Source: Clostridia bacterium (lineage in GTDB: Bacteria > Bacillota > Clostridia > Oscillospirales > CAG-382). Taken from it: 64,000 bases of DNA. The notes beneath the pieces are model-generated. The model did no database searches. It saw nothing but the letters and a program-made list of their open reading frames with translations, and was not told where the DNA came from. This document shows positions 1 through 64,000 of this stretch, piece by piece. Every line of letters begins with the position of its first letter. The stretch's first letter is position 1. A program made the translations under genes and the position numbers. The stretch covers positions 1-64,000 of the forward strand of contig JAFSCS010000035.1 of the NCBI GenBank assembly GCA_017436675.1, given 5' to 3'.

Positions 1-39
1 CTACCCGAAGAAGAGAAAACAAAACTCTTTTTCGGGTAG
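1..39. terminator. 15-bp stem hairpin, terminator-like
   Basis: Positions 1-15 pair with 25-39 (CTACCCGAAGAAGAG against its reverse complement with one G-T wobble) around a 9-nt A-rich loop. The plus-strand side is followed by TACTTTTTATA, so it could end a transcript entering from the left of the window. The upstream gene is outside the window, so its role is inferred. Confidence 0.5.
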
Positions 40-51
40 TACTTTTTATAT

Positions 52-252
52 AGTGATATTCTGTGCTTTTCGCACAGAGTGATATTTCCCTTTGGGGAAG
101 TGGTATTGAAATCTTACGATTTCAGTGATATTTTATTCGCCATAAACTGCCGAAGGCAATATCACTTGTCGCAAGACAAATATCACTGCGAAGCAATAGC
201 ACTCGCCGTAAGGCGAATAAAACTGCCCAAGTGTCCTTAAGAACACTTGGGC
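52..252. repeat. Micro-hairpin array 1 with AGTGATATT linkers that invert mid-array
   Basis: A chain of short hairpins separated by a 9-bp linker. AGTGATATT occurs at 52-60, 78-86, 99-107 (one change) and 124-132. From 158 the same linker runs in reverse complement (AATATCACT at 158-166 and 179-187, variants at 195-203 and 216-224). Between linkers are small palindromes: 61-77 (CTGTGC/GCACAG), 87-98, 108-123 (GAAATC/GATTTC), 148-158, 167-178 (TGTC/GACA), 188-194, 204-215 (CGCC/GGCG) and 225-252 (10-bp stem). The arms 133-141 and 212-220 also pair over a distance (TTATTCGCC/GGCGAATAA). It lies immediately 3' of the minus-strand gene ending at 274. No coding sequence is supported here. Confidence 0.85.
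225..252 (-). terminator. Hairpin downstream of the TPR gene
   Basis: GCCCAAGTGT (225-234) pairs with ACACTTGGGC (243-252). Read on the minus strand it follows the TPR gene stop by about 20 nt and is followed by a T-rich stretch, so it probably ends that transcript. It is also the last bead of micro-hairpin array 1. Confidence 0.55.
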
Positions 253-273
253 AAATCATCTTCCTATTTTATT

Positions 274-1911
274 TTAGTGGCCGCAGACGAAAAGAACGTC
301 GGAAAAGTCCTTTTGTCTTAGTTTGTCGCGCGGGATGAAGAATTGGCACGAGCCTTCGTTTTCGAAATTAACGTATTCTATCTCTTTTCCGCTTTCATCG
401 GGATAGATATGCGTCACGATCTGCAAAAGCAAGGAATCGTATTTTTGGAGCGAAGCGTCGTCTCTTCTCGGATCGTTATCCTCGAAGCAAGGATATCCGC
501 CGATACGGTGACCGCCATAGTAGTTATTTTCAAAGATATAGTTTATCTCGTCCTCGGTCAATGAATTTTTATTGATGTTCACCTTTTCCAATGCGCTAAA
601 CAAATGATCGCGGAAGCGATAGTCGTTACACAAAACAGCACTCATTACGGGTGCGAGACGAAGCGGGATCGGATGCTTTATCGGGAACGTCCCGGACAAG
701 CTCTCGTCGTCATACATTCCTGCATCAAAAAGGCTCTCATCCTCATCGTAGAGCACCTTACAGTCGACGTTTGGTATCGGTTGAGTGTGGTCGGTGATCA
801 ATGAAGGGGTATCGGATACATAGAAACGAAGGACGCCCTTTTCCGGAAAGTCGGAGACTCCGCGGATCTCGCTGCACCATATAGCCGCAAGAAGCTTCAT
901 CGGAAGTCCATTTCGGTCGATCGGAGGTTGGATATCAACTGCTTTTCCGCCGAAGCGTGTTTTATTCTTATCCTCGGGGCAAGGAAGCATTATTCTCGTC
1001 ATCGGTAACGCCGAGCCTCTGCGAAGGATATCGACCGCTTCGGATATCTCGCCACGAATATCGTTCCTTTCACCAAACGGGAATTGACCGCGCTCAAGCA
1101 TATCCAAGACGTTTTTTATACTCTCTCCGTTTGAACCGTGCAAAACGGCTCTGTCGAAATATTTTTTGCTTTCTTCCTTTTCTCCGAGTGCGAAAAGTGC
1201 GATCGAAAGTGCGCTTTCCGATTGGTGCATTTTTTCGTTGATCTCTATTGCGCGCTTAGCGGGCTCAATAACTCTTTGCCAATCGCCGATAGTCAGATAG
1301 GCTTGGGCAAGGTTATTCCACGCCTGTGGGTTTTCCTTATCGAGCTCAAGCGCTGACGTATAGCATCTCAATGCATCGGCACGTTTTCCCTTTTTCATAT
1401 ATAAAATTCCGAGGTTAGACCAGACGGCTGAACGCTTTTTGTCGTATTTCAATAGCTCCTCATAGGTGGATATCGCATCGTCGCTTAGTCCTGCATCAGT
1501 TTGCGCCAACGCCTTGAACATCAAAACGGCACATATATCGTCGCCTGAATTTGCTTTTTCCGACAACGCATCAAGCTGTTTTATTGCGGAGGCGTAGTTG
1601 TCCTCGTTATACGTTTTAATTGCTTTTAACAGCTTGGTTTTTTCCTTTTTTTGTTCGGGACGCGAAAAAGCGGAGCAGATATGCTCTTTATAGCTGCGCT
1701 CGTATATCTTCAGCGAGGTGCCGCGCGGTGCTGCCAAGAGGCGTATCAGCGACAAAACAAGTCCCGCAAGGACGATGACGAATTTTCCGAGGTCGTCGGT
1801 CTTTAGCTGCCAACCGTTTTGTGCTGTCTCGTAGATCAAGAAACCGATCAACGCCGCTATCAAGACGATTATCAGGATCAGGGATATTATTTTCGACTTA
1901 TTGTTTTTCAT
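274..1911 (-). CDS. Membrane-anchored TPR protein with C-terminal DUF1963 (YwqG-like) domain
   Basis: About 545 aa. Two N-terminal hydrophobic segments (roughly residues 8-29 and 42-63) should anchor it in the membrane. Residues about 90-270 hold four to five tetratricopeptide repeats, for example AVWSNLGILYMKKGKRADAL and QAWNNLAQAYLTIGDWQRVI. The last 250 residues resemble DUF1963/YwqG, with GGYPCFEDND, LLLQIVTHIY and a terminal CQFFI...DFSDVLFVCGH stretch. I chose the ATG at 1911 because AAAGGAG lies 5-6 nt upstream; the longer reading frame starts at a TTG inside that region. TPRs usually mediate protein contacts. The function of the DUF1963 part is unknown. It may be cotranscribed with the two genes upstream. 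Confidence 0.75.
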   Translation of the reverse strand: MKNNKSKIISLILIIVLIAALIGFLIYETAQNGWQLKTDDLGKFVIVLAGLVLSLIRLLAAPRGTSLKIYERSYKEHICSAFSRPEQKKEKTKLLKAIKTYNEDNYASAIKQLDALSEKANSGDDICAVLMFKALAQTDAGLSDDAISTYEELLKYDKKRSAVWSNLGILYMKKGKRADALRCYTSALELDKENPQAWNNLAQAYLTIGDWQRVIEPAKRAIEINEKMHQSESALSIALFALGEKEESKKYFDRAVLHGSNGESIKNVLDMLERGQFPFGERNDIRGEISEAVDILRRGSALPMTRIMLPCPEDKNKTRFGGKAVDIQPPIDRNGLPMKLLAAIWCSEIRGVSDFPEKGVLRFYVSDTPSLITDHTQPIPNVDCKVLYDEDESLFDAGMYDDESLSGTFPIKHPIPLRLAPVMSAVLCNDYRFRDHLFSALEKVNINKNSLTEDEINYIFENNYYGGHRIGGYPCFEDNDPRRDDASLQKYDSLLLQIVTHIYPDESGKEIEYVNFENEGSCQFFIPRDKLRQKDFSDVLFVCGH

Positions 1912-1957
1912 TTTAACTCCTTTCAACCTTGAATGGTATCCTTTTATCTTTATATTT

Positions 1958-2446
1958 CTAAAGCAGCACTAAGGGGATCGAAAATAATATGCGAGCGAAA
2001 ATCGAAAGCACGAAGAAAGCGAGCGAAATAAGAATTTTTTTCAGAGGCTTCGACTGTGTTGCAGAAAGCAAAAGTCCCATTCCCGAAAACCATCCCGCTA
2101 TGCCACCGCCCAATGCACCGCCGACGAGCGGAAGCGGTATAATGATCTCTATGAAGTTGTTGCAGTGGATGTTGAATACAATGGTGAAAACTGCGATGGC
2201 AAAAACATACCATTCAAGACACTCTGACATTTCCAATACATCGCCGTTTATATTGAGATTTATCCCAAATAAAAGATTACCTTTAAGCGTTGCGCAAAAA
2301 GAAAACTCACCGTCGTTATAGTGATACACTTTCTTTTTCAGCCGGTGGAGTACTTTTCCGTTGATAGTCAGCGTTTTTTTCCCAGTCCAAAGACTTTCAT
2401 CATACTCTACTACACCATATTTTTTATCGGTTACTGTTAATTTCAT
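1958..2446 (-). CDS. Small membrane protein of unknown function
   Basis: 162 aa from the ATG at 2446, which overlaps the stop of the upstream acetyltransferase (ATGA) and has AGAGGGG in front of it. Residues 1-70 form a soluble, beta-rich-looking N-terminus. Residues about 75-162 contain a hydrophobic stretch, a Gly-rich segment (LVGGALGGGIAGWFSGMGLL) and a final hydrophobic helix. I do not recognise the family. Coupling to the acetyltransferase suggests a shared transcript, not a shared function. Confidence 0.6.
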   Translation of the reverse strand: MKLTVTDKKYGVVEYDESLWTGKKTLTINGKVLHRLKKKVYHYNDGEFSFCATLKGNLLFGINLNINGDVLEMSECLEWYVFAIAVFTIVFNIHCNNFIEIIIPLPLVGGALGGGIAGWFSGMGLLLSATQSKPLKKILISLAFFVLSIFARILFSIPLVLL

Positions 2447-3075
2447 TTTTTGCCCCTCTCTACACAAAACGGAATTTTTTTATCTTTATAATAATATTCA
2501 TAGTCACGGTCGTTTATCTCGCGGAGCACTTTACAAGGATTTCCAACGGCAACGACACCTGAGGGGATATCCTTCGTTACGACGCTACCTGCACCGATGA
2601 CGGAGTCATTTCCTATCGTTACACCCGGGAGTATTATTGAGCCTGCGCCGATCCAGACGCGGTCGCCGATATGTATGGGGAGGTTATACTGATACACACG
2701 CTCACGAAGCTCGGGGGAGATAGGGTGTGTTCCCGTTGCAAGTATTACGTTCGGAGCTATCATTACGTTGTCGCCGATGAAGATATCTGCATCATCAACG
2801 ACGGTCAAGCTGAAATTAGCATAGAAGTTATCGCCAACGTGCATATTACAGCCCCAATTTGCATAGAACGGCGGCTCGATATAGCAATTCTTTCCGACGG
2901 ATGCGAACATTTTTCTGATTATTTCGTCGCGTTTTTCGAACTCGCTTGGGCGTGAGTTATTAAACTCGTATTGAAGCTCTTTACATTCAAGTATTTTATC
3001 GTTGAGGTATTCGGGTACGTTTTCGGGGGAGCAATCATAGAGCTTCCCGCTTTTTATCTCTTCAAGTGTTGTCAT
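2443..3075 (-). CDS. Maltose/galactoside-type O-acetyltransferase
   Basis: 210 aa. A left-handed beta-helix acetyltransferase of the Maa/LacA/NodL group that moves acetyl from acetyl-CoA to a sugar hydroxyl. The N-terminal 'Mac' helical segment (MTTLEEIKSGKLYDCSPENV) is followed by hexapeptide repeats from about residue 75 (IFIGDNVMIAPNVILATGTH, IHIGDRVWIGAGSIILPGVT, IGNDSVIGAGSVVTKDIPSG). The His in ATGTHP is the expected catalytic base. Length matches the family. The sugar cannot be told from sequence; LacA/Maa enzymes often serve detoxification of non-metabolised sugars. It heads a possible three-gene minus-strand transcript. Confidence 0.9.
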   Translation of the reverse strand: MTTLEEIKSGKLYDCSPENVPEYLNDKILECKELQYEFNNSRPSEFEKRDEIIRKMFASVGKNCYIEPPFYANWGCNMHVGDNFYANFSLTVVDDADIFIGDNVMIAPNVILATGTHPISPELRERVYQYNLPIHIGDRVWIGAGSIILPGVTIGNDSVIGAGSVVTKDIPSGVVAVGNPCKVLREINDRDYEYYYKDKKIPFCVERGKK

Positions 3076-3101
3076 TTCGGTATCTCGCTTTCTTTGGGGT
3101 T

Positions 3102-3130
3102 ATTATAACACATTTATTATTTTGATGCAA
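3102..3130 (-). promoter_or_regulatory. Sigma-A-type promoter of the acetyltransferase operon
   Basis: Minus-strand TTGCAT (3125-3130), 17-bp spacer, TATAAT (3102-3107), ending about 27 nt before the ATG at 3075. Confidence 0.75.
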
Positions 3131-3134
3131 TAAA

Positions 3135-3162
3135 AAAGAAGCTTTCTTTTAGAAGCTTCTTT
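3135..3162 (-). terminator. Intrinsic terminator after the DUF1576 gene
   Basis: AAAGAAGCTT (3135-3144) pairs with AAGCTTCTTT (3153-3162). On the minus strand it is followed by TTTTT, eleven bases after the DUF1576 stop. Confidence 0.75.
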
Positions 3163-3172
3163 AATAATTTGA

Positions 3173-4606
3173 TCAGACGTCGTCATCGTATTTTGGCTCT
3201 ACCTTATAGAAATCAAGCACGGGAAGAAGCACGAGTGCGGTGAGTCCTGCGTTAAAGCCGCCGTTATAGAGGACGAAGCCACCGTGCATTCCTGCGGTCG
3301 AGGTACATATTATTGCACTCAAAAAGCCGGCAAGGACCCCGATTTTCCAACCGTATTTTCCTGCGAATGGGCAAAGTCCCGTTGCAAACGCGAGTCCGTT
3401 GATATAGCCTTGTGTTGAGAGAGTCCACGGAACGTCCATCCCGCCGATGCCGCATATTACACATACGACACAGAGCAGCAAGACGTAACCGAGAGCGATC
3501 GGTGCGACGGTGCGCGGTTGCTGACCATCGGCAGAAAAGGTCAAGGCGGCAAAAACGACTCCGACCGTCGGGCCTGTGAATCCGACCCCCGTCGGGAGAA
3601 ACGGAAATATCTCGGGAAGAACAAATATCACGTTGAGATACGCGAGGATGCAAAATCCATAGACACCGATATTGATCAAGCAATCGGGCATTCCGTATTT
3701 ATCGAGAAAATCCGTTCCATAGCCCGTACATTTCAACAGCTCCTTATATCCGCGGAAGCTTCTGTTGTTCAGAAAATAGCCTGTCAAGATCGAGATCAGA
3801 AAGAGCAAGATGAAGAACACGTTCATAAACGTGCGATATCCATAGGGCATTGCGTAATACTCGGGGTTGACTATCGGCACGACTGACGGTGCTTCTATTC
3901 CGAGTGAGCGGTACATAAACGAATAGACGAAGATACCCATTATTCCGATCGCAAGTCCTGCTTTATACAGATTGAAGCCACGGTGCATTGCGGTCGTTCC
4001 CGGTATCAATGCGGGTACGGCAAAGCCTGCGGCTATTCCGAACAGCACGGCAAGGATGACGCCGAGGATCGTCGCACGCGGGTTTGACGGATCAAAGCTA
4101 TCTCCGAGCGTATAGCGGAACACAAAGTCCGAAATGAACGGGCCGAGTGCGGTCGCAAACAAGGCGACGTGCACCTTTTCCGAAAAGGGATTTTTCGTCG
4201 CAAGGCAATAGATCAAAACGCCGAGAAGCGGAGTCCACATATTCAGAAAATTGAGTCCGTAGAAGCCGTGGGCTATTACGAGCATATATGCGGCAAAGGT
4301 GGTGGCATTGGATCTCACCTTGCTGAAAAATATCACCGCATTGGCGATAAGTCCGCAGATCGCAGTATTCAAAAATGCGCTTCCGAGACCGCCGAGTGCG
4401 AAATAGTCGGTGACGAGCTTTGACGGTGAGGTCAAGATGCGCCAAAGGTCGCCGAGGATATCGGTATCGTTTGCGAACCATACTGCGAAGGGGACGGCGG
4501 CAAAAAAGCAGAGTGTCAGGAAAAGTGTATAGAAGCCGATTATTTTATCGGCGTTTTTTGAGTGGTGCTCAACTGAATCGTAAAACGAGATATGTGGGGT
4601 CTTCAT
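3173..4606 (-). CDS. DUF1576 family polytopic membrane protein
   Basis: 477 aa, almost entirely hydrophobic, with about a dozen predicted membrane helices and many Gly/Pro-rich turns (FATGLCPFAGKYGWKIGVL, STAGMHGGFVLYNGGFNAGLT). The repeated Gly-Gly-Phe-Asn-Ala-Gly loops and overall plan fit the DUF1576 family of Firmicutes, whose substrate is unknown; a transport role is plausible but unproven. It has its own promoter (see 4635-4663) and terminator, so it is monocistronic. Confidence 0.8.
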   Translation of the reverse strand: MKTPHISFYDSVEHHSKNADKIIGFYTLFLTLCFFAAVPFAVWFANDTDILGDLWRILTSPSKLVTDYFALGGLGSAFLNTAICGLIANAVIFFSKVRSNATTFAAYMLVIAHGFYGLNFLNMWTPLLGVLIYCLATKNPFSEKVHVALFATALGPFISDFVFRYTLGDSFDPSNPRATILGVILAVLFGIAAGFAVPALIPGTTAMHRGFNLYKAGLAIGIMGIFVYSFMYRSLGIEAPSVVPIVNPEYYAMPYGYRTFMNVFFILLFLISILTGYFLNNRSFRGYKELLKCTGYGTDFLDKYGMPDCLINIGVYGFCILAYLNVIFVLPEIFPFLPTGVGFTGPTVGVVFAALTFSADGQQPRTVAPIALGYVLLLCVVCVICGIGGMDVPWTLSTQGYINGLAFATGLCPFAGKYGWKIGVLAGFLSAIICTSTAGMHGGFVLYNGGFNAGLTALVLLPVLDFYKVEPKYDDDV

Positions 4607-4634
4607 ATTTTTCTTCCTTAATTTTATACATTAT

Positions 4635-4663
4635 AATATAGCACATATTTTTCTCGGTTTCAA
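4635..4663 (-). promoter_or_regulatory. Promoter of the DUF1576 gene
   Basis: Minus-strand TTGAAA (4658-4663), 17-bp spacer, TATATT (4635-4640), about 29 nt before the start codon at 4606. Confidence 0.65.
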
Positions 4664-4745
4664 CCGATTTTGTCGAATTTATGGATGTATATTATTCTTT
4701 TTTGCGGTCAATAATTAGATTAAACTTTATGGAGGAACAAAGGAT

Positions 4746-5180
4746 ATGATCGAACAAGACACGATTAGGCTTCTTCGCGAATGTGATGCGGGGATAAAGA
4801 TGGGGATATCGTCGATCGACGACGTATTGAGCTACGTCAGCGACAAGGATTTCAAGGACGGATTGATCGATTGCAAAGCGGAACACGAGAAACTTGGGTG
4901 CGAGATACGTGATCGACTTGCAAAATTTCAAGATGACGGAAAAGAACCAAATCCGATGGCAAAGGGGATGAGCTGGATAAAGACGAACACGATGCTGACG
5001 CTGAACGAGAGCGACGAGACTATTGCAGACCTTATGACTGACGGGTGCAACATGGGTGTCAAATCGCTCTCAAAATACCTCAACAAATACGAGGCGGCGG
5101 AGGAATATTCGAAGGACATTGCAAAGAAGCTCATTAATCTTGAGGGGCAATTTGCCGTAGATATACGAAAATATTTATAG
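4746..5180 (+). CDS. Ferritin-like four-helix protein, DUF2383-type
   Basis: 144 aa, highly helical and acidic, with a run of amphipathic helices and conserved-looking Asp/Glu/His positions (IDCKAEHEKLGCEIRDRL, TLNESDETIADLMTDGCNMG, LINLEGQFAVDIRKYL). This pattern matches small ferritin-like/DUF2383 proteins of Clostridia, some thought to bind metals. No function is assigned. GGAGGAAC lies about 10 nt before the ATG. Family placement is from recall of the pattern, so moderately sure. Confidence 0.6.
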   Translation: MIEQDTIRLLRECDAGIKMGISSIDDVLSYVSDKDFKDGLIDCKAEHEKLGCEIRDRLAKFQDDGKEPNPMAKGMSWIKTNTMLTLNESDETIADLMTDGCNMGVKSLSKYLNKYEAAEEYSKDIAKKLINLEGQFAVDIRKYL

Positions 5181-5189
5181 AAAACGGTA

Positions 5190-5219
5190 TTGCATCGGTA
5201 TTGGCTATTGTGATATAAT
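5190..5219 (+). promoter_or_regulatory. Promoter of the MazG-like gene
   Basis: TTGCAT (5190-5195), 18-bp spacer, TATAAT (5214-5219), 30 nt before the ATG at 5249. Confidence 0.6.
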
Positions 5220-5248
5220 AATGCCAAGAAAAGCTTGGAGTCATTATT

Positions 5249-5587
5249 ATGGAATTATCAATAGAACAATTGGAAAAATATCTTCAAGGGCATTACGGTA
5301 TCGGGACGAATGACAGCGGACTTTTTATGAAGCTCGTTGAGGAGCTTGGCGAGGTTGCGGAAATACTCAACAAAAGGAGTGGCTGCAAAAGTGCCGACAA
5401 GAGCGACGAAGCATTACTCGAAGAGCTCGGCGAGGAGTTGGCGGATATGATACACTATGTTGTGGCTATTGCGGCTGTTCACGACATTGACATCTCTAAG
5501 GTCATTCTCGAAAAGGACAAGCGTGCGGCAGTTAAATACGGGCACGATATTGACCTTGAGGGATTTTTGGGTAAGACAGAACAATGA
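5249..5587 (+). CDS. MazG-like nucleotide pyrophosphohydrolase
   Basis: 112 aa with the all-alpha NTP pyrophosphatase signature: LFMKLVEELGEVAEILNK carries the EExxE motif and EELGEELADMIHYVVAIA the ExxD motif, which together bind Mg2+ and the triphosphate. Single-domain MazG-like proteins hydrolyse (d)NTPs to NMP and PPi, usually as house-cleaning enzymes. It is distinct from the full-length MazG at 38299-39171. Own promoter and a downstream bidirectional terminator indicate a single-gene unit. Confidence 0.85.
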   Translation: MELSIEQLEKYLQGHYGIGTNDSGLFMKLVEELGEVAEILNKRSGCKSADKSDEALLEELGEELADMIHYVVAIAAVHDIDISKVILEKDKRAAVKYGHDIDLEGFLGKTEQ

Positions 5588-5591
5588 GAAA

Positions 5592-5620
5592 ATCGGCAGT
5601 AGTGCAACTCTACTGCCGAT
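5592..5620. terminator. Bidirectional terminator between MazG-like gene and copA
   Basis: An 11-bp stem ATCGGCAGTAG (5592-5602) / CTACTGCCGAT (5610-5620) with a 7-nt loop between convergent genes. The minus-strand side is followed by TTTTCTC, the plus side by CTTTG. Confidence 0.75.
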
Positions 5621-5647
5621 CTTTGATATTATTGGCTTTTTTGAGAA

Positions 5648-5857
5648 TTATTTTACAGAAATAACCTTATAGCCTTGTTCTTCCACTGCGGTCTTGAGGG
5701 TATCGTTCGGGATATCCTTAGAGAGTGTTACTACTGCCGTGCCTTTTTCGTGGCTGACGTCAGCGGATGCTACTCCGTCAAGAGCTTCGAGAGTTTTCTT
5801 CACTCTGCCCGAGCAATGCATACACATCATTCCTTCGATCACCATTGTTTTTTCCAT
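5648..5857 (-). CDS. Possible internally initiated CopZ-like copper chaperone inside copA
   Basis: An in-frame ATG at 5857 would give a 69-aa HMA protein (GMMCMHC, residues 9-15) identical to the C-terminus of CopA. AAAGGA lies 9 nt upstream of this ATG, inside the Lys-rich linker codons, which is a good Shine-Dalgarno arrangement for a stand-alone product. E. coli makes CopA(Z) from copA by frameshifting, so dual products from copA have precedent. Whether this start is used cannot be known from sequence; the site may also be a relic of a former separate copZ. Confidence 0.45.
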   Translation of the reverse strand: MEKTMVIEGMMCMHCSGRVKKTLEALDGVASADVSHEKGTAVVTLSKDIPNDTLKTAVEEQGYKVISVK

Positions 5858-8128
5858 ATTCTTTGTTCCTTTCGTTTTATGCTTTTTTGGTTTATCGTGT
5901 TTATCATTATATATTTTGAAAAGGTTTAGTCGGAGCGCATTTGTGACGACACAGAAGCTCGAAAGGCTCATTGCCAACGCACCGAGCATTGGGTTCATTT
6001 CCCAGCCGAGAAGCTCTATGAACGCTCCTGCGGCGAGCGGGATGCCTATTGTATTATATATGAACGCCCAAAAGAGATTTTCGTGGATATTACGAAGCGT
6101 TGCTTTGCTGAGGCGCAATGCTGCAGGTACGTCGATGAGTGTATTTTTCATCAATACGACGTCTGCGGCATCGATGGCAACGTCCGTTCCTGCGCCGATG
6201 GCGACACCGATATTCGCTCTTGTGAGTGCGGGGGCATCGTTGATTCCGTCACCGACCATTGCGGTCTTGCCTTCGCCGTTCAGCTTTTTCAGAACGGCTT
6301 CCTTTCCACTTGGCAACACACCTGCGACGACCTCGTCTATCTCGGCGCGCTTTGCGATCGCTTTTGCAGTACGCTCGTTATCACCCGTGAGCATCACGAC
6401 ACGCAAACCCATTTTTTTCATTTGGCGGACAGCCTCGACGCTGTCGCTTTTCAGTTCGTCCGAAACTGCGATCATACCGAGAAGCGTCCCGTTTTCGCAA
6501 AACAGAAGCGGTGTTTTACCGTCCTCGGCGAGTTTTTCCCACGTTTTTATAACGTCATCCTCAAGCTTGATGATATTGTTTATGAAATTTCTGCTTCCGC
6601 CGATGAGCTCTTTTCCGTTCAGAATTGCGCTGACTCCGTTGCCTGCGAGGGTTTTGAAGTCGGTAGTGGGCTTCGGTATTATATTTTTTTCTTTTGCATA
6701 TTTTACTATTGCTTTTGCGAGCGGGTGCTCGCTTTTTTCTTCGAGAGAAAATGCTTTTTCGAGCAGCTCCGTTTCGGTAGCTTCGCCTGATGCGATGACG
6801 TCGGTGACTGTCGGCTCGCCCGTCGTTATCGTTCCCGTTTTGTCGAGGACGACTATTTCCGTCTTTCCCGCCGCTTCGAGCGAGGCGGCTGTTTTGAAGA
6901 GTATTCCGTTTTTCGCACCGACACCGCTTCCGACCATTATTGCGACGGGGGTAGCTAGTCCGAGCGCACACGGACAGCTTATTACGAGCACGGAGATGGC
7001 TCTCGCGAGTGAAAAGCCGAGCGGCTTATCGAGAAGCATCCATACGATGAACGTTACGATCGCTATCGAAATGACGATGGGCACGAACACGCCCGACACC
7101 TTATCGGCTACCTTTGAGATAGGTGCTTTCGTTGCGGCGGCGTCACTGACCATTTTTATTATCGCGGAAAGCGAGGTATCCTCGCCGACTCGCGTTGCTT
7201 CACATTTGATATATCCGGAGGTGTTGAGCGTTGCGGCGTAGACCGAGGAGCCGACCTCCTTTTCGACGGGGAGGCTTTCGCCTGTGAGAGACGATTCGTT
7301 GACGCTTGCGCTTCCCTCGAGTACTACTGCATCGGTGGGGATAGTTTCGCCTGTTTTTACGATAAAAACGTCACCCTTTTTGACCGCTTCGATCGGGACG
7401 ACGACCTCTTTGCCGTCGCGAAGCAGGGTTGCAGTTTTCGGTGAGAGGTCCATAAGGCTTTTCAGAGCGTTCGTGGTCTTCCCTTTTGAATGAGCCTCGA
7501 GCATCTTTCCGACGGTTATCAATGCGAGTATCATCGCGGCTGACTCGAAATAGAGCTCGTGGAGATAGTGCTCGGGGTGGGTGGATGCTGTCATCGCGAA
7601 CGTCATTGCGGTGCTATAGACGAATGCCGCCGACGAGCCGAGGGATACGAGGGTATCCATATTCGGTGAGCGATGGATGATGCCCTTTGCGCCGTTTATG
7701 AAGAATTTTTTGTTTATTATCATTACTGCGAGAGAAAGCAGCATTTGGACAAGCGCGATCGCTATCGGGTTACCATCAAAAAACGGCGGAAGCGGAAGCG
7801 AGATCATTTGGCCCATTGAGAAGTACATCAACACGAGGAGAAATCCGAGAGATGCCACGAGGCGACGGACGAGCTCGGGAGTTTCGGTATCCTTGAGGGC
7901 GGAGCCTTCTTCCTTTTTTATATTATTACCGTTTTTGAGTGAAGCGCCGTAGCCCGCTTTTTCGACGGCTGATATTACAGCCTCGGCGGTGACGCTGCCC
8001 TCGACGGTCATTGAGTTCATCAAGAGGTTGACCGAGCAGCTTTCGACGCCTTCAAGCGAGGATACTGCTTTTTCGACACGCGCGCTACACGCGGCGCAGG
8101 TCATTCCCGTTACGTTATATTGTTCCAT
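5648..8128 (-). CDS. copA: Copper-exporting P1B-type ATPase with N- and C-terminal HMA domains
   Basis: 826 aa. It pumps Cu(I) out across the cytoplasmic membrane. An N-terminal HMA domain (GMTCAAC, residues 8-14) is followed by the ATPase core: TGES 282-285, the CPC metal site in the membrane 385-387, DKTGT phosphorylation motif 429-433, SEHPL 466-470 and GDGIND 626-631, plus YN 691-692 and MSLSS near 720. The normal CopA core ends near residue 742. A Lys-rich linker then leads to a second complete HMA domain (758-826, GMMCMHC) that looks like a fused copper chaperone CopZ. csoR lies 9 bp upstream in the same operon. The fused domain also has its own internal ribosome binding site (see 5648-5857). 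Confidence 0.95.
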   Translation of the reverse strand: MEQYNVTGMTCAACSARVEKAVSSLEGVESCSVNLLMNSMTVEGSVTAEAVISAVEKAGYGASLKNGNNIKKEEGSALKDTETPELVRRLVASLGFLLVLMYFSMGQMISLPLPPFFDGNPIAIALVQMLLSLAVMIINKKFFINGAKGIIHRSPNMDTLVSLGSSAAFVYSTAMTFAMTASTHPEHYLHELYFESAAMILALITVGKMLEAHSKGKTTNALKSLMDLSPKTATLLRDGKEVVVPIEAVKKGDVFIVKTGETIPTDAVVLEGSASVNESSLTGESLPVEKEVGSSVYAATLNTSGYIKCEATRVGEDTSLSAIIKMVSDAAATKAPISKVADKVSGVFVPIVISIAIVTFIVWMLLDKPLGFSLARAISVLVISCPCALGLATPVAIMVGSGVGAKNGILFKTAASLEAAGKTEIVVLDKTGTITTGEPTVTDVIASGEATETELLEKAFSLEEKSEHPLAKAIVKYAKEKNIIPKPTTDFKTLAGNGVSAILNGKELIGGSRNFINNIIKLEDDVIKTWEKLAEDGKTPLLFCENGTLLGMIAVSDELKSDSVEAVRQMKKMGLRVVMLTGDNERTAKAIAKRAEIDEVVAGVLPSGKEAVLKKLNGEGKTAMVGDGINDAPALTRANIGVAIGAGTDVAIDAADVVLMKNTLIDVPAALRLSKATLRNIHENLFWAFIYNTIGIPLAAGAFIELLGWEMNPMLGALAMSLSSFCVVTNALRLNLFKIYNDKHDKPKKHKTKGTKNMEKTMVIEGMMCMHCSGRVKKTLEALDGVASADVSHEKGTAVVTLSKDIPNDTLKTAVEEQGYKVISVK

Positions 8129-8137
8129 AGTTCACCT

Positions 8138-8437
8138 TTATTTCATCAGCTTTTGAAGCGTTTGGACAAGCTCGTCGATCGTTTCGTCTTTTCCGTTCCG
8201 TATATCGTCGGCGACACAGGTTTTTACGTGGTTCGCCAAGAGCTCGCGGTTGAACGCATTCAATGCGGCAGTGATCGCGCTTACTTGGACGAGGATATCG
8301 GTGCAATATGCGTCCGATTCGACCATTTTCTTTATTCCGCGGACCTGCCCTTCGATACGATTGAGACGATTGACGAGGCTCGTGTATTCGCTATCGCTTC
8401 GCTTTTTCGTTTTTTTACATTCACATTTATTTTCCAT
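8138..8437 (-). CDS. csoR: CsoR-family copper-sensing repressor
   Basis: 99 aa of the DUF156/CsoR-RcnR helical family. It carries the copper ligand set C-X24-H-X3-C (Cys45, His70, Cys74), which separates CsoR from the formaldehyde (FrmR) and nickel (RcnR) members. Cu(I) binding releases it from DNA. It is first in the operon with copA, behind a promoter that contains a matching palindromic operator, so it should repress itself and copA. The N-terminus has an extra CEC and basic run (CECKKTKKR). Confidence 0.93.
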   Translation of the reverse strand: MENKCECKKTKKRSDSEYTSLVNRLNRIEGQVRGIKKMVESDAYCTDILVQVSAITAALNAFNRELLANHVKTCVADDIRNGKDETIDELVQTLQKLMK

Positions 8438-8466
8438 TTTAGACTCCGAAAAGATTTTATATGCAT

Positions 8467-8495
8467 ATTATATACCCCTCGGGGGTATATGTCAA
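8467..8495 (-). promoter_or_regulatory. csoR-copA promoter, exact consensus
   Basis: On the minus strand TTGACA (8490-8495), 17-bp spacer, TATAAT (8467-8472): a perfect sigma-A promoter, about 30 nt before the csoR ATG. Confidence 0.9.
8470..8490. promoter_or_regulatory. CsoR operator
   Basis: A perfect inverted repeat ATATACCCC-TCG-GGGGTATAT, the GC-rich centre with TATA flanks typical of CsoR sites. It fills the spacer between -35 and -10 of the csoR-copA promoter, so bound CsoR would block RNA polymerase directly. Confidence 0.88.
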
Positions 8496-8532
8496 GGGGG
8501 TAGCGGAAGTTTTTTCGGACGTTTCATTAAAA

Positions 8533-8609
8533 TGAATTTGAGAAAACGAGAGGAAAAACGAGGAAAACGGGGGAAAAGTGAGGAAAACGAAAATTTTTTT
8601 AATTTTTTT
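8533..8609. other. Purine-rich quasi-repeat and A/T tract upstream of rplM promoter
   Basis: From 8541 to about 8594 the plus strand is almost pure purine, built of loose repeats of GAGGAAAAC or GGGGGAAAAG. It ends in runs of A and T (8591-8609) just upstream of the rplM -35 box, a position where UP elements act. No gene is supported here. Confidence 0.5.
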
Positions 8610-8620
8610 CGAAAAAGTAC

Positions 8621-8649
8621 TTGACAAATTAATGGGAATCGTATATACT
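8621..8649 (+). promoter_or_regulatory. rplM-rpsI promoter
   Basis: TTGACA (8621-8626), 17-bp spacer, TATACT (8644-8649), about 46 nt before the rplM start. The preceding A/T tracts may raise its strength. Confidence 0.88.
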
Positions 8650-8694
8650 AACCAAGCACGAAAAAATGACTAGAATTTATTGGAGGAAATTATA

Positions 8695-9126
8695 ATGTCC
8701 ACATTTATGGCAAAAAAAGAGACACTTGAACGCAAGTGGTACATTATCGATGCAAGCGGCAAGACTTTGGGTAAAGTTGCTACAACTGCTGCTACCATCC
8801 TTAATGGTAAACATAGACCTGAATATACTCCTCACGTTGACTGCGGCGAGTCCGTTATCGTCATCAATGCCGATAAGATCGTTTTGACCGGTAAGAAATT
8901 GGATCAAAAATACTACTATCGTCATTCCGGATATATCGGTGGTTTGAAGAAGACAAGCTATCGCGAGCTCATGAGAACAAAGCCCGAGTTGGTAGTTCGT
9001 CTCGCAGTTAAGGGTATGCTTCCGAAGAACACTATCGGTGACAAGAGCATCGCTCGTCTCATCGTTTACAGAAACGATCAACACAAACAACAGGCTCAAC
9101 AACCCATTCCTGTTGAAGTTAAGTAA
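8695..9126 (+). CDS. rplM: 50S ribosomal protein L13
   Basis: 143 aa. The L13 signature is clear: [20 protein letters not shown], the [17 protein letters not shown] stretch and [13 protein letters not shown]13 is an early-assembly protein of the large subunit. The ATG at 8695 is chosen because TGGAGGAA lies 6 nt upstream; the frame is open slightly further but overlaps this site. rpsI follows after 16 bp in the usual operon. Confidence 0.97.
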
Positions 9127-9142
9127 TTAGGAGGAGAGAATA

Positions 9143-9547
9143 ATGTACGAATCAGCAAGACCTTATTTTTACGGTACAGGAAGAAGAAAGAGCTCCGTAG
9201 CACGTGTTCGCATTCTCCCCGGTACAGGTGTTATCACCATCAATAAACGCGATATCGACGAATACTTTGGACTTGACACATTGAAGCTCATCGTTCGTCA
9301 ACCCTTCGCAGTTACAGATACACAAGGTAAGTTCGACATCATCTGCACAGTTACCGGCGGCGGTGTTTCCGGTCAAGCAGGCGCTATCAGACACGGTGTT
9401 GCAAGAGCACTTCTCAGAGTTAACGAAGAAGAATATCGTCCCCTTCTCAAAAAGGCAGGACTTCTCACTCGTGACCCTCGTATGAAGGAAAGAAAGAAAT
9501 ACGGTCTCAAGGCAGCTCGTCGCGCAAGCCAATTCTCCAAGAGATAA
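9143..9547 (+). CDS. rpsI: 30S ribosomal protein S9
   Basis: 134 aa. It shows the S9 core ([39 protein letters not shown]) and the basic C-terminal tail [14 protein letters not shown] that reaches to the P-site tRNA. It is preceded by AGGAGAG and is the second gene of the rplM operon, which ends at the hairpin at 9580-9611. Confidence 0.97.
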
Positions 9548-9577
9548 GTTTTTATTTCTTCGAATATTCATTTGGAA

Positions 9578-9612
9578 ACTACAGCACTCACGTTCGTGGG
9601 TGCTGTTTTTTG
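9578..9612 (+). terminator. rpsI terminator, copy 1 of a 35-bp repeat
   Basis: ACAGCACTCACG pairs with CGTGGGTGCTGT and is followed by TTTTTT. The same 35 bases recur exactly at 10111-10145, on the far side of the next gene. Confidence 0.85.
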
Positions 9613-9638
9613 ACTTTTTTTGGGTTCTATGGTATAAT
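9610..9638 (+). promoter_or_regulatory. Promoter of the 127-aa orphan gene
   Basis: TTGACT (9610-9615), 17-bp spacer, TATAAT (9633-9638). The -35 box overlaps the T-run of the preceding terminator. Confidence 0.75.
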
Positions 9639-9667
9639 GGGGCAGATGGATAAAAAGAGGTGAAAAT

Positions 9668-10051
9668 ATGTATAACGAGATAAAGACGAGAGAAGACATT
9701 GAGTTTTTTCTTGATAAGGTCAATTTTTTACACGATGGATACATCATCGACGTTCGCTACACTCATAATGGTATCTCGAAAATTGAAAACGGTCATTATT
9801 TTGAACCGAATAAAACCACGTTAACACTGCAAATATTGGTCACAAGCATTTGGGATGCTATTGTGGAGATTGAATTTGAAAGCTTGTTTGAATGGCAGAT
9901 AAAGGATAGCCAAGGGGATATATTTCATACTTCCGTTACATTTGATGAGCAAGGTCGTATTGTGTGGTCGGACGATGCTTATATTAACATGGATGAAGTG
10001 AAAAAAACTTCGTATGCGATCGCCTCATCTATGAAATGGCGGATCATATAG
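9668..10051 (+). CDS. Hypothetical 127-aa cytoplasmic protein
   Basis: 127 aa, acidic, no signal peptide or membrane segment. It has alternating strands with a charged N-terminus (EDIEFFLDKVNFLHDGYIIDV) and an aromatic centre (SLFEWQIKDSQGDIFHTSVTF). I do not recognise the family; the size and strand-rich pattern would also fit an immunity-type protein, but no toxin is next to it. GAGGTG precedes the ATG. It is more AT-rich than rplM-rpsI. It is flanked by two identical copies of a terminator, suggesting insertion or duplication around it. Confidence 0.65.
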   Translation: MYNEIKTREDIEFFLDKVNFLHDGYIIDVRYTHNGISKIENGHYFEPNKTTLTLQILVTSIWDAIVEIEFESLFEWQIKDSQGDIFHTSVTFDEQGRIVWSDDAYINMDEVKKTSYAIASSMKWRII

Positions 10052-10110
10052 AAAAATGGGGTGGTGCATGGAGCATGCGCCAAAGCACAGTTTTCGAAAT
10101 TCCTTTGAAT

Positions 10111-10145
10111 ACTACAGCACTCACGTTCGTGGGTGCTGTTTTTTG
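10111..10145 (+). terminator. Terminator, copy 2 of the 35-bp repeat
   Basis: Exact repeat of 9578-9612, again a 12-bp stem followed by six T, 60 nt after the orphan gene. Some similarity (a TTCGAA core and T-rich spacing) also extends upstream of both copies. Confidence 0.85.
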
Positions 10146-10195
10146 TTCACAATAAAAATCTCTCACATTTACCGCTTCGCGCCAAATATGAACAG

Positions 10196-10228
10196 CTTGT
10201 TCATTTTTTGTTCATAAATTGTTTACAT
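10196..10228 (+). promoter_or_regulatory. Three 11-bp direct repeats, possible response-regulator site
   Basis: Units CTTGTTCATTT, TTTGTTCATAA and ATTGTTTACAT follow one another without gaps, ending 19 nt before the -35 box. Each contains a hexamer fitting TTHAYW, close to the PhoP-type TT(A/C/T)A(C/T)A half site. An almost identical array precedes the promoter of the lipoprotein gene at 15686 (see 15796-15839). Tandem 11-bp spacing is typical of OmpR/PhoB-family regulators. The regulator is not in this window. Confidence 0.6.
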
Positions 10229-10247
10229 TTGGGATCGTTAAAACCTA

Positions 10248-10275
10248 TTGACTTTTTGCGGGGGGGTGATATAAT
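10248..10275 (+). promoter_or_regulatory. Promoter of the 10431 secreted-protein gene
   Basis: TTGACT (10248-10253), 16-bp spacer containing a run of G, and TATAAT (10270-10275). Confidence 0.75.
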
Positions 10276-10430
10276 GTAATTGAAGAGTAAAGGGTGCTCT
10301 TCTTAAAGGAAAAACACGCATCGAAATGGGGTACGGTGTTATTATATTTTTGACTTATAGCCGTACTTTCTTTTTGATAATTGTTTTCAAGGGACAGGTA
10401 TGGTTTTTTATTTTTTAAGGAGGAAGAAAA

Positions 10431-11711
10431 ATGAAAAAGTATTTATCGATATTATTGGTACTTCTATTTCTCGTTGGTGTCGTATCACCGACGTTTGCGG
10501 TAGGTGATGCGGTGACGGACGAGGTGAAGGCGGAAATTGAGGAGCTTTTGGAGAAATATAATGAATTAACGCTATTGATCAATCATATTGAAGGTTCAGT
10601 TGAATATATCAAGGATATTGAATATGTCGTTCCTATAGAAGAAGAGATGGAAACTGACGAAGATGGTAATCCTTGGTATTTCAATTATGGTTCATGCCTG
10701 CGAATAGTTGATGATACATTCTCATCCATAAAAGACATTGAAGAACTTTACCATACTGTATATACCGACAGAATGGCAGAGATATATTTGAGAGAAGAAT
10801 TACACGCCAGTGTTCCTCAGTACATTGAATGGGATGGCTTTTTATATTCTCCTTATGATTTTTCAGACAGCTCTCCGCTGTGCCAACGATATGTTGATAT
10901 TGGTTCCATTGAAGTCTCTACCGGAACTAAAGGTATGGTTGTCGAGGCAGATGCCTCGTCAATAATAAAAAGCGGAAAGATAGGCGAACCTGATTCCAAA
11001 ATCAAGCTTTTGATAGTTTCCGAAAAAGGAAAACTGAAAATAGAAAGAGTGCGCACTTGCCTTTTCTCACAAAAAAGTGAAGCTGATTCATTAGAAGGTA
11101 AAATAATTGAAGCAGCAAAAAACTATGAAGCGCTGAAAGATATTTTAGGAAATCATAACAAAGAACTATTACCGATGGACAATAGACTGTTTTTAATTTC
11201 CAACAGCAATTATAAATATGAAAATTATACTCAAAACGATCTTTTTTCTCGTCCGTTAGATAATATTAATTACTCGTTATATTATGATTTGTGTCTTGTT
11301 AACGTTGATGAAGATGACGAAAATGTTGTTTATGATGTTAATGATCCTATAGCGAGTTTCTCATCGGTTGAAGGCATTGATTATTTTTACGGCTGTATTA
11401 AGAAGAATTTTATAAGCCAGCATGAATATATAATTCCTGCAATTATTGATTATAATGGTTGGCTATATATAGGATCTGATACGCAAAATGCACCAAGATG
11501 TGATTTTTCTGAATATAGTATTAAAAAAGTTGGGGATTTTTACTACCTATACACACCGTGTTATGGTCCACATACGTTTGAAGGCGAAAGAGTTTCAATA
11601 AGTGTTTTTAAAGAATATGATTTATTCGGAGATGGCGATTTAAAACCATATTTAAAATATGTCACTATTGACAACAATTTGAAATATGAGGATATCGCAA
11701 ATATTGAGTAA
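10431..11711 (+). CDS. Secreted protein of unknown family (paralogue of the next gene)
   Basis: 426 aa with a signal peptide (MKKYLSILLVLLFLVGVVSP, likely cut after TFA). The mature part opens with a helical segment EVKAEIEELLEKYNELTLLI followed by a strand-rich, acidic and Tyr-rich body. The next gene encodes a related protein: both share (E)IKALLEKYNEY-like N-termini, a motif with RYxDxxSLEIVxGTKGxVV, and PDSxxKxLIVxExGxL. No enzymatic motif is evident. The gene is AT-rich with rare codons for the region. AAGGAGG precedes the ATG. It starts the transcript under the 11-bp repeat array. Confidence 0.7.
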   Translation: MKKYLSILLVLLFLVGVVSPTFAVGDAVTDEVKAEIEELLEKYNELTLLINHIEGSVEYIKDIEYVVPIEEEMETDEDGNPWYFNYGSCLRIVDDTFSSIKDIEELYHTVYTDRMAEIYLREELHASVPQYIEWDGFLYSPYDFSDSSPLCQRYVDIGSIEVSTGTKGMVVEADASSIIKSGKIGEPDSKIKLLIVSEKGKLKIERVRTCLFSQKSEADSLEGKIIEAAKNYEALKDILGNHNKELLPMDNRLFLISNSNYKYENYTQNDLFSRPLDNINYSLYYDLCLVNVDEDDENVVYDVNDPIASFSSVEGIDYFYGCIKKNFISQHEYIIPAIIDYNGWLYIGSDTQNAPRCDFSEYSIKKVGDFYYLYTPCYGPHTFEGERVSISVFKEYDLFGDGDLKPYLKYVTIDNNLKYEDIANIE

Positions 11712-11745
11712 CAAAGGTTTAAGAATCTAAATAGGAGGTACGAAA

Positions 11746-13173
11746 ATGAAAAAACTTATCATTTTATTGCTGTTAATTTCATTAACACTTGGGTTATTAG
11801 CATCTTGTGTACCGAATGACACTTCTTCGGGTGGGGAGATTTCTAAAGATATATCAAACGAAATTTCCACCGATATGTCAGATGAAGTTTCGACAGAAGA
11901 ATCCAACACTGTTGTCGAAGTCACTGACAAGGCTATTATTTCCGAGATAAAGGCGCTTTTGGAGAAGTATAACGAATACGTACTTATCGTGAATATGTGC
12001 GAGGGATCGTTGAAGTATGAGGGTGAGGCTATTGACTACACCATTTCATACGAGCAATGGTTCGAAAGTGACTTTACGAAAAATATAGGCGATGGGACAG
12101 TAAATTCTCCAAAATTAAATTTTTATGGAAACAAAATTACAGATGAGCGGTTTCGTGATGCCGATTCTTTTGAAAAAATGCTATTAAGCGTTTATACAAA
12201 AGAGCTTGCGGACACATATTTCCAATATGAATTTGCTTATGGATGGAAGCATGGTGAATTCACTTGTAAATACAATGAATACAGCAACTATCCTTTGTTC
12301 AATTATCTGGACGGATACAATTATTCCACAGTACCTTTTAACGATACTGCCGTACTGCACAAAAGATATATCGACACAGATTCGTTGGAGATAGTCGAGG
12401 GAACAAAAGGATATATTGTTACTGCACGTGGTTCATCCTCTTTCGTTGACGGTGAGATAGCTGCTCCCGATTCGGATGTGAAAATGTTGATCGTTAAAGA
12501 AGACGGTTCGTTGAGGATATCATATTCCGAGGCAAAACGCGATCACATCAAAACAAGCGACGCGCTTCAAGGCAACGAAGATGATGTTAAAACGATCATA
12601 AACAAGCTCGTCGAAATGAACGATCTGCTAAAAAATCGTGATGGTGAATCGATATCGGTTCAACCGGACTCATTGCCAATATATCATTGGGGACTTTATT
12701 TTTGGACACAAGGTGAAGGCTGGCGCATCAGTGAACAAGATTGCGTTTTGATCAATGATGATATTTTCAAAAACTCTGTTGATATTTACGATTGGAGCTT
12801 TACGCTTCTCAATAATGAAGTTGCGCTTAACTTCAACCGTGGAATTTTTTACGGATATATAGATTCGGGGTCACATGAATTTCCTCGCGTTATCTATGAG
12901 TCCGATAGGCTTAATGGGTTCTTGGTCGGTGAAAATGATAGATTTGATTTGTATATGTTCTCCTTTGTATTTAGAGATAATTATTTAGAAAACTATAAGA
13001 TAACCGAGACGAATTACGGTTATATTATCAGCAATGGAGATGATGTATTCAATTTCATTTGTATTGAGAAAACCGACGCCTTCGGTGACGGTGAATACAC
13101 CTTTAAGATAAGCGGTGTAAAATCAGAGTACGACCTCACCGACGAGGAAAAGGCGTTATTGGGGATAGAATAA
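11746..13173 (+). CDS. Lipoprotein of unknown family (paralogue of the preceding gene)
   Basis: 475 aa with a lipoprotein signal peptide ending LLASC (lipid on Cys21). An acidic Ser/Thr linker follows (EISKDISNEISTDMSDEVST). The globular part matches the preceding 426-aa protein in the same order, including ALLEKYNEYVLIVNMCEGS, KRYIDTDSLEIVEGTKGYIV and APDSDVKMLIVKEDGSL. It has a good AGGAGG site and lies 34 bp downstream, so the two form a tandem duplicated operon, one copy anchored and one likely released. No function is recognised. Confidence 0.72.
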   Translation: MKKLIILLLLISLTLGLLASCVPNDTSSGGEISKDISNEISTDMSDEVSTEESNTVVEVTDKAIISEIKALLEKYNEYVLIVNMCEGSLKYEGEAIDYTISYEQWFESDFTKNIGDGTVNSPKLNFYGNKITDERFRDADSFEKMLLSVYTKELADTYFQYEFAYGWKHGEFTCKYNEYSNYPLFNYLDGYNYSTVPFNDTAVLHKRYIDTDSLEIVEGTKGYIVTARGSSSFVDGEIAAPDSDVKMLIVKEDGSLRISYSEAKRDHIKTSDALQGNEDDVKTIINKLVEMNDLLKNRDGESISVQPDSLPIYHWGLYFWTQGEGWRISEQDCVLINDDIFKNSVDIYDWSFTLLNNEVALNFNRGIFYGYIDSGSHEFPRVIYESDRLNGFLVGENDRFDLYMFSFVFRDNYLENYKITETNYGYIISNGDDVFNFICIEKTDAFGDGEYTFKISGVKSEYDLTDEEKALLGIE

Positions 13174-13180
13174 CTTCACA

Positions 13181-13216
13181 AAAAAATGGCTTGTATCACT
13201 TGATACAAGCCTTTTT
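13181..13216. terminator. Bidirectional terminator
   Basis: An 11-bp stem GGCTTGTATCA (13188-13198) / TGATACAAGCC (13201-13211), with an A-run before and TTTTT after, between convergent genes. Confidence 0.9.
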
Positions 13217-13217
13217 C

Positions 13218-14867
13218 TTATTCAAATTCTACTTGGAAGCGGATCTCGTATTGGCGTTCGAACGGTGCGGTGAAATCTGTTAGGTCTATTTTCGGGATAG
13301 TGAACGTATTTCCGTCGTTATCGGAGATGAGCTTCTCGCCGACGAGCTTCGAGATGACAAGCGGTGCGTTATATTTATAATCGTCTCGCATAAGGTGGGA
13401 TTCTATCGCTTCGGGGGTGAATTTATTGAGTGAGCTTCGTGCGCTTCTGCAATAGGACATATCTTTTACGAACGCGAACACGAGCCCTTTCGCGAACGCT
13501 TCATCGGCGGTCTCGGTTTTATTCGGCTCGTTTTCGAGATACATATAACGAGTATATCCCATTGCGAGTGAGATACCCATTGCGTTGCCTGCCGTACCCC
13601 AACAGCTATAGCCGAGTGTATATTTCAGCGGGATATCCTCGAGGAGCACGTTGAAGTTATGCTCGGTATTGGAGGCGTCGATGACTATCGTTTTGATGCC
13701 TTTTATCTCGTTGCGCTTCCATTTGGTAATGAGGTTCACTGATGCATCATAGGAGCAATCACGGGTGAGGACGAGGAGCTCGATATCGGCGTCTTTCGTC
13801 ACGACCTCGCCGCCGAGGGAATTTATATGCTTTTCGACGTTGACGCGCAGGGTATCGAAATCGAAGGAGTCGGCATATTTATCTTCGTTACCGCCGTAAT
13901 AGGTGACCTTTATTTTCGCCGAATCGTTCCAATAATCAGCATACGCTTTCGAGACAGCCATCATTCCGAGCTCGTCCGTTCCGCAAAAGAGCGTTCCGTT
14001 TTCGCCGATGAGGTTCATTATATATGATATCTCATTCGTTTGGATCGACTTATTCGGGCTTGAATCGTCGACACCGATATAGCAATATTTGATATTATCG
14101 GAGCTTCTTAGCAATCTGTCGATGAGCTTTAGCTTTCTAATCCTTGAGTTATGGTAATTTTTTAGCTGTTCTTCGCTGAGCGGTGTTGATATCTTTTTGC
14201 CGTTTTTATCGTAGCGGTAGCCTTCAAAAATATTTTCGATCGTAAGCTCGTCGCCGACGAGTGTTTTTCGTTCCTTTTGGCCGTAGGAACGGAAGTCGCT
14301 ATATTCCTCCATTTGCATTCCGTTATAGTTGACGGTGGAGGCGAGGCGCATTACTGTATCAAACACATATAGCGGTTTTCTTTTGGAAAGCTCGGCGAGG
14401 TAATCGACGATCATATACTCGAGCGTGAGGTCCTCGTTGGTGAGTGCGCGGCTGCTGACGAGTCCGCCACTGAGCAATTGGTCGAGGCTGACGACGAAGA
14501 TATCACATTTATCCTCGTTTTCCTTCATCCACTCGAGGAGCGCTTCCCTATCGCCATACGTTGTGCCGTTGGGGTTTTTGCTCATTCCGTCGAGTCTTGT
14601 TGCGAAGAGGTGCTCCTCGGGGATCAGAATTTTCATCCCTGCGCTCTCGATCTGATAGATCGGGCGTTGGTCGTTGACGGGGCGGTTATCAAGCGGCACG
14701 AATGCGATCGTGAGGTCTTTCGCGGACTTGATCTCATCGGGGGTACTCGTTTCTAACGAGGTATCACCGAGCGAAACGTCGGACATTGTATCCGTCGGCC
14801 CACAAGAAGCGAGGAGCGGAAGAAATAATGCGAGCGTAATTATTAACAGTAATATCTTTTTCATCAT
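13218..14867 (-). CDS. DUF4127 family lipoprotein
   Basis: About 549 aa from the tandem ATGs at 14867/14864, which follow GAGGA; the frame extends 20 codons further but that part lies over the promoter. A lipoprotein signal peptide ends LLASC, followed by a short Ser/Thr linker. The body matches DUF4127: LTIAFVPLDNRPVNDQRPI, a DxxSLDQLLSGGLVSSR-type stretch and KIKVTYYGGNEDKYADSFD. DUF4127 proteins are extracytoplasmic and uncharacterised, thought by context to act in carbohydrate or cell-wall processes. It has its own promoter and terminator. Confidence 0.82.
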   Translation of the reverse strand: MMKKILLLIITLALFLPLLASCGPTDTMSDVSLGDTSLETSTPDEIKSAKDLTIAFVPLDNRPVNDQRPIYQIESAGMKILIPEEHLFATRLDGMSKNPNGTTYGDREALLEWMKENEDKCDIFVVSLDQLLSGGLVSSRALTNEDLTLEYMIVDYLAELSKRKPLYVFDTVMRLASTVNYNGMQMEEYSDFRSYGQKERKTLVGDELTIENIFEGYRYDKNGKKISTPLSEEQLKNYHNSRIRKLKLIDRLLRSSDNIKYCYIGVDDSSPNKSIQTNEISYIMNLIGENGTLFCGTDELGMMAVSKAYADYWNDSAKIKVTYYGGNEDKYADSFDFDTLRVNVEKHINSLGGEVVTKDADIELLVLTRDCSYDASVNLITKWKRNEIKGIKTIVIDASNTEHNFNVLLEDIPLKYTLGYSCWGTAGNAMGISLAMGYTRYMYLENEPNKTETADEAFAKGLVFAFVKDMSYCRSARSSLNKFTPEAIESHLMRDDYKYNAPLVISKLVGEKLISDNDGNTFTIPKIDLTDFTAPFERQYEIRFQVEFE

Positions 14868-14893
14868 TTTATTCCTCATATATTGATAAACTG

Positions 14894-14922
14894 ATTTTAA
14901 CATATTTTTTTCGGTTTGTCTA
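14894..14922 (-). promoter_or_regulatory. Promoter of the DUF4127 gene
   Basis: Minus-strand TAGACA (14917-14922), 17-bp spacer, TAAAAT (14894-14899), 27 nt before the start. Confidence 0.6.
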
Positions 14923-14934
14923 TACAAAATGAGA

Positions 14935-14962
14935 AACCGTCTGCTCTCGGGCAGACGGTTTC
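14935..14962 (-). terminator. Hairpin after the 231-aa lipoprotein gene
   Basis: AAACCGTCTGC pairs with GCAGACGGTTT. On the minus strand it lies about 28 nt past the stop at 14991, but the following T tract is weak (CTCATTTTG). Confidence 0.6.
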
Positions 14963-14990
14963 AAAAAGAAAGGGCAGTAAAATGAAGCAA

Positions 14991-15686
14991 CTATTTATTC
15001 ACTGAAATCGTTTCGTTAAACTCAAGTGTTTTTATTTCGACATCGCTATAAGTTCCGTTATATTCCATTCTGACAGACACTTCAGCGCTAAAGCCACCGT
15101 TTTCATCAAGTTCGACTTTCGTTTGGGTCTGACCAAGCGTTACAACGAGGTAACGCACTGCATCGGAGTCACGCTTTACGTCGATAGCTTTCGAATTAAC
15201 TTTATATTCTTTTCCGTCGATAGTCACATATATCGTTCTCGCACCCATTTGCAAACGGGAGCAATCCAAGAGGATCTTTACTGTTAGATCATAGGTATCA
15301 TCCTCGGCACGCTTCAGATTCCAAGTTCCATAGAATTTAAACGGATTATCTCTATCTTCTTCATTACCGCTGATATCAATCAATTTTTGTCCTTTAAGGG
15401 TTGCCGTATAATCAAGTATCACTACTTCAGGCTCTTTACTCGTTTCGGGTTCACTTACCTCAGGTTCACTAACGTCGGGTTCGCTGATCTCCGTGTCGCT
15501 GACCTCGGGCTCACTGACATCGGTATCACTCGTTTCGGGCTCGCTTACGTCAGGAGAAACGGATACATCTGACACGGTAGTATCAGTCGAATTGTCGGGC
15601 GTCTTACTCACCTCACCGTCAGGACCGCAGGACACGATCAACAACATTACAGCAAAAGCGATCATCAAAAATACTATCTTTTTCAT
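14991..15686 (-). CDS. Lipoprotein with Ser-Glu-Pro repeat linker, unknown function
   Basis: 231 aa from the ATG at 15686, which has AAAGG 9 nt upstream. A lipoprotein signal peptide (MKKIVFLMIAFAVMLLIVSC) is followed by a linker of about 55 residues built from 5-residue repeats such as SEPEV, SDTEI and SEPDV (coded at about 15428-15575). A C-terminal beta-rich domain of about 130 residues follows (LKGQKLIDISGNEEDRDNPF, KILLDCSRLQMGARTIYVTI). I do not recognise the domain; it resembles a small beta-sandwich. Its promoter carries the four-unit 11-bp repeat array, shared with the 10431 gene. Confidence 0.7.
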   Translation of the reverse strand: MKKIVFLMIAFAVMLLIVSCGPDGEVSKTPDNSTDTTVSDVSVSPDVSEPETSDTDVSEPEVSDTEISEPDVSEPEVSEPETSKEPEVVILDYTATLKGQKLIDISGNEEDRDNPFKFYGTWNLKRAEDDTYDLTVKILLDCSRLQMGARTIYVTIDGKEYKVNSKAIDVKRDSDAVRYLVVTLGQTQTKVELDENGGFSAEVSVRMEYNGTYSDVEIKTLEFNETISVNK

Positions 15687-15748
15687 AAGCTTACACCTTT
15701 CCACCGTATTGGTAATTTATTTAAACAACTTATCTTGTTTACATATAT

Positions 15749-15777
15749 ATATTAACATATACAGCACACCTTTTCAA
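15749..15777 (-). promoter_or_regulatory. Promoter of the Ser-Glu-Pro lipoprotein gene
   Basis: Minus-strand TTGAAA (15772-15777), 17-bp spacer, TAATAT (15749-15754). Confidence 0.7.
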
Positions 15778-15795
15778 TAGGTTTTTAAAAAACAA

Positions 15796-15839
15796 ATATG
15801 AACAAAGTGTAAACTTTTTATGAACAAAATATGAACAAA
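15796..15839 (-). promoter_or_regulatory. Four 11-bp direct repeats, possible response-regulator site
   Basis: Read on the minus strand from 15839: TTTGTTCATAT, TTTGTTCATAA, AAAGTTTACAC, TTTGTTCATAT, gapless, ending 18 nt before the -35 box. The order GTTCAT, GTTCATAA, GTTTACA repeats that of the array at 10196-10228, and both share AAAACCTATTGA over the -35 region. Confidence 0.65.
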
Positions 15840-15871
15840 CGTCAAATCTCGAGAGTTTCTTCATATCAGAC

Positions 15872-15905
15872 AAAGAAAGGCGAATGTTATCTCGCCTTTC
15901 TTTAG
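15872..15905 (-). terminator. Terminator of the Cys-rich protein gene
   Basis: AAAGAAAGGCGA pairs with TCGCCTTTCTTT just after the stop at 15909; the minus-strand side ends in TTTCTTTG. Confidence 0.75.
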
Positions 15906-15908
15906 ATA

Positions 15909-16775
15909 TTATCTTCCGCCACAGGAGTGGTCTTTTTTCTGTTCTCTGCATCCGCCATCACTATCGCGATTGTCTCCGTTTGGGTTCAATGCATAGGGGA
16001 AAAACTCGCCGAACGGGAAATTGAGCTTTCCGAAGATGTCGCAAGGATCGTTATGGCAGCTTGCGGGTGTGCTGTCTTTATCGGGGATACAATATCCGTT
16101 CGCTTGAACGAGAAGCTGAACGGGACGCTCGAGTCGGACAACGGTGAACATTCCGACCGTCACGAAGAGACGGTTATTTCCGACACCATCGACAAACGGT
16201 GTTCCGAATCTTTCGATCACGTTATCCGGCACTGAATCAACACCGCAACAGCAATTTCCGAAGGGGCGTTGTCTCTCGACAATTTTCGCGTCAAGGCACA
16301 TAGGCTGCGCCACCTCGACGACTGCTATGGGAAGCGTTGATTGACTGTTGCATTTCAGCTCGTCATAGGACGGGCAGAAGGTATTTTGCTCGGGGTCGGA
16401 CGTAAATACGCTGACGTTCTTTTCGCTTCCGAAGAGGATTATTTTTTTGTCGTGGACGGCGAGTCCTTGGAGCTCTTTTACCATTCCGTTGAACACACAT
16501 ACTTCAAGCGTTACGCAGAAGAAAAATCTTACGTTCACTTGGTAAAATCCGCGGTTAAACGGGACGTTTTCGAGATGGATATTCGTTGCGATGACCTCAA
16601 CGTTCTTCGCACGGACGGACGAGGAATGGTCGAGCAGCTCTTGGGCTTCGCTGTTAAGATAAACTCGAAGGTCCTCGAGGCATTCTTTGTCTCTTGCGCT
16701 GTCAAAGATCTTATTGACGTTGATGCAACAGATCTCGTTTCCTCTGCCGCATCCGAATTGGTTTTTATCTACCAT
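15909..16775 (-). CDS. Cys-rich hypothetical protein, possibly spore-related
   Basis: 288 aa, no signal peptide or membrane segment, about 15 cysteines including clusters GCGRGNEICC and FGNCCCGVD and a C-terminal DGGCREQKKDHSCGGR. It contains the stretch VNKIFDSARDKECLEDLRVY, which I recall from conserved Clostridia proteins of unknown role. Cysteine richness without secretion fits spore-coat-type proteins, but nothing in the context proves it. GGAGGTAG precedes the ATG at a spacing of about 6. It has its own terminator. Confidence 0.65.
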   Translation of the reverse strand: MVDKNQFGCGRGNEICCINVNKIFDSARDKECLEDLRVYLNSEAQELLDHSSSVRAKNVEVIATNIHLENVPFNRGFYQVNVRFFFCVTLEVCVFNGMVKELQGLAVHDKKIILFGSEKNVSVFTSDPEQNTFCPSYDELKCNSQSTLPIAVVEVAQPMCLDAKIVERQRPFGNCCCGVDSVPDNVIERFGTPFVDGVGNNRLFVTVGMFTVVRLERPVQLLVQANGYCIPDKDSTPASCHNDPCDIFGKLNFPFGEFFPYALNPNGDNRDSDGGCREQKKDHSCGGR

Positions 16776-16798
16776 TTATGCTACCTCCATATAAAATT

Positions 16799-16831
16799 AA
16801 TAGGTTTATGAAAGACTCATAAACCTATTAC
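16799..16831 (-). terminator. Terminator of the ybaK gene
   Basis: AATAGGTTTATGA (from 16799) pairs with TCATAAACCTATT. Minus-strand transcripts from ybaK reach it 33 nt after the stop and meet TTAATTTTAT. Confidence 0.7.
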
Positions 16832-16863
16832 ATATTATGCAGATATTATATTTTTGTGTTCGG

Positions 16864-17337
16864 TTAATCTTGGGTAATTTCGGCAAATTGTATTCTTATC
16901 GCTTTTGCGAGGTCGGACGGCGACATTTTCAGCTGACAACCGATCCGTCCGCCGCTGAAATACATATACTCAAGATGCTCAGCCGAGGAATCGACCGTGG
17001 TTTTGAAAAACTTCTTCATCCCTATCGGCGAGCAACCTCCGTGGACGTATCCTGTCAGTGGAAGCAGTTCCTTCGATTTCAGCATTTCGACATTCTTTTC
17101 GCCGACTGCTTTTGCGGCTTTTTTGAGATCGAGCTCGAAGTCGACGGGTACTACGAAAACGTAGTTATTCCCGCTTTTGCCTACGGTAACAAGCGTTTTA
17201 TAGACGCATTTTGAATCGGCGCCGAGCTCACGCGCGACCTCGGGCCCGCTTATTGCTACACCGTCGCCATAGAAAAAGCTTTCGTATTTTATTTTTTTGC
17301 TATCGAGATAGCGCATTGCATTCGTTTTTTCTTCCAT
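16864..17337 (-). CDS. ybaK: Cys-tRNA(Pro)/Cys-tRNA(Cys) deacylase, YbaK/EbsC type
   Basis: 157 aa. The YbaK/ProX-like editing fold is shown by NAMRYLDSKKIKYE, the ELGADSKCVYKTLVTVG segment with the conserved Lys and the GGCSPIGMKKFFKTTVD motif. Such proteins hydrolyse Cys mischarged on tRNA-Pro in trans. The ATG at 17337 is picked because GGGTG lies 6 nt upstream and the start fits the family length; the open frame runs on past its promoter. Confidence 0.92.
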   Translation of the reverse strand: MEEKTNAMRYLDSKKIKYESFFYGDGVAISGPEVARELGADSKCVYKTLVTVGKSGNNYVFVVPVDFELDLKKAAKAVGEKNVEMLKSKELLPLTGYVHGGCSPIGMKKFFKTTVDSSAEHLEYMYFSGGRIGCQLKMSPSDLAKAIRIQFAEITQD

Positions 17338-17353
17338 TTTCATCACCCGACTT

Positions 17354-17382
17354 ATTATACTATAAAAACACGAATATTGCAA
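17354..17382 (-). promoter_or_regulatory. Promoter of ybaK
   Basis: Minus-strand TTGCAA (17377-17382), 17-bp spacer, TATAAT (17354-17359). Confidence 0.75.
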
Positions 17383-17390
17383 CAAGAAAG

Positions 17391-17415
17391 ATCGGCCCAC
17401 GAAACGTGGACCGAA
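17391..17415 (-). terminator. Terminator of the 645-aa lipoprotein gene
   Basis: A TCGGxCCACG / CGTGGxCCGA hairpin right after the stop at 17420, followed on the minus strand by TCTTTCTTGTT. It also lies just upstream of the ybaK promoter. Confidence 0.6.
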
Positions 17416-17419
17416 AATT

Positions 17420-19357
17420 TTATTTTGTATATACTGCGATGCTATATTTACCGTCCTTCTTGACCATAAATACACCTTTACCGCAGGTGGATACTGATTC
17501 GTATCCCGCCAAGCCGTTCGAAACGCGCTCGAGATTTTCGTCGATGACATATATCTCGTCGTTTTCTTTGACTGCCGCAAAGCCTCCGGAGAAGTTTGCC
17601 GCGTCGTCATAGAGCTTCAAGTTCTTTCCGTCGTAGGAGAGATAGCCCCATTTTCCGTCCATCGTCGAAACGAGGATATATTTTTCTGTGTTTCCGAAGA
17701 TGTTGAAGAATGAATGGTGGTCAAATTCTTTATCACAAAGTGCCGCATCCTTCGTCGGAACAACAAATCCGTCCTCGTCAAGCTTACATTTTGACACGTC
17801 GATGAGATAGTAGCCGTTTGAAACGGTGTCGTTTTCAACGACCTTTGAGAAGACGAGTGTGCCGTAGTTCGTGGCTTTTGCGACATAGTCGCCCCTCATG
17901 ACGTATACTTTCGCGAAGCTTTCGTTCGTGAGGATATAATTTGTCTCGACCCAGCCCTCTGCGGCGATCATAAGATAACCGTTTGAGAAATAGGCTGTGT
18001 TATGACCTTCGCCGATCGTACAGAATTCCATATCGATGTACACTTCATCGTTTATCGTTTCATTAATGAGCTCATATATGCTCTTTGTCGCTATTGTATT
18101 ACCGTTTTTATCAACAACGAATATCGTATCCCAAGACATTATAATGAGCTTTCCGTTGATATAGCTTCCGTGGGAAGCGATATTTTCAAATTCGGCGAGC
18201 TTATTGCCCTTCATATCGTAGACAAAGAGGGTGTAGTAGTTACGAGCCATACCCATAAAATAGGTTTCATATTCTACGGTTATTATTCTGTCCTCGCTTA
18301 CGTTCATTATGTATTCGCCGTTATACGTCGTTTCATCAAAGGATTCGGTGCGTTCGCACGTCCTCTCGAAGACGACCTTTCCGTCGGGTGAAATGACGGA
18401 GGACTTCGTAGTTTTCATTACTATGTCGCAAGGCTCATCGTTCCAGTCAAGTCCTGTGCCGACTACCTTTGACGTTGCACTCCAGCCAACAGCATATCCG
18501 TTTTTGTCGGAGCAGATCACGTTGTCATTGAACGGACCTGCGAGCTTTTTGCCGCTGCTGTTGATCATATAATACTCGGTTCCGTCTTTATAGACGATGG
18601 TTTTTCCGTTCGTCCAATATACTGCATCAGGATTGATGCCGCTGATGGTCGATAACGTTCCGTCATAAAGGCTCTTACCGCAGGTACAGATACCGTTTGT
18701 ATATTTATGCTCGGTTTTCGAGAGTGTTTTCGTTTCCTTTTCACCGCAAGAGCAGGTGCGTTCGCTCTTTCCCTCTTTCGTGCAGGAAGCGGCGGTTACG
18801 GTCTTCCAATCACCGTAGGAGTGACCTTTTGCGGCAACCTCGGTCTGCTTCACGGTGATCGTGTTACAAACGGAGCAATGCTTTCCTTCGGTCTTACCCT
18901 TTTCGGTGCAGGTAGGCTCGACTGCTTTATCAACGACCTCGGTATGACCGAGCTCTTTAACTTCCTTCGTTTCCTTTTCGCCACAGGTACAGCTTCTTTC
19001 CTCGCTGCCCTTTTCGGTACAGGTTGCTGCTTTCGTTACCTTCCAATCGCTCCAAGAATGCTCGTGTGGTTTTGAGGTCTCCTCGGCGGGCTTTGAGGTA
19101 TCCTCGGCGGGCTTTGAGGTATCCTCGGCGGGCTTGGAGGTATCCTCAGCAGGCTTTGAGGTGTCCTCGGTGGGCTTTGAGGTATCCTCGGCGGGCTTTG
19201 AGGTGTCCTCGGGTGTTGAGATATCTTCCTCTGTATTTGACACTGCGCCTTCACTTACGGTGCTTTCGGAGCTCGTATTATCACACGAGGAAAGCACTAA
19301 TGAAAGAGCCAGAAGCAAGAGGAAAACGCAAGTAACCAAATTTTTGGTGAATTTCAT
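17420..19357 (-). CDS. Large lipoprotein with TSKPAED repeats, Cys modules and WG-like repeats
   Basis: 645 aa. A signal peptide ends VLSSC (Cys25). Residues about 45-95 are 7-residue repeats DTSKPAE. Residues about 97-230 hold repeated modules with paired cysteines and His-Ser/His-Thr landmarks (SWSDWKVTKAATCTEKGSEE, RSCTCGEKETK, GKHCSVCNTITV, ASCTKEGKSE), as seen in surface proteins of gut Firmicutes. The C-terminal 400 residues are strand-rich with WG-repeat-like units (MDGKWGYLSYDGKNLKLYDD, NFSGGFAAVKENDEIYVIDE), suggesting a propeller-like fold. Cell-surface exposed; function unknown. GAGGA precedes the ATG. Confidence 0.75.
   Translation of the reverse strand: MKFTKNLVTCVFLLLLALSLVLSSCDNTSSESTVSEGAVSNTEEDISTPEDTSKPAEDTSKPTEDTSKPAEDTSKPAEDTSKPAEDTSKPAEETSKPHEHSWSDWKVTKAATCTEKGSEERSCTCGEKETKEVKELGHTEVVDKAVEPTCTEKGKTEGKHCSVCNTITVKQTEVAAKGHSYGDWKTVTAASCTKEGKSERTCSCGEKETKTLSKTEHKYTNGICTCGKSLYDGTLSTISGINPDAVYWTNGKTIVYKDGTEYYMINSSGKKLAGPFNDNVICSDKNGYAVGWSATSKVVGTGLDWNDEPCDIVMKTTKSSVISPDGKVVFERTCERTESFDETTYNGEYIMNVSEDRIITVEYETYFMGMARNYYTLFVYDMKGNKLAEFENIASHGSYINGKLIIMSWDTIFVVDKNGNTIATKSIYELINETINDEVYIDMEFCTIGEGHNTAYFSNGYLMIAAEGWVETNYILTNESFAKVYVMRGDYVAKATNYGTLVFSKVVENDTVSNGYYLIDVSKCKLDEDGFVVPTKDAALCDKEFDHHSFFNIFGNTEKYILVSTMDGKWGYLSYDGKNLKLYDDAANFSGGFAAVKENDEIYVIDENLERVSNGLAGYESVSTCGKGVFMVKKDGKYSIAVYTK
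19081..19206. repeat. Six 21-bp tandem repeats inside the lipoprotein gene
   Basis: Six units of CCTCGGCGGGCTTTGAGGTAT with few changes, each encoding seven residues of the TSKPAED linker on the minus strand. The near identity at the DNA level suggests recent slippage and possible length variation. Confidence 0.9.
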
Positions 19358-19389
19358 ATTAAACGTCCTCTGAATTTTGATTTTTGTTT

Positions 19390-19418
19390 ATTATACTATC
19401 ATTTTTATTTTATGTCAA
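19390..19418 (-). promoter_or_regulatory. Promoter of the 645-aa lipoprotein gene
   Basis: Perfect minus-strand TTGACA (19413-19418), 17-bp spacer, TATAAT (19390-19395). Confidence 0.88.
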
Positions 19419-19510
19419 GGCTTATAATGTTTTTCAAATTCTATATTTCTTATAGATTTTTCGGGATGATTGTGGTAAAATACAGAAAACACGTTTTTGG
19501 GAGAGGCATT

Positions 19511-20215
19511 TTGAAAAAGGAATTTTTTCGAGGTATTGGGCACGGAGTTCCGATATTTTTGGGATATTTATCGGTGTCGTTCGGGTTCGGCATTCTTGCG
19601 ATCAGGTCGGGACTTTCCACTTTTGAGGCGGTCTTGATCTCGATGACAAATCTGACCTCCGCCGGTCAAGTTGCGGGAGTCGGGATAATCGCATCGCTCG
19701 GTGGTCTTGCCGAGATGGCTTTGACACAATTCATAATAAATTTGCGCTATGCTTTGATGGGTATTTCCCTCTCGCAAAAGTTGGACGAAAGCTTTACGCT
19801 TCGCCATCGTTTTTTGGCATCGTTCGGGATAACCGACGAGATATTTGCGGTCGCGATATCAAACGAGAAGCCAATTTTACCTATATATATGTATGGTATT
19901 ATCTCGATCTCGTTTATCGGATGGACATTGGGCACGCTTTTGGGTGCATTGGCGGGAAGCCTTTTGCCTGTTATCGTTACCGATGCGATGGGGCTATTGC
20001 TTTACGGTATGTTTATCGCGATAATCATTCCGCCGTCAAAAAAGGAGAAGGGTGTATTTATGGCAGTCGCTTTGGCTGCGGCTTTTTCGGTCGTATTCAG
20101 ATATCTGCTTTCATTCGTATCGGGTGGGTTTGCCATCATTATCAGCGCGATCGCTTCTTCGGTCGTTTGCGCTGTACTGTTTCCCATCGATGAAAAGGAG
20201 GAAAAAGCTATATGA
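19511..20215 (+). CDS. azlC: AzlC family branched-chain amino acid exporter subunit
   Basis: 234 aa from a TTG start at 19511, with GGAG 7 nt upstream. The frame is open from 19412, but that stretch contains an extended -10 box (TGTGGTAAAAT, 19471-19481), so the longer start is unlikely. Features: GVPIFLGYLSVSFGFGILA, TSAGQVAGVG, INLRYALMGISLSQKL and 5-6 further membrane helices, all typical of AzlC. With AzlD it forms a two-component exporter of branched-chain amino acids or analogues. azlD overlaps its 3' end by 4 bp. Confidence 0.9.
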   Translation: MKKEFFRGIGHGVPIFLGYLSVSFGFGILAIRSGLSTFEAVLISMTNLTSAGQVAGVGIIASLGGLAEMALTQFIINLRYALMGISLSQKLDESFTLRHRFLASFGITDEIFAVAISNEKPILPIYMYGIISISFIGWTLGTLLGALAGSLLPVIVTDAMGLLLYGMFIAIIIPPSKKEKGVFMAVALAAAFSVVFRYLLSFVSGGFAIIISAIASSVVCAVLFPIDEKEEKAI

Positions 20216-20511
20216 CGATATTTTTATACATACTGACTATGGCTTTGGTGACGTATCTTATTCGGATGCTTCCGATGACTTTATTCCGAAAGAAGATCGA
20301 TTCAAGGTTTATAAAGAGCGTTCTTTATTATATTCCCTATTCGGTGCTCAGTGCGATGACGTTTCCCTCTGTGTTTTATTCGACCGGCGACGTTCCGAGC
20401 GCGGTCGTCGGAACGGTCGTTGCGCTTATCCTTGCATTTTTCAAAATGCCGATGATAGTCGTTGCGCTCAGCGCATCTGCGACTGCTTTACTATATACTT
20501 TAATATTCTAA
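20212..20511 (+). CDS. azlD: AzlD family small subunit of branched-chain amino acid exporter
   Basis: 99 aa with three to four membrane helices. TYLIRMLPMTLFRKKIDSRF and the SVLYYIPYSVLSAMTFPSVF stretch match AzlD. It starts inside azlC by an ATGA overlap and has AAGGAGG within the azlC 3' end, so the two are translationally coupled. Confidence 0.9.
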   Translation: MTIFLYILTMALVTYLIRMLPMTLFRKKIDSRFIKSVLYYIPYSVLSAMTFPSVFYSTGDVPSAVVGTVVALILAFFKMPMIVVALSASATALLYTLIF

Positions 20512-20564
20512 ATTCAATAGAAATCACTTGACTTTTGTAAATACTCACTAACTGAATAAAGTTA

Positions 20565-20763
20565 AATGAAATCAGCAGGAGATAAGACTTTTGTCTTTCC
20601 AAAGGGGTAATACTCTCGGGTGTCTTTTTTGACGGAGACTGCTGACGGATAGCGATCCCGAGGTTCAAGCCTCCGAGATCACTCGTGAATGCGATGAAAA
20701 CTAAGCTTTCTCACATTTCAAAAAGCATAAAAAAACGTGGTCTTATGGGACCACGTTTTTTTG
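20565..20763 (+). ncRNA. Candidate structured RNA ending in a strong terminator
   Basis: No ORF is supported between azlD and the next gene. The segment shows ordered pairings: TCAGCAG (20571-20577) with CTGCTGA (20639-20645), CTCGGG (near 20615-20620) with CCCGAG (near 20657-20662), which would cross the first and make a pseudoknot, AAGAC/GTCTT near 20584-20596, and a local GAGG-TTCAAG-CCTC hairpin. It ends at an intrinsic terminator. The density of complementarity is more than expected for spacer DNA, but I match it to no known family. The strand is inferred from azlCD orientation. Confidence 0.4.
20729..20762. terminator. Bidirectional terminator
   Basis: ACGTGGTC (20735-20742) pairs with GACCACGT (20749-20756), flanked by an A-run (20729-20735) and a T-run (20756-20762). 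It serves the azlCD/candidate RNA side and the minus-strand gene ending at 20764. Confidence 0.9.
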
Positions 20764-22671
20764 TTATTTATTCGTTTTTTTCTTCGAGATGAAGAATATT
20801 ACGCCTCCTGCGAGCAATACACCGAACAATACGCCGAGAACTGCTTTTACAATATTGTTATTTTTCGGTTCTTCGGTTTTTGAGGTATCTTCAGTTTGGT
20901 TGGTCTCTTCTGTCATACTTTCGTTGGCACAACTTTCTTCCGACTTGCTTTCATCGGGAATGCTTTCCTCGGGAATGCTTTCCTCGGGGATAGACGAAGT
21001 GAACGTGCTTTTGTCGCCGAACACATTGATCTCGCTGAGCCAACAGAAGTTACCCTCAACGGCATATCTTACTTTGACATGAGTTGCTTCGACGGGTGTT
21101 TCGAGCGTTACCGTATAGAGTGTACGCTTCCAATCGTCTGCTTGGTCTTCGGATTCCTCCTTCACCGTGCCTTCAAGCTCGGTGAATTTCTTTCCGTCGG
21201 TCGAAACGAGGAATTTTATTTCGGCTTTATTCGGATCACCGATTCCCCATGCGCCACCGAACAAGTCGGTAGTGATACGTTTTATTTCACCTTTACCCTC
21301 GAGGTCGATCGTTATATCCATTTCCGGACAGCTATAGCCACCAATTGCGGCTTCGCTACCAAAAAGGGCAGCAAATCCGTCGGTATATTTTCCGAGCGGT
21401 TTGCCGTCGTCGCCTGTTTCGGTCCAGTTTCCGACGTACTTTGTTCCGTTGCTCTTATAGGGTTTCCCTATTGCGATATTGTGGTATTCCTTTCCGTCTT
21501 CGGTATATTTATTTTGAAGCATTTCTGCGGGATCGTATTTTTCATCCACGCCCTTTTTCGCCATCTCCTGAAGTTTTTCGACAACGTCGGGATCGAGGTT
21601 TGCGGTATAGGTATTGCCAACAGGATCAACACCGAGGTAGCTATAGAGCCAAGTACACGCGATCAGGTAGCTTCCTTCCGCTGAATGATGGGAATCATCG
21701 TCACCATAGAGATCTATTTCGGGATAGGTCTCGACACATTGGTTAAACGAAAGGACTATTGGAGCATATTTTAGTGAATATTTTTCGGCAAGGTTATCAT
21801 AGAGGATAAAATAACGAGCTACGTTATGCTTTCTGATCTCGGGATCGAGCTCGGAGGTATAGCGCATATAGAGAAGCGCCTCCGCTCCGTTTTTCTCGAC
21901 GAGAGGAAGAAGCGTTGCCAATGCATCGTCGGCTTGTTTTTCGGTCGCCGATGCTGCATCTTGGAATACTACGTAGTCGAATTTTTTCGTATTGAGAAGG
22001 TTGCGAAGCTTTTTGCCGTAATCGTGGGTGCTGTCGGCAAACTCGCTGAGGTACGCTGCGCCATTCGTACAATACGTTACCGATACGTCGAGGCCTGCGG
22101 CGTCGCAAAGTGCCTTGAATTTCAAAGGTGTGCCATTGAAATAGGTCGCGCTGTTTCCGACAAACAGAAATTTTTTCGTTTTCTCGGTTTCTGCCTTTTC
22201 GGGTGTATATGTAAAGCTCAGGTCCATATTACTGTCATTGAAAGTACATTTTATATCTCTTATGACCGTCATTGTTGCGTTATAGAGCATTGCGTCGTTC
22301 ATCGCAAGGTCAAACACCTTTTTCGCGTCGCCGGATACATTCGGTCCGAGAGCTACGAGAAATCCGCCGACGGGTATCTTCACGCTGAGTTGGGGACTTC
22401 CATCGCCGTCGATGAGGTTCTTTCCCACCTCGATCATTTGACCGTTTTTGTCGAACACCATTAAAAATGCATTTTTAAATCCATATCTTCCGGATCTTAT
22501 TGTGCGGACCGTGTCACCGTCATTTGGGAAAACAACGACCTTTTTTCCGCTCACGTCAATATCAACACCGTCGACGTTGGCGGAATATTTTACGTCTGCC
22601 GCATAGGTGGTAAACGGAACACAACCGAGCAGCATTATTAATGCAAGGATGAGGATAACTGATCTTTTCAT
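20764..22671 (-). CDS. Cell-surface protein with DUF4886 SGNH-like hydrolase domain
   Basis: 635 aa. Signal peptide (MKRSVILILALIMLLGCVPF...TYA). After a beta-rich segment, residues about 165-350 form a DUF4886/SGNH-like domain: FLFVGNSATYFNGTPLKF holds the nucleophile-Ser block and DDSHHSAEGSYLIACTWLYS the catalytic D-x-x-H type block. Residues about 390-560 look like a discoidin-type carbohydrate-binding domain (YSCPEMDITIDLEGKGEIKR, HVKVRYAVEGNFCWLSEINV). A SIPEE-repeat linker then leads to a C-terminal membrane helix and KKKTNK tail. It is probably a surface-anchored esterase or glycan-acting enzyme; the substrate is unknown. Confidence 0.8.
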   Translation of the reverse strand: MKRSVILILALIMLLGCVPFTTYAADVKYSANVDGVDIDVSGKKVVVFPNDGDTVRTIRSGRYGFKNAFLMVFDKNGQMIEVGKNLIDGDGSPQLSVKIPVGGFLVALGPNVSGDAKKVFDLAMNDAMLYNATMTVIRDIKCTFNDSNMDLSFTYTPEKAETEKTKKFLFVGNSATYFNGTPLKFKALCDAAGLDVSVTYCTNGAAYLSEFADSTHDYGKKLRNLLNTKKFDYVVFQDAASATEKQADDALATLLPLVEKNGAEALLYMRYTSELDPEIRKHNVARYFILYDNLAEKYSLKYAPIVLSFNQCVETYPEIDLYGDDDSHHSAEGSYLIACTWLYSYLGVDPVGNTYTANLDPDVVEKLQEMAKKGVDEKYDPAEMLQNKYTEDGKEYHNIAIGKPYKSNGTKYVGNWTETGDDGKPLGKYTDGFAALFGSEAAIGGYSCPEMDITIDLEGKGEIKRITTDLFGGAWGIGDPNKAEIKFLVSTDGKKFTELEGTVKEESEDQADDWKRTLYTVTLETPVEATHVKVRYAVEGNFCWLSEINVFGDKSTFTSSIPEESIPEESIPDESKSEESCANESMTEETNQTEDTSKTEEPKNNNIVKAVLGVLFGVLLAGGVIFFISKKKTNK

Positions 22672-22699
22672 TTTCTTTCTCCCTTGGTTTATTACCTTT

Positions 22700-22727
22700 A
22701 TTATACTTATTTTAAAAATTAATACAA
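22700..22727 (-). promoter_or_regulatory. Promoter of the DUF4886 gene
   Basis: Minus-strand TTGTAT (22722-22727), 16-bp spacer, TATAAT (22700-22705), about 28 nt before the ATG. Confidence 0.65.
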
Positions 22728-22777
22728 GTAGGTATCAAAAAATTTAGTTCGTTAACAAAATAAATTCCTAAAAGGTA

Positions 22778-22806
22778 TTGACAAATTTGATCCGTAGTGC
22801 TATTAT
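22778..22806 (+). promoter_or_regulatory. Promoter of the aromatic biosynthesis operon
   Basis: TTGACA (22778-22783), 17-bp spacer, TATTAT (22801-22806). It places a leader of about 215 nt before the first structural gene. Confidence 0.88.
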
Positions 22807-22830
22807 CTAAAATAGATTTTTAGGAAAGGA

Positions 22831-22857
22831 ATGCGGCTTCACCGTTTTCTGTTATGA
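22831..22857 (+). CDS. Eight-codon mini-ORF coupled to the aromatic leader peptide
   Basis: ATG at 22831, preceded by AGGAAAGGA, encodes MRLHRFLL and stops at TGA 22855-22857. That TGA overlaps the ATG of the Phe/Tyr leader peptide (ATGA). The leader peptide has no ribosome binding site of its own, so this mini-ORF may deliver ribosomes to it by coupling. Inference from position only. Confidence 0.45.
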   Translation: MRLHRFLL

Positions 22858-22916
22858 ACCACACTACTTTTGCTGCATATTTTTATTACTTTTACTTTAC
22901 CGCAAAAACAAAGTAA
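22854..22916 (+). CDS. Phe/Tyr-rich leader peptide of the aro operon attenuator
   Basis: A 20-residue ORF whose middle is FAAYFYYFYF: four Phe and four Tyr within ten codons. It sits between a strong promoter and an intrinsic terminator upstream of DAHP synthase. This is the classic design of transcription attenuation, where ribosome stalling at codons for the end-product amino acid prevents terminator formation. Here both phenylalanine and tyrosine would be sensed. The TTT/TAC codons form the 5' arm of an 11-bp perfect inverted repeat (22888-22898 with 22910-22920). Confidence 0.82.
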   Translation: MNHTTFAAYFYYFYFTAKTK

Positions 22917-22920
22917 AAGT
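22888..22920 (+). promoter_or_regulatory. Attenuator hairpin overlapping the Phe/Tyr codons
   Basis: ACTTTTACTTT (22888-22898) and AAAGTAAAAGT (22910-22920) pair perfectly around an 11-nt loop. The 5' arm is the last Tyr/Phe codons and the 3' arm includes the stop codon, so a ribosome stalled there would open it. A possible alternative pairing downstream is GGTGT (22942-22946) with ACACC (22962-22966), which would take part of the terminator 5' arm. Confidence 0.65.
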
Positions 22921-22963
22921 GATCTTTGCTGCAGAAAAATCGGTGTTATTTTAGTTTTTTCAC

Positions 22964-22996
22964 ACCTCGCAGTGATCTTCACTGTGAGGTTTTTTA
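22964..22996 (+). terminator. Attenuator terminator before the aro operon
   Basis: ACCTCGCAGT (22964-22973) pairs with ACTGTGAGGT (22981-22990), one G-T pair, followed by a T-run, 34 nt before the DAHP synthase start. Confidence 0.88.
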
Positions 22997-23029
22997 TTTT
23001 AAATCATTAATCTATTGGAGGCATTTATT

Positions 23030-24031
23030 ATGATAATTGCTATTAAAAACAGCACTTCAAAGGAACAATTTGAAAATCTTATCGCTTGGTTGGAGACAAG
23101 AAACGTTTCCGTTCATATATCAAAGGGTGAATATCAGACCGTTCTCGGACTCATCGGCGACACGAGAAATATTGACGTAGAGCTTCTTGAAGGGCTTGAT
23201 ATCGTTCAAAAAGTAACTCGCATTACCGATCCGTTCAAAAACGTCAACAGAAAATTTCACCCCGACGACACGATCGTATCGGTTGGAGATGCATTGGTTG
23301 GAGGCGGCAATTTTGCTATAATTGCGGGACCCTGCTCGGTCGAAAGCGAGGAGCAGATCATTGCAGTAGCAAAAAGCGTTAAGCAGTCCGGTGCGACGAT
23401 GCTTCGCGGCGGTGCTTTCAAGCCGAGAACGTCACCGTATGATTTCCAAGGACTCAGAGCTGAGGGTATTGAGCTTTTATTGGAAGCAAAAAAGGAGACG
23501 GGACTTCCTATCGTTACAGAGATCATGGATGCGAGCCACCTTCATCTTTTTGAGGAGGTCGACGTCATTCAAGTCGGTGCAAGAAATATGCAAAACTTTG
23601 AGCTTCTCAAGGAGCTCGGACGCACGAAGAAGCCGATACTTCTCAAGCGCGGACTCGCCAACACACTTAAAGAGCTTTTGATGAGTGCAGAATACATTAT
23701 CGCAGGCGGAAACGAGAACATTATGCTTTGCGAAAGAGGTATTCGTACCTTTGAGACATACACGAGAAACACACTCGATCTTTCAGCAGTTCCGATGCTC
23801 AAGGAATTGTCACATCTTCCCGTTGTCGTAGACCCGAGTCACGCTTCGGGCATTTCGAGACTCGTTAAGCCGATGGCTCTCGCTGCGGCGGCAAGCGGTG
23901 CTGACGGATTGATGATCGAGGTACACAACGATCCCGTCCACGCACTTTGCGACGGTGCGCAATCGCTCACTCCCGAGCAATTCGACGACGTTGCGCGTTG
24001 TGTAAATAAGGTTCTTGAGGCGATCAAATGA
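23030..24031 (+). CDS. aroF: 3-deoxy-D-arabino-heptulosonate 7-phosphate synthase, type I-beta
   Basis: 333 aa from the ATG at 23030 (TTGGAGGC upstream). It condenses phosphoenolpyruvate and erythrose 4-phosphate, the first shikimate step. Residues 1-70 form the ferredoxin-like regulatory domain found in Thermotoga-type enzymes, usually the site of Phe/Tyr feedback. The catalytic barrel has [30 protein letters not shown] and VVDPSHASG, all metal or substrate motifs of the I-beta class. It is the first gene after the Phe/Tyr attenuator and overlaps tyrA by ATGA. Confidence 0.95.
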
Positions 24032-24867
24032 ACAAGATAGCTATTATTGGGCTCGGATTGATCGGTGGAAGCTTCTCGAAGGCTTTTTCATCGCTTGAAA
24101 ACACGGTCGTATATGGGTTTGACAACGACGAAAGCACGGTGCGTCACGCTTTGCTCATTCGTGCGATGGACGGAAGACTCGACGACGACTTGCTTGGTGA
24201 TTGTGACTTCGTTTTCGTTTGCCTTTATCCCGATGCGGCAGAAAAATTCATTGAGCAAAAGGCTTCTGTATTCAAAAAGGATGCGGTCGTCATTGACTGT
24301 TGCGGAACAAAGATGCGTATATGCCCAACAGGATTTGAGCTTGCCAAGGAGCACGGCTTCAACTATATTGGCGGGCACCCGATGGCAGGCAGACAACAAT
24401 CGGGATTGAAATATTCACGAGCAGATATGTTCAAAAACGCAAATATGATACTCGTTCCGAAAAAGGACGAAAGCTTGTTGCTTTTGGAGAGGGTAAAGCT
24501 TCTTTTGACGTCGATCGGATTCGGCGGCATCACCATTACCACTGCTGAAAAGCACGACAAGATCATCGCGTACACTTCCCAGCTTGCGCACGTTGTTTCC
24601 AACGCGTACGTCAAGAGTCCGTCGGCAGACGTTCACAAGGGATTTTCCGCAGGAAGCTACAAGGATCTGACTCGTGTTGCAAGACTCAATCCGCAGATGT
24701 GGGCTGAATTGTTTTTCGAAAACAAGGAAAATATTACTTTTGAGATAAAGAATATCATTCTCGAGCTTCAGAAATACGCTGACGCACTCGATAATGATGA
24801 TTTCGATTCATTATACACACTTTTGAAGGAAGGCAGCGACAGAAAGGTCGAGCTTGACGAAAAATAG
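24028..24867 (+). CDS. tyrA: Prephenate dehydrogenase
   Basis: 279 aa. It oxidises prephenate to 4-hydroxyphenylpyruvate, the tyrosine branch. A Rossmann motif (IIGLGLIGGSFSKAF) starts the protein, and NYIGGHPMAGRQQSG holds the prephenate-binding His region, with KSPSADVHKGFSAGSYKDLT following. No C-terminal ACT domain is present, so allosteric control by tyrosine may rest elsewhere. Start overlaps the aroF stop. Confidence 0.94.
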   Translation: MNKIAIIGLGLIGGSFSKAFSSLENTVVYGFDNDESTVRHALLIRAMDGRLDDDLLGDCDFVFVCLYPDAAEKFIEQKASVFKKDAVVIDCCGTKMRICPTGFELAKEHGFNYIGGHPMAGRQQSGLKYSRADMFKNANMILVPKKDESLLLLERVKLLLTSIGFGGITITTAEKHDKIIAYTSQLAHVVSNAYVKSPSADVHKGFSAGSYKDLTRVARLNPQMWAELFFENKENITFEIKNIILELQKYADALDNDDFDSLYTLLKEGSDRKVELDEK

Positions 24868-24901
24868 TGTATTTTACAACACTTTTTATTGGAGATAATT
24901 T

Positions 24902-25951
24902 ATGGAGAAGGTTATCGTTAGTGCTTCAAAAAAATATGAAATACTGATCGATGAGGGGATACTTGACAACGTTGGCAAACACGTTTCTCGGTGCTGCTCC
25001 GCGTCGAAGGTGCTTCTCGTTTCCGACACGAACGTTTTTCCGCTTTATGGTGAAAGAGTTATCAGTTCGCTTGAGGATAGCGGACTTGAGACGATATATT
25101 ACGTTATTACCGCAGGAGAGAGCTCGAAGAATTCGGAGAGTCTTTTTGAGCTTATTGACGTGCTTGCAGACAATGAATTTACTCGTTTTGACGTTATTGT
25201 GGCACTCGGCGGCGGTGTCGTCGGAGATCTCGCCGGATTTTGTGCTTCGATATACCTTCGCGGAATAAAATTTTTCCAGGTTCCGACGACTCTTCTTGCC
25301 GCAGTGGACTCATCTGTCGGCGGAAAGACGGCGATCGATATTGCACAAGGCAAAAACCTCGTCGGCTCGTTTTATCAACCGAGCGGTGTGTTTTTTGATC
25401 CGCAGGCTCTTTCGACCTTGCCCGATGAGGTATACGCAGACGGGATGGCAGAGGTCATCAAATATGGCGTTATCCTTGACGGAGAGCTGTTTTCACAGCT
25501 TGAGGCTTGCGGTGATCATATTGGCGTTGAGCAGATCAAAAGATGTATTGAGATCAAGCGCGACGTCGTTGAAAAGGACGAGTTTGAGGGTGGGATGCGT
25601 AAGCTTTTGAATTTCGGTCACACGTTCGGACACGCCACCGAGAAGGTTTCGGGATATTCCGTTTCGCACGGACGCGCGGTGTCGATGGGGATGCGGATAA
25701 TTGCAAAGGCTTGTTATGAGCTCGGCAGCTGCTCGTTTGACGATTATTCGAGGCTTTGCGCACTGCTCGACAAGTTCTCGCTTGAGCCTATTGCCGCTTT
25801 CAAGGGAGAAGCACTCGCGGATGCGATGCTTTTCGACAAAAAACGCGAGGGAGACAGCATTTCTCTCGTGCTTATGGACGCGATAGGTAAATGCCGAGTC
25901 GAAAAAATGAGTGTTTTTGAGGCTGTGAAGATACTTTATTTGGGATCATAA
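24902..25951 (+). CDS. aroB: 3-dehydroquinate synthase
   Basis: 349 aa. It converts DAHP to 3-dehydroquinate using NAD+ and a divalent metal. Diagnostic stretches are VALGGGVVGDLAGFCASIYL, PTTLLAAVDSSVGGKTAID, QGKNLVGSFYQP and LNFGHTFGHATEK (metal-binding His). It lies 34 bp after tyrA behind a TTGGAGAT site and one base before aroA. Confidence 0.96.
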   Translation: MEKVIVSASKKYEILIDEGILDNVGKHVSRCCSASKVLLVSDTNVFPLYGERVISSLEDSGLETIYYVITAGESSKNSESLFELIDVLADNEFTRFDVIVALGGGVVGDLAGFCASIYLRGIKFFQVPTTLLAAVDSSVGGKTAIDIAQGKNLVGSFYQPSGVFFDPQALSTLPDEVYADGMAEVIKYGVILDGELFSQLEACGDHIGVEQIKRCIEIKRDVVEKDEFEGGMRKLLNFGHTFGHATEKVSGYSVSHGRAVSMGMRIIAKACYELGSCSFDDYSRLCALLDKFSLEPIAAFKGEALADAMLFDKKREGDSISLVLMDAIGKCRVEKMSVFEAVKILYLGS

Positions 25952-25952
25952 T

Positions 25953-27200
25953 ATGGTTATTACGATAAACAAAAACGAACTTCGCGGCGGAGTTGTTATT
26001 CCGCCATCAAAATCGGTCGCTCACAGGGCGTTGATATGTGCTGCTGTACGCGGCAAAAAAACAAGGATAAGATGCACTGAGCTTTCGGAGGATATTGAAG
26101 CGACGATGCGATGTCTTCGCTCACTCGGATATGACGTTGATCGTGAGGGTGAGTTTATTGACGTTGGTGCAACACGCAAAAACGTCTCGTCACCGACACT
26201 TGATTGCGGTGAGAGCGGTTCTACGTTTCGTTTCGTGCTTCCGCTTGCGGCTGCGCTCGGATGCGGCGCGACCTTCGTCGGCGCAGGAAGGCTCGGAAAG
26301 CGCCCGATGGACGAGCTTTATTCAGAGCTTGAACGCCACGGGATAGTTATAGAGCACCCGCAGGGCTCATCGCTTCCCTGCACTATTTCGGGGAAATGCA
26401 AGGGCGGAAGCTTTTCCATTCGCGGTGATATAAGCTCTCAATACATTACGGGGCTTCTTTTGGCGTTTCCGCTTATGGAGGAATGTCGGCTCGGCATCGT
26501 CGGAAAGATAGAATCCAAGCCATATATTGACATCACTATTGATGTTTTGAAGAATTTTGGCTATTCGGTGATTGACGAGGGCGGAGTTTTCGTTTATAAT
26601 GGATATAATGAGAATTCTATTGATGAATATACCGTTGAGGGTGATTATTCAAATGGCGCATTTTTCGTTGTCGGCGGACTTATCGGCGCGAAAGATGGAT
26701 TGGAGATATTTGGACTTTCAAGGGAAACGAAGCAAGGCGACAAGGCTATTATCGATATTATGACTCGTTTCGGCGGCAGGATCGACGAGGTGGGAGACTC
26801 ACTTATCGTTCATTCATCGTCGCTTCACGGGACAGCGGTAAACGTCAGCGACACGCCGGATCTTGCACCGATCATTGCGGTCGCGGCTGCGGCGGCGCAC
26901 GGCAGGACTGTCATCAACGGATGCGCTCGACTTCGGGCGAAGGAGAGCGACAGGATCGAATCTACGCTTGCGCTGATCAATGGGCTCGGCGGGATGGCGT
27001 GTTCCGACGGTGACAAGATCATCGTTGAAGGCAGCGGAAGGCTTCGCGGAGGAAAAGTAAGCTCGTATGGCGACCATCGCATTGCGATGTCGGCGGCTAT
27101 TGCTTCGCTCATCTGCGATGGAGACGTCATAATTGACGGCGCAGAGGCGGTAGCAAAATCGTTTCCGAGGTTTTTTGAATTATTAGACAGCTTGAGTTGA
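25953..27200 (+). CDS. aroA: 3-phosphoshikimate 1-carboxyvinyltransferase (EPSP synthase)
   Basis: 415 aa. It joins shikimate 3-phosphate and PEP. Motifs in order: PPSKSVAHRALICAA (N-terminal Lys/Ser/Arg set), LDCGESGSTFRFVLPLA, GRLGKRPMDELYSEL, SSQYITGLLLAFPL, NGCARLRAKESDRIESTLAL and YGDHRIAMSAAIASL. The second block reads DCGESGSTFRF in place of the LGNAGTAMRPL seen in glyphosate-sensitive class I enzymes, which resembles class II-like variants. Confidence 0.96.
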   Translation: MVITINKNELRGGVVIPPSKSVAHRALICAAVRGKKTRIRCTELSEDIEATMRCLRSLGYDVDREGEFIDVGATRKNVSSPTLDCGESGSTFRFVLPLAAALGCGATFVGAGRLGKRPMDELYSELERHGIVIEHPQGSSLPCTISGKCKGGSFSIRGDISSQYITGLLLAFPLMEECRLGIVGKIESKPYIDITIDVLKNFGYSVIDEGGVFVYNGYNENSIDEYTVEGDYSNGAFFVVGGLIGAKDGLEIFGLSRETKQGDKAIIDIMTRFGGRIDEVGDSLIVHSSSLHGTAVNVSDTPDLAPIIAVAAAAAHGRTVINGCARLRAKESDRIESTLALINGLGGMACSDGDKIIVEGSGRLRGGKVSSYGDHRIAMSAAIASLICDGDVIIDGAEAVAKSFPRFFELLDSLS

Positions 27201-27209
27201 GGTTCGATC

Positions 27210-28289
27210 ATGGCAAGTTACGGAAAGAATTTTAAAGTTTCTGTTTTTGGACAATCGCACGGAGAGGCTATCGGCGCCGTTGCGGAAGGGTTCCCTATTG
27301 GGTTTAGTCCCGATCTTGAGGAATTGAAAAGATTTATGGAGCGCAGAGCTTCGAGAAGCTCGCTCACGACTCCGAGGCGTGAGGGCGACAAGGTGGAGAT
27401 CGTTTCGGGCTTAAATTCCGACGGCAAGACCTGCGGTGCGCCGATATGCGCTATTATATACAATGAAAATACTCGTTCCTCCGATTATGGAGAAAAGCTC
27501 GACGTTCCGCGTCCGTCACACGCTGATCTTGCGGCTCATTTAAAATATGGCGAGGCGTTCGATCATCGGGGTGGTGGACAATTCTCGGGCAGGTTGACTG
27601 CACCTATTTGTGCTGTCGGTGGGTTATGTATTCAATATTTACGCTCGATCGGTATTGAGGTACGCTCTCACATATCATCGATCGGAGCTATGAGTGATCT
27701 TTCCTATGAGGGAATCGGAGGATATCCCGACGTTTCGGAAAAAGAGTTGCCTGTTTTGGGCGATTATATGATCGATTTTTACAAGGAGATCGTTAAAAAT
27801 GCAAAGGAAAACGGCGATTCTGTCGGCGGAGTGATCGAATGTGCGATACTCGGTATGCCTGCAGGATACGGTGGTGAGCTTTTTGACGGACTTGAGGGAC
27901 GGATCGCTTCGGCGATATTCGGTATTCCCGCCGTTAAGGGAGTGGAATTCGGCTCGGGATTTTCGGGCTCGGAGAGCTTTGGAAGTGAAAACAACGACGA
28001 GATCGAGTTTTCGGAGGATGGAAGGCTCATCACGAAAACCAACAGACACGGCGGACTGCTCGGTGGTATCTCGTCAGGTATGCCGATCGTTTTCAAGGCG
28101 GCATTCAAGCCGACTCCGACCATCTCGCAGGATCAATTAAGCGTTTCTTTTTCGAAGGGTGAGAGCGTTACGCTTGCATCGAGAGGACGCCACGATCCTT
28201 GTGTGGTTTTACGTGCCGCACCGTGTGTTGAAGCGGTGGCTGCTATTGCTATTGTTGATATATTAAAAGAAAATGTTCTTTTAGTTTAG
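27210..28289 (+). CDS. aroC: Chorismate synthase
   Basis: 359 aa. FMNH2-dependent formation of chorismate from EPSP. Signatures are VFGQSHGEAIGAVAEGFPIG, RPSHADLAAHLKYG, DHRGGGQFSGRLTAP, GLLGGISSGMPIVFKAAFKP and RHDPCVVLRAAPCVEAVAAI. Follows aroA by 9 bp. Confidence 0.96.
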   Translation: MASYGKNFKVSVFGQSHGEAIGAVAEGFPIGFSPDLEELKRFMERRASRSSLTTPRREGDKVEIVSGLNSDGKTCGAPICAIIYNENTRSSDYGEKLDVPRPSHADLAAHLKYGEAFDHRGGGQFSGRLTAPICAVGGLCIQYLRSIGIEVRSHISSIGAMSDLSYEGIGGYPDVSEKELPVLGDYMIDFYKEIVKNAKENGDSVGGVIECAILGMPAGYGGELFDGLEGRIASAIFGIPAVKGVEFGSGFSGSESFGSENNDEIEFSEDGRLITKTNRHGGLLGGISSGMPIVFKAAFKPTPTISQDQLSVSFSKGESVTLASRGRHDPCVVLRAAPCVEAVAAIAIVDILKENVLLV

Positions 28290-28307
28290 TTTATAGAGGT
28301 ATTTGGA

Positions 28308-29453
28308 ATGAAAGACATCAAAGAATTAAGAGGCTCGATCGACTCAACCGATGCCAAGATCGTCGAGCTTTTAAAGGAAAGAATGCAGCTCTCTCGCGAG
28401 GTTGCGGAATACAAGCGTGAAAAGAACGTACCCGTGTTCGACGGTGCAAGAGAGCGCGCACTTCTCGACAAGATCGAGGATATGGCGGGTGAGGAATGCG
28501 GCGGATATGCGAGAAGACTTTATATCACCATGCTCGAGCTCAGCAGAGCTTATCAAAACAAGATACTTGAGCCAACGTCATCACTCTCCAAGGCTGTGTC
28601 CGAGGCTTTGGAAAGCACTCCGAAGATGTTTCCCGAGAGAGCGTTCGTTGCTTGTCAAGGTGTTGAGGGGGCATATTCTCAACAAGCTTGTGACAAGCTT
28701 TTCAAAAAGCCGTCCATTATGTATTGCACAACGTTTGAGAGCGTTTTTCAGACGGTCAAGAACGGGCTTTGCAAATATGGTGTTGTTCCCGTTGAAAACA
28801 GTAATGCCGGTACGGTCAACCTTATTTATGAATTGATGGAAAAATACAATATGACGATCGTGAAGAGCACGAATCTTCAAGTACTTCACTCTCTTCTCGG
28901 AAACACAACCGACATTTCGAAGATAAAGGAGATATTCTCACATCCGCAGGCGATCGCTCAATGCTCCGACTTTCTCGGAAACCACAAGGATATCAAGGTC
29001 ACTCCCGTTGAAAATACCGCAGTTGCGGCAAAGATGGTTCGCGATTCGGGCAGAGATGATATTGCGGCTATTGCTTCTCCGAGCTGTGTTGAGCAATATG
29101 GTATGAAGACGATCGACGAGTCGATCCAAAACAACGAAAACAACAGAACTCGCTTCATTTGCTTTTCAAAGGAGCTTGAGATATATCCCGGTGCGGACAA
29201 GACGAGCCTTCTTCTTCGTATTCCGCACAAGCCCGGTTCACTTTATCAGATCATCTCGTATTTCAACTCGCTCGGTCTCAACCTTTTGAAGCTCGAGAGC
29301 CGTCCCGTTGCAGGAAGAGATTTTGAATTTATGTTCTATTTCGACGTTGGCGTTTCGGTATATTCACCTGAGCTTTTGTTATTGCTCGACCATCTCGAAT
29401 ACTCACTTGGCAGCGACAGGGTACAATATCTCGGAAGCTATCTTGAAGCATAG
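28308..29453 (+). CDS. pheA: Bifunctional chorismate mutase / prephenate dehydratase (P-protein)
   Basis: 381 aa. Residues 1-85 are an AroQ-type chorismate mutase (ELRGSIDSTDAKIVELLKER, REKNVPVFDGARERALL). Residues about 105-285 are prephenate dehydratase (ACQGVEGAYSQQACDKLF, GVVPVENSNAGTVNLIYEL and the NNRTRFICF Thr-Arg-Phe catalytic motif). The end is an ACT domain with LKLESRPVAGRDFEFMFY, the ESRP motif of Phe feedback. The fused form makes phenylpyruvate from chorismate; the mutase also supplies tyrA. Confidence 0.95.
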   Translation: MKDIKELRGSIDSTDAKIVELLKERMQLSREVAEYKREKNVPVFDGARERALLDKIEDMAGEECGGYARRLYITMLELSRAYQNKILEPTSSLSKAVSEALESTPKMFPERAFVACQGVEGAYSQQACDKLFKKPSIMYCTTFESVFQTVKNGLCKYGVVPVENSNAGTVNLIYELMEKYNMTIVKSTNLQVLHSLLGNTTDISKIKEIFSHPQAIAQCSDFLGNHKDIKVTPVENTAVAAKMVRDSGRDDIAAIASPSCVEQYGMKTIDESIQNNENNRTRFICFSKELEIYPGADKTSLLLRIPHKPGSLYQIISYFNSLGLNLLKLESRPVAGRDFEFMFYFDVGVSVYSPELLLLLDHLEYSLGSDRVQYLGSYLEA

Positions 29454-29473
29454 CTGACACAACGGAGGTTATT

Positions 29474-29812
29474 ATGGCAAAGTATGAACGTAGCTTCAAC
29501 GGTGATTTTTCCGCGTTTATGAACGCGCTTAACGAATCCATTTTGAACGGAAGCATTTCCGCTTCCCTTGAGGACAGCAGCTCGATCGCTATCGGTGATG
29601 TGAAATGTGAAGTCCGTGTTTACGAGCGGTACAGCTGGACCGGTGGGAACCGCGTCAGCCTTAACGTCACGGCTTTGGGACACGACGGAAGGATATGCGT
29701 TACCGCTATTACCTCCGGCGGAAGTCAAGCGATGTTTATGAAGATGAACACCGTCGGTGAAGAGGCGTTTCTCGAAAAGGTCGCCGATTTTATTGACAAT
29801 TACGCTAATTAG
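29474..29812 (+). CDS. DUF6054 family small protein inside the aro operon
   Basis: 112 aa, soluble, alpha/beta with Gly-rich central strands (VRVYERYSWTGGNRVSLNVT) and a C-terminal helix (EEAFLEKVADFIDNYAN). It fits the DUF6054 family, which has no known function. The gene is in line with pheA (20 bp gap, GGAGGT site) and is followed by a hairpin, so a link to aromatic metabolism is only contextual. Confidence 0.65.
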   Translation: MAKYERSFNGDFSAFMNALNESILNGSISASLEDSSSIAIGDVKCEVRVYERYSWTGGNRVSLNVTALGHDGRICVTAITSGGSQAMFMKMNTVGEEAFLEKVADFIDNYAN

Positions 29813-29818
29813 AGCAAA

Positions 29819-29858
29819 AGCATCCCGAGTGGATCTTCGGGATGCTATTCTATGTTTT
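29819..29858 (+). terminator. Hairpin inside the aro operon after DUF6054
   Basis: AGCATCCCGA pairs with TCGGGATGCT, with a T-rich stretch several bases later (ATTCTATGTTTTTTT). It lies between the DUF6054 gene and aroEK and may cause partial termination. Confidence 0.5.
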
Positions 29859-29872
29859 TTTGGAGTGGCTTT

Positions 29873-31099
29873 ATGGTTTATCTTATAGCTAAAAAAACGG
29901 GGCATTCTTTTTCTCCGCTTATACACAAGGAATTCGGTCGATATGATTACGGCACGAAGGAGCTCGAGGAGTCGGAGCTACGAGAATTTTTCGAAAAGAG
30001 AGAGTTTTTGGGACTCAACGTTACTGTTCCTTATAAGACGACGGTCATGCAATATCTCGATGAGATATCCGACGAGGCGAAACAGATCGGTGCGGTCAAC
30101 ACGATCGTCAACCGCGGAGGCAGACTTTTTGGGTATAATACAGACAAGGCGGGTTTTGAATACACTCTTTCAAGCTCGGGGATCGTTATTGAGGGCAAGG
30201 ACGTGCTCGTTATCGGCTCGGGTGGTGCGTCGAAGGCTATCGTTGCCGCATTGGGACGCTTTTCGCCCAGAAGCATCAGAGTGCTTCGTCACGCCGACAA
30301 CGTTCCCGAAAGAATAGGTGAATATCTTGATGCACAGATAATCGTCAACACGACGCCCGTCGGTATGTTCCCGAACGCCTACGTTTCTCCGATCGAGCTT
30401 TCACAATTCAAAAAAGTCGACGCCGTTTTTGACGTCATTTTCAATCCGTTAAAAACGCAGCTGCTTTTGGATGCTCACCACGAAGGCATTCCCTATTTTA
30501 ACGGGCTCAGTATGCTCGTTGCACAAGCGAAGGCAGGATGCGAGTATTTCAGCGGAATGCCCGTTGACGACGGCGAGATCGAGAGAATACAAGATATTAT
30601 TCAAAAGAAGGTTACCAACGTTACGCTGATCGGTATGCCCGGATGCGGTAAATCAAGCGTTGGAAGGTATATTGCCGAGCGGCTCGGGAAAAAATTTATT
30701 GATACGGACGACGAGATCCGTTCGCTCGGTAGGACACCTGCCGAGATCATCACGAGTGACGGTGAAGATGCTTTCCGTTCGATCGAAAGCGAGGTCGTCA
30801 GGAGATGCGGTATGATGAGCGGTCACGTTATTGCGACAGGCGGCGGTGTTGTTACAAGGCTCGAAAATTATGATCCGCTTTTCCAAAATGGGATCATCAT
30901 TTTTATCGATCGCAGTATTGAGCTTCTTGCGACAAAGGGGCGTCCGCTTTCAAGCGGCGGACTCGACGCATTAAAAAAGCTTCACAAAACGAGGTTGCCG
31001 CTCTATGAACGCTTCGCACATTTTACCGTTGACGGAAACGGATCGATAAGCGAGGTCGGTGACAGGATATTAGCATTGTTAAAGGAGCTTGAAGGATGA
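29873..31099 (+). CDS. aroEK: Shikimate dehydrogenase - shikimate kinase fusion
   Basis: 408 aa from the ATG at 29873 (GGAG 7 nt upstream; the open frame extends seven codons earlier into the hairpin spacer). Residues 1-245 are AroE: GHSFSPLIHKEFG, GLNVTVPYKTTVM with the catalytic Lys, and VIGSGGASKAIVAAL for NADP. Residues about 253-408 are AroK: LIGMPGCGKSSVGRYIAERL Walker A, FIDTDDEI and VIATGGGVVTR. The fusion performs two successive steps, dehydroshikimate to shikimate to shikimate 3-phosphate. Overlaps aroQ by 4 bp. Confidence 0.94.
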   Translation: MVYLIAKKTGHSFSPLIHKEFGRYDYGTKELEESELREFFEKREFLGLNVTVPYKTTVMQYLDEISDEAKQIGAVNTIVNRGGRLFGYNTDKAGFEYTLSSSGIVIEGKDVLVIGSGGASKAIVAALGRFSPRSIRVLRHADNVPERIGEYLDAQIIVNTTPVGMFPNAYVSPIELSQFKKVDAVFDVIFNPLKTQLLLDAHHEGIPYFNGLSMLVAQAKAGCEYFSGMPVDDGEIERIQDIIQKKVTNVTLIGMPGCGKSSVGRYIAERLGKKFIDTDDEIRSLGRTPAEIITSDGEDAFRSIESEVVRRCGMMSGHVIATGGGVVTRLENYDPLFQNGIIIFIDRSIELLATKGRPLSSGGLDALKKLHKTRLPLYERFAHFTVDGNGSISEVGDRILALLKELEG

Positions 31100-31527
31100 A
31101 AAGGATATTAATAATCAACGGACCAAATCTCAATCTTTTGGGACTTCGTGAGCCTGATATTTACGGAAAGCAGGATTATAAGGCTTTGCTTTCGTTGATC
31201 AAGGGCACTGAGGCTGTTTACAACGTTACAACTGAGGTATATCAATCCAATCACGAGGGTGATATCGTTGACAAGATACAATCGGCTTACGGAAATTTCG
31301 ACGGGATCGTTATCAATCCTGCCGCATATACACACACGTCGGTCGCGATACTTGACGCGCTCAAGGCGGTGGGTATTCCGACGGTAGAGGTACACATTTC
31401 CGATATCTCCAAAAGGGAGGAGTTTCGACACCATTCATACGTTTCTCTCGCCGCTGTGAAGACGATCTGCGGACACGGACTGCAAGGATACGTTGAGGGG
31501 ATCGAATTTCTCGTAGAAAATTATTAA
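31096..31527 (+). CDS. aroQ: Type II 3-dehydroquinate dehydratase
   Basis: 143 aa. INGPNLNLLGLREPDIYG carries the catalytic Tyr region, INPAAYTHTSVAILDAL the Asn/His substrate site, and REEFRHHSY the closing motif. It dehydrates dehydroquinate to dehydroshikimate, feeding the AroE half of the preceding fusion. Last gene of the aromatic operon. Confidence 0.96.
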   Translation: MKRILIINGPNLNLLGLREPDIYGKQDYKALLSLIKGTEAVYNVTTEVYQSNHEGDIVDKIQSAYGNFDGIVINPAAYTHTSVAILDALKAVGIPTVEVHISDISKREEFRHHSYVSLAAVKTICGHGLQGYVEGIEFLVENY

Positions 31528-31564
31528 AACATCAAAAAAATGTGTTAAAATTTTCCTAAAGCGA

Positions 31565-31593
31565 TTGAAAAAAACGTTATATGATGATATAAT
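31565..31593 (+). promoter_or_regulatory. Promoter of hom
   Basis: TTGAAA (31565-31570), 17-bp spacer, TATAAT (31588-31593), 48 nt before the hom start. Confidence 0.75.
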
Positions 31594-31640
31594 CGATATA
31601 ATAGGTGAATTATAATACTTTTAAGGAATTGGACTTAGTT

Positions 31641-32855
31641 ATGATAAAAATTGCGATCTTAGGACTTGGTGTTGTCGGAGGCGGTGTTGCAGACATTCTC
31701 GAAAGCGAGAAGTCGCTTATTGCCAAGCACTTCGGAGTTGAATGTGAAAAATTCATTGAGGTTAAATACGTTCTCGATCTGCGCGACAGCGTTGGACACG
31801 GTCTTGATGACAGATTGACAAAAAGCATTGACGATATATTGAATGACGACGAGGTCTCTATCGTCGTTGAAACTATGGGCGGACTTCATCCCGCTTATGA
31901 ATTTTCGTTGGCTGCACTCAAAAAAGGAAAGAACGTCGTTACGAGCAACAAGGCTGTCGTTTCGGCATACGGCGTTGAGCTTCTCGGTATGGCTGCAGAG
32001 ATGGGTGTTTCATATCTTTTTGAAGCAAGCGTTGGCGGCGGCATTCCGATAATCCGTCCGCTCACGGCGTGTCTTTGCGGCGAAAGGATAAACTCTGTCA
32101 GCGGTATCCTTAACGGCACGACGAACTATATTCTCTCGCAGATGGAGAAATGCGGCGTCAGCTTCAAGGAAGCACTTGCTGATGCTCAAGCGAAGGGATA
32201 TGCCGAAAAGGATCCGACTGCTGACGTTAGCGGAGCAGATACCTGCAGAAAGATCTGCATTCTCGCAAATATTGCATATGATATTTATATAACGCACGAG
32301 GACATTTGCTACAACGGTATTGAGGATATCGAGATGGCGGATATTGAATGCGCTGAGCTTCTCGGAAAGAGGATCAAGCTTCTCGGCGTTGCTAAACGAA
32401 ACGGAGACAACATTGATGCATTCGTTTCTCCGATGCTCGTCGGACTCGACTCACCGCTTTCGATGGTCAACGACGTTTTTAACGCTATCCTTGTTGAAGG
32501 TGAGAACGTTGGTGAGCTTATGTTCTACGGAAAGGGCGCAGGCTCGCTTCCGACAGCTACGGCGGTAGTTTCGGATATCATAGAGGCGGTCGACGCTCCG
32601 AGAAGAAGCATGATCTGGAAAAACGGCTCGAAAGACATGATCTCGAGCGAGGACGGAATTATTTCCGCTCTTTACGTCAGAGTTAACGGAACAGGCATTT
32701 CAGACAAGCTTATTTCTCACTTTGGCGATTGCAAGATCGTTGAGCATTGCGGTTGCACGGCTATTTTGCTTCCCGCAAAGGATCAAGCGGCTCATCTCGA
32801 GCTTTTGAAGTCGTTTGACGGCGAGGTGCTTTCGGTTATCAAGGCGGATAAATAA
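31641..32855 (+). CDS. hom: Homoserine dehydrogenase
   Basis: 404 aa from the ATG at 31641, which puts the NAD(P) motif ILGLGVVGGGVADIL at the N-terminus as in the family; the frame extends 12 codons upstream across the leader. Further features: VVETMGGLHPAYEF, VVTSNKAVVSAYG with the catalytic Lys, EASVGGGIPIIRPL and GILNGTTNYIL. A C-terminal ACT domain (about 335-404) suggests threonine feedback. It reduces aspartate semialdehyde to homoserine. It has its own promoter; no thrB or thrC follows. Confidence 0.93.
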   Translation: MIKIAILGLGVVGGGVADILESEKSLIAKHFGVECEKFIEVKYVLDLRDSVGHGLDDRLTKSIDDILNDDEVSIVVETMGGLHPAYEFSLAALKKGKNVVTSNKAVVSAYGVELLGMAAEMGVSYLFEASVGGGIPIIRPLTACLCGERINSVSGILNGTTNYILSQMEKCGVSFKEALADAQAKGYAEKDPTADVSGADTCRKICILANIAYDIYITHEDICYNGIEDIEMADIECAELLGKRIKLLGVAKRNGDNIDAFVSPMLVGLDSPLSMVNDVFNAILVEGENVGELMFYGKGAGSLPTATAVVSDIIEAVDAPRRSMIWKNGSKDMISSEDGIISALYVRVNGTGISDKLISHFGDCKIVEHCGCTAILLPAKDQAAHLELLKSFDGEVLSVIKADK

Positions 32856-32857
32856 AA

Positions 32858-32888
32858 AAATATCTCGAAGTTTCCTTCGAGATATTTC
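32858..32888. terminator. Terminator between hom and tRNA-Glu
   Basis: AATATCTCGAAG pairs with CTTCGAGATATT. On the minus strand it follows the tRNA gene and ends in TTTTTTT, a strong terminator; on the plus strand the T tract is short, so it only partly serves hom. Confidence 0.75.
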
Positions 32889-32889
32889 A

Positions 32890-32964
32890 TGGTGACCCGT
32901 AGGGGAGTCGAACCCCTGCCTTCGCCGTGAGAGGGCGACGTCTTGACCACTTGACTAACAGGCC
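32890..32964 (-). tRNA. tRNA-Glu (anticodon CUC)
   Basis: Minus-strand cloverleaf of 75 nt with encoded CCA. The acceptor GGCCTGT pairs with ACGGGTC (two wobbles), the anticodon stem TCGCC/GGCGA encloses CTCTCAC with CTC at positions 34-36, and the T arm has GGGGTTCGACTCCCC. Single tRNA gene with its own promoter. Confidence 0.95.
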
Positions 32965-32983
32965 GAATAACTTTTGCCTAAAT

Positions 32984-33012
32984 ATAATAACACATAGTTG
33001 TTAAATTGTCAA
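32984..33012 (-). promoter_or_regulatory. Promoter of tRNA-Glu
   Basis: Minus-strand TTGACA (33007-33012), 17-bp spacer, TATTAT (32984-32989), 19 nt before the tRNA 5' end. Confidence 0.88.
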
Positions 33013-33056
33013 GCATTATTTTTCGATTTTTAATTTTTTTCGCAAGGGGGACCTAT

Positions 33057-34277
33057 ATGAACATCAATGAGCGTTTGAAAAAGCTTGGTGTTGTGCTTTT
33101 GACTGCAGTAGTTGTTGCGGCAATACTGTTCGTCACTTTCAAATATGCGCTTCCCATCGTTTTGCCTTTTGTTGTGGCTTGGGTGGTTGCGCTCGTTTTA
33201 CAACCTATTATCAACTTTTTGAGCAAAAAAGCGAAGATACCGAAGTGGCTTTCGGTAATAGTTCTCGTTTTGGCGACTCTGTTTTTATTATCTTGGGCGA
33301 TCTACGCCATCGTCGTTCGCTCATCGACCGAGCTTCTCAGTCTTTCCAAGGAGCTTTTGGACGCTTTCGAGAATTTCTCGACCGATCCCAACGGAATAGA
33401 TGCTTTTATCGACAAACTCAATTCGCTCGTTCCGTTTTTCGATTTCAGTGGTTTTTTATATAACGTTTGGAACAATCTTGACGAATATATTGCTTCGACG
33501 CTGAAAAATCTCGTCAGTCTCGTTTCCTCGAGCGTTGTTCCGCTCATTACGAAAATAGTTATGGCGATCCCGAATGCTTTTGTGTTCTTCATCATCACTA
33601 TTATTTCAGCTGTTTATATTTCGATCGATTTCAAAAAGATCAACTCCTTCATCGCATATCAATTCCCCGAAAAAGCAAGAGATTTTTTGAGGATGGTAAA
33701 GGAGCAATTCGTTCAAACCATCGGAAAATACGTTCGAGCATACAGTCTTTTGATACTCATTACATTCAGTGAGCTTTTCGTGGGATTTTCGATACTCGGT
33801 GTTCATTATTCGTTCATTATCGCGCTCATTACCGCGCTCGTAGATATTCTTCCCGTGCTCGGAACAGGTACGATCCTTATTCCGTGGGGCGTTTATATGC
33901 TCATCTCGGGAAACTATTTTATGGGTGTCGGCATTTTGATCCTTTACGTTATCATTACCGTCGTTCGCCAGATACTCGAGCCGAAGATCGTTGGATCTTA
34001 CGTTGGTCTATATCCGCTCGTCACCTTGATGGCTATGTATATCGGTACTAAGGTAATGGGCTTTTTCGGACTTTTCCTCTTCCCCATCGCGATCATTCTA
34101 CTCAAAAAGATGAACGACGACGGGCACATCAGACTTTGGAAGGTCCCGCCCGAGATCGCCGATGCTCCCGAAAAGAAGACTTCGGTCGAACGAATTCGTG
34201 AAAAGCTTAAAGCAAGAAAAGAGAAGAAAAACAATGATCCTAAGTCAAGCAGCGACGGAGATAATAAAGAGGCTTGA
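33057..34277 (+). CDS. AI-2E family transporter (PerM/YtvI-like permease)
   Basis: 406 aa from the ATG at 33057 (AAGGGGGAC upstream). Eight hydrophobic helices, with the family landmark ALVDILPVLGTGTILIPWGV near residue 265 and RQILEPKIVGSYVGLYPLVT near 310. Members export small molecules or, in some cases, ions; the AI-2 label is historical and no substrate follows from sequence. The C-terminus is a charged tail that overlaps the start of the CCA enzyme gene by 44 bp. Confidence 0.88.
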   Translation: MNINERLKKLGVVLLTAVVVAAILFVTFKYALPIVLPFVVAWVVALVLQPIINFLSKKAKIPKWLSVIVLVLATLFLLSWAIYAIVVRSSTELLSLSKELLDAFENFSTDPNGIDAFIDKLNSLVPFFDFSGFLYNVWNNLDEYIASTLKNLVSLVSSSVVPLITKIVMAIPNAFVFFIITIISAVYISIDFKKINSFIAYQFPEKARDFLRMVKEQFVQTIGKYVRAYSLLILITFSELFVGFSILGVHYSFIIALITALVDILPVLGTGTILIPWGVYMLISGNYFMGVGILILYVIITVVRQILEPKIVGSYVGLYPLVTLMAMYIGTKVMGFFGLFLFPIAIILLKKMNDDGHIRLWKVPPEIADAPEKKTSVERIREKLKARKEKKNNDPKSSSDGDNKEA

Positions 34278-35367
34278 GGAGGCTTCTTTCGAAGCATTCG
34301 CGGTCGGCGGTGCGGTCAGAGACGTCATTATGGGGCGAGTTCCCAACGACTTCGACGTTGCCACGAGCGCAAGAACCGACGAGATCAAGGCTTTGTTCTC
34401 CAACCTACTCGTCATCCCGACGGGTGAAAAACATGGAACAGTGACCGTTTTACGCAGTGGTGAACCTATCGAGGTCACCACTTTTCGTGTTGACGGCTTA
34501 TATAACGATTCGCGACATCCCGAGAAGGTCGTCTTCGTCGGTGACGTTGAAACAGATCTCGCGAGACGTGATTTTACGATGAACGCTATCGCGTACAATG
34601 ACAGGTGTGGGTTTGTCGATCCGTTTGGCGGTATCGACGATATCAAGGCGAAGACTATCCGTTCCGTTGGTGATGCCGAGGTGAGATTTCGCGAGGATGC
34701 GCTTCGCATTATGCGGTGCATTCGGTTTGCATCCGTGCTCGGATTCCGCATTGAGAAGGAGACGGATGATGCTTTAAAAAGCTGTCACGAGCTTCTTTTG
34801 GACATCAGCAAAGAACGTATTTTTTCCGAGCTGAAGCTTTTTTTATCGGGTGATTTTCAAAGATATCTCAAAAGCCACGGATATATTTTCGAGCTATTAT
34901 TTCCGGGCTGGAATGCCCCTGACGAAGCTTGCCCGGACGGATGCGATGCATTGACAAGGATGGCGTATTTTTTCAGCAAGGCGGACGTCGAGGCGGCGGA
35001 CGGATATTTACGTTCGCTGAAGGCAGACAACGCCACGAGGCGCGGTGTCGCTATGATCTTGAGAGCTATGAAGCACCCAAGGATCACCTCAAAGCGAGAG
35101 GCGTTATACTTTCTTTCGGAATACGGATATGATACTGCGTTCAGAGCCGCGCTGTTGCGCGCAGACGAAGAAGAAGCGATGCTGATCGAGGAGCATCGTG
35201 GCGAATGCTACTCCTACGACCGTCTTGCTATTGGCGGGAAAGACATTATGGCGCTCGGATATAGTGGTATTGAGGTACGCGAGGCAAAAAAGCGGCTTCT
35301 CCACGCTGTCATTGATGGAGAGGTTGAAAACAATTTGGCGTCACTTTTGGAATTTTTGGCACGATGA
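34234..35367 (+). CDS. cca: CCA tRNA nucleotidyltransferase
   Basis: 377 aa from ATG 34234, chosen because the PolA head motif must be near the start: AFAVGGAVRDVIMGRVPNDF, then DFDVATSA (catalytic Asp pair), RRDFTMNAIAYNDRCGFVDP and VRFREDALRIMRCIRFASVL. It adds or repairs the 3' CCA end of tRNAs. Length is slightly short for class II enzymes but all head and neck motifs are present. The start lies inside the preceding gene. Confidence 0.92.
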   Translation: MILSQAATEIIKRLEEASFEAFAVGGAVRDVIMGRVPNDFDVATSARTDEIKALFSNLLVIPTGEKHGTVTVLRSGEPIEVTTFRVDGLYNDSRHPEKVVFVGDVETDLARRDFTMNAIAYNDRCGFVDPFGGIDDIKAKTIRSVGDAEVRFREDALRIMRCIRFASVLGFRIEKETDDALKSCHELLLDISKERIFSELKLFLSGDFQRYLKSHGYIFELLFPGWNAPDEACPDGCDALTRMAYFFSKADVEAADGYLRSLKADNATRRGVAMILRAMKHPRITSKREALYFLSEYGYDTAFRAALLRADEEEAMLIEEHRGECYSYDRLAIGGKDIMALGYSGIEVREAKKRLLHAVIDGEVENNLASLLEFLAR

Positions 35368-35418
35368 TGCTTTGGTTGCATATATTGATAACAAAAAGGT
35401 ACGAAGGAGCTGACTTTT

Positions 35419-36171
35419 TTGGCATCGATATATTTGAGTCCTTCCGTTCAAGAATACAACGTCTATTACGACGGGAGCGGAAGCGAAGAATATTATATGA
35501 ATCTTATTGCCGACGCTATGGAGCCATATTTGACGGCATCGGGGATCACATTTACTCGGAATTCGCCCGATATGACGGTCAACCAAGTTGTCGAGCAATC
35601 CAACATGGGCAATTACGGGCTTCATCTTGCACTGCATTCCAACGCCTCACCCGAATCGCTTTCGGGACGGCTCACAGGCAGCGACGTATATTATTACACG
35701 TTTTCCGACGTCAGCAAGCGCGCTGCGATTATTTTTTCAAATGCGCTCAAGGATATTTATCCCGATCCGAACAAGGTGCAGATACGTCCGAATTCGACGT
35801 TTGCGGAATTGAGGCGAACACGATCCCCCGCGATACTCGTTGAGCTTGCATATCACGACAATCCGAGCGACGCGGAGTGGATAAAGAATAACATTGGGCA
35901 GATAGCGAGGACGCTCGTTATTGCTACGACGGAGTTTTTGGGTATTCCCTTTGTCGAGCCCGAGCCGATACGCACCGGTGTTGTTCGCACACAGGGTGGA
36001 AGGCTCAACGTCAGACAGCTTCCGTCGATGAGCGGAACGGTCATAGGGCAGATACCAAACGGATCGAGCGTGCTTGTGCTCGGAAAGACAGGAAATTGGT
36101 ACATCGTCAGCTACAACTCACTTGAAGGGTATTCGTTTGCTGACTACATATACGTTGACTATAATCAATAA
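35419..36171 (+). CDS. N-acetylmuramoyl-L-alanine amidase (Amidase_3) with SH3 domain
   Basis: 250 aa from a TTG start with AAGGAGC 8 nt upstream. Residues 1-170 match zinc amidases of the Amidase_3 group: NYGLHLALHSNASPE (zinc His), GSDVYYYTFSDVSKRAA and SPAILVELAYHDNPSDAEWI (catalytic Glu). Residues 185-250 form a bacterial SH3 domain (GRLNVRQLPSMSGTVIGQIP). It has no signal peptide, so it may act in the mother cell, on lysis, or be exported another way. Cleaves the lactyl-alanine bond of peptidoglycan. Confidence 0.88.
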   Translation: MASIYLSPSVQEYNVYYDGSGSEEYYMNLIADAMEPYLTASGITFTRNSPDMTVNQVVEQSNMGNYGLHLALHSNASPESLSGRLTGSDVYYYTFSDVSKRAAIIFSNALKDIYPDPNKVQIRPNSTFAELRRTRSPAILVELAYHDNPSDAEWIKNNIGQIARTLVIATTEFLGIPFVEPEPIRTGVVRTQGGRLNVRQLPSMSGTVIGQIPNGSSVLVLGKTGNWYIVSYNSLEGYSFADYIYVDYNQ

Positions 36172-36173
36172 CA

Positions 36174-36560
36174 AAAAAAGACGAGGTATAGCGTGATGTC
36201 CTTAACGGACAAATCACGCTAACTAAGTTTGCCCTTCGGGCAAGTGAAGTTATCTTCGATAGTGAAGTTCACTATGTGAGTGAAGTTTCGCCTGACGGCG
36301 AAGTGATGGGCAAACTTAACTTCACTGCGAGCCTTGGCGAGCAACTTCACTGTGCCGGATGTCCTGCATCTGCACAACTTCACCGGCAAAAAAAGAGCAT
36401 ACACATAAGGTTTACTCCTTGCGTGTGTGCTCTTTCTGCTTGTTATAAGGGTTTGGGCATAGCCCATTTGCGTTTGACCGGTCAAATGTGATGCTCGCAT
36501 TTAGCGGTATTTGTCAAACTATCCGCTAAGAACCGCACCCTATTTTCCCTCGTCTTTTTT
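36174..36560. repeat. Micro-hairpin array 2 with AGTGAAGTT linkers, bounded by terminator-like arms
   Basis: This 387-bp element lies between convergent genes and contains no ORF I trust. The outermost arms AAAAAAGACGAGG (36174-36186) and CCTCGTCTTTTTT (36548-36560) are perfect complements. Inside: a hairpin 36189-36221, then AGTGAAGTT linkers at 36243-36251, 36261-36269 and 36279-36287 separated by palindromes ATC-TTC-GAT, CAC-TAT-GTG and TCGCC/GGCGA. Then the linker flips to AACTTCACT at 36318-36326, 36343-36351 and 36376-36384 with hairpins between. AAGTTTGCCC (36225-36234) pairs at distance with GGGCAAACTT (36308-36317). The right part holds a long hairpin 36392-36435, a palindrome TTTGACCGGTCAAA at 36473-36486 and a stem 36501-36529. 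Confidence 0.85.
36392..36435. terminator. Long hairpin within array 2
   Basis: AAAGAGCATACAC pairs with GTGTGTGCTCTTT (one wobble), and AAGG/CCTT pair inside. Located in the gap between the amidase and divIC stops, it may terminate one or both transcripts. Confidence 0.55.
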
Positions 36561-36568
36561 ATTCATTG

Positions 36569-36850
36569 TCAATCTGCGAGATCGTTATAGAAAATGATCT
36601 CATCGGGATCACGGTAGCCCAAGGTCTCACGGGCTATCTTTTCGATATTCTCGACCGTCATCGGTGTTTCGATACGGATATTGAGCTTTTCGATATTATC
36701 GCCGAGCTCTGCTATCTCGATCTCAAGCTGCTGCTTTTGGTCGATCAATGAATCGAGCTGGGTACGAAGCTTTATCGCGGAAGAAATAAAGAAAACTATT
36801 ACCGCTAATACTGCTATTTTTACCAAGACGTTTGTTTTTGGTGTATTCAT
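36569..36850 (-). CDS. divIC: Septum formation initiator, DivIC/FtsB type
   Basis: 93 aa. A short cytoplasmic N-terminus, one membrane helix (VKIAVLAVIVFFISSAIKL), then an extracytoplasmic coiled coil (LDSLIDQKQQLEIEIAELGDNIEKL) and the terminal ARETLGYRDPDEIIFY typical of DivIC/FtsB. It acts in the divisome with FtsL and DivIB. Its place after yabQ equals the Bacillus order. Overlaps yabQ by one base. Confidence 0.92.
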   Translation of the reverse strand: MNTPKTNVLVKIAVLAVIVFFISSAIKLRTQLDSLIDQKQQLEIEIAELGDNIEKLNIRIETPMTVENIEKIARETLGYRDPDEIIFYNDLAD

Positions 36851-37338
36851 TATCTTTTTTCCTCCAATCCAAATCCTTTTTTTGCTGAGGTGAGTGCTTT
36901 TTTGACGAGCCTCTTTCGTTTACGCTCGAGTTTTTTCGTTTCTGACGCTTTTTTCAATTTACCGATCAAGCGGCATATCGGAGCGGCGAAAAAGGAGATC
37001 GCTCGTTTTACTGATCTTTTGAGAAAAGATATTATTTTTTCGTTCGCCTTATAGACGAGCTTTCCGACGGTCGAATAATAGAGCGAAAAACCGAAAAGAG
37101 TTCCTGCCGCGGCAAAGCCGCGTATCCGTCCGCTCCCGACGTTGAACGCCAAAAGAAGAAACGAAACGGTCGAAAACATACAAAACAATATATCCTCAAC
37201 AAAGATCAATGCATTATTTTTCGGAAGGACGATCCTTACCAAGCGGAACACATCATATACTGCGCCGAGAAACACGCCCAACAGCAACGAGCAAAGAAAG
37301 TATTCGGTCTCGCCGAAGGATGAAAGATCAAGTATCAT
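36850..37338 (-). CDS. yabQ: Spore cortex biosynthesis protein YabQ
   Basis: 162 aa with four N-terminal membrane helices (SLLLGVFLGAVYDVFRLVRI, EDILFCMFSTVSFLLLAFNV) and a strongly basic C-terminus (KKLERKRKRLVKKALTSAKK). YabQ is needed for cortex formation in the outer forespore membrane. Context yabP-yabQ-divIC supports the call. Confidence 0.9.
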   Translation of the reverse strand: MILDLSSFGETEYFLCSLLLGVFLGAVYDVFRLVRIVLPKNNALIFVEDILFCMFSTVSFLLLAFNVGSGRIRGFAAAGTLFGFSLYYSTVGKLVYKANEKIISFLKRSVKRAISFFAAPICRLIGKLKKASETKKLERKRKRLVKKALTSAKKGFGLEEKR

Positions 37339-37340
37339 CG

Positions 37341-37607
37341 TCAGTTAAACAATCGAAACGCCTTTTTCTTCGCCGTTTTATCGGAATAGACTATCGCTTC
37401 GATCGTCCCTTCAACAAGCACCTCGCCGTCGCCGTTTTCTTTTCCCGCAACGGAGAGCTTCGTTATCGTCAAGCACTTCCCCGTTACTGTCAGCATCGTT
37501 TCGCCGACAGATAGATTCACGATCGTTTCGTCGAATCCGATCACCTCGGTCACGCTTGTTACGGTCAGTTTTTTTCTTTCGTCAAGTATTATTCTATGTG
37601 TGTCCAT
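37341..37607 (-). CDS. yabP: Sporulation protein YabP
   Basis: 88 aa, beta-rich YabP/YqfC fold (RIILDERKKLTVTSVTEVIG, FDETIVNLSVGETMLTVTGK). Expressed during sporulation in Bacillus; the exact role is unclear. It is followed at 2 bp by yabQ. A gap of 66 bp separates it from rqcP. Confidence 0.9.
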   Translation of the reverse strand: MDTHRIILDERKKLTVTSVTEVIGFDETIVNLSVGETMLTVTGKCLTITKLSVAGKENGDGEVLVEGTIEAIVYSDKTAKKKAFRLFN

Positions 37608-37673
37608 TTTGCACCTTCCATTTTCGATATCGTTATTTATATCTTATTCGGGGAAGGAGCATTATATTACGGT

Positions 37674-37934
37674 TTATTCTTCGTTCTTTACCGTCTCGAT
37701 GACCTCATACATTTCGCTTGCATCTGCCTTCGTTGCATGTTCGTTGATCGAGAGCACACGTAGCTTCACCTTACGAGTGCCGAACGACACGGTCAACACA
37801 TCGCCCTGCTTCACTTGGTATGATGCTTTCACAGGTCTTCCGTTCGCTTCAACGTAGCTGCTGTCGCACGCTTCGTTGGCAACACTGCGTCGTTTTATTA
37901 TTCTCGACACCTTCAGGTATTTATCAAGTCTCAT
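37674..37934 (-). CDS. rqcP: RNA-binding S4 domain protein RqcP (YabO/HslR-like)
   Basis: 86 aa, an S4 domain with MRLDKYLKVSRIIKRRSVAN and VEANGRPVKASYQVKQGDVL. RqcP binds stalled 50S subunits and helps RqcH in alanine tailing of nascent chains. It lies in the conserved spoVB-mazG-rqcP-yabP order and starts one base into the hup stop region. Confidence 0.92.
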   Translation of the reverse strand: MRLDKYLKVSRIIKRRSVANEACDSSYVEANGRPVKASYQVKQGDVLTVSFGTRKVKLRVLSINEHATKADASEMYEVIETVKNEE

Positions 37935-38209
37935 TATTTCGCCAATTCGTCCTTGAGTGCTTTTCCGGGGGTAAAGGAAGCTGTTTTTGTTGCGGGGATG
38001 TTGATCTTTTTCAAGGTCTTAGGGTTGAGTCCGACTCTTTGCGCTCTTTCTTTTACTTTAAAGGAACCGAATCCTGCGATGAGCACCTTTCCGCCATCTA
38101 CCAATTCTTCGCTTATTGCTTCAAATACTGCTTCTACTGCTGCTTCTGCATCTTTCTTTTTCATATTTGTTTTTGCAGCTACTACGTCAACCAAATTAGA
38201 CTTATTCAT
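37934..38209 (-). CDS. hup: HU-family nucleoid DNA-binding protein
   Basis: 91 aa. NKSNLVDVVAAKTNMKKKDA, LIAGFGSFKVKERAQRVGLN and NPKTLKKINIPATKTASFTP are the HU landmarks including the DNA-binding arm. Has its own promoter (38261-38289) and an AGGAGAG site. Inserted between mazG and rqcP as in many Clostridia. Confidence 0.96.
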   Translation of the reverse strand: MNKSNLVDVVAAKTNMKKKDAEAAVEAVFEAISEELVDGGKVLIAGFGSFKVKERAQRVGLNPKTLKKINIPATKTASFTPGKALKDELAK

Positions 38210-38260
38210 TTTTTCTCTCCTATTTTAATCTTTTATTTTATCAAATTCTTCGCTTTTTAT

Positions 38261-38289
38261 AGTATATCATTTATTACTATTCAAATCAA
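38261..38289 (-). promoter_or_regulatory. hup promoter
   Basis: Minus-strand TTGATT (38284-38289), 17-bp spacer, TATACT (38261-38266), in the 89-bp gap after mazG. Confidence 0.75.
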
Positions 38290-38298
38290 GAGCTTTTT

Positions 38299-39171
38299 TT
38301 ATGTTTTGCACTGTTTTTGAGATGTTTTTCGCTTTTTTTCCTCAAAAATGTGCTTTGCTATCGTCCATTTTTCAAGAAGCAGCTTCTCGGTGAGCTTATT
38401 GGACGGGATATTTTCCTCGTTTATCATCGATTCCATTATTTTAAATCTGCCGATAAACTTATCCGTTGCGTCGTTGAGTGCCTTTTCGGGCTCGACTCCG
38501 ACCATTCTTGAAAGACAGACTGCGGCGAAAAGAAGGTCACCTATCTCCTCCTCGACGTTTTCGGGCGAAGCGTCCATCACCTCGTCGAGCTCCTCTGCCA
38601 CCTTTGAACCGGAATCGTATTTATCACGGTAATCAAAATTCAGCTTCGAGCTTTTTTCACCGACCTTATTCGCTCTCATAAGTGCCGGAAGGATCGAGGG
38701 GATGCTTTCCATTTTTTCGGCGACGGTCTTTCTCCCTTTTGAATCGGATTTTATTTTATCCCAATTCTCAAGCACCTTTTCGCTCGTTTTTGCCTCGACC
38801 TCTCCAAAGACGTGAGGATGGCGAGAGATCAATTTTTTGCAGACCTCGTTCAACGTATCGTCAACGGTGAATTCATCGTTATATTTGCCTATAACACCGT
38901 GAAAAACGCTTTGGAGCATTACGTCGCCCGTTTCTTCCTTCATCAGCTCTACGTCGCTTTTATCTATTCCCTCGCAAAGCTCATATGCTTCCTCGATCAT
39001 ATTAGCTCTGATGCTCTCGTGTGTCTGTTCTCTGTCCCACGGGCAACCATAGGGGCAGCGAAGCATTTCGACGATCAGCTCGAGGTCACTAAATCCATAC
39101 TCGCTTTTTGACAAAAGGTATTTTACCGACTCGTCAAAGCGTTCCTTTGTCCACTCTATCTTTTCACGCAT
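38299..39171 (-). CDS. mazG: Nucleoside triphosphate pyrophosphohydrolase MazG
   Basis: 290 aa. A tandem-domain MazG: domain 1 has LRCPYGCPWDREQTHESIRA, ANMIEEAYELCEGIDKSD and EETGDVMLQSVFHG; domain 2 has KVAEELDEVMDASPENVEEE and IGDLLFAAVCLSRMVGVEPE. It hydrolyses (d)NTPs. Shorter than the Bacillus YabN because the N-terminal methylase-like domain is absent; the first 20 residues (WTKERFDESVKYLLSKSEYG) are a short lead. Overlaps spoVB by 8 bp. Confidence 0.94.
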   Translation of the reverse strand: MREKIEWTKERFDESVKYLLSKSEYGFSDLELIVEMLRCPYGCPWDREQTHESIRANMIEEAYELCEGIDKSDVELMKEETGDVMLQSVFHGVIGKYNDEFTVDDTLNEVCKKLISRHPHVFGEVEAKTSEKVLENWDKIKSDSKGRKTVAEKMESIPSILPALMRANKVGEKSSKLNFDYRDKYDSGSKVAEELDEVMDASPENVEEEIGDLLFAAVCLSRMVGVEPEKALNDATDKFIGRFKIMESMINEENIPSNKLTEKLLLEKWTIAKHIFEEKKRKTSQKQCKT

Positions 39172-40831
39172 TTTTATGCTCCTCCATAAATCCGAGCTTC
39201 ACAAGCAAGGAGAATATTTTCTCACCCTTCGGGAGAAGCTTTATCTCGTGCTCGGGTAGTCCTTTTATCAAAAGGATAACAAAAGCATATATAAATGCGC
39301 CAAAGAGCATCGCGAGTGCAACGGCTATTGCATTTTGCATACGTCCGCCGTTTCCGATGATATGTATCACTGCGTTATATGCGATATATGCACCGCTTCC
39401 GCATCCGACGGCGGAGATGAGCGGCTTTATCATCAAGCTTATTACATTTAGCTTTACACCTGCTTTGGTTCTCAAAAATCTGTTATTCATATATACTGCG
39501 GCGGCATAACAGCAGACTGTTCCTATTGGCGCGCCATATATCCCGACAGACTCGATATTCAAAAGCACGAGCGAAAGCACGAGCTTTACTGCGACGCCCG
39601 TCAGCACCGAGATTATCGTATACCACTCGAGCCCGTTGGATTGCATCAACGCATTAGTCGTTGAATACATCGTAATGAAGATTATTCCGAGTGCGAGGAT
39701 AGAGAGCGTTCCCGAAGCGACGTCAAGAGAGGTCACGCCGTTTGTGATCACCGTTGAAGTTGTTGAGCTGCTGTAGACGAACGAGATTATTCCTCTTGAG
39801 AGCACCGACATTCCGAGCGCACAAGGGAGTGCGAGTATCAGAGTCAGGTGCATCGCAGAGCGCATATATCGTTCGGCACGCTTCATATTCTTTTTTGCAA
39901 GTGCTGCTACTACTGCGGGGAGTGCACTGATAGCGACTCCGTAGATTATCGACGACGGCATATTCGAGAGTGTTTCGGTAATATTCGTGTACGCCGAATA
40001 GGAAAGAGTTGCCGCCGTTTCACCGATATGTCCCTTCAAGATACTTACTATCGTGAAAAGGTCGATTATTCCCGCAAGATAGAGTGCCGCCGAGGTGAGA
40101 GACACGGGGATCGCGATCATTATCAATCGCTTTGCTATTCGCTTTGTGCTCATGCTTTTCGGATCGGTACAGGGTATTGGGGAGCGTTTTTTATAGAAAT
40201 ATGCTATTGTCAAAAATATACAGCTCAGCACGACACCGATCGTTACACCGCTGATCGCATATGCGGCGACGATATAGAGCGGATAGCCCTTTTGCATAGC
40301 GTAATATGCCGCTCCATAGCCGATAACGAGCTTCATCAATGCTTCGATGAGCTGGCTTATGCCCGTTGTGAGCATTTCCTGATGACCTTGGAAATAGCCT
40401 CTTATTGCAGAAACGATGCAGATAAACAGTATCGTCGGTGCGATGACTCGGATCGCTATATTCGCCTCGGGCATACTTGATGATGCCGCGAACGAATCTG
40501 CAAAGGCAAGCATTATCAAGCTGCATACCGTTCCGACGACGGCGAAAATGGTCAGAGTTATTTTGAATATTCGCGCGACCTCATTACGTCTGCCAAGCGC
40601 GTTGCTTTTCGCGACGAGGCGAGACACGGCGATCGGGAGCCCCGTTGTTGAGATCAAAAACAATATTGAATAAATTTTGTATGCCGCACTGTAGTACGCC
40701 ATTCCCTCCAGTGTTATGAGATCTGTCAGCGGTATTTTCAAAAGTGCGCCGATGACCTTCACCACTACGTTAGAAAGCATCAAGACAAGAGCACCTGCGG
40801 CGAAGCTTTTTCCTATATTTTTGTTTTCCAT
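39164..40831 (-). CDS. spoVB: SpoVB-type polysaccharide/lipid II flippase-like protein
   Basis: 555 aa with about 14 membrane helices of the MurJ/MATE-like oligosaccharide flippase superfamily (KIPLTDLITLEGMAYYSAAY, ALPAVVAALAKKNMKRAERY, TTNALMQSNGLEWYTIISVL). The neighbours mazG, rqcP, yabP and yabQ identify it as the SpoVB/YabM class, thought to move cortex precursors during sporulation. Confidence 0.88.
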   Translation of the reverse strand: MENKNIGKSFAAGALVLMLSNVVVKVIGALLKIPLTDLITLEGMAYYSAAYKIYSILFLISTTGLPIAVSRLVAKSNALGRRNEVARIFKITLTIFAVVGTVCSLIMLAFADSFAASSSMPEANIAIRVIAPTILFICIVSAIRGYFQGHQEMLTTGISQLIEALMKLVIGYGAAYYAMQKGYPLYIVAAYAISGVTIGVVLSCIFLTIAYFYKKRSPIPCTDPKSMSTKRIAKRLIMIAIPVSLTSAALYLAGIIDLFTIVSILKGHIGETAATLSYSAYTNITETLSNMPSSIIYGVAISALPAVVAALAKKNMKRAERYMRSAMHLTLILALPCALGMSVLSRGIISFVYSSSTTSTVITNGVTSLDVASGTLSILALGIIFITMYSTTNALMQSNGLEWYTIISVLTGVAVKLVLSLVLLNIESVGIYGAPIGTVCCYAAAVYMNNRFLRTKAGVKLNVISLMIKPLISAVGCGSGAYIAYNAVIHIIGNGGRMQNAIAVALAMLFGAFIYAFVILLIKGLPEHEIKLLPKGEKIFSLLVKLGFMEEHKNA

Positions 40832-40850
40832 ATTATTTCTCCAAAGAAGA

Positions 40851-41711
40851 TCAGATAAACTCTCTCAAAAGCGAATTTTCGGGAACGGCGTCGTAATCTA
40901 TTTCTTCAGCCTTTTCCACCTTTGCAAGAAGACGCTTTGCTGTCTCGTAATGCTCACTATCTTCTTTTATCTCGCCGAGCACCTCAAAAGCACGTTTTTT
41001 CAGCACACCCGTTTCGTATTCAAAGCCTGTTCGTATCGTTGCATCCGCGGTATCCTTGAACGGATATATCCATTTTTCCTCACCCTTGCGGACGCTCTTC
41101 CACATATCGAGTGTTCCGTCTGCATCGGTGCCTCTGTATCTGTGGTCGCGAACGAGACGGCGGATCAAACGGACGTCAGCGCTCGGGATATCGAATCTTT
41201 CGTTATCCTGCGGCTCAAGATAGAGGCGGAACACCCTTTCGTTATCGGTGTGCTGAAGCGTTATTATCGGATTGAGTCCGTGAAGTCCTTCGACGATACA
41301 AACGTCGCCGTCCTCCATATCGATCTTTGTATAGGTATTATCTCTTCTCTTCTTCACAAAATCAAATCTCGGTGCATAGACGGGCTTTCCTGCGCAGAGT
41401 CGCTCGAGAAAATCGAAAAGAAACTCGAGGTCCAAGCTATAGAGTGTTTCAAAATCCTTTTCGCCGTTCTCATCAAGCGGAGTATCCTTTGTGTCAAGAT
41501 AGAAATCGTCGAGTGAGACCGTGTATGCAGTTCTTCCGCTTTTTTCAAGCGATTCACAAAGCTTTTTCGTCGTTGTCGTTTTGCCCGAGCAGGACGGACC
41601 GGAGACGAAGATTATTAATATTTTTTTATTTTCATTGATTTTATTTACAACTTCCTCGAGACCTTTTTCATACTTCTCTTCACATTTTTTTGCGTATAGA
41701 TAATTGTCCAT
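40851..41711 (-). CDS. Uridine kinase-like nucleoside kinase
   Basis: 286 aa. A P-loop near residue 36 (IFVSGPSCSGKTTTTKKLCE), the acceptor-site SLDDFYLDTKDTPLDENGEK, VCIVEGLHGLNPIITLQH and a DRYRGTD-like lid (RRLVRDHRYRGTDADGTLDM) fit the uridine kinase/phosphoribulokinase family. Compared with Udk it has an N-terminal helical extension. The substrate is uncertain; 'uridine kinase family' is safest. Confidence 0.85.
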   Translation of the reverse strand: MDNYLYAKKCEEKYEKGLEEVVNKINENKKILIIFVSGPSCSGKTTTTKKLCESLEKSGRTAYTVSLDDFYLDTKDTPLDENGEKDFETLYSLDLEFLFDFLERLCAGKPVYAPRFDFVKKRRDNTYTKIDMEDGDVCIVEGLHGLNPIITLQHTDNERVFRLYLEPQDNERFDIPSADVRLIRRLVRDHRYRGTDADGTLDMWKSVRKGEEKWIYPFKDTADATIRTGFEYETGVLKKRAFEVLGEIKEDSEHYETAKRLLAKVEKAEEIDYDAVPENSLLREFI

Positions 41712-41713
41712 CT

Positions 41714-43186
41714 TTAATTGCCTTTCTTATCCAAGATCTCCAAAATTTCGTTTTCGAAGATATTATTGCCTCTTTGGAGGTATTCAAACGGATATTTCGG
41801 GAACGCAAAGCGTTCGATCCTTCCGCCGATGACTATCTTTGTCAAGGCTGACGCGCCACAGGCAAAGACGGTATTTCGGTCCTCCATTGTCATTATGTTA
41901 TACAGACATTCCTTCCCTTTTTTTGAATAGCCGCAATTCTCCGCGTTGCCGACGGTATTTTTTTGGCGATACAGATAGTAGGGTGAATATTTGTTTTTTG
42001 CAAGCTCGTTATATGCGAACGAAACGCATTTTTTTGCCATCTCGCCCTTGGGATCGTAGAGGTTCTCACTGCGAAGTGCGGCGGCGTTTTTGATGCTCAT
42101 CGTATGAACGGTGATATTATCGGGATCGAGCGCGATTATATCGGAAAGCGTTTTTTCGAACGACTCAAACGTATCGTTCGGCAGACCTGCGATCAGGTCG
42201 GTATTTATTTCGAAATCGTATTTTTTTGCTATCTCATACGCCTCGAAGAACTGCTTTACTGTATGGTGGCGTCCGATATTCATCAGCACCTGCTCGTTGA
42301 GTGTTTGGGGGTTGATGCTGACACGGGTGATCCCGCAGCTTTTTGCGGCATCGAATTTTTCGTGGGTTATCGTATCGGGGCGTCCCGATTCGAGAGTATA
42401 CTCACGGACGCGGGACATATCAAAGCTTTCGTTTATCGTTTTTAACAATCGGGTGATGTCAAGCGTATCAAGAGTTGTAGGTGTACCGCCGCCGATGTAG
42501 ACGCTTGTGAGGCGCATTCCGCTTTTTTTGACAAGCGATGCGGTCAATTTTACGTCCTCAAGAAGCATATCGACGTAGGATGGGATCAATGAAAACAGCT
42601 TCGGGCCGCTGTACGACACAAACGAACAATAGTCGCATCTTGTCGGACAAAAAGGGATCGCCACGTATAGCGAACAATCGTTTTCGGTCACGTCGGTCAA
42701 TATCTCACGTTGGCGCGCGGCTATGTCGAGGCACATATTGATCTTTTCATCGGATACCGAATAATCGTTTTTGAATATTTCTTTTACCTCGCTCTCGGTC
42801 GCTCCGTTTTCGAGAAAGCCGAGTGCTCTTTTCGCGGGGCGGATGCCCGTTAGCTGTCCCCACGGAAGCTCAAAGCCGAAAAGCTTTTTTCCGCATTCGA
42901 GGAAGGCCTTTCCCGCGGCGGCATTGGCGACGGCAGACATATCGTTTTCGCTTCCGAGAAGCATTTCGGGGGTTATGAATGCTTCTCCCGTTTCCGTTCG
43001 CTCCATCGCTTCGACACACACTCTGCAATGCACTCCGCCGTCACGCTCTTCGAGGTCGAAGGTCACGCTTTTATCCTCGTTTATGCTATCCTTCGGAAAC
43101 TTCTCGCCCTGAAAATAGAGCAATATCAACGTTTGGAAGAAATAGTCGTTGAGGTAGTTTGTTTTATTATTGATAATCAGCTTCAT
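41714..43186 (-). CDS. hemZ: Coproporphyrinogen dehydrogenase HemZ, radical SAM
   Basis: 490 aa. The radical SAM cluster site is AIPFCPTRCDYCSFVSYSG (CxxxCxxC), after an N-terminal helical domain of about 165 residues with the family motif GVRPxK-like WGQLTGIRPAKRALG. VYIGGGTPTTLDTLDI and RVSINPQTLNEQVLMNIGRH follow. HemZ acts as the oxygen-independent coproporphyrinogen oxidase-like enzyme in Bacillus; many members of the group have unclear substrates. Confidence 0.88.
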   Translation of the reverse strand: MKLIINNKTNYLNDYFFQTLILLYFQGEKFPKDSINEDKSVTFDLEERDGGVHCRVCVEAMERTETGEAFITPEMLLGSENDMSAVANAAAGKAFLECGKKLFGFELPWGQLTGIRPAKRALGFLENGATESEVKEIFKNDYSVSDEKINMCLDIAARQREILTDVTENDCSLYVAIPFCPTRCDYCSFVSYSGPKLFSLIPSYVDMLLEDVKLTASLVKKSGMRLTSVYIGGGTPTTLDTLDITRLLKTINESFDMSRVREYTLESGRPDTITHEKFDAAKSCGITRVSINPQTLNEQVLMNIGRHHTVKQFFEAYEIAKKYDFEINTDLIAGLPNDTFESFEKTLSDIIALDPDNITVHTMSIKNAAALRSENLYDPKGEMAKKCVSFAYNELAKNKYSPYYLYRQKNTVGNAENCGYSKKGKECLYNIMTMEDRNTVFACGASALTKIVIGGRIERFAFPKYPFEYLQRGNNIFENEILEILDKKGN

Positions 43187-43195
43187 TATTATACC

Positions 43196-43636
43196 TTATT
43201 GGCGAGTTGAATAGATCAGATTTACAGGGCCGTCGTTATCGACGGAGATCTTCATATCGGCACCGAACACGCCGAGCCTTACGTTGACGTATGAGCTCAT
43301 TTCCTTTGCGAGTGCTTCATAAAGCGGCTCTGCTTTTTCGGGACGCGCGGCACGGATGAATTCGGGGCGTCTGCCATGGGATGTATCACCGCACAGTGTG
43401 AAGTTGGACACGAGCAATATTTCGCCGCCGATATCGGAAACGCTTTTATCCATTTTCCCCGACTCGTTCTCGAATATCCGAAGCTCACAGATCTTTTTTG
43501 CAACTTTTTTTACGTCGGTCTCGTCATCGTCGCCAAAGACACCGACAAAGACGGCGAGTCCTTTTCCTATTTCGGAGATCAATTCTCCGTCAACGGTCAA
43601 CGTTGCTCCGTTGACTCTTTCACAAAGCAAGATCAT
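43196..43636 (-). CDS. dtd: D-aminoacyl-tRNA deacylase
   Basis: 146 aa. It hydrolyses D-amino acids from tRNA. The fold signature is intact (ISEIGKGLAVFVGVFGDDDE, GEILLVSNFTLCGDTSHGRR, SVDNDGPVNLIYSTRQ). The canonical SQFTL motif reads SNFTL and the NxGPVT motif reads NDGPVNL, small substitutions at the active-site loops. The Cys-less position CGDT varies in the family. It overlaps rel by ATGA, the conserved rel-dtd pairing. Confidence 0.92.
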   Translation of the reverse strand: MILLCERVNGATLTVDGELISEIGKGLAVFVGVFGDDDETDVKKVAKKICELRIFENESGKMDKSVSDIGGEILLVSNFTLCGDTSHGRRPEFIRAARPEKAEPLYEALAKEMSSYVNVRLGVFGADMKISVDNDGPVNLIYSTRQ

Positions 43637-45819
43637 ACGTATCCTCTTTTTACTTCCTTTATACTTTTCAGTCGTTTTAGGTTATTGATTATCATTTTCA
43701 GTTGTTCGATACCGTTACAACGGACTGTTGTCAGCATTATTGCTTCGCCATCGGTCTGCTCCTTCATTATGATCGAGGTAACTCGTATCTTCATTTCACT
43801 CAGAGCAACGGTGATGTCGGCGAGGACTGTTGGTGTGAAATCGACGTGGATATTGAGAGTAGCCTCGAAATCAACGTTGATCGCCTTATCAAGCGCCTTT
43901 CTCGTCCAGCTTGCGACTACCCAGCGATCCTTTTCGGATGGGTTTTTGAGTCCTTTCGTTGCATTCGGACAATCGTATTTATGGATCGAAACGCCAAAGC
44001 CTCTCGTTATGAATCCGATTATGCTATCGCCGGGAAGCGGGTTACAGCATTTTGCGAATTTTACTTGGCAGCCGCTGACGCTGTCGACGATCACGGATTG
44101 GTTGATATCGTCGGTGCGACGTTCATATTTTTTCTCTACCTTTGGCTCTTCGACAGTATTCGGGCTGACTACGCGGTCAAACTCGTCTTTCAGCTTTGCA
44201 GCCATTTTCGAAACAGACATACCGCCGTAACCGATGTTATTATAGAGGTCATCGGCACTCGGAAGGCTGAGTCTTTGGCTGATGTTTTTTACGATCTCAT
44301 TCTTTTGAGCCTCGGTGAAATGACGGCCGTAGCGTTTCAGCTCGCGTTCGATCTCATATTTTCCGATTATTATATTTTCCGCACGCATTTCTTTTTTGAA
44401 GAATTGGCGGATCTTATTTCTTGCTTCACTCGATCTGACGAGCTTCAGCCAATCGCGGCTCGGACCTTTTGATGATGCCGAGGTGAGCACCTCGACGATC
44501 TGACCTGTTTGAAGCACGTAGTCGATCGGAACGATATTGCCGTTTACCTTTGCGCCGACCATTTTGTTTCCGACAGCAGAGTGGATCGCATATGCAAAGT
44601 CGATACAGTTACTTCCGTTCGGGAGGCTGACGACGTCGCCCTTCGGTGTAAACACGAAGGTCTCATCATCGAAGAGGTCTATTTTCAACGGACGGAGAAA
44701 TTCCTCGGGATCGTCGGGATCCTTTTCCGTTTCGAGAAGCGTTCTCACCCATTGGAGCTTTTTGTCGAGCGAGTCATTTCCTTGCTCACCGCTCTTATAT
44801 TTCCAATGCGCCGCGACACCGTATTCGGCGATCAGGTGCATTTCCTTCGTTCTGATCTGCACCTCAAACGGAACACCGTCGCGCCCGATTACTGTGGTAT
44901 GGAGCGAGCGGTACATATTCGGCTTCGGTGTCGAGATATAGTCCTTGAATCTTCCGGGGATCGAGTTGAAGCCCTCGTGGATCGCACCGAGAGATGCATA
45001 GCAAGCAAGCTCGGTGTCAACGATGACGCGTATTGCATAGAAGTCATATATCTCATCGAAGGATTTATTTTGGTTATACATCTTACGATAGATGCTATAG
45101 ATCGATTTCACACGACCGTCTATCGTATATTTTATGTTATATTCATCGAGAAGTCTACAGATGCGCTCTTGGGCTGCTTTCAAAAAATCGGCCTGTTCAC
45201 CGTAGCGGCGTTCCGTGTCGAGAACGACCTCCTCGTATCCGATCGGATCGAGATATTTCAGCGCAAGGTTTTCAAATTCGTTCTTGATACGCTGCATACC
45301 GAGTCGATGCGCGAGCGGGGCGTATACGTGCATCGTTTCAAGTGCGATCGAACGTTGCTTTTGCTCGCTTCTGTATTCGAGGGTACGCATATTGTGGAGT
45401 CTGTCGGCAAGCTTTATGAATATTACGCGGATATCCTTTGACATTGCCAAAAACATTTTTCTGAGGTTTTCGATGCTCTCGTCCTCTTTCGTTTCAAAAG
45501 GAATATGAACAAGCTTCGTCAGACCGTCGACGATATCGGCGATCTCTTGACCGAATTCCTTCCTGAGCACGGCAAGACTCGTTTTTTCGGAGCAATCCTC
45601 GATCGTATCGTGCAAGAACGCCGCACACACCGATGCGGTATCGAGTTGCAGCTCGACGACGATCTCGGCAACTGCGATCGGATGGATTATGTACGGCTCT
45701 CCCGATTTGCGCACTTGCCCCTCGTGCATTTGCTCGGCATATTCATACGCTTTTTTTATCTTCGCAACGTCATATCCGTCTATTCGAGATATTTTTTCCA
45801 AGAAACCGCTTATATCCAT
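43633..45819 (-). CDS. rel: Bifunctional (p)ppGpp synthetase/hydrolase Rel
   Basis: 728 aa. HD hydrolase with AYEYAEQMHEGQVRKSGEPY, AAFLHDTIEDCSEKTSLAVL and KLADRLHNMRTL; synthetase with YKMYNQNKSFDEIYDFYAIR and RFKDYISTPKPNMYRSLHTT; TGS domain FVFTPKGDVVSLPNGSNCID; zinc-finger/helical segment CQVKFAKCCNPLPGDSIIGF; C-terminal ACT. All domains are complete, so it should both make and degrade ppGpp. Confidence 0.96.
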   Translation of the reverse strand: MDISGFLEKISRIDGYDVAKIKKAYEYAEQMHEGQVRKSGEPYIIHPIAVAEIVVELQLDTASVCAAFLHDTIEDCSEKTSLAVLRKEFGQEIADIVDGLTKLVHIPFETKEDESIENLRKMFLAMSKDIRVIFIKLADRLHNMRTLEYRSEQKQRSIALETMHVYAPLAHRLGMQRIKNEFENLALKYLDPIGYEEVVLDTERRYGEQADFLKAAQERICRLLDEYNIKYTIDGRVKSIYSIYRKMYNQNKSFDEIYDFYAIRVIVDTELACYASLGAIHEGFNSIPGRFKDYISTPKPNMYRSLHTTVIGRDGVPFEVQIRTKEMHLIAEYGVAAHWKYKSGEQGNDSLDKKLQWVRTLLETEKDPDDPEEFLRPLKIDLFDDETFVFTPKGDVVSLPNGSNCIDFAYAIHSAVGNKMVGAKVNGNIVPIDYVLQTGQIVEVLTSASSKGPSRDWLKLVRSSEARNKIRQFFKKEMRAENIIIGKYEIERELKRYGRHFTEAQKNEIVKNISQRLSLPSADDLYNNIGYGGMSVSKMAAKLKDEFDRVVSPNTVEEPKVEKKYERRTDDINQSVIVDSVSGCQVKFAKCCNPLPGDSIIGFITRGFGVSIHKYDCPNATKGLKNPSEKDRWVVASWTRKALDKAINVDFEATLNIHVDFTPTVLADITVALSEMKIRVTSIIMKEQTDGEAIMLTTVRCNGIEQLKMIINNLKRLKSIKEVKRGYV

Positions 45820-45834
45820 CTTTTTGCCTTTCCT

Positions 45835-47892
45835 TTATTCAAGTGATCTTATCTTATTCAAAATTACGCTTTCGTCAAGATTGGTCTTGCCGCTAAACGT
45901 GTTCAGCTTCACGATATATTCGTTCTCGTTTCGTTTGACCTTCGCAAGATCAGTTTCCTCGAGAACGTCCAATATTACCATAAAGCTATAATATCCGATC
46001 GGACGTGAGCCGACCTTTATCATTCGTCCCATCATATAAGGACAGAGCTTCTTTTGTTTTCCTGCAAGATATCTCGTCAGGTGTTTGAAGGTTTCGCGGA
46101 ATTCCTCGATATTCGGTACTCCGCTATATTTTTCGAAGCGGCGGAAATATTTTTCTTCCTCGGCATTTTCCCATTTTATTGTTCTTTCGGATGGGTAGAC
46201 CTCGCGCACGAGCATTTGGACGTTTACTATTCCGTTATACTCGTTGAGATCGAGTGAAAACACGATATCACATTCGTCGTTTTCGGCGAATTTGAAATCG
46301 TCGAATTTCATTCCGAAATACATTGCCGTTATTGCGCCGTTTCTTGTGTCGACGCGGAATTTCGTATGCTTCCCGCCGCCGACCTGCATTACCGAATGGA
46401 TCCTTACACCCTTCAGCACGAAAAGAGGTGTCGGGTTTTGGGGACCGAACGGCTCAAGGCTCGAGACTGCCTTGAAGGTTGCATAATTAATCTCATCAAC
46501 ATCGACCTCGCAATCGACCTCAAGCACTGCTTCAGCCTCGTCGGGATGATGATTTTTTGCATATTCATTTATTTTTTTGCGAAACTCGTCGAGCTTTTCC
46601 GTCGAGACGGATAATCCCGCCGCAAGCTCATGACCGCCGTATTCAAGCAGCTCTGTCGAGCAAGCGGTCAACGCATCGGTGAGGTTGAAGCCCGTTACAC
46701 TTCTGCCCGAGCCTTTACCGATCTCTCCGTCAAGAGAGATCAGGATCGAAGGGCGTCCGAATCTTTCGGTTATTTTTGAGGCGACGACACCGATAACGCC
46801 TTGGTGCCAGCCCTCGTTTGCAAGCACGAGGACGCTGTCGTTCATATATTCGCCTTCAAGCGTCATTAATACTGCTTCATCAAAGATCTGCTTTTCCGTG
46901 TCCTGTCGCATTCTGTTGATATCGCAAAGGCGTTCGGATATCTCCTCCGCTTCCGCTTCTGTATTCGCCAACAAAAGCTCTGCCGCCAAGGTAGCGCTTG
47001 CTATTCTGCCCGCGGCATTGATACGCGGGGCGATCACGAATCCGACTGTCGTTGTGTTGATCTTTTTAACGACCGTTTCTCCACATATTATTCCCGAATT
47101 TTTCATCAATGTTCGAAGTCCGATGTTTTTTGTTTTCGAGAGGCGTGATATACCGTGCTTGACGATCAATCTGTTCTCATCGACCATTGGCATCACGTCG
47201 GCTATCGTTCCTATTGCAACGATATCGGAATATTCGTCGAGGATCATTTCAGTATTTTCGTCGTCCTCGAGTGCGCAAAGCAATTTGAAGACAACGCCGA
47301 CACCCGCAAGCATTTCAAACGGGTATGGGCAATCCTCACGATGCGGATTGATGACCGCAACGGCATTCGGCAACGTTGGGCGGCAACTATGGTGGTCGGT
47401 AACCACGACGTCCATTCCGAGACTGTTCGCCAGCTCGATCTCCTCAACGGCGGTTATACCCGTATCGACCGTTATCAAAAGGTCGTTGCTTGATGCAAGA
47501 TTTTTTATTGCTTCTTTATTTAGTCCATATCCCTCCGTTATTCGCTCGGGGATGAAATAGGAGCAATTCGCTCCTTTTTTTATCAAATATTTATAAAGTG
47601 CCGTCGTGGCTGTCACTCCATCAACGTCATAGTCGCCGTAGATACAGATCCGTTCTTTCTTTTCGAGAGCTTTTTTTATTCTCTCGACCGCTTTATCCAT
47701 ATCCTTCATTAAAAACGGAGAATGAAAGCTGAGGCGTTCAACATCGAGGAAGCCAAGCGCTTCTTCCTTCGTTCGCACGCCTCTTGTATATAGGATCTTC
47801 GCAACTATGGGTGCTATTCCCGTTTCTGCCGCTATTTTTTCCGAAACGGAGATATCCACTTTTTTTACCGACAGATTCTTATATCGCCTCAT
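45835..47892 (-). CDS. recJ: Single-stranded-DNA exonuclease RecJ
   Basis: 685 aa. DHH phosphoesterase motifs: ICIYGDYDVDGVTATTALYK, LLITVDTGIT, VVTDHHSCRPTLPNAVAVIN and PYPFEMLAGVGVVFKLL. The DHHA1 and OB parts follow (GHELAAGLSVSTEKLDEF). A C-terminal extension of about 120 residues ends it (RYLAGKQKKLCPYMMGRMIK), as in Clostridial RecJ. 5'-3' exonuclease for repair and recombination. Confidence 0.94.
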   Translation of the reverse strand: MRRYKNLSVKKVDISVSEKIAAETGIAPIVAKILYTRGVRTKEEALGFLDVERLSFHSPFLMKDMDKAVERIKKALEKKERICIYGDYDVDGVTATTALYKYLIKKGANCSYFIPERITEGYGLNKEAIKNLASSNDLLITVDTGITAVEEIELANSLGMDVVVTDHHSCRPTLPNAVAVINPHREDCPYPFEMLAGVGVVFKLLCALEDDENTEMILDEYSDIVAIGTIADVMPMVDENRLIVKHGISRLSKTKNIGLRTLMKNSGIICGETVVKKINTTTVGFVIAPRINAAGRIASATLAAELLLANTEAEAEEISERLCDINRMRQDTEKQIFDEAVLMTLEGEYMNDSVLVLANEGWHQGVIGVVASKITERFGRPSILISLDGEIGKGSGRSVTGFNLTDALTACSTELLEYGGHELAAGLSVSTEKLDEFRKKINEYAKNHHPDEAEAVLEVDCEVDVDEINYATFKAVSSLEPFGPQNPTPLFVLKGVRIHSVMQVGGGKHTKFRVDTRNGAITAMYFGMKFDDFKFAENDECDIVFSLDLNEYNGIVNVQMLVREVYPSERTIKWENAEEEKYFRRFEKYSGVPNIEEFRETFKHLTRYLAGKQKKLCPYMMGRMIKVGSRPIGYYSFMVILDVLEETDLAKVKRNENEYIVKLNTFSGKTNLDESVILNKIRSLE

Positions 47893-47906
47893 CAGATATC
47901 ACCTTT

Positions 47907-48308
47907 TTATTCATCGATATCCGTTATCACGATCTTTTTGTGAAAGAACGTTTTCGTTCCGACTGCCAGATATATTGCAAGATATGCGGCAGGCAGGGAT
48001 GCGCAAAGCATCACTATTGCCGTCGTCGTTCCGTAGCCGAGCATCAATGCAAACACGAGCAACGAGAAGATCACGGGGATGCCCCAAAGCATCAAGCGCA
48101 CCCACGTCCAATTATACGTATTGACTCGCACGTAATCGCCAACCTCTGCTCCAAGCTCGTTATTGGCTACGTACCAATATCTTTTCGCAAAGGTGCAAGC
48201 CTCGCATCCGCCCTCGCACTCCTTACAGCGCTTTGATTCGGTTATTACAACAAGAGCTTTTTTTGCTTCTTTATCTGATTTTATCAAATAGCCTTTTTCT
48301 TGTTTCAC
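47907..48308 (-). CDS. RseC/MucC-family (SoxR-reducing-like) membrane protein
   Basis: 133 aa. An N-terminal Cys cluster CKECEGGCEAC (CxxCxxxCxxC, residues about 28-38), a beta-rich middle (NELGAEVGDYVRVNTY) and two membrane helices (VRLMLWGIPVIFSLLVFALM, AIVMLCASLPAAYLAIYLAV) fit the RseC family. RseC in E. coli helps reduce SoxR together with the Rsx complex. No rnf/rsx genes are in this window, so the partner here is unknown. Confidence 0.82.
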   Translation of the reverse strand: MKQEKGYLIKSDKEAKKALVVITESKRCKECEGGCEACTFAKRYWYVANNELGAEVGDYVRVNTYNWTWVRLMLWGIPVIFSLLVFALMLGYGTTTAIVMLCASLPAAYLAIYLAVGTKTFFHKKIVITDIDE

Positions 48309-48323
48309 GATTAAAGCCTTTCT

Positions 48324-49595
48324 CTACTCATTTATCGTTACGTTGATCACATATTCCCCAAACGGATACACTCCCGTGTTAGCGAAATCGGTGTCGACCT
48401 CGACGGGCACCTGATACGTTCCCGAGGGCTTTCCTTCCAAAAAGCCAAGGTCGAGCTTTGCTGTCACTGACGTCGGCAGGAATGTGACAAGTGACGTTTG
48501 TTTTCCGCGAAGTGTTATCGTCAAGGAGGATGCTCCGAGTGTATAATTCATTCCATCGGGCACGTTGACGGCTTGAATATCAGACACTCCCATCGTTCTC
48601 ATCATATTATTATGAAGTGTGATCCTCAATTTTGCCATTGTTTCTCCGCTGATACACTCGACGTCCTTCGGTAAGTTCAGAGGAACGGATACTGTTCCCG
48701 AGCCGGCGATCTTTGATTCGTCGACGTCGACGGTCAGGTCTAATATATCCGCCATTGCTTCGACGGTACCGCGGATGGTTATCACTCTCGGCTCGGCAAC
48801 GACGGTCGCCTCGTTTAAGGAGTGGACTCCGCCGATAAACTGTACCTTCAAGGGCACGAGCATTTCTTTATATACGGGCAAGGATAAGACTACCTCCTTT
48901 GAGCCAACTGTGACGTAGGGGTTGGTTATCTCATCGCCGTTTCCGTCGCGAAGTGTTATTGTTTTTCTCGCGGTTACTGAGCCCGTTATTTTATCGAGAT
49001 CAAGGCTGCAATATGCACCGCTTATCGTTTTCAGCACTGCCTCGGGTCCGCTTACGATGATGCTCGAGGGAGCTGCCGTTATATTACCGACGGTGAATCC
49101 GCTTTCCGTATAACCCGTATATGACGGATAGACGGGGATATTTGCGGTTGCTGTTTTATCGATATAGAGCCAAAAGTTAGTTGAGGACAGCTCAGCCACC
49201 TCAAGTCCCGAGGGGAGTATCACGTCAACGGGGCAAGATACGTTTCCCGCTTCCGTTATTGACGAGATATCGATCACAGCGGTTATGTCGCTGATCTTTA
49301 TTCGGCTTATATCACTTTTTCTGCCTCTCACCGTTACGTCGATATCGTTATCATAGCCCGAAAGGACGGTCAAGCCGCCCGAGCTTCCTGTGATGGTGAT
49401 CGGGATATTTGTAAATTTTTTCTCATACGTCGGGCTGTCATAGTCCTGAACGTAGAACCAAATGCCTATTGCGGCAAGCAAACAGATGATCTGAGCAAGA
49501 AAGTTAGCTGCTCTTATTCTACCGTTTGGTTTTTTCTTTTTTACTTCTACCTCAGGCTCGCCCATAGCAAGAATGTTAAATTCATTTTTCGCCAT
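48324..49595 (-). CDS. cdaR: YbbR-domain protein CdaR, regulator of the diadenylate cyclase
   Basis: About 423 aa from ATG 49595 (GGTGGGG upstream). An N-terminal cytoplasmic tail, one membrane helix (FLAQIICLLAAIGIWFYVQD) and four YbbR repeats outside (ITITGSSGGLTVLSGYDNDI, IPVYPSYTGYTESGFTVGNI, ITIRGTVEAMADILDLTVDV). CdaR binds CdaA and tunes c-di-AMP synthesis. The start overlaps the cdaA 3' end, the conserved pair. No glmM follows as in Bacillus. Confidence 0.92.
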   Translation of the reverse strand: MAKNEFNILAMGEPEVEVKKKKPNGRIRAANFLAQIICLLAAIGIWFYVQDYDSPTYEKKFTNIPITITGSSGGLTVLSGYDNDIDVTVRGRKSDISRIKISDITAVIDISSITEAGNVSCPVDVILPSGLEVAELSSTNFWLYIDKTATANIPVYPSYTGYTESGFTVGNITAAPSSIIVSGPEAVLKTISGAYCSLDLDKITGSVTARKTITLRDGNGDEITNPYVTVGSKEVVLSLPVYKEMLVPLKVQFIGGVHSLNEATVVAEPRVITIRGTVEAMADILDLTVDVDESKIAGSGTVSVPLNLPKDVECISGETMAKLRITLHNNMMRTMGVSDIQAVNVPDGMNYTLGASSLTITLRGKQTSLVTFLPTSVTAKLDLGFLEGKPSGTYQVPVEVDTDFANTGVYPFGEYVINVTINE

Positions 49596-50442
49596 CGTTT
49601 TCCCCACCTTTTTTCGAGAAGAACCTTTCGCCCTTCTTTGCTATTGAGCTGACGGTACGTTCCTTATGTAACACACCGTATATATACGTTTCAAGTGTTT
49701 TTTTAGTAAATCCGCGTCTTAATATTCCGTCGAATGCAACGGAGATGGTTCCCGTTTCCTCGGATACGATTATGACGAGCGCATCGCTGTTTTCGCTCAC
49801 ACCCAATGCGGCTCTGTGGCGAGTTCCGAGATTTTTGTTGATCTCCGACGTTTGAGAAAGCGGAAGGAAGCATCCTGCCATATACAATCTGCCGTCGCGA
49901 ATTATTACCGCGCCGTCGTGGAGCGGTGTATTCGGGAAGAAGATCGTATTGATAAGTGAGCTGGAGATATCGGCGTCGAGCACTGTTCCTACTCTTGTGT
50001 GGTCCCCGAGCTTTGTGTTTCGCTCGATGACGATCAATGCGCCCGTTTTATCCTTCGAAAGAGTTTCCACAGCGTTACACACCTCGGTCACGTATACCTC
50101 GGTGTCATTCGATCTGTTAAAATTCTTCAACGAGCTGTTACCTATCTTTTCAAGCATACTTCTCAGCTCGGGCTGGAACACGATAATGAGCGCAATAAGT
50201 CCTACCTGGAAGAAGTTTTCAAGCAAAAACTTCACTGCTCCAAGCTTCAAGAGGTTACTTGCTATAAGCACGCCTACTATTATCAATATACCGATAGACA
50301 ATTTTCCCGCACGTCTGTCACGCATAAACTTATATGCGTAGTAAAGAATAAACGTTACGATCAATATATCAATGATATCAGTCAACTCAACCGTACTCAG
50401 TTGATTGATGACATATGTCCACAATTCTTTAATATTCATCAC
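49582..50442 (-). CDS. cdaA: Diadenylate cyclase CdaA
   Basis: 286 aa. Three membrane helices at the N-terminus (DIIDILIVTFILYYAYKFMR and so on) then a DisA_N cyclase domain with the active-site motifs LHDGAVIIRDGRLYMAGCFL (DGA) and LGTRHRAALGVSENSD (RHR). It makes c-di-AMP from two ATP, controlling potassium and cell-wall homeostasis. Start is GTG 50442 or ATG 50439; AAAGGA sits 7 or 10 nt upstream. A strong promoter lies 30 nt before. Confidence 0.95.
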   Translation of the reverse strand: MMNIKELWTYVINQLSTVELTDIIDILIVTFILYYAYKFMRDRRAGKLSIGILIIVGVLIASNLLKLGAVKFLLENFFQVGLIALIIVFQPELRSMLEKIGNSSLKNFNRSNDTEVYVTEVCNAVETLSKDKTGALIVIERNTKLGDHTRVGTVLDADISSSLINTIFFPNTPLHDGAVIIRDGRLYMAGCFLPLSQTSEINKNLGTRHRAALGVSENSDALVIIVSEETGTISVAFDGILRRGFTKKTLETYIYGVLHKERTVSSIAKKGERFFSKKGGENDGEK

Positions 50443-50471
50443 GGGAAGATCCTTTCTGTATTATTCCGCTT

Positions 50472-50500
50472 TGATTATATCACGACGGCATTCCGTTGTC
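50472..50500 (-). promoter_or_regulatory. Promoter of cdaA-cdaR
   Basis: Minus-strand TTGACA (50495-50500), 17-bp spacer, TATAAT (50472-50477), an exact consensus in the 92-bp gap after rdgB. It makes the c-di-AMP genes an internal transcription unit of the long operon. Confidence 0.9.
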
Positions 50501-50534
50501 AACGAAACGAAAGTCGAAATATGTCGGCTCACAT

Positions 50535-51128
50535 TTATTTTTCAAGTGTTTTCATCAGCTCAGCAAATGCCTTCAATGCGTTTGCGCGGTGGCTGACGCT
50601 GTTTTTTTCGTCCTCGGTCATTTCCGCAAATGTCTTTCCGCTCGGAACGTATTCGAACAGCGGATCGTAGCCGAAATCACCGCTACCGCGTTTTTGCGGT
50701 GCTATTATTCCCTCACACTCGCCGCGCACGACGTATTCATTTCCGTCTACTATTGCGGCAAATGCGCAAACGAATCTTGCGGTCCGTTTTTCGCGAGGGA
50801 CGTTTATAAGCTTTTCGAGAAGCTTTTTGTTGTTGCTGTCGTCGTTACCGTCGCCCGCATATCTTGCGGAATAGATCCCCGGCTCGCCGCCGAGCGCGTC
50901 GACACAAATGCCCGAGTCATCGGCAATTATCATTCCGTTATATTTTTGGCTGACCGCACGGCATTTTATCAAGGCGTTTTCCTCAAATGTCTCGCCATCC
51001 TCGATTATTTCGTCGTTGAAGTCGATATCCTTGAGTGTCAAAAGCTCTACGTCAAGTCCGAAACGCGACAGAAGAGCAGCGACCTCGCCCGTTTTATGTT
51101 TATTTTTTGTTGCCAATACTGCTTTCAC
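50535..51128 (-). CDS. rdgB: XTP/dITP diphosphatase, Ham1/RdgB family
   Basis: 197 aa. VLATKNKHKTGEVAALLSRF, MIIADDSGICVDALGGEPGI, YSARYAGDGNDDSNNKKLLE and GSGDFGYDPLFEY are the RdgB motifs. It removes ITP, dITP and XTP from the nucleotide pool. Follows ftsY by 12 bp. Confidence 0.95.
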   Translation of the reverse strand: MKAVLATKNKHKTGEVAALLSRFGLDVELLTLKDIDFNDEIIEDGETFEENALIKCRAVSQKYNGMIIADDSGICVDALGGEPGIYSARYAGDGNDDSNNKKLLEKLINVPREKRTARFVCAFAAIVDGNEYVVRGECEGIIAPQKRGSGDFGYDPLFEYVPSGKTFAEMTEDEKNSVSHRANALKAFAELMKTLEK

Positions 51129-51140
51129 GACGTTACCTCA

Positions 51141-52049
51141 TTATTCCTTGAATAATGCGTCCACGAAATCGTTACCATCGAAGCGTTGCAGATCGTCCGC
51201 TCCCTCGCCGACGCCAACGTATTTAACGGGGATCCCGAGCACCTTTTTGATCGCAATGACTATGCCGCCCTTTGCGGTACCGTCGAGCTTTGTCAAAACG
51301 ATTCCCGTGATCTCGGCAGCCTTTTTGAATTCGGATGCTTGTACTACGGCATTCTGACCTGTTACAGCATCCAAAACGATCAACGTTTCCTTGCTGCATC
51401 CGCTGAGCTCACGATCGATTATTCTGTTTATCTTTGCAAGCTCGTTGATGAGGTTCGTCTTATTATGGAGTCGTCCTGCGGTATCGATGATCAAGACGTC
51501 AACGTTTTGTTTTTTTGCCGCGCTGATAGCGTCAAACACAACGGCGGCGGGATCGGAGCCCTCGCTTTGCTTTATCATCGGCACGCCTGCTCTTTGCGAC
51601 CATACCTCGAGCTGATCTATTGCGGCGGCACGGAACGTATCCGCGGCGCAAAGCATCACCTTTTTGCCTTCGTTTTTGAGCGAAAGAGCGATCTTTCCGA
51701 TCGAGGTGGTCTTTCCGACTCCGTTAACGCCGATCACGAGCACGACAGACGGTGTCGTATCAAGCTTTAGCGGTTCACCGTCGCCGACCATTTCTTTTAT
51801 GATATTGATGAGCAAGGCTCTCGCTTCGCTCGGTTCTTTTATTTTTTCTGCCTTTACACGTGTGCGAAGCTCGTCGACTATCTCCTCGGTGACCGCGACA
51901 CCTACATCGGCGGAGATAAGCACGTCGCCAAGCTCCTCATAGAAGTCGTCGTCAAGCTGACTGAAGCTTGCAAAAAGGTCTTCTATCGGTGCAAGGAGTG
52001 CGTTTTTAGTTTTTTTCAGTCCGTTTTTCAGTTTTTCAAAAAATCCCAA
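51141..52049 (-). CDS. ftsY: Signal recognition particle receptor FtsY
   Basis: 302 aa. NG domain only, without the long acidic A domain. GTPase motifs: VIGVNGVGKTTSIGKIALSL (G1), DTFRAAAIDQLEVW, LIIDTAGRLHNKTNLINELA (G3), VLTKLDGTAKGGI (G4). It docks SRP-ribosome complexes at the membrane. smc-ftsY pairing is conserved in Firmicutes. Confidence 0.96.
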   Translation of the reverse strand: MGFFEKLKNGLKKTKNALLAPIEDLFASFSQLDDDFYEELGDVLISADVGVAVTEEIVDELRTRVKAEKIKEPSEARALLINIIKEMVGDGEPLKLDTTPSVVLVIGVNGVGKTTSIGKIALSLKNEGKKVMLCAADTFRAAAIDQLEVWSQRAGVPMIKQSEGSDPAAVVFDAISAAKKQNVDVLIIDTAGRLHNKTNLINELAKINRIIDRELSGCSKETLIVLDAVTGQNAVVQASEFKKAAEITGIVLTKLDGTAKGGIVIAIKKVLGIPVKYVGVGEGADDLQRFDGNDFVDALFKE

Positions 52050-52062
52050 GGTTTCTTCTCCA

Positions 52063-55000
52063 TTATCTGATGTTCTTGAATTCGATGCTATTGAGGTCTA
52101 CCTTCAAATAATCGGAAATTCCTTTTTTATGCATCGTTACGCCGTATATCGTGTCTGCATTCTCCATCGTTCCTCTTCTGTGGGTTATGAGGATATATTG
52201 TGTGAGGTCGGAATGGTTCTTCAGATACTCGGCGAATTTATTTACGTTCACCTCGTCAAGCGCAGATTCGATCTCGTCAAAGATACAGAACGGTGCGGGG
52301 TTGATCTTCTGCAATGCGAGATAGAGCGCCATTGCGGCAAACGATTGCTCTCCACCGCTGAGAAGCGAAATGCTTTTTACTGTTTTGTTCGGCGGTTTTA
52401 CGTTGATCTCGATGCCGGACGTCAACGGCTCATTGGGATCGCTAAGGGCAACGAATGCATTACCGCCGCCGAAGAGCTCGGTGAACACCTCGCCGAATGC
52501 CGAATTGATCCGTGCAAAGCAATCCAAGAAGGTCGTTTTCATCGTCGATTCGAGCTTTCCTATTTCGTTATCAAGCTGGCGACGCGTTTTGTTGAGGTCA
52601 TCCACCTGCGAATTCAAGAAATCGAATCTTTCCTTCGTCGTGCGATATTCCTCGACTGCATTTACGTTGATCACGCCGAGCGAACGTATTTTCGATTTGA
52701 GGGATGTGAGTCTCGAGGGTGCTTTTTCCATCTTTTCCGGCGGGAGACGATATTGAAGTGCATCGCTGTACGACAACTCATACTCGTCCCAAAGCTTCGA
52801 GGTAGTCAACTCAAGCTCATTGTTGCAGCCGTCAAGTCGGCTCTTTGCATTAGTATACGCAACGAACGCTTCGTCCTTGTCGGCAGCGACCTGTTTGCTC
52901 TCGCTTCTTAATTTATCCGTATTGAGCTGCTCTTCGATCTGGTCGTTTTTGATCGAAGCGATATCCTCCTTCAAGGAGTTGCATTTTGCAACAAGCTCGT
53001 CCTTTTTTGTATTGAGAGCTGCGATATTTCCGCTCGACTCCTCGATCTCTGCTCTCGCTGTGGCAACGGTGCTTTGGTTTTGCATCGTGCGTTCGCTGAT
53101 CGCGTCCTTCGTTCTCGTGAGGTATTGGATACGCTCACTGCAACGTTCAACATCGCTTTCCGCTTCACGAAGTCTTGCGGAATGCTCGCCGAGAAGGTTG
53201 AAGGTCTCGCGCTCGTTTTCGTCCATCTCACGATGAGTCGTTTTTATTCTTTCGAGCTCGTTGGTGCTCTCGTCAAGCTTTATTTCGAGCTCTTTGATAT
53301 TGTTTTTCGCTGTTTCAAGCTCCTTTTCCTCATCGAGATGCTTCGTGTTGCCTTCCTCGATACGAGCGGCAAGCTGCTTTAGCGTTTGCTCTTGCTCGGA
53401 GTAACGTGCTCCGATAGACATATATTTTTCGATGAGTGCGGCTATTTCCGCATCTGCTTCCGAAATATCGCCGCTGATCTCTTCGATCTCGGATTTAAGC
53501 TTATTATATTTATTTTCAAGGCGGCGTTGGGATATCTCTGCTTCAAGAAGCTCTGCCGCGCACACCTTCAGCTCCTCGCCTATCTTCTCGATGTCGAGCG
53601 AGCGAGTCATTATTCCTGTTTTTTGGGTGCTTGATCCGCCGGTATATGAGCCGCCTGCGTTGATGACTTGGCCGTCGAGCGTTACTATCTTTATTTTATA
53701 TCCGCAACCGCGAGCGACGAATACGGCGTTGTCGATATTATCGACGAGGACCGTTCTTCCGAGAAGGTTTTCGGCGATGTTTTTGAACATCTCATCTGTT
53801 TCGACAAAGTCGGAGGCTATTCCGAGATATCCTTTTATGCTCTTTATTTTCGAAACGTCGGCACGTCTTCCCTCCATAGTTGAAACGGGCAAGAACGTTG
53901 CTCTTCCCGCTTTATTCTCCTTCAGGAAGCGGATACATGCTTTTGCATCCTCCTCGCTGTCGACGATGACGTTTTGGATGCTTGCGCCGAGTGCTGTTTC
54001 TATTGCAACGACGTAGTCGTTATTCGTTGTGATGAGGCTCGACACTGTGCCGTATATTTTACATCTCAGGCTGAAATCTCTTGCCGCGCCGAGAATACGC
54101 TTTACGCTGTCTGAATATCCCTCAAAGAGACGTTCCATACGCTCGAGGTTATCTCTTTTCTGCTCCTTAGCGGCGATAGTCAAATTTATTTTGTTGACCT
54201 CTGCACGTTTTTTCTCGATCTCTGCTTCGAGAGACGTCATTTCGTTTTGCTTTGCACTTCTTTCGTCACGCATTGAAGCGGAATCTTGCTTTTTCGTTTC
54301 GACGAGCTCGGCTATCCGCTTTCCCTCGTCGTCAAGCTCCTTGAGTCGAGCTGTTGCCTCGTTCTTTCTCGAGGTGAGCTCGCCCGTTTCCGCCTCGTAA
54401 TGCTGAAATTTTGCTTCGAGAGACGCCATTTCGAGTCTTTTTTCGGACAATTTACGGATAAAGTCCTCTTGTGCCTCTCTTGTCTTTTCGAGAGAGAGCC
54501 ACATTTCGTCACGATTCTTTCTTTCCTCGGAATATTCATCGGAAAGCTTTTCGTACTCGCGGCGTTTTTCGGAGAGGATAGCGGTTTTTTCCGCCGCCTC
54601 GATCGAAACCTCGGATATTTCCTTTTCAACGTTCTCAAGCTCTATTCCCGCTTGCTTTGCGATTGCCTCTGCATCGTTGATGACACGCTCGAGATGTTTT
54701 ATTTCCGTTTCAAGAACGGCAAGCTCACCATCTGTCGCTGTTATATCCTTTTCGGACTGTGCAAGCTCGCGCTCCTTTTCGGAGAGGGAACGCGAAAGCT
54801 CATAGGTATTGTTGATAGATTGGTCAATCATCGCTTCGGCACCCGAAAGCTTTGCTTCAAGCTCCTCGAGTCGAAGCTTTGCTATCGTGCAATTTTCCTC
54901 GACCGCTTTATATTCCGCTCTGACCTTTTCGATCTTTTCAAGCCAGATAGTTATTTCGAGCCCGCGCTTTTCCTCGGACAGTTCGAGGTAGAGCTTTGCG

Positions 55001-55695
55001 TTCTCAGCTTCCTTTTCAAGCGGACCGATACGCGCGCCTATCTCACCGAGGATATCGTTGATACGAACGAGGTTATTCTCGGTGTCACGAAGCTTACGCT
55101 CTGCTTCAGTCTTCTTATATCTATGCTTCGAGATGCCTGCTGCCTCCTCGAAGATACTGCGGCGCTCGTCGTCTTTTTGGGAGAGCACGTCGGAGATCTT
55201 TCCCTGACCTATTACCGAATAGCCCTCTCGTCCGATACCCGTATCGTAGAAAAGCTCGTAGATATCCTTCAATCTTACTTGTTTTTTATTGATATAATAC
55301 TCACTCTCGCCGCTGCGGTAGAGCTTTCTCGTTACTATCGTTTCGTGGTTATCACCAAGTGAATAGAGGCGGTTCGCTTTTACCTCATCCTGCTCGGTCT
55401 TATCCTTTTCGGCTTCCTTTTCGAAATACTCCTCTGAGGTATCGAGCACGAGTGAAACGCTCGCAAAATTTGCGGGAGCTACTCCGACTGCACCGTTAAA
55501 GATAACGTCCTCCATTTTGCTTCCGCGCAATGATTTCATCGACATTTCGCCGAGCACCCAACGGACAGCGTCTGATATATTCGATTTTCCGCTTCCGTTC
55601 GGTCCGATTATCGCCGTTATACCGTGGTTAAAATCTATTCTCGTTCTCTCGGGGAACGATTTGAATCCGAACAATTCTACTGATTTTAAGATCAT
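52063..55695 (-). CDS. smc: Chromosome segregation protein SMC
   Basis: 1210 aa. An N-terminal ATP head (AIIGPNGSGKSNISDAVRWV, with signature FKSFPERTRIDF before it), two long coiled coils (about 170-500 and 670-1010), a hinge near 510-670 with GYLGIASDF and TLDGQVINAGGSYTGGS, and the C-terminal head with LLSGGEQSFAAMALYLALQK, FCIFDEIESALDEVNVNKFA. Forms the condensin core with ScpAB, which are not in this window. Confidence 0.97.
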   Translation of the reverse strand: MILKSVELFGFKSFPERTRIDFNHGITAIIGPNGSGKSNISDAVRWVLGEMSMKSLRGSKMEDVIFNGAVGVAPANFASVSLVLDTSEEYFEKEAEKDKTEQDEVKANRLYSLGDNHETIVTRKLYRSGESEYYINKKQVRLKDIYELFYDTGIGREGYSVIGQGKISDVLSQKDDERRSIFEEAAGISKHRYKKTEAERKLRDTENNLVRINDILGEIGARIGPLEKEAENAKLYLELSEEKRGLEITIWLEKIEKVRAEYKAVEENCTIAKLRLEELEAKLSGAEAMIDQSINNTYELSRSLSEKERELAQSEKDITATDGELAVLETEIKHLERVINDAEAIAKQAGIELENVEKEISEVSIEAAEKTAILSEKRREYEKLSDEYSEERKNRDEMWLSLEKTREAQEDFIRKLSEKRLEMASLEAKFQHYEAETGELTSRKNEATARLKELDDEGKRIAELVETKKQDSASMRDERSAKQNEMTSLEAEIEKKRAEVNKINLTIAAKEQKRDNLERMERLFEGYSDSVKRILGAARDFSLRCKIYGTVSSLITTNNDYVVAIETALGASIQNVIVDSEEDAKACIRFLKENKAGRATFLPVSTMEGRRADVSKIKSIKGYLGIASDFVETDEMFKNIAENLLGRTVLVDNIDNAVFVARGCGYKIKIVTLDGQVINAGGSYTGGSSTQKTGIMTRSLDIEKIGEELKVCAAELLEAEISQRRLENKYNKLKSEIEEISGDISEADAEIAALIEKYMSIGARYSEQEQTLKQLAARIEEGNTKHLDEEKELETAKNNIKELEIKLDESTNELERIKTTHREMDENERETFNLLGEHSARLREAESDVERCSERIQYLTRTKDAISERTMQNQSTVATARAEIEESSGNIAALNTKKDELVAKCNSLKEDIASIKNDQIEEQLNTDKLRSESKQVAADKDEAFVAYTNAKSRLDGCNNELELTTSKLWDEYELSYSDALQYRLPPEKMEKAPSRLTSLKSKIRSLGVINVNAVEEYRTTKERFDFLNSQVDDLNKTRRQLDNEIGKLESTMKTTFLDCFARINSAFGEVFTELFGGGNAFVALSDPNEPLTSGIEINVKPPNKTVKSISLLSGGEQSFAAMALYLALQKINPAPFCIFDEIESALDEVNVNKFAEYLKNHSDLTQYILITHRRGTMENADTIYGVTMHKKGISDYLKVDLNSIEFKNIR

Positions 55696-55710
55696 TATTT
55701 ATTATTCCTT

Positions 55711-56721
55711 CTATATTATTTCCGCCGTTACTTCTCCTGCGGCGTGAAAGGGTGAGCCTTTTATTTTGATATTTTTTCCGCTTTCTTGAGCAAGTCGCAC
55801 CACGTTCGAACGTTTTTGACCTACTGCCTTCGAAACGTGCGTTTTTTCTACGGTGAAGACAACGCTTTTTTCTTCGATGCCCTTCAGCAGCTCCTTCATT
55901 TTTCGATAATACAATGCATTCCAAGTAAGCTCTCCGAAGGCACTGTGGTAGAAGGGGTTCTTCTCCATTTCCTCGCTTGATTGCAAGCCTATTCGCAAGA
56001 CCTTCACTCCGTTCTCCAAAAACAGCTCGAGCACTCTTGAGCTTCGTTCTACCGCTTCATCAAGCTCAAGGGGACGATATCTGCCATCAAGGTACATTTG
56101 ATAGAGCTCCGTGCCCTCGATGGTGATCGTTGGATATATACGAGAGCATTTTGCACCGCTTTCGATTATTTCTCTTGCGGTCATAAGCTCGGTCTCAAGT
56201 GTGCTTTCGGGAAGTCCGATCATCATTTGTCCCACGTATTCAAAGCCGTATTCGGCGATCATACGACCACTTCTTCTGCTATCATCGGCTTTATGTCCGC
56301 GTTTGCACGCCATAAGCACTTCATCGCTCATGCTTTGGACTCCAAGCTCGACTGCTTTTACACCGTACTGCTTCAAGATATTCAATTTATGCTCATCGAT
56401 AAAGTCGGGACGCGTTGAAAGTCGTATCCCGCTGACTCTACCGTTTTTTACGTATTCATACCCGAGCTCCAAAAGAGCTATCATACGATCTTCGTCGATT
56501 GCCGTGAAGCTGCCACCGAAGAAGGCTATCTCCGTTTCGGAGGTGCCGTCTATCGTTTTCAAGGACTCCTCGATCAACGCTCTGCATCGCCCAAGCTCCG
56601 TCAACAGAGAAAGCTCGGTATCCTTTACGCCCGTTATTTTACGTTGTGAGCAAAAGACACAGCAATTCGGGCATCCCTCGTGGGGAATGAAGATCGGGAT
56701 GTTTTTATGCTTTTTCGTCAT
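55711..56721 (-). CDS. Elp3-like radical SAM protein lacking the acetyltransferase domain
   Basis: 336 aa. The cluster site is HEGCPNCCVFCSQRKITG (CxxxCxxC) with EIAFFGGSFTAIDEDRMIAL and STRPDFIDEHKLNILKQYGV, as in the radical SAM half of Elp3. There is no HAT domain. This short Elp3-like group is commonly next to rnc and smc in Clostridia. Its reaction is unknown. It overlaps rnc by ATGA. Confidence 0.85.
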   Translation of the reverse strand: MTKKHKNIPIFIPHEGCPNCCVFCSQRKITGVKDTELSLLTELGRCRALIEESLKTIDGTSETEIAFFGGSFTAIDEDRMIALLELGYEYVKNGRVSGIRLSTRPDFIDEHKLNILKQYGVKAVELGVQSMSDEVLMACKRGHKADDSRRSGRMIAEYGFEYVGQMMIGLPESTLETELMTAREIIESGAKCSRIYPTITIEGTELYQMYLDGRYRPLELDEAVERSSRVLELFLENGVKVLRIGLQSSEEMEKNPFYHSAFGELTWNALYYRKMKELLKGIEEKSVVFTVEKTHVSKAVGQKRSNVVRLAQESGKNIKIKGSPFHAAGEVTAEII

Positions 56722-57440
56722 TGTTCCTTCAATTCGCCGAAAAGCTCAAGTGCTTCCTTTGCGGCGAGCTGCTCAGCACGTCGCTTCGACGTATCTGTGC
56801 CTGTTCCTATTACGTTATTATTAAGTATTGCATTGAAGGTGAATCTTCTGTTATGCGGTGGGCCCTCCTCGGACACCATACAATATTCAAGCACGTCGTC
56901 GGGAGACTGTTGGATGAATCGCTGGAGCATTGATTTATAATCCTCCGAGCCGCTTTTCAGGTTGGTTTTTATATCCTCCTCCAAAAGCGGAAGCAAAAAT
57001 CCTTTTACCACCTCGAGCCCGCCGTCAAGATACAACGCTCCGAGCGTTGCTTCAAATGCGTCGGCGAGAATGCTTTTTCTGTTTCTTCCGTCGCCGGCTA
57101 TTTCACCGTGACCGAGCCTCAAGTAGTCACCGAGGCATATTTGCGTTGCTTTTTCGGCAAGTGTATTCTCACACACGACCGATGCTCTGACTCGTGTCAA
57201 AACACCCTCTTTTTTCTTCGGGCAATTATTATAGAGATAATCTGTGATGACTATCGACAACACCGAATCCCCCAAAAACTCCAATCTCTCGTTATCACTC
57301 AGCTTTCCGTCGTGATGCTTCGCCTCATTCACGAACGATGAATGGACCATTGCATTCTCGAGAAGCGTGATATCGTTAAATTTATATCCGAGCTTTTCCT
57401 CAAGCTCGTTTATCGGAGACGTCTGATAGATATCCTTCAT
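56718..57440 (-). CDS. rnc: Ribonuclease III
   Basis: 240 aa. RNase III signature NERLEFLGDSVLSIVITDYL with the metal Glu/Asp residues, second site ILADAFEATLGALYLDGGLE, then a dsRBD (RFTFNAILNNNVIGTGTDTS, RRAEQLAAKEALELFGEL). Cuts double-stranded RNA including rRNA precursors. plsX lies 5 bp upstream. Confidence 0.96.
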   Translation of the reverse strand: MKDIYQTSPINELEEKLGYKFNDITLLENAMVHSSFVNEAKHHDGKLSDNERLEFLGDSVLSIVITDYLYNNCPKKKEGVLTRVRASVVCENTLAEKATQICLGDYLRLGHGEIAGDGRNRKSILADAFEATLGALYLDGGLEVVKGFLLPLLEEDIKTNLKSGSEDYKSMLQRFIQQSPDDVLEYCMVSEEGPPHNRRFTFNAILNNNVIGTGTDTSKRRAEQLAAKEALELFGELKEQ

Positions 57441-57445
57441 TTTTA

Positions 57446-58420
57446 CTAAAAATCGCTTTCCTTCATAATTTTTAACGCATCGATATAGTCCTTCGCTTGA
57501 CCTATCGCAATTTTAAAAGCATAGCTGTCTGCACCGCCGTGTGCTTTTATTACGGGCATAGAGATGCCGAGAAACGGTGCGCCGCCGCTTTCAGCGGGTT
57601 TTATTTTCTTTTTGAGCTTTAATACCTTCTTTTTGACGAGTAGGTATGCTATCGCTCCGCACGGGCCCGAGAAGATATTCTTCATCTCGCCAAGCGAGAA
57701 TTTTGCAACGCCCTCGATCGTTTTCAACGCGATATTACCGGTATATCCGTCGGCGATCACGACGTCACATTTCCCGAGCTTATCGCCCTCGACGTTGCCG
57801 ATGAAATTCAAGCCCGATTCCTTCAAGAGCTTATAAGTCTCTATTTGGAGAGGCGTTCCCTTCATTTCCTCGCTTCCGTTATTCAGAAGTCCTATTGTAG
57901 GATCTAGGCGCTTCATCACCACTCTTGCATACACGTCGCCCATCTTCGCAAACTGAAGAAGCTGCTCGGGGGTGACGTCGAGGTTTGCGCCGCTGTCGAG
58001 GAGCAAAAACCTCTTTTCAAGCGGGATCACCGCACCCAAAGCGGCGCGTCTGACACCCTTCAATCGACGAAGGATCAACGATGCTGCCGTGAACAATGCG
58101 CCCGTATTTGCGCTGCTCACGAGAGCATCACCCTTTCCCTCCTTCAACGCCTTGACTGCGAGTGCAAGCGACGAATCGGATTTTTCGCCCATTACGGTGC
58201 TCGGTGCGTCTTCCATCGTCAAAACGCTCTCGGCGTGGATGATCTCATATTCGGGGATGCTTCCCTGATATTCGAATATTATATTTTTTATAACGTCTTC
58301 TTTACCAACGAAAACTATTCTTACGTCGTTTTCAACACCGCCCTGCAATGCTCCGTATATTTGAGCCCTCGGGGCGTTATCTCCGCTCATCGCATCGACG
58401 ATTATCGTTTTCTTAGCCAT
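57446..58420 (-). CDS. plsX: Phosphate acyltransferase PlsX
   Basis: 324 aa. IIVDAMSGDNAPRAQIYGAL at the start, LVSSANTGALFTAASLILRR and VIADGYTGNIALKTIEGVAK are PlsX motifs. It makes acyl phosphate from acyl-ACP for phospholipid synthesis. The gene abuts topA with no spacing. The usual fapR or fabD-acpP partners are not adjacent; rnc follows directly. Confidence 0.95.
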   Translation of the reverse strand: MAKKTIIVDAMSGDNAPRAQIYGALQGGVENDVRIVFVGKEDVIKNIIFEYQGSIPEYEIIHAESVLTMEDAPSTVMGEKSDSSLALAVKALKEGKGDALVSSANTGALFTAASLILRRLKGVRRAALGAVIPLEKRFLLLDSGANLDVTPEQLLQFAKMGDVYARVVMKRLDPTIGLLNNGSEEMKGTPLQIETYKLLKESGLNFIGNVEGDKLGKCDVVIADGYTGNIALKTIEGVAKFSLGEMKNIFSGPCGAIAYLLVKKKVLKLKKKIKPAESGGAPFLGISMPVIKAHGGADSYAFKIAIGQAKDYIDALKIMKESDF

Positions 58421-60661
58421 TTATTTCTCCGTTTCCTCACTGCTGACCTTTTCGGTATACGAGCAATTTGAATTGTAGCAAGTGATCGTCTTTTTCTGCT
58501 TATTCTTCAAAAGCAGACCGCCGCATTCGGGACATTTTTCCTTTTGAGGTGTATCCCACGTTGAAAAGTCGCAATTCGGATAGCCCTCGCAAGAGAAGAA
58601 CACCATTCTGTTTTTGCCTTGCTTCATCACTATTCGTTTTCCGCATTTTGGACAGACTGCACCTGTATCTCTCAACACGGGGCGTGTGTTTTTACATTTG
58701 GGATATCCTTTGCAAGCATAGAAGCTTCCGTATCTGCTGCGGCGAAGTACCATATCACTTCCGCATTTCTCGCACTTTTCTTCGGCAAGGATCTCTTCCT
58801 TCGGTTCATCCTGCTTCGGCTTGTCGAGTGATACGATACATTTACATTCGGGATAATTGGGACAAGCGGCAAACTTTCCGTAGCGTCCTGTTTTTATTAC
58901 CATTTGTGCTCCGCAATTGGTACAGAACAGATCCTCGGCGAGCTCGACGGGCTTTTCCTTCGGGATGCTTTGCTTAGCCTCATTGAGCAATTTTTCAAAT
59001 GGGCCGTAGAAACCGTTCAACACTTCGATATAGGTCGTTTCACCGTTTTCGATCTTGTCGAGGTCTTCCTCCATTTTTGCGGTGAAGCCGTAGTCGACGA
59101 TATCGGGGAACTGCTTTTTCATCAAGTCGATCGTCTCAAACGCGGTGTCTGTCGGAACGAGCGTTTTTCCGTCGCGTTTTACGTAACCGCGGCTGATTAT
59201 CAAGGTGATCGTAGGCGTATAGGTAGAGGGACGTCCGATGCCCTTTTCCTCCATCGCCTTACTGAGTGACGCTTCGGTATATCTTGCGGGCGGTTGAGTG
59301 AATTTTTGGTCCTTCGACAAGGAGATCAAGCTCAGGACCTCGCCTTCGGCGAGCTCGGGCAATTTGCCCTTTGTCAGCTCCTCGTCGCTTTCGTCCATAT
59401 TATCGTTTACAAGGACTGTAAATCCTTTAAATTTGACGGTATATCCGCCTGCGCGGAAGGTATAGTCAGCAGCATTGATGTCTGCGACGACGGTGTCGAG
59501 CACCTCGCTTGCCATTTGGCTGGCAACAAAGCGTTCCCAGATGAGCTTATATATTTTATATTGGTCTCCGGAAAGCTTATCCTTTACAGATTCGGGGGTG
59601 TCCTCGACGTTGGTCGGGCGGATAGCCTCGTGGGCATCCTGAGCTGACGAGCGTGATTTGAACACGTTCGGTGTCGGAGGATAATACTCTGTGCCATACT
59701 TATTGACGATGAACTCACGGCACGAGTCTCTCGCCTCATCGGAGACTCTCAACGAGTCGGTACGCATATAGGTTATCAGACCCTTCGTACCTTTATCGCC
59801 GAGCGAAACGCCCTCATACAGCTCTTGGGCGACCTTCATCGTACGTTGTGATTGGAAGGAAAGCTTTTTATTCGCTTCTTGGATCAGAGTTGAGGTTATC
59901 AACGGAGGCAAAGAATGGCGGTTTTTTTGCGCAGTTTTGATGGATCTCACCACAAACGGAGCGTTCTTGACCGCGTCATATACTGCGTTTGCTTCTTTTT
60001 CGTTATGCAACTCGAGCTTCGAGCCGTTTTTGCCGTAGAATTTCGCGAAGAACTCGCTGCCTTCAGCGTTTTTAAGGTTAGCACCCATCAGCCAATACTC
60101 GACGGGAACGAAGCTTTTTATCTCTTCCTCACGATCGACGACGAGCCTTGTCGTTACCGACTGAACACGTCCTGCGGAGAGTCCGCTTTGGATATTCGAC
60201 CAAAGCAGAGGGCTTATCTTATATCCGACTATTCTATCGAGCACACGGCGCGCTTGCTGTGAATTGACAAGGTTCATATTTATGTCGCGCGGTTGCTTTG
60301 CGCCTTTTTTTACGGCTGTTTTCGTTATTTCATTGAAGGTGATGCGCTTCGCTTTTGCGGCATGCTTTCCCAAGATATTGACAAGATGCCAGCTTATCGC
60401 TTCTCCCTCTCGGTCAGGGTCTCCTGCGAGATAGATCGCATCGCTTTCCTTAGCGAGCTTTTTGATCTCGTCGATGATCTGTCCCTTTCCTCGAATATTT
60501 ATATATTGCGGCTCGAAATCATTTTCGATATCGACACCGAATTTGCTTTTGGGAAGGTCACGAACGTGGCCGTACGATGCTACTACCTTATATCCTTTTC
60601 CGAGATAGCTTTTTATCGTCGGCACTTTTGTGGGTGACTCAACTATTACTAAAATGTTCAT
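58421..60661 (-). CDS. topA: DNA topoisomerase I
   Basis: 746 aa. Type IA enzyme: Toprim VIVESPTKVPTIKSYLGKGY and YLAGDPDREGEAISWHLVNI, catalytic Tyr in KGLITYMRTDSLRVSDEARD, NSQQARRVLDRIVGYKISPL. The C-terminus holds four zinc ribbons starting with CTNCGAQMVIKTGRYGKFAAC. The opening motif reads SPTKVPTIKSYLG where most have SPAKAKTIEKYLG, a mild variation. Relaxes negative supercoils. Confidence 0.96.
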   Translation of the reverse strand: MNILVIVESPTKVPTIKSYLGKGYKVVASYGHVRDLPKSKFGVDIENDFEPQYINIRGKGQIIDEIKKLAKESDAIYLAGDPDREGEAISWHLVNILGKHAAKAKRITFNEITKTAVKKGAKQPRDINMNLVNSQQARRVLDRIVGYKISPLLWSNIQSGLSAGRVQSVTTRLVVDREEEIKSFVPVEYWLMGANLKNAEGSEFFAKFYGKNGSKLELHNEKEANAVYDAVKNAPFVVRSIKTAQKNRHSLPPLITSTLIQEANKKLSFQSQRTMKVAQELYEGVSLGDKGTKGLITYMRTDSLRVSDEARDSCREFIVNKYGTEYYPPTPNVFKSRSSAQDAHEAIRPTNVEDTPESVKDKLSGDQYKIYKLIWERFVASQMASEVLDTVVADINAADYTFRAGGYTVKFKGFTVLVNDNMDESDEELTKGKLPELAEGEVLSLISLSKDQKFTQPPARYTEASLSKAMEEKGIGRPSTYTPTITLIISRGYVKRDGKTLVPTDTAFETIDLMKKQFPDIVDYGFTAKMEEDLDKIENGETTYIEVLNGFYGPFEKLLNEAKQSIPKEKPVELAEDLFCTNCGAQMVIKTGRYGKFAACPNYPECKCIVSLDKPKQDEPKEEILAEEKCEKCGSDMVLRRSRYGSFYACKGYPKCKNTRPVLRDTGAVCPKCGKRIVMKQGKNRMVFFSCEGYPNCDFSTWDTPQKEKCPECGGLLLKNKQKKTITCYNSNCSYTEKVSSEETEK

Positions 60662-60687
60662 TTCCCCCGTTTATCCTTTCGGTCTTC

Positions 60688-61845
60688 TTATATTACTTCA
60701 AATCTGCCACCTGCGAGCGAGGTTATTCTTCCGTATATCTCGAGCATAGAGAGTGCTTCGTTGACGGAGTCTATCGTCATTCCCGAAAGATAGACGAGCT
60801 CGTCGGCAGTTACGGTTTTATTTGTTTTTATCAATTCAAATATTTTCTTTTCCGTTTCATCGAGGCTTTCATCCTCGTTTTCGGGTTCGATCGGCTTCAG
60901 CTCTTCGGGCTTCGGTATTTTCGGTAACGCTTCGTGCTCTCTGCGTATTCTGTTCAGATCCTTGTTTCCGATCGTTTGGTATTCAGCCTCAAACTCTCCG
61001 AGCACATCCTCGGCGTTCGTTATCAGCTTCGCACCGTTTTTCAAAAGCTCGACGGCGCCCTCAAAGGTGGAGCGAAAGGTCGGCCCCGTCATAACGTAGA
61101 CTCGTCTGCCCTGCTTTCTCGCGCAATCGGCTGTTATCAGCGCACCGCTTTTCAGCCCTGCCTCAACGACAACGACGCCCTTCGACAGACCGCTGATTAT
61201 TCGGTTTCGCTGTGGGAAGGTGATCTTGCTCGACGCCATTCCCGGAGGGTATTCGCTGAGAAGCATTCCGTTTTTCTCTATTCTTTCGAAAAGCTTTTCG
61301 TTATCCCATCTTTTTGCTTTATCTATACCTGCGCCGAGGACAGCGACGGTATATCCGTCGTTATCAAGGCACGCTGTATGTGCGGCTGAATCGATGCCTT
61401 TTGCGAGACCGCTGACGACGACTGCGCCGCTTCTCGAAAGATCAGCCGAAAGCTCGCTCGCAAGCTTCATGCCATAGGGTGTCATATTTCGTGTTCCAAC
61501 CATTCCGATACAAAGCTCGCTGTTGAGATTTATGACCTTTCCCTTTGTATATACGACGTATGGAAAATTGGGGATGTTTGCCAAGCCTGCGGGATAATAT
61601 TTATCACCGTAAACAAGCAGGTTGATATCCATCACGACGCAACGCTTATATATCTCCGCCGCATCGCTCAGGTCCTTGTTCATCAGCTTCGATATCGCGT
61701 TTTGGGTCAAGCCCATACCCTCATATTCAGTTTCCTTATAGATAGCTATCGGATCGTTTCCATACCTGTCGATGAGCTTTCGACAAGTTGCAGTCGACGG
61801 TCCTGTCACGAGTGACAGCCACAACGCATATATCGTGTTATCCAT
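60688..61845 (-). CDS. dprA: DNA-processing protein DprA
   Basis: 385 aa. An N-terminal SAM-like part, Rossmann core with CIGMVGTRNMTPYGMKLASE, VVSGLAKGIDSAAHTACLDN, AVLGAGIDKAKRWDNEKLFE, FPQRNRIISGLSKGVVVVEA and SGALITADCARKQGRRVYVM, and a C-terminal winged helix (ELIKTNKTVTADELVYLSGM). Loads RecA on incoming ssDNA in natural transformation. Upstream of topA as usual. A slightly AT-poor Lys/Glu spacer lies at about 300-320. Confidence 0.95.
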   Translation of the reverse strand: MDNTIYALWLSLVTGPSTATCRKLIDRYGNDPIAIYKETEYEGMGLTQNAISKLMNKDLSDAAEIYKRCVVMDINLLVYGDKYYPAGLANIPNFPYVVYTKGKVINLNSELCIGMVGTRNMTPYGMKLASELSADLSRSGAVVVSGLAKGIDSAAHTACLDNDGYTVAVLGAGIDKAKRWDNEKLFERIEKNGMLLSEYPPGMASSKITFPQRNRIISGLSKGVVVVEAGLKSGALITADCARKQGRRVYVMTGPTFRSTFEGAVELLKNGAKLITNAEDVLGEFEAEYQTIGNKDLNRIRREHEALPKIPKPEELKPIEPENEDESLDETEKKIFELIKTNKTVTADELVYLSGMTIDSVNEALSMLEIYGRITSLAGGRFEVI

Positions 61846-62616
61846 TTATCTTCTCCACATTTCCCAAAGTATCACCGACGCGGCGACGGCGGCGTTCACG
61901 CTCTCTGTGTTCGGGCACATCGGTATCGTCAACGCACGGCATTCGTTTTTCACCGTTTCCGAGACTCCGTGTCCCTCGTTCCCGATCACTACGAGATCGT
62001 CAACGCTCAATTTCACAGTATCTATTTCGGTCGCATCGCCATATGGCATTGCCGCATAGGGTGTTTTTTTGTTTTGTTTATGAGCTTCAAATAATTTTGT
62101 GAGGTCATCACAGATCAATATATCGGTCTTGAAGAGCGCGCCCATTGCGGCTCGAGTCGTTTTCTGACTTAACACGTCGGCGCAATCCTTCGAAAGATAT
62201 ACTCTTTTTGCTCCGAAGGCTGCGGCACTTCGCAATATCGTTCCCATATTTCCGCAATCGCGCACTGACTCGAGGACTATTCCGCCACCCTCATAGGTGC
62301 CGTTTCGAATATTTTTCGGTTTTCTTCCGATGCAAAGGAGCCCTTGGGGGCTTTTCTCCTCGGTGAGCTTTTCATAGACCTCGTCGGTGACGACGAAAAC
62401 AGAGTCTTCATCGAGCTTTTCGACAAGCTCACGATATTTTTCAAGCGCGTCCTCGCGGACGTACAGCTCGGTCGGTGCTTCGCCCGAAAGGAGATACTCC
62501 TCCAAAAGCTTTGCGCCCTCGAAACGAAAAAGTCCCGTTATCTGTCTATATTTTTTGTCGCTCAGCTTCAATGCGTTTTTAACTCGCTCGTTGGCACGAG
62601 AGGTTATATAGGTCAT
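61846..62616 (-). CDS. SpoU/TrmH-family RNA 2'-O-methyltransferase
   Basis: 256 aa. An N-terminal substrate-binding part (NALKLSDKKYRQITGLFRFE), then the SPOUT knot: GGIVLESVRDCGNMGTILRS (motif 1), LVVIGNEGHGVSETVKNECR (motif 2) and LTIPMCPNTESVNAAVAASV (motif 3). It resembles rRNA methylases of the RlmB/TsnR-like group; the exact nucleotide is not predictable. Confidence 0.9.
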   Translation of the reverse strand: MTYITSRANERVKNALKLSDKKYRQITGLFRFEGAKLLEEYLLSGEAPTELYVREDALEKYRELVEKLDEDSVFVVTDEVYEKLTEEKSPQGLLCIGRKPKNIRNGTYEGGGIVLESVRDCGNMGTILRSAAAFGAKRVYLSKDCADVLSQKTTRAAMGALFKTDILICDDLTKLFEAHKQNKKTPYAAMPYGDATEIDTVKLSVDDLVVIGNEGHGVSETVKNECRALTIPMCPNTESVNAAVAASVILWEMWRR

Positions 62617-62628
62617 TTTTTTACCTCG

Positions 62629-63465
62629 TTAACATTTTATACCTTCGACCACGCGGTCTATTCCGCCGAGGTCCTTATAGCAACGTGTATCGTAGCCCTT
62701 TTTCTCCAAAAGTGCTTTCACGTCATCGGCTTGGTCGAAGCCTACCTCGAAAAGAAATCTTCCGCCTTCGCTCAAAAGCTCATCGCCGTATTCGATGATC
62801 GCTCTGTAGTAGGTCAAGCCGTCCTCGCCGCCGTCGAGCGCCGTTCTCGGCTCACATTGTACGACGGAGTCGAGCATATCTACGTCGTCCGTCGGGATGT
62901 ATGGCGGATTAGATACGATAATATCGAGCTTTGGCAATTGTTTATAGTCATCGGGGTCAAGTGCATCGAATTTTCTCACCTCGATGCGATCGAACTCCTT
63001 CAGGTTCTCCTCGGTGTATGAGAGCGGCTTCGGATAGAGCTCGAGTGCGAGTCCCTCGGCGTCGCTTCTGTTAGCCATTATTGCTTTTGAGACACAACCG
63101 CTTCCGCTGCATACCTCGGCAAATCTGCCCTCGATCGGAAGCAGCTCCATTACCTTTTGGGCAAGTATCTCGGTATCCATTCGCGGAATGAAGCATCCCT
63201 TTCCGATCTTTATCGGCAAGCCGTAGAACCAGCATTCGCCCATTACGTATTGGATCGGTGCACCGTTGAGCAGCTCGCGTACCATATTTTCGCAAATTGC
63301 TTCCGTTTTATCGTCGACGGGGATATGCGTTATCGTCAAGAGAGTGCTTCTGTCGATGCAAAGTGAATATGCAACGATTATATCGGCGAGGACCGCCGCT
63401 TCCTCTGTAAAGGGCATCATTTCCTCGCAAAGCTGTTTTCTCAGGTCATTAACCGTTTTTCTCAT
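62629..63465 (-). CDS. prmC: Release factor glutamine methyltransferase PrmC
   Basis: 278 aa from ATG 63465 (AAAGGA upstream; the open frame runs 18 codons further into the DUF1385 gene). FIPRMDTEILAQKVMELLPI, VCSGSGCVSKAIMANRS (SAM site) and DIIVSNPPYIPTDDVDMLDS with the NPPY motif. It methylates the GGQ glutamine of release factors. The start overlaps the end of the DUF1385 gene. Confidence 0.93.
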   Translation of the reverse strand: MRKTVNDLRKQLCEEMMPFTEEAAVLADIIVAYSLCIDRSTLLTITHIPVDDKTEAICENMVRELLNGAPIQYVMGECWFYGLPIKIGKGCFIPRMDTEILAQKVMELLPIEGRFAEVCSGSGCVSKAIMANRSDAEGLALELYPKPLSYTEENLKEFDRIEVRKFDALDPDDYKQLPKLDIIVSNPPYIPTDDVDMLDSVVQCEPRTALDGGEDGLTYYRAIIEYGDELLSEGGRFLFEVGFDQADDVKALLEKKGYDTRCYKDLGGIDRVVEGIKC

Positions 63466-64000
63466 CGTTATCAGCTTCCTTTGTTTCTTCTTCAAACATC
63501 TTTCCGTTTTCGGGAGCAAAATCGGGGAACACGGACGGCATCGAGAGCTTCAAGGCTGTTATCGCGATCTCTATCTGGCTGTCGTCGGGCTCCTTCGTCG
63601 TTATTCTCTGCATCCAAAGTCCCGGTGCGGAGAAGAATCTCGTTACGGGGTTATCGTGCTTTCCGGCATACATTACGTATTCATATCCTATTCCTACGGT
63701 CAACGGCAAGGTCAAAAGCTTTAACGCCATTCTGAGCCATTGGCTGATGCCTGCGGGGATGATCGCCGACACAAGAATAGAGATGAGGATTATTACAAAC
63801 ATAAGTGCTGTTCCGCATCTCGGATGGAAGCGTTTGAATTTCTTTACGTTTTCAACGGTGAGCTCTTCGCCGCTTTCAAAGCAAAACACGGATTTATGCT
63901 CTGCGCCGTGGTATTGAAAAACACGCTTCATATCGGGGATGAGTGATGCAAGATAGAGATAGATCACGAAGATCACTATCTTCAACACACCCTCTATCAC
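63449..64000 (-). CDS. DUF1385 family membrane protein, 5' part beyond the window
   Basis: At least 183 aa visible; the N-terminus lies beyond base 64000, as family members are around 300 aa. Landmarks: LIPDMKRVFQYHGAEHKSVF, RFHPRCGTALMFVIILISIL and GIGYEYVMYAGKHDNPVTRF, with three or more membrane helices. The His-Gly-Ala-Glu-His and CGT motifs suggest metal binding, but no function is established. It commonly precedes prmC in Clostridia. Confidence 0.88.
   Translation of the reverse strand: MIEGVLKIVIFVIYLYLASLIPDMKRVFQYHGAEHKSVFCFESGEELTVENVKKFKRFHPRCGTALMFVIILISILVSAIIPAGISQWLRMALKLLTLPLTVGIGYEYVMYAGKHDNPVTRFFSAPGLWMQRITTKEPDDSQIEIAITALKLSMPSVFPDFAPENGKMFEEETKEADNDEKNG

Follow-up and report, generated by a model that had tools for sequence, protein, structure and literature searches.

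What occupies the loop of the terminator that separates the convergent amidase and divIC genes of this bacterium, and how did it come to be there? In the window (the whole stretch of 64,000 nucleotides that was analysed), the gene for an N-acetylmuramoyl-L-alanine amidase with an SH3 domain (35419–36171, + strand) faces that for a DivIC-type septum formation initiator (36569–36850, − strand), and between them two arms of a host terminator, AAAAAAGACGAGG (36174–36186) and CCTCGTCTTTTTT (36548–36560), form an inverted repeat. The space within the arms is taken up by a single copy of a non-coding, gene-free element of ~350 bp that is built of stacked hairpins (36190–36541). This type of element is mobile and jumps into terminator loops in many gut bacteria.

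Architecture of the element at the amidase/divIC locus

The element starts at end A, AGCGTGATGTCCTTAACGGACAA (36190–36212, + strand), which the alignment of ends marks as a presumed attP half-site, and the end-A palindrome TAGCGTGATGTCCTTAACGGACAAATCACGCTA (36189–36221) forms the start of the inner block. The hairpin ladder follows (36221–36384, delimited by sequence, covariation and a spacer test), with exact AGTGAAGTT linkers in its left half (36243, 36261 and 36279, + strand) and the reverse complement AACTTCACT in its right half (36318 and 36343, − strand), where a partial third linker, AACTTCACC, is also found (36376–36384, − strand). The hairpins between these linkers are ATCTTCGAT, CACTATGTG, TCGCCTGACGGCGA, GCGAGCCTTGGCGAGC and GTGCCGG..CTGCAC. 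The right part of the element (36392–36490) consists of a terminator-like hairpin, AAAGAGCATACACA..TGTGTGCTCTTT (36392–36435), a component of the chassis common to copies with differing ladders (L088, L183 and others), and two more chassis hairpins, GGGTTTGGGCATAGCCCA and GCGTTTGACCGGTCAAATGTGATGC (36449–36490), after which the inner block terminates in TATCCGCTAAGAACCGCACCC. End B, TATCCGCTAAGAACCGCACCCT (36519–36541, − strand), is the other presumed attP half-site on the evidence of the end alignment and the junction table. The presumed crossover dinucleotide, AT, identified from the junction table and a permutation test, lies at 36188–36189 and is repeated at 36542–36543.

The preliminary description had proposed a linker array with the consensus AGTGA(A/T)(A/G)TT, and this was borne out, with 11 matches to AGTGAWRTT in the window against 2.15 expected and none of 100 shuffles reaching 11. 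The region of the element also folds well beyond shuffled sequence on both strands (z about −9.1). The array had further been read as filling the loop of one bidirectional terminator; the arms do belong to one host terminator, 361 nt apart, but the ladder makes up only the left part of what lies between them. The 13-bp arms themselves are external to the element, and their sequence changes at every insertion.

Copies, ends and insertion sites

Copies of the element occur at about 20 loci in the source genome (1.5 Mb searched, 54% complete). A pattern search of this genome returned 48 linker-spacer-linker matches, whose arrays are distributed across a dozen contigs, and 25 occurrences of the end motif CTTARCGGAGAA, while the reversed control of each search returned none. 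Alignment of the flanks resolved terminal inverted repeats of ~23 bp, AGCGTGTTnTCCTTAaCGGAGAA and (reading inward) TGGGTGATGTTCTTAGCGGAGAA, outside of which each locus has a different inverted repeat. As in MITEs, the copies are multiple, non-coding and nearly identical, are bounded by terminal inverted repeats and lie at loci unrelated to one another. Across the order, a stricter 22-nt end was present in 22 of 394 genomes and 17 of 169 genera. A scan of viral contigs gave one match only.

Arms that form a perfect inverted repeat of 7 nt or more (median 12) flank 17 of the 21 two-ended copies, compared with 4 of 420 mismatched pairs in which the left flank of one copy was set against the right flank of another; matching arms are absent from the other four copies. 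At least four T's lie directly after or near the right arm in 15 of the 17 armed copies (judged by eye), which is typical of intrinsic terminators. When the element is read as A-GCGTG...CACCC-N, the junction dinucleotide, usually TT, is repeated in 17 of 21 copies, against 9.0 by permutation (0 of 20,000 permutations). Two of the two-ended elements, L197 and L201, have left and right flanks that do not match as arms, and may have arisen when copies from different loci recombined.

Sites lacking the element were found as intact terminators. Where one genome (G026) carries a 350-bp element, a congener (G017) has, between the same flanks, the uninterrupted AAAACCCCGAGA-TGTTT-TCTCGGGGTTTG; in G229 two paralogous gene copies end in an uninterrupted terminator, CCACACTC-AGTC-GAGTGTGG or the same with -GGTC-; and at the sites that correspond to two further copies, the terminators of relatives are short and intact. 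The amidase and divIC genes were not adjacent in any of 39 relatives fetched by an amidase scan of genome contigs (amidase identity ≤63%), and an empty counterpart of the window's own site was not found among them. Of the two routes that the preliminary description had offered, insertion into terminator loops or growth within them, it is insertion that the arm counts and the empty sites uphold; growth is not supported, as linkers are fixed per family and the empty sites hold no partial arrays. Compared as sequences, the copies and their empty sites establish mobility, insertion into terminator loops and a shared dinucleotide, and the alignments described below do the same for conservation of the hairpins.

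Arrays were also seen in compound arrangements. At L094 (1440–1960, G000:C20) a AGTGAAGTT ladder is followed by a TCGATAT ladder, a composite insertion within the single arm pair AAAATATCCCC, and at L152 (2074–2690, G017:C23) a AGTGATATT ladder lies within a AGTGAAGTT array region, which suggests one element nested in another.

Ladder families and Gut-1 RNA

The linkers found with these ends are AGTGAAGTT, AGTGATATT, TCGATAT, GCGATAT, TGAATTG, GATGAAATC and GTGAAAT, i.e. at least six besides AGTGAAGTT, several of them in the same chassis, and in every case the reverse complement occupies the second half. A genome-wide check of linker identity, as the preliminary description had suggested, found 80 exact linkers among the 99 counted in AGTGAAGTT arrays of the source genome. 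Linkers are thus near-constant within these arrays, but they are fixed per family: the same AGTGAAGTT recurs in the arrays of several genera, and other families use other linkers. Internal homogenisation of arrays, as proposed in the preliminary description, is not supported and becomes superfluous when each linker is a family trait common to genomes.

Conservation of the hairpins is evident both within spacers and between ladders. In four linker families taken in correct register (the TGAATTG family was left out), self-complementarity from both ends was seen in 70–77% of distinct spacers and in 5–6% of shuffles. In 21 aligned AGTGAAGTT ladders, hairpins 2–4 pair in 97–98% of cells, and changes on both sides of a pair were counted in 33 cells against 7.7 in shuffles, helix 1 being disregarded as misregistered by one column. 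The idea that the ladder re-closes the terminator gained no support from partition-function folding, in which the arms pair with a probability of about 0.95 whether the insert is native or shuffled, so that the test does not discriminate; the native insert itself is about 30–60 kcal/mol more stable than shuffles. We infer that the hairpin core may keep insertion harmless, e.g. by supplying new terminators.

In a sister genus the majority of ladders lack the mobile ends, and some ladders without such ends are common to congeners. In the source genome, L034 (G000:C14) holds two end-less ladders (1498–1673 and 4097–4275), each after a long variable hairpin and directly 5′ of a gene with a ribosome-binding site, whereas the usual site of a ladder is 3′. 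Because most sister-genus ladders are without ends and these two lie directly upstream of genes, ladder and chassis are separable modules.

The half-ladder also proved to be a full-length match to a catalogued RNA, Gut-1 (RF01706), a family listed in 2010 as a noncoding RNA from human-gut environmental sequence only (Weinberg et al., PMC2864571). The ladder at the amidase/divIC locus (36220–36291, + strand) scores 45.3 bits (E = 9e-8), under the 50-bit gathering cut-off; a half-ladder of the window's first array (154–225) scores 60.8 bits; and among other copies, which span at least five linker types, the top-scoring half-ladders reach 40.9–55.7 bits. That first array (1–260) belongs to the AGTGATATT family and ends in the palindrome GCCCAAGTGTCCTTAAGAACACTTGGGC, and its left hairpin is also seen at a contig end in C23 (L087). 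The Gut-1 layout of three hairpins parted by GUGAAAU-like linkers is present in the alignments, with covariation. What Rfam calls Gut-1 RNA thus appears to be half a ladder: the match to the published family (PMC2864571) runs end to end, and the difference is that here the matching sequence makes up one half of an element that is mobile, has attachment-site ends and lies in terminators. A full-text literature search found no other paper naming RF01706.

A candidate mover and its rivals

The element encodes nothing, and candidates for an autonomous partner with matching ends were found in three larger elements that carry a large serine recombinase (L259, L324 and L329). A variant left end, AGCGTGTTGTCCTTAACGGAGAAATAC..., is present in 17 of 394 genomes, where it usually breaks the assembly. 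In G127 a 4.97-kb element starts with a left end of this type and finishes at TACTCCGTTAAGAACAACGGGC, is enclosed by perfect 16-bp arms, AACAAAACACAGTCTG and CAGACTGTGTTTTGTT, and has as its last gene, at the right end, an N-terminally truncated large serine recombinase. The recombinase of G364 is intact (579 aa), with Resolvase, Recombinase, Zn ribbon and DUF4368 domains, and its best solved relative is TnpX; its gene is followed by the right end and then by CTTGCGCGGTTTT, while the left end lies on another contig, preceded by the 13-nt complementary arm AAAACCGCGCAAG. The ends of ladder and recombinase elements are identical at 22 of 23 and 21 of 23 positions, compared with 15 for the best of 39 random 300-bp windows, and the recombinase elements likewise lie within split terminators. 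Recombinase and variant left end occur together in six genomes against 0.47 expected (P = 1e-6). Alongside the truncated recombinase, the G127 element (L259 586–5560, G127:C4) encodes YitT, a small protein of the multidrug-export type and a pyruvate kinase that is complete.

We consider it likely that the ladder elements, small and non-autonomous, are mobilised in trans by multi-targeting large serine recombinases for which terminator palindromes serve as attB; the recombinase of the larger elements is probably the enzyme responsible. The ends would represent the half-sites P and P′ of the attachment site, and the mover would be a TnpX-type, DUF4368-containing multi-targeting recombinase encoded by the larger integrative elements, whose ends are nearly those of the ladder elements. 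After excision as a circle, the joined ends would recombine at the midpoint of an intrinsic terminator of the bidirectional kind, the dyad acting as attB; a 2-bp core would be exchanged, and the terminator would be left split into two arms around the element with the dinucleotide shared by both junctions. Both the circular intermediate and the action in trans of this particular enzyme are presumed. The 2-bp identical core expected of a large-serine-recombinase substrate is found at both junctions in 17 of 21 copies against 9.0. In large-serine-recombinase systems it is enough that a core matches that of its partner, so that the difference in dinucleotide, usually TT in ladder elements and AA in recombinase elements, is compatible with a shared enzyme.

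The main weakness of this model is the weak co-occurrence of the ladder-type 22-mer with the recombinase, which was detected in 2 of 22 genomes with this end (P = 0.12). The recombinase was not detected in the 54%-complete source genome, where only its type of left end was found, in a broken copy at the edge of a contig. The freely varying sequence of the arms, unusual for a recombinase attB, also counts against the model, as do the four of 21 copies without matching arms and the difference in dinucleotide between ladder and recombinase elements.

Among known systems, integrative mobilizable elements of the Tn4451/TnpX type and multi-targeting recombinases resemble the present case in their near-identical ends, 2-bp junction core, TnpX-like DUF4368 recombinase and scattered targets (PMC5704250, PMC10083194). 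The Tn4451 enzyme is described as recombining between 2-bp identical sequences with low target specificity (PMC5704250), and multi-targeting large serine recombinases as commonly having DUF4368, with one aligned set of 21 targets showing a TT core and T- and A-enriched ends (PMC10083194). A terminator, with its A-tract, dyad and T-tract, is a natural dyad-symmetric site of the kind of target described there. The ladder element differs from the Tn4451/TnpX type in having no genes and a length of only ~350 bp, and the parts of these two papers that we consulted make no mention of terminator loops as preferred attB. With MITEs it has in common that it is short, non-coding and multi-copy, with terminal inverted repeats common to an autonomous element; it differs in its presumed mobiliser, a large serine recombinase and not a DDE transposase, and in a shared 2-bp core in place of the typical target duplication. 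In the literature searched, no paper was found that pairs MITE-like elements with an enzyme of this class. Readings of the arrays as CRISPR, attC or REP/BIME were dropped on anatomy, the spacers being hairpins, not unique spacers, and the ends of a double-stranded, 2-bp-core kind.

The possibility that the elements are MITEs of the transposon type, mobilised by a palindrome-preferring DDE transposase with a 2-bp duplication (IS30-like) or by a hairpin-targeting enzyme of the IS1182/IS1272 kind, was judged unlikely. The IS30 outline does fit the ~23-bp terminal inverted repeats, the 2-nt repeat and the palindromic targets, but an IS30 transposase was found in only 4 of 23 carrier genomes, with none of the element's ends near those genes. 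IS1272, of the IS1182 family, is reported to target inverted repeats (PMC5678879), and these, as here, have no fixed sequence; it replaces the repeat, however, whereas here both arms remain, and the IS1182-type domain DUF772 was found in none of eight carrier genomes tested. The matching ends sit instead on serine-recombinase elements. Less probable still is mobilisation by an XerA-like tyrosine recombinase (L204) in the manner of integrons: in G191 a gene of this kind is situated 0.9 kb inward of a recombinase-type end, but its co-occurrence with the ends is not above background, and the homologues inspected lack the ends and are flanked by palindromes of their own, AACATAAT..ATTATGTT, which makes this a very improbable mover. 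The XerA-like family (L208–L235) is common in the order, is usually followed by AACATAAT-nnnn-ATTATGTT palindromes and located near contig ends, and seems to represent a mobile or inverting system of its own.

A resident RNA, either a Gut-1-type sRNA or a 3′ UTR structure, could alternatively have grown by duplication inside a terminator loop and been kept as RNA. The hairpins covary, the 2010 paper rated Gut-1 as certain to be an RNA (PMC2864571), and the ladders without mobile ends that congeners have in common would agree with residence. Against this, near-identical elements with the same ends lie at different loci within unrelated arms, and the empty sites, being intact terminators, already refute this reading for copies with ends; overall we regard it as quite unlikely, though somewhat less so than the tyrosine recombinase. 

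Returning to the large-serine-recombinase model, a broader proposal is made tentatively, at slightly less than even confidence: that these gene-free hairpin ladders would constitute a new class of minimal mobile elements that parasitises multi-targeting large serine recombinases, with terminators as safe-harbour attB. The ladder core, modular in that linker families are exchanged while the chassis stays constant, may then itself act as a structured nucleic acid, e.g. as an RNA that maintains termination or assists transfer.

For an orphan RNA family listed since 2010, these results provide a concrete identity, and the question of what Gut-1 RNAs are becomes testable. For a multi-targeting large serine recombinase, which belongs to a class of enzymes used as genome-integration tools, terminator loops would form a natural safe harbour, and the preference for terminators may give a rule for how multi-targeting large serine recombinases choose their targets.
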